A stretch of 12,891 bases of DNA from Candidatus Zixiibacteriota bacterium (GCA_030613505.1 JAUWLW010000064.1:1-12891), one strand, 5' to 3'. Positions 1-12,891 are shown, counted from the first letter of the stretch. Made by a program: numbers and translations. Notes: generated from the letters alone by a model not told the origin.

Positions 1-331
1 TATACCAGTCGGTGTAGAAGAGCGGCCCGGGTTTCGTGTTATACCAGGTCGCGAGGGCCTGATACTGGGTCGTGGATGTACCTCTGTAGTTATGTCCCTC
101 GACGATAACTACGTCCCAAGTCCCCGTGGTGAGCTGGGAAATGAACACCGGCCAGGTATTCCCCGCGGAAGATGTAATGGTCGCGGCGGCCCACTTGGCC
201 TTGAGCGCGTTGATGACGGCGTTCCCGTAACCGCCGTACACGTCGTACTTGACGAGGATCTTAGACGGCGGCGCCGCCAACACGCTCGTCGCTACGACCA
301 AGGCTACTATTATTAAAAGTACGTTCTTCAC
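1..331 (-). CDS. Secreted protein of unknown function, 3' end outside window
   Basis: The reading frame is open from a GTG at 331 to the window edge, giving 110 codons with the C-terminus missing. The start is chosen because AAGGAGG (337-343, read on the minus strand) lies 5 nt upstream, and the ATG overlapping it is followed directly by a stop. The N-terminus is a clear signal peptide: MKN, a hydrophobic run LLIIVALVVATSV, then LAA before PPSK, so the protein is probably exported. The mature part begins SKILVKYDVYGGYGNAVINA and continues with TWDVVIVEGH and QYQALATWYN. This alternation of a beta strand, a helix and an acidic strand end recalls flavodoxin-like or glutamine-amidotransferase-like folds (ThuA or DUF4350 type), but that is a weak inference from pattern only. 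A sigma70-like promoter at 386-414 suggests it is transcribed on its own or leads its own operon. Function is unknown. Confidence 0.75.
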   Translation of the reverse strand, partial: MKNVLLIIVALVVATSVLAAPPSKILVKYDVYGGYGNAVINALKAKWAAATITSSAGNTWPVFISQLTTGTWDVVIVEGHNYRGTSTTQYQALATWYNTKPGPLFYTDWY

Positions 332-385
332 ATCAGCCTCCTTGTTAGTAGAACGCCGTTTGAAAGGCAATCATCTTCACCCTAC

Positions 386-414
386 AGCATACACAAACGA
401 CAGCAGAATTTCAA
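386..414 (-). promoter_or_regulatory. Sigma70-like promoter for the secreted protein at 1-331
   Basis: On the minus strand TTGAAA (409-414) and TATGCT (386-391) are separated by exactly 17 nt. Five of six bases match the -35 consensus and four of six the -10. It would give a leader of about 48 nt before the GTG at 331. It is the best promoter match in the 246-bp gap between this gene and the end of its upstream neighbour. Confidence 0.5.
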
Positions 415-502
415 GTCCTTTTCGCACATTTTCGGCAAAAAGACAAGGCAACCGCTCGGCCGTAAAAACCCTTAACCCGGCCGGTACAATTAGCAAAACC
501 GC

Positions 503-531
503 TAAAAATCAACGTCGCGACTCGCGTCGTT
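503..531 (-). terminator. Probable intrinsic terminator after the DUF2723 gene
   Basis: On the minus strand AACG-A-CGCG, triloop AGT, then CGCG-A-CGTT forms an 8-bp stem interrupted by one A-A mismatch (511-531). It is followed by GATTTTT. It lies about 47 nt past the stop of the DUF2723 gene. The U-tract is short, so confidence is moderate. Confidence 0.45.
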
Positions 532-577
532 GGCTCGGCCTGTTACGATTTTAAAAGCCCTACGCTCCCACGCCGCC

Positions 578-2518
578 TCAATCGCCGGGATAAACGGCCG
601 TCAGCGTCCGGAGCTCCCGCGCGGCGCGGTCGTCCTCGCCCGAACGGTAATAAAGCTTTATCAGACCCTCCCGCGCCCCTCGAAACGTGGGGTCCAACGC
701 CAACGCGCGTCGGTAGTGGGCGGCCGCCGCGTCGACGTCGCCTCGTCCTTCGGCGTAGGCGCCAAGGGTGTTCTGCACCTTCTCGGCCCGGGCGCCGAGG
801 CGCTCCGCCAATTCCAGGCAATATACGGCCCGGGCGGAGTCGCCCCCGCGCGTCCGGTCGCGGCTCTCGTCGACGTATTGCACGCCCAGGTACGTCGCGG
901 TCCAGTAGTCAGCGTACGGCGGCGGCTCCGGCGCGACGCCGCGGCGACGGTAGAGCGACCACCAATCGCGCGCCGTCGGTTCCTCGCCCGGCGGTACCAA
1001 CCGCCAGACGCGGGCGCGCTTCTCGTACCGGTAGCCGTAGTACCGGGGCGGCCCGAACGGGTAGAGCATGTAGTAGTCGCGCCGGCGGTCGCGCACCAAC
1101 GCCATAAACGCCTCGACGTACCGGTCGGCGGAAGCCGCCGCCGGCATATATAAGTACTCCTCGCCGACCAGGTCGAAGAAGTCGTGGAACTGGCGCGTCC
1201 CGGCGGCGTCGACGAAGTAAACGTCCGGCCGGGCGAACGCGGCCGTCACGACCGTGGCCAAAGGCCCCGTGACGGCGCTGCCCTCGAAGCTGAGTATAAA
1301 GGTGGCGCGCGGGCCGACGACGCGCAGAACGTTGCCGGCGGCGTCCTCCGCGTACGGGAAATCGGACCGGTCCGCGGGGCCGAACCGCGCCGGGACCGCG
1401 GCCGCGGCGACGACGACCGAGACCAAGGCCGCGGCCACCCCGGGCCAAAAACGCCACCTCGCCAGCCGCCGGCACAACCACACGACGCACGCCCCGCAGG
1501 CCAACGCCCACGCCAGATACAGCGCCGCGTACCACGTCCGCCAATTGGCCGAATAATAGTTCAGGATGAACGCGGCCGCGCCCGCCGCAGCTCCGAACGC
1601 CAGCATCGCGCCTCTCGGCCTTCGCCGGAAAAGCCAGCCGGCCCCCAAAACGCCCGCGCCCAAGCCGAGCCACCCGAACTGGCTGAGAAAAACGTCTCCG
1701 GCCATTTTCGCTCGAGCCGCGACCAGCGCCGGCGTCGCGACGAAGAGCTCGTGCCGGTACACCTTCCCGGTTACGTGATAGAAAAAATTTCTCAGACTAT
1801 CGGGCTTGCCCCAGTCGGTGGCCACGCCCGCAACCGACCTTACGGGTAAATAAAGGTAGGCGGAGAGGGCCAGCGCGAACGCCGCCGCGGCCACACCCCA
1901 CGTCCGCGCGGTAACGAGCCGCCGGCCGCCGGCCCAAAACGCGTACGCCACGTACGCCGGCAGGAACGCGGCCTGCTGGGGGTGAACACCGCACGCCAGG
2001 CCGTAGACGAAGGCCGCGGCGAAAAAGGGCCGGTCGTCGGGCCCCCCGCCCCAAACCAGCAGCGAAAAAACGGTGGCCGCGGTAAGGGCCAGGCTCAGCG
2101 TGTAGACCTCGGCCACCGTCGCCTGGGCCCAGACCGCCGGCGCCGAACCCACCGCCAACGTCGCGACGGCCGCGCCCGCGATGCCGAAGCCGTCGGCGCC
2201 GTAAAGCCGCGCCGCCGCCAGGACGACGAAAAAAGCCGCGGCCGCTCCCGCGCCCGCGCTGAAAAGATTTAAACCGGCTACGGCGCCCAACCCGGGCAGC
2301 GCCGTGAAGATATACGACGAACACAAGTAGGCCGGGTAACCCGGCGCGTAACAATTCCCCAATAGGCTCACCGAGCGAACGTAGATCCCGGAATCTTGCC
2401 AGTACGCGCCGCGGCAACAGCTCGAGGCGTACAGAACGAAAAAAAAGGCCGCCCCGGCGAGGGCCGAAAGGACTACCGCCCGGCGTCCGAGCGGTCCGAC
2501 CTCGGAACCAGTTGTCAT
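578..2518 (-). CDS. DUF2723 GT-C-like membrane protein with C-terminal TPRs
   Basis: The 646-residue protein begins with a membrane segment (about 12-32) followed by a first periplasmic loop containing YWQDSG (39-44), APGYP (58-62) and GLNLFSA (82-88). This order (WQDSGE, HPPGYP, RxNLFSA) is characteristic of DUF2723, a family related to GT-C polyprenyl-phosphate-sugar glycosyltransferases such as TMEM260. Many hydrophobic helices follow to about residue 380, then a soluble part. At about 588-617 NTLGAYAEGRGDVDAAAAHY and the residues after it read as a TPR unit, with partial repeats on either side. The likely role is transfer of a lipid-linked sugar at the outer face of the inner membrane; this is family-level inference and the substrate is unknown. 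The usual HPPGYP is altered to YAPGYP. The gene starts 28 bp after the GH113-like lipoprotein gene, so the two are probably cotranscribed. The ATG has only a weak GAGAG before it. Confidence 0.8.
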   Translation of the reverse strand: MTTGSEVGPLGRRAVVLSALAGAAFFFVLYASSCCRGAYWQDSGIYVRSVSLLGNCYAPGYPAYLCSSYIFTALPGLGAVAGLNLFSAGAGAAAAFFVVLAAARLYGADGFGIAGAAVATLAVGSAPAVWAQATVAEVYTLSLALTAATVFSLLVWGGGPDDRPFFAAAFVYGLACGVHPQQAAFLPAYVAYAFWAGGRRLVTARTWGVAAAAFALALSAYLYLPVRSVAGVATDWGKPDSLRNFFYHVTGKVYRHELFVATPALVAARAKMAGDVFLSQFGWLGLGAGVLGAGWLFRRRPRGAMLAFGAAAGAAAFILNYYSANWRTWYAALYLAWALACGACVVWLCRRLARWRFWPGVAAALVSVVVAAAAVPARFGPADRSDFPYAEDAAGNVLRVVGPRATFILSFEGSAVTGPLATVVTAAFARPDVYFVDAAGTRQFHDFFDLVGEEYLYMPAAASADRYVEAFMALVRDRRRDYYMLYPFGPPRYYGYRYEKRARVWRLVPPGEEPTARDWWSLYRRRGVAPEPPPYADYWTATYLGVQYVDESRDRTRGGDSARAVYCLELAERLGARAEKVQNTLGAYAEGRGDVDAAAAHYRRALALDPTFRGAREGLIKLYYRSGEDDRAARELRTLTAVYPGD

Positions 2519-2546
2519 CTCTCGGCGCTCACGTCAACGTTGCGGT

Positions 2547-3590
2547 TCAATAGCTGTTGTAATAGTCGGAGAGTACCTTCTCGGCGAGCTTGCGCTTGGG
2601 CGTCCACTTGTTGTTCTTGGGGCCGCCCGCGTTCACGCCCCAGTGGTCCCAACACCATATATATATGCCGCGCAGCCAGCGCCGCGCCGGCGCCGTCATG
2701 AACAGCGCCTTGTAGCATATCTCCTGCGCTTCAGTGTCGACCTCGTCGCTCTTCGTAACCGCCGGCGTCCTCCAGCACGCGGGCCGGGACTGGTAGCCGA
2801 CCTCCGTAAAAATGACCTCCTTGTCGGCCAGGCGCGCGCGGTAACGCCAATTCTCCATCTCGTCCAGCGGCCCGTCCCACGCCCTCACCAGAGTCGATAG
2901 GCCGACGTCGTACTTCTTGGACAGCGGGAAGTACACGTCGACGCCGACGTAGTCGACCGCGTCCCAGAAGCAAACGTCCTGGTAGACGCGCCAGTGGGCG
3001 GCGTACGTCAACGGGCCGTCGTATCGGTCCCGCGCCGAGTCGACGACGTCGAGCCACCGGTTGCGCTCTTTCTTATCACACCACGAATATTCGACGCCGA
3101 CGCATAACATCTCCACGCCCTCGTCCGCGGCCATTTCGGCGTAGTGGTTGACGAAGCGCCGGTAGGAGTCGAACCACGTGTCGGCGCTCCTCGGCGCGAA
3201 GGTCGCGCGCCACACGCCGTCGCGGCTGTTGACGTACGGCTTGAGCATTACTTTGGCGCCCTTGGCGTGGAGGAACCGGATCACTTCGCGGACGCTCTCG
3301 TCGGAGGCCGTCTTCTCCGCGTCGGGCGCGATAAGGGTGGAGGTGCGGTTCTGCTGGTACCATACGGCCACCAGCGCCACCCACTCCACGCCCGCGGCCA
3401 GCATGCGCTCCAGGTTCTTCTTTTGGCCGGGTATTTCGGACAACGGTTCCTTACGCGGGAAGTACGTTATGCCGCGTTGGAAGGCCGGGTTCTCCGAAAC
3501 AACCGGTTTGTAGGGAATATCTTCGTAGGAGCCGGCTGCGGCCGCGCCGCAGCCGGCGACGGCCGCCGCGAGCGCCGACGCGACGAGCAA
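2547..3590 (-). CDS. GH113-like TIM-barrel glycoside hydrolase, predicted lipoprotein
   Basis: The start is a TTG at 3590, with GGAGG (3597-3601) 6 nt upstream; no better start lies in the open frame above it. The N-terminus is hydrophobic and ends in the lipobox VAGC (Cys14), so I predict signal peptidase II processing and a lipid anchor. The n-region lacks the usual positive charge, which is odd. The body resembles GH113 TIM barrels: FQRGITYFPR near 38-46, GAKVMLKPYV (111-120), CVGVEYSW with Glu167 as candidate acid/base, YVGVDVYFPL (214-223), IFTEVGYQS with Glu263 as candidate nucleophile, and IYIWCWDHWG (309-318). Known GH113 members are beta-mannanases; the substrate here is not shown by sequence. 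At 347 residues it is a complete single domain. It follows dnaJ by 121 bp and precedes the DUF2723 gene by 28 bp, suggesting a glycan-handling pair at the cell envelope. Confidence 0.8.
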   Translation of the reverse strand: MLVASALAAAVAGCGAAAAGSYEDIPYKPVVSENPAFQRGITYFPRKEPLSEIPGQKKNLERMLAAGVEWVALVAVWYQQNRTSTLIAPDAEKTASDESVREVIRFLHAKGAKVMLKPYVNSRDGVWRATFAPRSADTWFDSYRRFVNHYAEMAADEGVEMLCVGVEYSWCDKKERNRWLDVVDSARDRYDGPLTYAAHWRVYQDVCFWDAVDYVGVDVYFPLSKKYDVGLSTLVRAWDGPLDEMENWRYRARLADKEVIFTEVGYQSRPACWRTPAVTKSDEVDTEAQEICYKALFMTAPARRWLRGIYIWCWDHWGVNAGGPKNNKWTPKRKLAEKVLSDYYNSY

Positions 3591-3595
3591 CCTAA

Positions 3596-3632
3596 ACCTC
3601 CGCGCGCAACGAGAAGTCGCGTTCGCGGAGGT
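3596..3632 (-). promoter_or_regulatory. Inverted repeat sequestering the SD of the GH113-like gene
   Basis: Read on the minus strand, ACCTCCGCG (3632-3624) is perfectly complementary to CGCGGAGGT (3604-3596), a 9-bp stem with a 19-nt loop. The second arm contains the whole GGAGG ribosome-binding site of the TTG start at 3590. Additional pairing AACG/CGTT is possible inside the loop. In RNA this would hide the SD, so translation may depend on temperature, a ligand or translation from upstream. The stem is read directly; the regulatory role is inference. Confidence 0.5.
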
Positions 3633-3711
3633 AGAATAGAACCGCGGGTGCCGATTTGAGAGCCGACCGCGCGCGAAGTACCGGTTTGCCTTTATAATAC
3701 GGAATCGCCCC

Positions 3712-4824
3712 CTACGAGGTCCACCCCATCGCCTGGGCGTACTTCTCGAACAGCTCCCGCTGCTCCTTGTTCATCTTCTTGGACGTGGCGATCTTAACCT
3801 CGACGTAGTGGTCGCCGACGCGTCCGGTGCGCTCGTCGCGGATGCCCTTCCTCTTGACGCGGATCTTCTTGCCGGCCTCGATGCCGGCCGGGACCTTGAC
3901 GTTGACTTTGCCTTGGACGGTATCCACGGCTTTCTTGGCGCCCAACAGCGCCTCGCCCAGATTGAGCTCGAGCTCGCCGTAGGTATCCAGGCCGTCGCGG
4001 CGGAAGCGCGCGTCGGCCTTGACGTTCACCGTGATGTAGAGGTCGCCCCGCAGGCCGCCGGCGCCGACGTTACCTTCGCCCTTCACGCGGATGACGCCGT
4101 CGTCTTTTATGCCCGCGGGTATCCGTACCTTCAGCGGCTTTTTGGCCCGGCGGACGCCGGCACCCTTGCACTCCGGACAAGGTTTCTCGACCACCGTCCC
4201 TTTGCCGGCGCACGTCGGGCACGCCCGCGTTACGCCGAACTGGCCCAGGCCGACGGTCACGGTGCCCCGCCCCTCGCACTGGGGACAGGTCTTCGGCTGC
4301 GTCCCCGGCGCGGCGCCCGTTCCGGCGCAGGTCATGCAGGGCTCGTCGCGGGCCAGGTTTATCTTCGCCGTCCCGCCCTTCACCGCCGTCGAGAACGGGA
4401 CCTCGACCGTCATCTCGACGTCGCGGCCCGCGGCAGGTTCGGCCTTCGGCGCGCCGGCTTTCCCCCGCCGGAAGATCTGGTCGAAGAGACCCCCCAGGCC
4501 GCCCAAGTCGCCGACGTCGAATTGAAACGTCTGGCCGCCGCCCGGTTGCGAGTACCGCGAGAAGTCGAATCCGCCGGCGCCGGGGCCGCCGGCGCCGGCG
4601 AAGGCGCCGTACTTACGCAACATGTCGTACTCCTGGCGCTTCTTGGGGTCCGAGAGCGTCTGGTAGGCCTCGTTGACGTCCTTGAATTTCTCGGCGGCGT
4701 CGGCGTCGCCGTTGCGGTCGGGATGGTACTTCATCGCCAGGCTTCGGTACGCCTTCTTTATCTCGTCCTCGGAGGCCTTCTCCGAAACGCCGAGTACCGC
4801 ATAATAATCCTTATTGGCCGCCAT
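3712..4824 (-). CDS. dnaJ: Chaperone protein DnaJ
   Basis: The 370-residue protein is a complete class I (type A) J-protein. The J domain runs about 5-70 with HPD at 34-36, the motif that stimulates DnaK ATPase. A glycine/phenylalanine-rich linker follows (about 73-118). The zinc region has four CxxCxGxG-type repeats starting at Cys163, Cys180, Cys202 and Cys216, enough for two zinc sites. The C-terminal substrate-binding domains begin near 228 with [19 protein letters not shown] and include GDLYITV. The protein delivers unfolded clients to DnaK in the cytoplasm. It lies 18 bp after grpE on the same strand; no dnaK or hrcA is inside the window. The ATG at 4824 has no convincing SD, so translational coupling to grpE is possible. 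No clear terminator follows, so read-through into the GH113-like gene is possible. Confidence 0.97.
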
Positions 4825-4842
4825 AATGCGATTAAACCACGC

Positions 4843-5451
4843 CTAAATTTCGACGTCCCTTTCTTCCACCCCGCCCGGCGGCGCGCCGGCCTGCCCCGCT
4901 CCCGTATCGCCGGCGACGCAAACTTCAACCTTGACCGGTTTGAGGAGCACGCCCTTAAATTTATAGCCGGGACTCACAACCCGGGCGATCACGTCCGGCG
5001 GCAGCTCCGGGTCGCACGTCGCCAACACCGCCTCGTGGACCTCCGGGTCGAAGAGGTCGCCTCGGCTTGCGGGTGTGGCCTCCAGGCCTTCGTTGCGCAG
5101 AACGTCGTATATCTTACGGTCGAGCATGCGGATGGAGTCCACGTGGTGCTGCGGTACCGCTTCGTCGGCATCCGCGGCGTCAATGGCGCGCGTCAAGTCG
5201 TCGAGCACGGGCAGCAGCTTCTCCACTATGCCCCGCGCCGCGGCGGCGCACGCGCGTTCGTAGTCCCGGGCCAACCTCTTGCGCGTGTTATCGAGGTCCG
5301 CGGCCCGGCGGAGCAACTCGTCGTTCGCCGCCGCCGCCGCCGCTTCGGCCGCGGCCAGCTTCTCCTCCAGCTCGGCCAGTCGGGCCTTCAGAGCTTCGAC
5401 GTCGGCCGTGTCGCCCCACGGGATTTCCATCTTTCTCTTTTTTCTATCCAT
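4843..5451 (-). CDS. grpE: GrpE nucleotide exchange factor
   Basis: GrpE releases ADP from DnaK as a homodimer in the cytoplasm. The protein has the expected layout: a basic N-terminus, a long alanine/glutamate-rich coiled coil (about 16-75) containing DNTRKR (54-59) and RDYERA, a helical dimer region, and the C-terminal beta domain with FDPEVHEAV (134-142) and GYKFKGVLLKPVKVEV (162-177). With the ATG at 5451 it has 202 residues, close to the usual length. The start is uncertain. A TTG at 5475 in frame has AAGGA 8 nt upstream, but that SD would sit at the very 5' end of the transcript from the promoter at 5496-5524. The ATG at 5451 has no SD, and another ATG lies at 5430. It is followed 18 bp later by dnaJ. 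Confidence 0.93.
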   Translation of the reverse strand: MDRKKRKMEIPWGDTADVEALKARLAELEEKLAAAEAAAAAANDELLRRAADLDNTRKRLARDYERACAAAARGIVEKLLPVLDDLTRAIDAADADEAVPQHHVDSIRMLDRKIYDVLRNEGLEATPASRGDLFDPEVHEAVLATCDPELPPDVIARVVSPGYKFKGVLLKPVKVEVCVAGDTGAGQAGAPPGGVEERDVEI

Positions 5452-5495
5452 AATAGACCCGACTCGGAGTTGCAACGGTACGTTCCTTGAAATCC

Positions 5496-5524
5496 ATTAT
5501 ATATAATTTCGGGCGCGCCGTCAA
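5496..5524 (-). promoter_or_regulatory. Near-consensus sigma70 promoter for grpE-dnaJ
   Basis: On the minus strand TTGACG (5519-5524) and TATAAT (5496-5501) are separated by exactly 17 nt. Transcription should begin near 5489. A 6-bp inverted repeat CGCCGT-TTG-ACGGCG (5516-5530) overlaps the -35 box and could be an operator. No CIRCE element (TTAGCACTC-N9-GAGTGCTAA) is present. Confidence 0.75.
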
Positions 5525-5547
5525 ACGGCGACGTTCGAATTATTAAC

Positions 5548-5576
5548 TTTAACCCGAAGGCGTTTTTTGATAATAT
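5548..5576 (+). promoter_or_regulatory. Probable sigma70 promoter for cysS
   Basis: TTTAAC (5548-5553) and TAATAT (5571-5576) have a 17-nt spacer ending in TGA, so the -10 is of the extended TGN type. The leader to the cysS ATG would be about 24 nt. It is back-to-back with the grpE promoter, the two -35 boxes being 23 bp apart. Confidence 0.5.
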
Positions 5577-5606
5577 CCGGCAAACTCGGACCTCTCGGTA
5601 CCGGAG

Positions 5607-7031
5607 ATGGCGATACAATTCTACAACACGTTGACGCGCCGGCTCGAACCCTTCGAGCCGCTGGAGGCCGGCACGGTCCGGATATATACTTGCGGCCCCA
5701 CGGTCTACGACCGCGCCCACGTCGGGAACTTCCGTACCTTCACGTTCGAAGACCTGCTGCGGCGGTTCCTCCGATGGAAAGGTTTCGACGTCGTCCAGGT
5801 CATGAACTTGACGGACGTCGACGACAAAACCATCCGCGGCTCCCGGGAGGCCGGCGTCAGCCTCGCCGAATATACCGAACCGTACATAAACGCGTTTTTC
5901 GAGGACGTCGACACGCTCCGCATGCAACGGGCCGAGCTCTACCCCCGGGCGACGGAACACATCCCCGAGATGATCGAGCTCGTAAAGAGACTCGAGGCCG
6001 CCGGCCACACGTACGTCTCGGAAGGCGCGGTCTACTACCGGATATCCAGCTTCCCGGGGTACGGCAAGTTATCCGGAATGGATATTGCGTCGCTCCGACC
6101 CGGCGCGCGCGTCGACGTCGACGAGTACGCCAAGGAGGAGGCGCGGGACTTCGCGCTGTGGAAACCCTACGGCGAGGGCGAGGCCGGCTGGGATTCGCCG
6201 TGGGGGCCCGGCCGCCCCGGATGGCACGTCGAGTGCTCGGCCATGTCCATGAAATACCTGGGCGAGACGTTCGACATCCACGCCGGCGGCGTGGATAACA
6301 TCTTTCCTCACCACGAAAACGAGATCGCCCAAAGCGAGGGCGCCACCGGCAAACCGTTCGCGCGTTACTGGCTCCACGCCGAGCACCTCATCATCGACGG
6401 CCGGTCCATGTCGAAATCGCTGGGCAACTATTACACCCTCCGCGACTTACTCGCCAAGGGTTACGACCCACTGGCCATCCGATACCTGCTGCTCTCCACC
6501 CATTACCGCAAGCGGTTGAACCTGACGTTCGAAGTCCTCGACGCCGCGGCCGCGGCCACAACCCGCCTTTCCGACTTCTACCGCCGCGTTTCCGAATACG
6601 ACGGCGACGGCGGCGAAGACCTGGCCGACGAAGTCGGCGAGGCCGCGGCCTCGTTCGAATCGTCGCTCGCATCGGACCTGGGCATCGCGGAAGCGCTGGC
6701 CGCCATCTTCGACCTGGTCACCGAGGTCAACCGGGCGATGGACCGGGGCGCGCTCTCGGCCGCCGGCCGCGGAAAACTCCTCGCCGCGTTGGATTCCTTC
6801 GACCAAGTCCTGGACGTATTCCACGCCACGCCGGTAGCCCTCGACGAAGAAATCGAAAAGTTGATAGCCGAACGCGAAGCCGCCCGACGCGTAAAAGATT
6901 ACGCCCGGGCGGACGCGGTGCGGGAAAAGCTTTCGGCGCTGGGGATCACGCTCGAAGACACGCCGGAGGGCGTACGATGGAAAAAGCGGGCCGTAAAAGC
7001 CGCGGGAGAAAATGGGCCCGACGGCGGTTGA
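5607..7031 (+). CDS. cysS: Cysteinyl-tRNA synthetase
   Basis: This 474-residue class I aminoacyl-tRNA synthetase attaches cysteine to tRNA-Cys using ATP. The HIGH signature appears as HVGN (38-41) within CGPTVYDRAHVGNFRTF, and the KMSKS loop as SMSKS (267-271) followed by LGN. The four zinc ligands that select cysteine are all present as Cys29, Cys210 (GWHVECSAM), His235 and Glu239 (GGVDNIFPHHENEIAQSE), each one residue later than in E. coli. A DALR-type helical region and the anticodon-binding end (DYARADAVREKLSALGITLEDT) complete it. Length matches the family. The ATG at 5607 is kept because FYNTL must be included, although GGAG abuts it with no spacer, so initiation may be inefficient. It diverges from grpE and ends at a hairpin at 7050-7068. 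Confidence 0.97.
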   Translation: MAIQFYNTLTRRLEPFEPLEAGTVRIYTCGPTVYDRAHVGNFRTFTFEDLLRRFLRWKGFDVVQVMNLTDVDDKTIRGSREAGVSLAEYTEPYINAFFEDVDTLRMQRAELYPRATEHIPEMIELVKRLEAAGHTYVSEGAVYYRISSFPGYGKLSGMDIASLRPGARVDVDEYAKEEARDFALWKPYGEGEAGWDSPWGPGRPGWHVECSAMSMKYLGETFDIHAGGVDNIFPHHENEIAQSEGATGKPFARYWLHAEHLIIDGRSMSKSLGNYYTLRDLLAKGYDPLAIRYLLLSTHYRKRLNLTFEVLDAAAAATTRLSDFYRRVSEYDGDGGEDLADEVGEAAASFESSLASDLGIAEALAAIFDLVTEVNRAMDRGALSAAGRGKLLAALDSFDQVLDVFHATPVALDEEIEKLIAEREAARRVKDYARADAVREKLSALGITLEDTPEGVRWKKRAVKAAGENGPDGG

Positions 7032-7049
7032 GCGTTGATATGCAAGCGC

Positions 7050-7094
7050 TTCACGGCGCGGCCGTGAAAATTAACTGAAAATAGTTTATTTTTT
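7050..7094 (+). terminator. Probable terminator after cysS
   Basis: TTCACGGC (7050-7057), loop GCG and GCCGTGAA (7061-7068) form a perfect 8-bp stem 18 nt after the cysS stop. A weaker AACT/AGTT hairpin (7073-7086) leads directly into TATTTTTT (7087-7094). The U-tract sits after the second, weak hairpin, so efficiency is uncertain. The A/T-rich stretch here may also act as an UP element for the promoter that follows. Confidence 0.55.
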
Positions 7095-7096
7095 CC

Positions 7097-7125
7097 TTGA
7101 CACCACTGCCCGAGGATGTTACAAA
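7097..7125 (+). promoter_or_regulatory. Strong sigma70 promoter for the first secreted paralogue
   Basis: A perfect TTGACA (7097-7102) is 17 nt from TACAAA (7120-7125), with TGT immediately before the -10 (extended type). An A/T-rich tract (about 7067-7096) lies directly upstream, as an UP element would. Transcription should start near 7132, giving a leader of about 90 nt. Confidence 0.75.
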
Positions 7126-7137
7126 CTAATCTAGGAG

Positions 7138-7213
7138 CCCCGGGCGTATTCGGCCGGGGGAATTTTTCCCTGAGCGGCGTTAGCCAACGGGCTAACAGAA
7201 AATAAATAGGAGG
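7138..7213 (+). promoter_or_regulatory. Structured 5' leader with possible attenuator
   Basis: Within the predicted leader, CCCCGG (7138-7143) pairs with CCGGGG (7154-7159), with inner CG/CG pairs closing a TATT loop. A T5 run (7163-7167) follows, so it resembles an intrinsic terminator. GGGAA-TTT-TTCCC (7158-7170) could form an alternative hairpin. A second perfect stem, GTTAGCC-AACG-GGCTAAC (7179-7196), precedes the SD AGGAGG (7208-7213). I recognise no known riboswitch class. Confidence 0.4.
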
Positions 7214-7221
7214 TTTTGTTC

Positions 7222-7905
7222 ATGAAGAGGTTCGCTTTAGTAATCGGCTTAGTAGCCTGCGTCGCCGCCGGCGCGTGGGCGGCCGACGTCGTCGTCGACC
7301 GCGCCCAGGCCAGCCCGTCGGTAGTGGAGGTGCCCGGCTACGACGACACCGTTGAGCTGTCTTGGGATTCGGGCGTCGGTAGATGGTGGCTTATATGGTT
7401 CACCGGCGCCGATACCTGGGTCGGCAACGATTTCGACGTGTCGACCGTTAAAACTTACGGCGGCCTTAAGACGATGCGGGTCCAACTACGCAACAACTGG
7501 CCGAACACGCAATGGGACGGCGGCCGCATAGCCGTCTTCTCGTTCGCCGGCGGCGTTCCGGGCTCGATTATGTGGCCCACCGGCGGCACGCCCAAATTCG
7601 TCATGCCCACCGGCGCGACCGGCTGGAAAGACTTCGACGTCACCTACGTACTCTCCGGCGCCAAGAAGTTTATGGCGGCTTGGGAGCAATTCTACAATTA
7701 TCCCAACGCCGACCCGTTCATGCTCGACAACAACCCCACCTTTATGGGCCACTCGTGGCAGTACCTCAGTGGACAATGGGCGCCGTTTTCGCAAGATAAC
7801 GTCTTGCCGTATCGCAACGTTATGATACGCATGATAGTCGACAACGACCAGAACCCTGCCGTGTCGCCGTCGAGTATCGGCCGCGTAAAGGCGCTCTACT
7901 ACTAG
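7222..7905 (+). CDS. Secreted beta-sandwich-like protein, tandem paralogue 1
   Basis: The 227-residue protein starts at an ATG 8 nt after AGGAGG. A signal peptide (MKRFALVIGLVACVAAGAWA, then AD) predicts export. The mature part has alternating hydrophobic strands and many Trp, Tyr, Gly and Asn residues. Motifs shared with the next two genes are WDSG, TWVGNDFDVSTVKTY, NNWPN, WDG, FSFAGGVPGS, MWP, AWEQFYNYPNADP, HSW, and a C-terminal IGRVKALYY. The layout resembles secreted beta-sandwich modules seen in FCB-group proteins (strand, GGVPG loop, EQxYxYPN, final short basic tail), but I do not recognise a named family. It has no cysteine after the signal peptide. Its own promoter and terminator make it monocistronic. 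Function is unknown; a surface or secreted binding or structural role is a guess. Confidence 0.85.
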   Translation: MKRFALVIGLVACVAAGAWAADVVVDRAQASPSVVEVPGYDDTVELSWDSGVGRWWLIWFTGADTWVGNDFDVSTVKTYGGLKTMRVQLRNNWPNTQWDGGRIAVFSFAGGVPGSIMWPTGGTPKFVMPTGATGWKDFDVTYVLSGAKKFMAAWEQFYNYPNADPFMLDNNPTFMGHSWQYLSGQWAPFSQDNVLPYRNVMIRMIVDNDQNPAVSPSSIGRVKALYY

Positions 7906-7928
7906 CGGAACGCTTCGATGCGTCATTT

Positions 7929-7955
7929 AAGGGAGCCTAACCGGCTCCCTTTTCT
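7929..7955 (+). terminator. Intrinsic terminator after paralogue 1
   Basis: AAGGGAGCC (7929-7937), loop TAACC and GGCTCCCTT (7943-7951) form a perfect 9-bp stem followed by TTCTT. It lies 23 nt after the stop codon. Confidence 0.85.
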
Positions 7956-7972
7956 TGCGTCCGCTTTTGCGA

Positions 7973-8001
7973 TTGACACTCCGTTCCCGCGCCGTTATAA
8001 T
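7973..8001 (+). promoter_or_regulatory. Perfect-consensus sigma70 promoter for paralogue 2
   Basis: TTGACA (7973-7978) and TATAAT (7996-8001) both match the consensus fully, with a 17-nt spacer. Transcription should begin at about 8007-8009, which coincides with the GTG start codon of the next gene. Confidence 0.85.
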
Positions 8002-8006
8002 GACGG

Positions 8007-8696
8007 GTGCTTAAGTTGCGCGAGGTTGCCGCGATCGCGGCCGCGGCCTTAACGATAACCGTCGCCGGCGCTGCCGACCACGTCGTCGAGCGCGCCGCCG
8101 CGGGCCCCGCGGCAGCCGCGCCCCGGGGTCGCGACGGCACGGTCGAGCTGCAGTGGGATTCCGGCAAGCCGTCGTGGCTTATCGCCTGGCGCTCCGGCGC
8201 CGGCACATGGGTCGGCAACGACTTCGACATCTCCACCGTCAAGACCTACCCCTACATCCAAAAAGTCCGCCTCTACTCCACCCCCACCTGGCCCAACGGC
8301 TCGTGGGACGGGTTCTACCTCGCCGTCTACTCCTTCGCCGGCGGCGTCCCGGGCTCGATGATGTGGCCCGCCGGCGGCCGGGGCAAGTACGTCAAAGGTT
8401 CAACGTCGGCGTACGGCTGGCAGGAATTCGGCGTGAATTGGTCTCTGCCCCCGGGCGTCCGGAAGTTCGTCGCCGCCGTGGAACAGTTCTACGATTACCC
8501 CAACTGCGACCCGCACCTCGTCGACGACAACGCGACCTTCCGCAAGCACTCGTGGGGTTATTACCAGGGCAACTGGCACCCGCTGTCGAATAAAACGGGC
8601 TATTACAACCTGATGCTGCGGGTAATCGTGGACGACGACCACAATCCCGGCGTCGCGCCCGCCACCGTGGGCCGAGTAAAAGCCTTGTACTATTAG
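8007..8696 (+). CDS. Secreted beta-sandwich-like protein, tandem paralogue 2, probably leaderless
   Basis: The 229-residue protein is the closest paralogue of its upstream neighbour. Shared blocks include TVELQWDSG, TWVGNDFDISTVKTY, TWPNGSWDGF, YSFAGGVPGSMMWP, AVEQFYDYPNCDP, KHSWGYYQGNW, LMLRVIV and C-terminal VGRVKALYY. The N-terminus MLKLREVAAIAAAALTITVAGA is a signal peptide, so export is predicted. The GTG at 8007 falls on the predicted transcription start of a perfect promoter, so there is no room for an SD and the mRNA would be leaderless. An in-frame TTG at 8016 is the next option and also lacks an SD. Alignment of the mature ends (AADVVVD versus AADHVVE) supports a start at or very near 8007. 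It has one cysteine in the YPNCDP motif. It ends at its own terminator. Function is unknown. Confidence 0.82.
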   Translation: MLKLREVAAIAAAALTITVAGAADHVVERAAAGPAAAAPRGRDGTVELQWDSGKPSWLIAWRSGAGTWVGNDFDISTVKTYPYIQKVRLYSTPTWPNGSWDGFYLAVYSFAGGVPGSMMWPAGGRGKYVKGSTSAYGWQEFGVNWSLPPGVRKFVAAVEQFYDYPNCDPHLVDDNATFRKHSWGYYQGNWHPLSNKTGYYNLMLRVIVDDDHNPGVAPATVGRVKALYY

Positions 8697-8718
8697 CGAG
8701 GACGTGAACGTTAGCGCC

Positions 8719-8749
8719 AAAGGGAGCCGATTGGCGCCCTTTTTTTTCC
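8719..8749 (+). terminator. Intrinsic terminator after paralogue 2
   Basis: AAAGGGAGCC (8719-8728), loop GATT and GGCGCCCTTT (8733-8742) pair at nine of ten positions (one A-G mismatch), with a long T run through 8747. An alternative GCGCCAA/TTGGCGC stem overlaps it. It lies 22 nt after the stop. Confidence 0.85.
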
Positions 8750-8768
8750 GGGGCCACAGCATCTTTAT

Positions 8769-8797
8769 TTGATACCTTTAAAGGGTATCGCTATAAT
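8769..8797 (+). promoter_or_regulatory. Near-consensus sigma70 promoter for paralogue 3
   Basis: TTGATA (8769-8774) and a perfect TATAAT (8792-8797) are 17 nt apart. Transcription should start near 8804, giving a leader of about 38 nt that contains GGGGAGG. Confidence 0.8.
8771..8789 (+). promoter_or_regulatory. Palindromic operator candidate inside the paralogue 3 promoter
   Basis: GATACCTTTAAAGGGTATC is an inverted repeat (GATACC and GGTATC arms, 7 nt apart) that includes the perfect palindrome CCTTTAAAGG (8775-8784). It overlaps the last four bases of the -35 and fills most of the spacer, a common repressor position. The cognate regulator is not in the window. Confidence 0.45.
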
Positions 8798-8841
8798 AGT
8801 CGCGCGAGCAGCAAGAGCACCCCAAACGGGGAGGTGCGGCG

Positions 8842-9474
8842 GTGAAGAGGCTAACAGCTTTTGCGATAAGTTGTATCCTGGTAGCGGCCGCGGCCGCCGG
8901 CGACGGCGGCCCGTACGAGCTGGGTTACGATAACGGCTCGAAAGCCTTGCAGCTGGCCTGGTATACCGGCGCCGGCTTCTGGGTCGGCAACGACTTCGAC
9001 ATCTCGACGTTGAAGACGAAGCACAACGTCGTTCGCGAGATGAAGTACTTCACGTCGCCCCACTGGCCCAACAGCGGCTACGACGGCTTCCGCATAGCGC
9101 TCTTCGGCCTCGCGGGCGGCGTCCCCGGCGCCAAGTTGTGGCCGGCGGGCGCGGAAGGCCGGTTCGTCAAGCCGGGCGGCGGCGAAGGCTTTAAAACCTT
9201 TTGGGTAAATTACTATTTGGAAACTACGAGATTCGTGGCCGCGGTCGAGCAATTTTACGACTACCCCAACTGCGACCCCTACTTTTGCGATTCCAATCCC
9301 ACGTTCCTGGCGCGCAGCTGGCAAAAGGAGCCCGAAAAACGCTGGGTGCCTCTTGCCGGCAAGAACCCCTATCCTTACCGCAACCTCATGCTGCGCGTAA
9401 TCGTCCGCATCGGCTACGCCGAGTTCGGCGTTACGCCCACGAGCCTGGGCCGCGTGAAGGCCTTGTATTATTAA
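8842..9474 (+). CDS. Secreted beta-sandwich-like protein, tandem paralogue 3
   Basis: The 210-residue protein starts at a GTG 7 nt after GGAGG (8830-8834). A short signal peptide MKRLTAFAISCILVAAAAA, then GDGG, predicts export. It is shorter than the other two because it lacks the spacer they carry between the signal peptide and the first WDSG-like motif (here YDNG). Shared blocks are FWVGNDFDISTLKT, HWPNSGYDGFRIALFGLAGGVPG, LWPAG, AVEQFYDYPNCDP, RSW, YRNLMLRVIV and C-terminal LGRVKALYY. Two cysteines flank the motif (NCDPYFC), which could form a disulfide after export; paralogue 1 has none and paralogue 2 has one. It has its own promoter with a palindrome and its own terminator. Function is unknown. 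Confidence 0.85.
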   Translation: MKRLTAFAISCILVAAAAAGDGGPYELGYDNGSKALQLAWYTGAGFWVGNDFDISTLKTKHNVVREMKYFTSPHWPNSGYDGFRIALFGLAGGVPGAKLWPAGAEGRFVKPGGGEGFKTFWVNYYLETTRFVAAVEQFYDYPNCDPYFCDSNPTFLARSWQKEPEKRWVPLAGKNPYPYRNLMLRVIVRIGYAEFGVTPTSLGRVKALYY

Positions 9475-9492
9475 AGCCTTACCCCACGGGCG

Positions 9493-9519
9493 AAGGCCGG
9501 CCACGGGCCGGCCTTTTTT
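9493..9519 (+). terminator. Intrinsic terminator after paralogue 3
   Basis: AAGGCCGGCC (9493-9502), loop ACG and GGCCGGCCTT (9506-9515) form a perfect 10-bp stem followed by more T (to 9519). It lies about 18 nt after the stop. Confidence 0.9.
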
Positions 9520-9524
9520 ACCGT

Positions 9525-9554
9525 TTGACCGGCGAAGGGCTCCTGTGTTAAACT
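9525..9554 (+). promoter_or_regulatory. Possible promoter for metG
   Basis: TTGACC (9525-9530) is 18 nt from TAAACT (9549-9554). Five of six bases match the -35 and four of six the -10. Because it follows a strong terminator directly, metG needs a promoter in this 60-bp gap, and this is the best match. Confidence 0.5.
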
Positions 9555-9578
9555 TCGCGCCACGCTGCGGAGTAAACA

Positions 9579-11648
9579 ATGCCCGAAAGGTATCTTGTAA
9601 CCAGCGCGTTACCGTACGCCAACGGCCCGCTGCACGTAGGCCAACTCGCCGGCGCGTACATGCCGGCGGACTCGTACGTCCGCTACCTGCGGCTGGCCGG
9701 CAAAGACGTCATCTATATCTGCGGCTCCGACGAGCACGGCGTACCCATAACGGTGCGCGCCGAAAAGGAAGGCGTGACGCCCCAGCGGCTCGTCGACCGC
9801 TTCCACGCCGGCTTGGTCAAAACCTTCGACGCCCTCCGCTTCACCTTCGACAACTACGGCCGCACCACGCTCCGCGAGACCCATTACCCGCTGTCGCAGC
9901 GGTTCTTCACCAACCTGTACGAGGGCGGATACGTCAAGCCGCTCGAGACGGAGCAGCTCTTCTGCGAGAACTGCAAACGCTTCCTGCCCGACCGCTACGT
10001 GGAGGGGACTTGCCCCCACTGCGGCGCCGGCGGCGCCCGGGGCGACCAGTGCGAGAATTGCGGCCGATGGCTAGCCGCGATGGAGTTGGGCGAGCCGCGG
10101 TGCAAGGTGTGCGACGGCGTGCCGGTCGTGCGGAAGACGACGCACTGGTACCTCGAGCTGCCCAAGTTCGCCGACCGCCTCCGCGAGTGGCTGGCCGGCA
10201 ATACCCACTGGCGCGACAACGTGCGGAAGTTCTGCCTGAGCTGGCTCGACGAGGGCCTGGCCGACCGCGCCATCACCCGCGACATCAACTGGGGGGTACC
10301 GGTGCCGCTCCCGGAGGCGCGGGGCAAGGTCCTCTACGTTTGGTTCGACGCCCCCATCGGTTACATAACGTCCACCATCGAATGGGCCCGGAAGCGCGGC
10401 CAGCCGGACCGCTGGAAGGATTACTGGCTCGACGCCGACACCAAACTGGTCCACTTCATAGGCAAGGACAACATCGTCTTCCACGCCCTCGTGTGGCCCG
10501 CGATGCTTATGGGCCAGCCGGACGGCTTCGTGCTGCCGTTCCAGATCCCGGCCAACGAGTTCCTCAACCTCGAGGGCCGGAAGATATCGACCAGCCGCAA
10601 CTGGGCGGTGTGGGTCGACGACGCGCTGGCCGACTTCCAAGTGGACGCGCTCCGCTATTACCTCACGGCCAACGCCCCGGAGACGCGCGACGCCGACTTC
10701 TCGTTCGCCGAGATGGCGACGAGGGTGAACTCGGAGCTGGCCGACATCTTCGGCAACTTCGTCAACCGGGCGCTCGCTTTCGTCAAGAATTACCTCGGCA
10801 ACGAGGTCCCGCGCGCGGGCGCGCTGCAGGCCCGGGACGAAGAACTGCTCAAGCTCGCGGGTCGCCAACTCGACGCCGAAGCGGCGCACGTCGAGAACTT
10901 CGAGATGCGCGCCGCGCTGGCCGCGGCTCTCGAGATCGCGCGGGCCGCCAATAAATATTACAACGACGAGGAGCCGTGGGCGTGGCGCGAGCGCGACCGG
11001 GGCCGCGCGGAGACGATATTGAACGTCAGCTGCCGGGTGGCCGCGACGCTCTCGACGGCGTTCGACCCCTTCACGCCCGTAGCCACGGCCGAGATACGCC
11101 GCATGCTCGGCATGGAGCGGGCGCTGAGCTGGGAAGAGGCCAAGACCGCCGCCGTCCCCGAGGGAGCGCCGCTGGGCGACGTTAAAATTTTAATAGAAAA
11201 AATCGACGACGGCAAAGTCGCCGCTCAATTGCGAGCTCTTGAAAAAAGCGCCGGCCTCGAGCCGGCGGCGGCGGTTCCCGAAGAGGAGAAAGAAACCGTA
11301 CCGACGGAGGAAGATATGAGCGAAGAACACGTAAATATGGACGACGTTAAGAAGCTGGGCATGGTCGTGGCCGAGGTCAAGACCTGCGAGCGGGTCGAGG
11401 GCGCCGACAAGCTGCTCAAGATGACGGTGGACGTGGGCGGCGAGGAGCGCCCCGTCGTCGCCGGCATCGCGCCCTGGTACGAACCCGAGGACCTGGTGGG
11501 CAAGAAGATTATCGTCGTAAAGAACATGGAACCGGCGACGATCCGCGGCGCGGAGTCCCGCGGCATGCTCCTCGCGGCCGAGCACCACGACGTCGTCAAA
11601 GTCCTGGCGCTGGACGGCGACCTGCCCGCCGGCGCCAACGTCCTTTAG
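9579..11648 (+). CDS. metG: Methionyl-tRNA synthetase with C-terminal tRNA-binding domain
   Basis: This 689-residue class I enzyme charges tRNA-Met (initiator and elongator). The ATG at 9579 has GGAG 6 nt upstream. The catalytic domain opens with YLVTSALPYANGPLHVGQLA, with HVGQ at 19-22 in place of HIGH, and has KISTS at 335-339 in place of KMSKS, followed by RNWAVW. That variant is, as I recall, typical of Bacteroidetes-like and archaeal-like enzymes. Two complete zinc knuckles are present: Cys129, 132, 145, 148 and Cys158, 161, 175, 178. The helical anticodon domain covers about 370-540, with NKYYNDEEPWAW near 458-469. An acidic linker (about 560-586) joins an EMAPII/Trbp111-type tRNA-binding domain (587-689), which ends in MEPATIRGAESRGMLLAA and beyond; this domain commonly promotes dimerisation. 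The length is normal. pta follows 79 nt later with no clear terminator between them, so cotranscription is plausible. Confidence 0.97.
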   Translation: MPERYLVTSALPYANGPLHVGQLAGAYMPADSYVRYLRLAGKDVIYICGSDEHGVPITVRAEKEGVTPQRLVDRFHAGLVKTFDALRFTFDNYGRTTLRETHYPLSQRFFTNLYEGGYVKPLETEQLFCENCKRFLPDRYVEGTCPHCGAGGARGDQCENCGRWLAAMELGEPRCKVCDGVPVVRKTTHWYLELPKFADRLREWLAGNTHWRDNVRKFCLSWLDEGLADRAITRDINWGVPVPLPEARGKVLYVWFDAPIGYITSTIEWARKRGQPDRWKDYWLDADTKLVHFIGKDNIVFHALVWPAMLMGQPDGFVLPFQIPANEFLNLEGRKISTSRNWAVWVDDALADFQVDALRYYLTANAPETRDADFSFAEMATRVNSELADIFGNFVNRALAFVKNYLGNEVPRAGALQARDEELLKLAGRQLDAEAAHVENFEMRAALAAALEIARAANKYYNDEEPWAWRERDRGRAETILNVSCRVAATLSTAFDPFTPVATAEIRRMLGMERALSWEEAKTAAVPEGAPLGDVKILIEKIDDGKVAAQLRALEKSAGLEPAAAVPEEEKETVPTEEDMSEEHVNMDDVKKLGMVVAEVKTCERVEGADKLLKMTVDVGGEERPVVAGIAPWYEPEDLVGKKIIVVKNMEPATIRGAESRGMLLAAEHHDVVKVLALDGDLPAGANVL

Positions 11649-11727
11649 TCGCGACGCCGACGGGGGCCGGCGCTAACTCCGCCCCAAAAAATTCCAGCCG
11701 ACAACCCGAAACCCGGGAGGTTGCCCC

Positions 11728-12726
11728 GCGGATTTTTTTACGCGCATACGGAATAAAGGCCGCGAGAACCCCGTCCGCCTTTGCCTGCCGGAGGGAGGCG
11801 ACGAGCGCATCGTCGCCGCCGGCGCCCGGGCCCTCGAGCTCGGCTACGCCCGGGAAGTTACGCTGCTCACGCCCGACCGCGCCGCCGCGGAGGCCGCGGC
11901 GAAAAAGGCGGCCGTGGACCTCGGCCTGTTCACGTTGGTGGACCCCACCGAACACGAGGTCCGCAAGAAGGCCGCGGGCGCCTATTTCGAGGTGCGGGAG
12001 CGCGCCGGCATTACCGTCGAGGAGGCGTACGAGGCCGGGGGGAAGCCGGTTTACGCCGGCGCGTATCTGCTGCGGGCGGGCGAGGTGGACGCGGTCGTCG
12101 CGGGAGCCGCGACGGCGACGGCCGACGTGATGCGCGCGGCTCTCTACCTCGTCGGCCTCGCCCCCGGCATTACCACCCTGTCCACATTCTTCATCATGGC
12201 GACCGACAAGAAAGAGTTCGGCGAGGACGGCGCCCTCTTCTTCGCCGACTGCGCCCTGATCGCGTGCCCCAGCGCCGACCAGCTGGCGGAAATCGCCGTC
12301 GCGACGGCGCGCTCGTTCGAACGGCTCGCCGGCACGCCCGCGCGCGTCGCGATGCTCTCCTTCAGCACCAAGGGCTCGGCGGAACACGCCACGGTCCGTA
12401 AAGTCCAACGCGCGACCGACCTCGTGAGGGAGAAAGCCGCCGACGTCGTCGTCGACGGCGAGCTGCAAGCCGACGCGGCCCTCGTGCTGGAAGTCGGCGA
12501 GAAGAAAGCCCCCGGCAGCCCGGTCGCCGGGCGGGCCAACTGCCTCATCTTCCCGACGCTGCACGCCGGTAACATCGCGTATAAATTGGTGGAGCGGCTG
12601 GGCGGCGCCCGCGCCGTGGGGCCCATTACGCAAGGGCTCGCCAAGCCCATGAACGACCTGAGCCGCGGCGCCGAGGTGGACGACATCGTCGACGTCATCG
12701 CCGTCGCGGCGACGCAGGCGGCGTAA
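11728..12726 (+). CDS. pta: Phosphate acetyltransferase, start codon not canonical
   Basis: Pta interconverts acetyl-CoA and acetyl phosphate, linking with acetate kinase to make ATP or activate acetate. Conserved family blocks (numbering residue 1 at 11728) are [16 protein letters not shown] (14-29), DALFFADCA-like [18 protein letters not shown] (209-217), DGELQADAA (243-251), [12 protein letters not shown] (260-271) and [12 protein letters not shown] (303-314). The full frame gives 332 residues, normal for the short form. However, between the upstream in-frame stop (11674) and a GTG at 11914 there is no ATG, GTG or TTG. A strong SD, GGGAGG (11715-11720), lies 7 nt before a GCG codon at 11728, exactly where family proteins begin (xDFFTRIR). 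Starting at 11914 would delete the LPEGGDER block. The likely explanations are a GTG-to-GCG change, a sequencing error (a T7 run lies at 11733-11739) or an unusual start. I set the start at 11728 provisionally. Butyryltransferase is less likely. Confidence 0.88.
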
Positions 12727-12735
12727 AGGAAGTGC

Positions 12736-12755
12736 ATCCGACATTCCTGTCGGAT
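12736..12755 (+). other. Short hairpin downstream of pta
   Basis: ATCCGACA-TTCC-TGTCGGAT is a perfect 8-bp stem with a 4-nt loop, 9 nt after the pta stop. It has no U-tract of its own and stands directly before the terminator, so it may stabilise the 3' end of the mRNA. Confidence 0.6.
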
Positions 12756-12757
12756 AG

Positions 12758-12799
12758 GAAGCGACGGGTTTAATACCCGCCGCTTCTTTATTATGTTTT
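12758..12799 (+). terminator. Intrinsic terminator after pta
   Basis: GAAGCG-A-CGGGT, loop TTAAT, then ACCCG-C-CGCTTC (12758-12786) forms an 11-bp stem with one A-C mismatch. It is followed by TTTATTATGTTTTT. No plus-strand gene lies between it and the window end. Confidence 0.8.
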
Positions 12800-12858
12800 T
12801 AACGTGGGCGCGAAGGCGGCTCGAGCTAAAGGTCGGCCGCTACTTTATCCCCCGGGCC

Positions 12859-12887
12859 TTGCCTACCGTATAAACACCTGTTATAAT
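12859..12887 (+). promoter_or_regulatory. Sigma70 promoter pointing out of the window
   Basis: TTGCCT (12859-12864) and a perfect TATAAT (12882-12887) have a 17-nt spacer ending in TGT, so the -10 is extended. It follows the pta terminator, so a new plus-strand transcription unit probably begins just beyond 12891. Confidence 0.65.
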
Positions 12888-12891
12888 CTAC

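Follow-up and report, generated by a model that had tools for sequence, protein, structure and literature searches.

A stop-anchored C-terminal tag on exported proteins of Coatesbacteria: a candidate minimal signal for type IX secretion

The described systems closest to the element reported here are the C-terminal domains (CTDs) of type IX secretion, which are distinguished as type A (TIGR04183/PF18962), type B (TIGR04131), and type C and occupy the C-terminus of proteins exported by Sec in genomes that encode SprA, PorV, and PorU. The type IX signals known so far are folded domains with a length of about 70-80 residues, which is reduced to 40-51 in Prevotella intermedia (PMC10202324, PMC11969387); according to the review cited, CTD proteins are restricted to Bacteroidota. 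For the CTD of HBP35, the last 22 residues suffice to secrete GFP, and efficient secretion requires the last 13 (PMC10202324, PMC11969387). The short CTDs of P. intermedia, which possess the motifs B, D (GxY), and E as well as three predicted strands, represent a reduced type IX signal and are thought to bind PorV like the long ones (PMC11969387). The signals of sortases, exosortases, and rhombosortases (LPXTG, PEP-CTERM, GlyGly-CTERM) likewise place a short C-terminal motif on many exported proteins per genome. In these cases, the motif is followed by a transmembrane segment and a basic cluster.

We analysed a window of 12,891 nucleotides, which constitutes all of contig C58 in a genome of 2.86 Mb (93% complete, 100 contigs). 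The named relatives of three proteins encoded in tandem in this window originate from 'Candidatus Coatesbacteria bacterium bin961' (CP070633.1) and from the Zixiibacteriota deposit A-C077, which is why the host was placed in Coatesbacteria. All three proteins terminate in GRVKALYY; with the stop codon included, the window contains precisely three instances of this pattern, and none of 200 shuffles contains any. The initial annotation had taken the string for a motif of the three-gene family; it proved instead to belong to a C-terminal tag that unrelated exported proteins carry throughout the genome. The consensus of this tag, which comprises about 14 residues, is V-x-P-[TSA]-S-[LIVF]-G-[RK]-[VI]-K-A-L-[FY]-[RKY]-stop. 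The tag and the type IX CTDs both end in a basic residue after hydrophobic ones; however, the tag has no Ig-like fold and no CTD profile match, it coexists with at least 46 type A domains in the host genome, and it occurs in lineages other than Bacteroidota, to which the review confines CTD proteins. In comparison with the short CTDs of P. intermedia, it lacks GxY and is three times shorter. In contrast to the sortase-type signals, the tag constitutes the very last residues, and no hydrophobic segment follows it.

Weak matches found outside the lectin-like family, to which the three proteins belong, shared the last 20 residues only. The tag was counted by means of a degenerate nucleotide pattern encoding G-x-[hydrophobic]-K-x-x-[FY]-x-stop, and the reversed pattern served as control. 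In the host genome, 162 matches were obtained versus 3 in the control, which corresponds to about 160 tagged proteins and led us to reject a chance origin of the tag; three congeners gave 109, 140, and 174 matches versus 1, 0, and 2. In a sample of 78 tagged proteins of the host genome, positions outside the pattern were equally conserved, namely P (76/78), S (76/78), V (68/78), and R/K (75/78). Moreover, all synonymous codons are used in the tags, and 31 of 31 chosen tag DNA sequences were distinct. As synonymous codons vary freely, selection acts on the tag at the protein level; for the same reason, a nucleotide-level repeat or an RNA element at the gene ends was rejected.

The 78 proteins form 14 body clusters, four of which hold 64 of them. 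Among the bodies are NHL propellers, lectin-like, CBM96/DNRLRE, and InhA-like MAM domains, and the tag is conserved while the bodies diverge to a mean column identity of 17%. According to a crude rule, and with spurious ORFs included in the control, a signal-peptide-like start is present in 62 of 74 tagged proteins versus 27 of 83 untagged long ORFs; in six of the 12 tagged exceptions, an in-frame TGA separates the signal peptide from the body. We regard it as very probable that the tag serves exported proteins as a C-terminal address of one kind or another. A C-terminal signal of outer-membrane barrels was rejected, as the bodies are propellers and lectin-like domains, and type I secretion is unlikely, as the tagged proteins have signal peptides. 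Literature searches, with most subscription journals and all preprints outside their reach, retrieved neither the tag strings nor a paper joining type IX secretion and Coatesbacteria.

In the Coatesbacteria family f5, the tag reads [ST]WGxIKALY-stop. Note that the pattern given above requires one residue after [FY] and misses f5, whose tag ends at Y; a pattern for this W form recovers it. Outside the phylum, nine families show an enrichment of the W-form pattern, with up to 62 copies per genome and zero or one in the controls. There, the form [ST]WGx[IV]KxLYR ends dozens of exported proteins, and in 20 stretches from five of these outside genomes the tag SWGxIKALYR terminates proteins of diverse kinds, most of them exported. 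Similar endings may also occur in other candidate phyla.

The distribution of the tag was compared with that of the type IX machinery, of which SprA_N is present in 73 of 242 genomes. SprA was found in 13 of 14 tag-enriched families versus 46 of 183 others (p=6e-7) and, outside the phylum, in 9 of 9 versus 46 of 183 (p=8e-6), where both p-values treat phylogenetically related families as independent and the enrichment threshold was picked after the counts were known. Members of the PorV family occur in 22 of 22 tag-bearing genomes tested, and none or weak ones in 7 SprA-negative genomes. Two tag-rich genomes, G002 (78% complete) and G004 (89% complete), gave no SprA_N match; PorV and PorU-like genes are present in both. 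Conversely, 52 of the 73 SprA-positive genomes show no tag enrichment. Therefore, SprA alone does not require the tag, and a more specific receptor, inside or outside the type IX system, must exist.

The host genome encodes a full-length SprA (313 bits, cut-off 200), ten PorV-family genes, and about 46 type A CTDs above the cut-off. A PorU-like ORF of 1493 aa scored 297 bits, which is under the family cut-off of 420; its gene ends in a type A CTD, and a PorV-family gene lies directly behind it (contig C8:1656-6225). On contig C76 (L109:1812-9797), two genes of the TolQ/ExbB type and one of the TolR/ExbD type lie directly behind SprA and possibly encode a proton motor beside the translocon. With the NCBIfam models, no CTD of type A, B, or C was detected on 40 tagged proteins or on the genes of the window, none of 30 CTD proteins carries the tag, and an alignment of the tag with the CTD motifs D and E was not convincing. 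In the genome G185, related NHL propellers end either in a tag-like sequence or in a CTD-like domain, which suggests, for propellers that are paralogues, that the two endings are alternative signals.

From the association of the tag with SprA we infer, with a slight preference over the contrary, that the type IX system reads the tag as a sorting signal. Sec would carry the protein across the inner membrane by means of the N-terminal signal peptide; the C-terminal tag would be recognised by type IX components encoded in the host genome, namely a PorV-type shuttle in the outer membrane and the translocon SprA, and the tagged protein would be delivered to the cell surface, where a lectin-like body could bind glycans. 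That a PorV-type shuttle reads a signal of 14 residues is plausible, because one CTD still directs secretion when reduced to its terminal 22 residues, with efficiency depending on the last 13. For the further proposition that the tag constitutes an undescribed minimal class of type IX signals, comprising about 14 residues and no folded domain, which operates in parallel to type A domains in Coatesbacteria and at least nine outside families and marks about 160 proteins in a 2.9-Mb genome, we see the arguments as evenly balanced. On the other hand, shared ancestry or the cell envelope may account for the joint occurrence of tag and type IX system. The tag could be a signal for sorting or anchoring that a machine still to be discovered recognises, such as a dedicated outer-membrane receptor or protease, and type IX would merely co-occur. 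The SprA-positive genomes devoid of tag enrichment, which indicate that something beyond SprA may be needed, and the lack of resemblance to any CTD speak for this explanation. Still, we consider it rather unlikely: a candidate for such a machine did not emerge, all tag-bearing genomes tested are rich in PorV-type shuttles, and the specificity could come from within the type IX system, since each genome has several PorV-like paralogues to supply it.

Two further explanations do without a transport signal. Hydrophobic residues at positions -9, -6, -3, and -2 and K/R at -7 and -5 would fit an amphipathic helix or strand, and the tag is disordered in a monomer model, as expected for a segment that folds on binding; it might thus be a retained assembly or adhesion peptide, which attaches unrelated exported proteins to a surface scaffold or a membrane. 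The exact C-terminal placement on unrelated proteins, which the stop-anchored pattern captures, and the mutual exclusion with type A CTDs are more reminiscent of a transport signal and make an adhesion peptide improbable. Finally, the three proteins could simply be a duplicated secreted family specific to the lineage, and the C-terminal likeness to other proteins could result from recent duplication or domain shuffling and have no role in sorting. Paralogous expansions are indeed large, as the concentration of the tagged proteins in four clusters illustrates. However, the body folds are unrelated, the tag persists where the bodies have lost most of their identity, and it recurs with different bodies in at least nine other families; this spread largely refutes duplication as the sole cause, to which we assign hardly any credence. 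A signal on so many proteins likely defines much of the cell surface in these uncultured bacteria. If type IX secretion reads it, the tag shows how small a part of the CTD the machine needs and extends tag-and-translocon secretion beyond Bacteroidota; hundreds of hypothetical proteins could then be annotated as exported cargo by a single simple rule, and a short handle to display proteins on the surface would be at hand. The tag makes the open question of a minimal type IX signal directly testable.

The three genes of the window lie on the plus strand and are flanked by housekeeping genes: cysS (5607-7031) precedes them, and metG (9579-11648) follows. Gene 1 (7222..7905) codes for an exported lectin-like paralogue of 227 aa and has an ATG start with GGAGG 8 nt upstream; its tag VSPSSIGRVKALYY is encoded at 7861..7902. 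Gene 2 (8007..8696; 229 aa) starts with GTG, and its tag VAPATVGRVKALYY (8652..8693) is disordered in the model (pLDDT about 47-58). Gene 3 (8842..9474; 210 aa) has a GTG start with GGGGAGG upstream and the tag VTPTSLGRVKALYY at 9430..9471. Genes 1 and 3 are 49-52% identical to gene 2, and by inspection all three proteins possess a signal-peptide-like N-terminus. These data confirm that positions 7222-9474 contain three tandem exported paralogues, which share, as had been claimed, the motifs WVGNDFD, GGVPG, and EQFYxYPNxDP. The rest of the window (578-5475 on the minus strand and 11914-12726) codes for a TMEM260-like glycosyltransferase with TPRs, a GH113-like lipoprotein-like protein, DnaJ, GrpE, and a phosphate acetyl/butyryltransferase.

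Searches of the three proteins against Pfam and NCBIfam gave no match, and a Pfam search of 34 family members, with E-values up to 5, found no lectin-like family. At the level of sequence, the designation of the family as unrecognised is therefore correct; it does not hold for the fold, and a body of unknown fold was rejected. The predicted structure of the gene 2 protein (pLDDT 82) was matched to the lectin-like domain of Cwp84 from Clostridioides difficile (PDB 4ci7, 4d59) with a Z of 17.9 for 177 aligned residues (rmsd 3.1, 14% identity). The second Cwp84 entry reached a Z of 16.8; phage tail proteins were the next group at about 12 (12.3), and carbohydrate-binding modules followed at about 7. 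This match was produced by a second structural aligner, whereas plain Foldseek was weak and returned nothing below 1e-3 with the body model. A profile search of PDB sequences retrieved a stretch of the lectin BP39L alone (E 1e-5, 41 residues), which carries no weight in the fold assignment. Thus, the bodies are predicted to be single-domain lectin-like beta-sandwiches. The Cwp84 domain, for which calcium ligands are described, is a putative carbohydrate-binding beta-sandwich and itself only a putative binder (PMC4089489); by analogy, the bodies may bind sugars. Whereas the Cwp84 domain is fused to a cysteine protease, the Coatesbacteria domain stands alone.

The sequence supports the proposal that the array is not an operon, but consists of three separate transcription units. 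As had been described, all promoters are near-consensus with a 17-bp spacer: TTGACA-17-TACAAA for gene 1 (7097..7125, 10/12; read by eye, TTGACA kept in relatives), the sigma-70-type TTGACA-17-TATAAT for gene 2 (7973..8001, 12/12), and TTGATA-17-TATAAT for gene 3 (8769..8797, 11/12), all on the plus strand. The additional claim of a strong hairpin terminator behind each gene applies to genes 1 and 3 only. The hairpin after gene 1 (7929..7951, plus strand; -17.0 kcal/mol, z -3.5) precedes TTTTCTT and is kept in two relatives, and the one after gene 3 (9492..9516, plus strand; -26.4 kcal/mol, z -3.2) precedes a T run. The terminator-like hairpin after gene 2 (8719..8742, plus strand; -13.3 kcal/mol, z -0.66) folds no better than shuffles and stands out mainly through its eight T's. 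In the upstream regions of related species, the promoter hexamers are retained, and so is the first terminator.

The leaders differ in type. The leader of gene 1 (7126-7221) is about 100 nt long and contains the 18-nt hairpin GTTAGCC-AACG-GGCTAAC (7179..7196, plus strand), which is present in four species with a compensatory change in one relative; an Rfam search of the window, this hairpin included, gave no match. In the same leader, a conserved TTTCC is predicted to pair with the GGAGG ribosome-binding site (four sequences, weak covariation), which could possibly hide the latter. In three species, 5 nt separate the GTG of gene 2 from the preceding -10 box; because this distance is kept although the flanking sequence has diverged, the mRNA is probably leaderless. 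The leader of gene 3 is short and includes a ribosome-binding site. A structured, a missing, and a short leader would fit separate control, and a tandem duplication under selection for independent expression, as suggested in the initial annotation, is plausible. Separate promoters might allow the members of the family to be expressed under different conditions.

A census of copies, which had been proposed together with the first description of the locus, gave 17 in the host genome, organised in arrays of six on contig C12, four on contig C100, and the three of the window, plus singles. Among 61 genomes searched, the family was found in ten, all of the same phylum; the copies in f5 are distant (28-34% identity). 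A-C077 keeps the order cysS, gene 1, gene 2, gene 3, metG with one extra gene before metG. This gene (L078:4672-5493) is unrelated to its neighbours, codes for a propeller-like protein, and carries the tag variant PASLGAVKALFQ.

A further observation concerns eight tagged genes of one family, each of which is interrupted by an in-frame TGA. The position of this TGA is the same in all eight, in most of them directly behind a cysteine codon (...P-x-x-G-C-TGA-G). Six of the genes are located on contig C56 (L089, about 28.0-33.3 kb); the others are at C7 L023:988 and C56 L205 17866-17913 (minus strand). TGA is also a normal stop codon in the host genome, and no tRNA-Sec was detected in the about 460 kb of this genome that were scanned. 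The eight genes are candidates for Cys-Sec selenoproteins. One paralogue has Gly-Gly at the TGA site, and a hairpin GGxxCCAGG-nnn-CCUGGxxCU, which shows some covariation, is found 19-38 nt downstream of the TGA.
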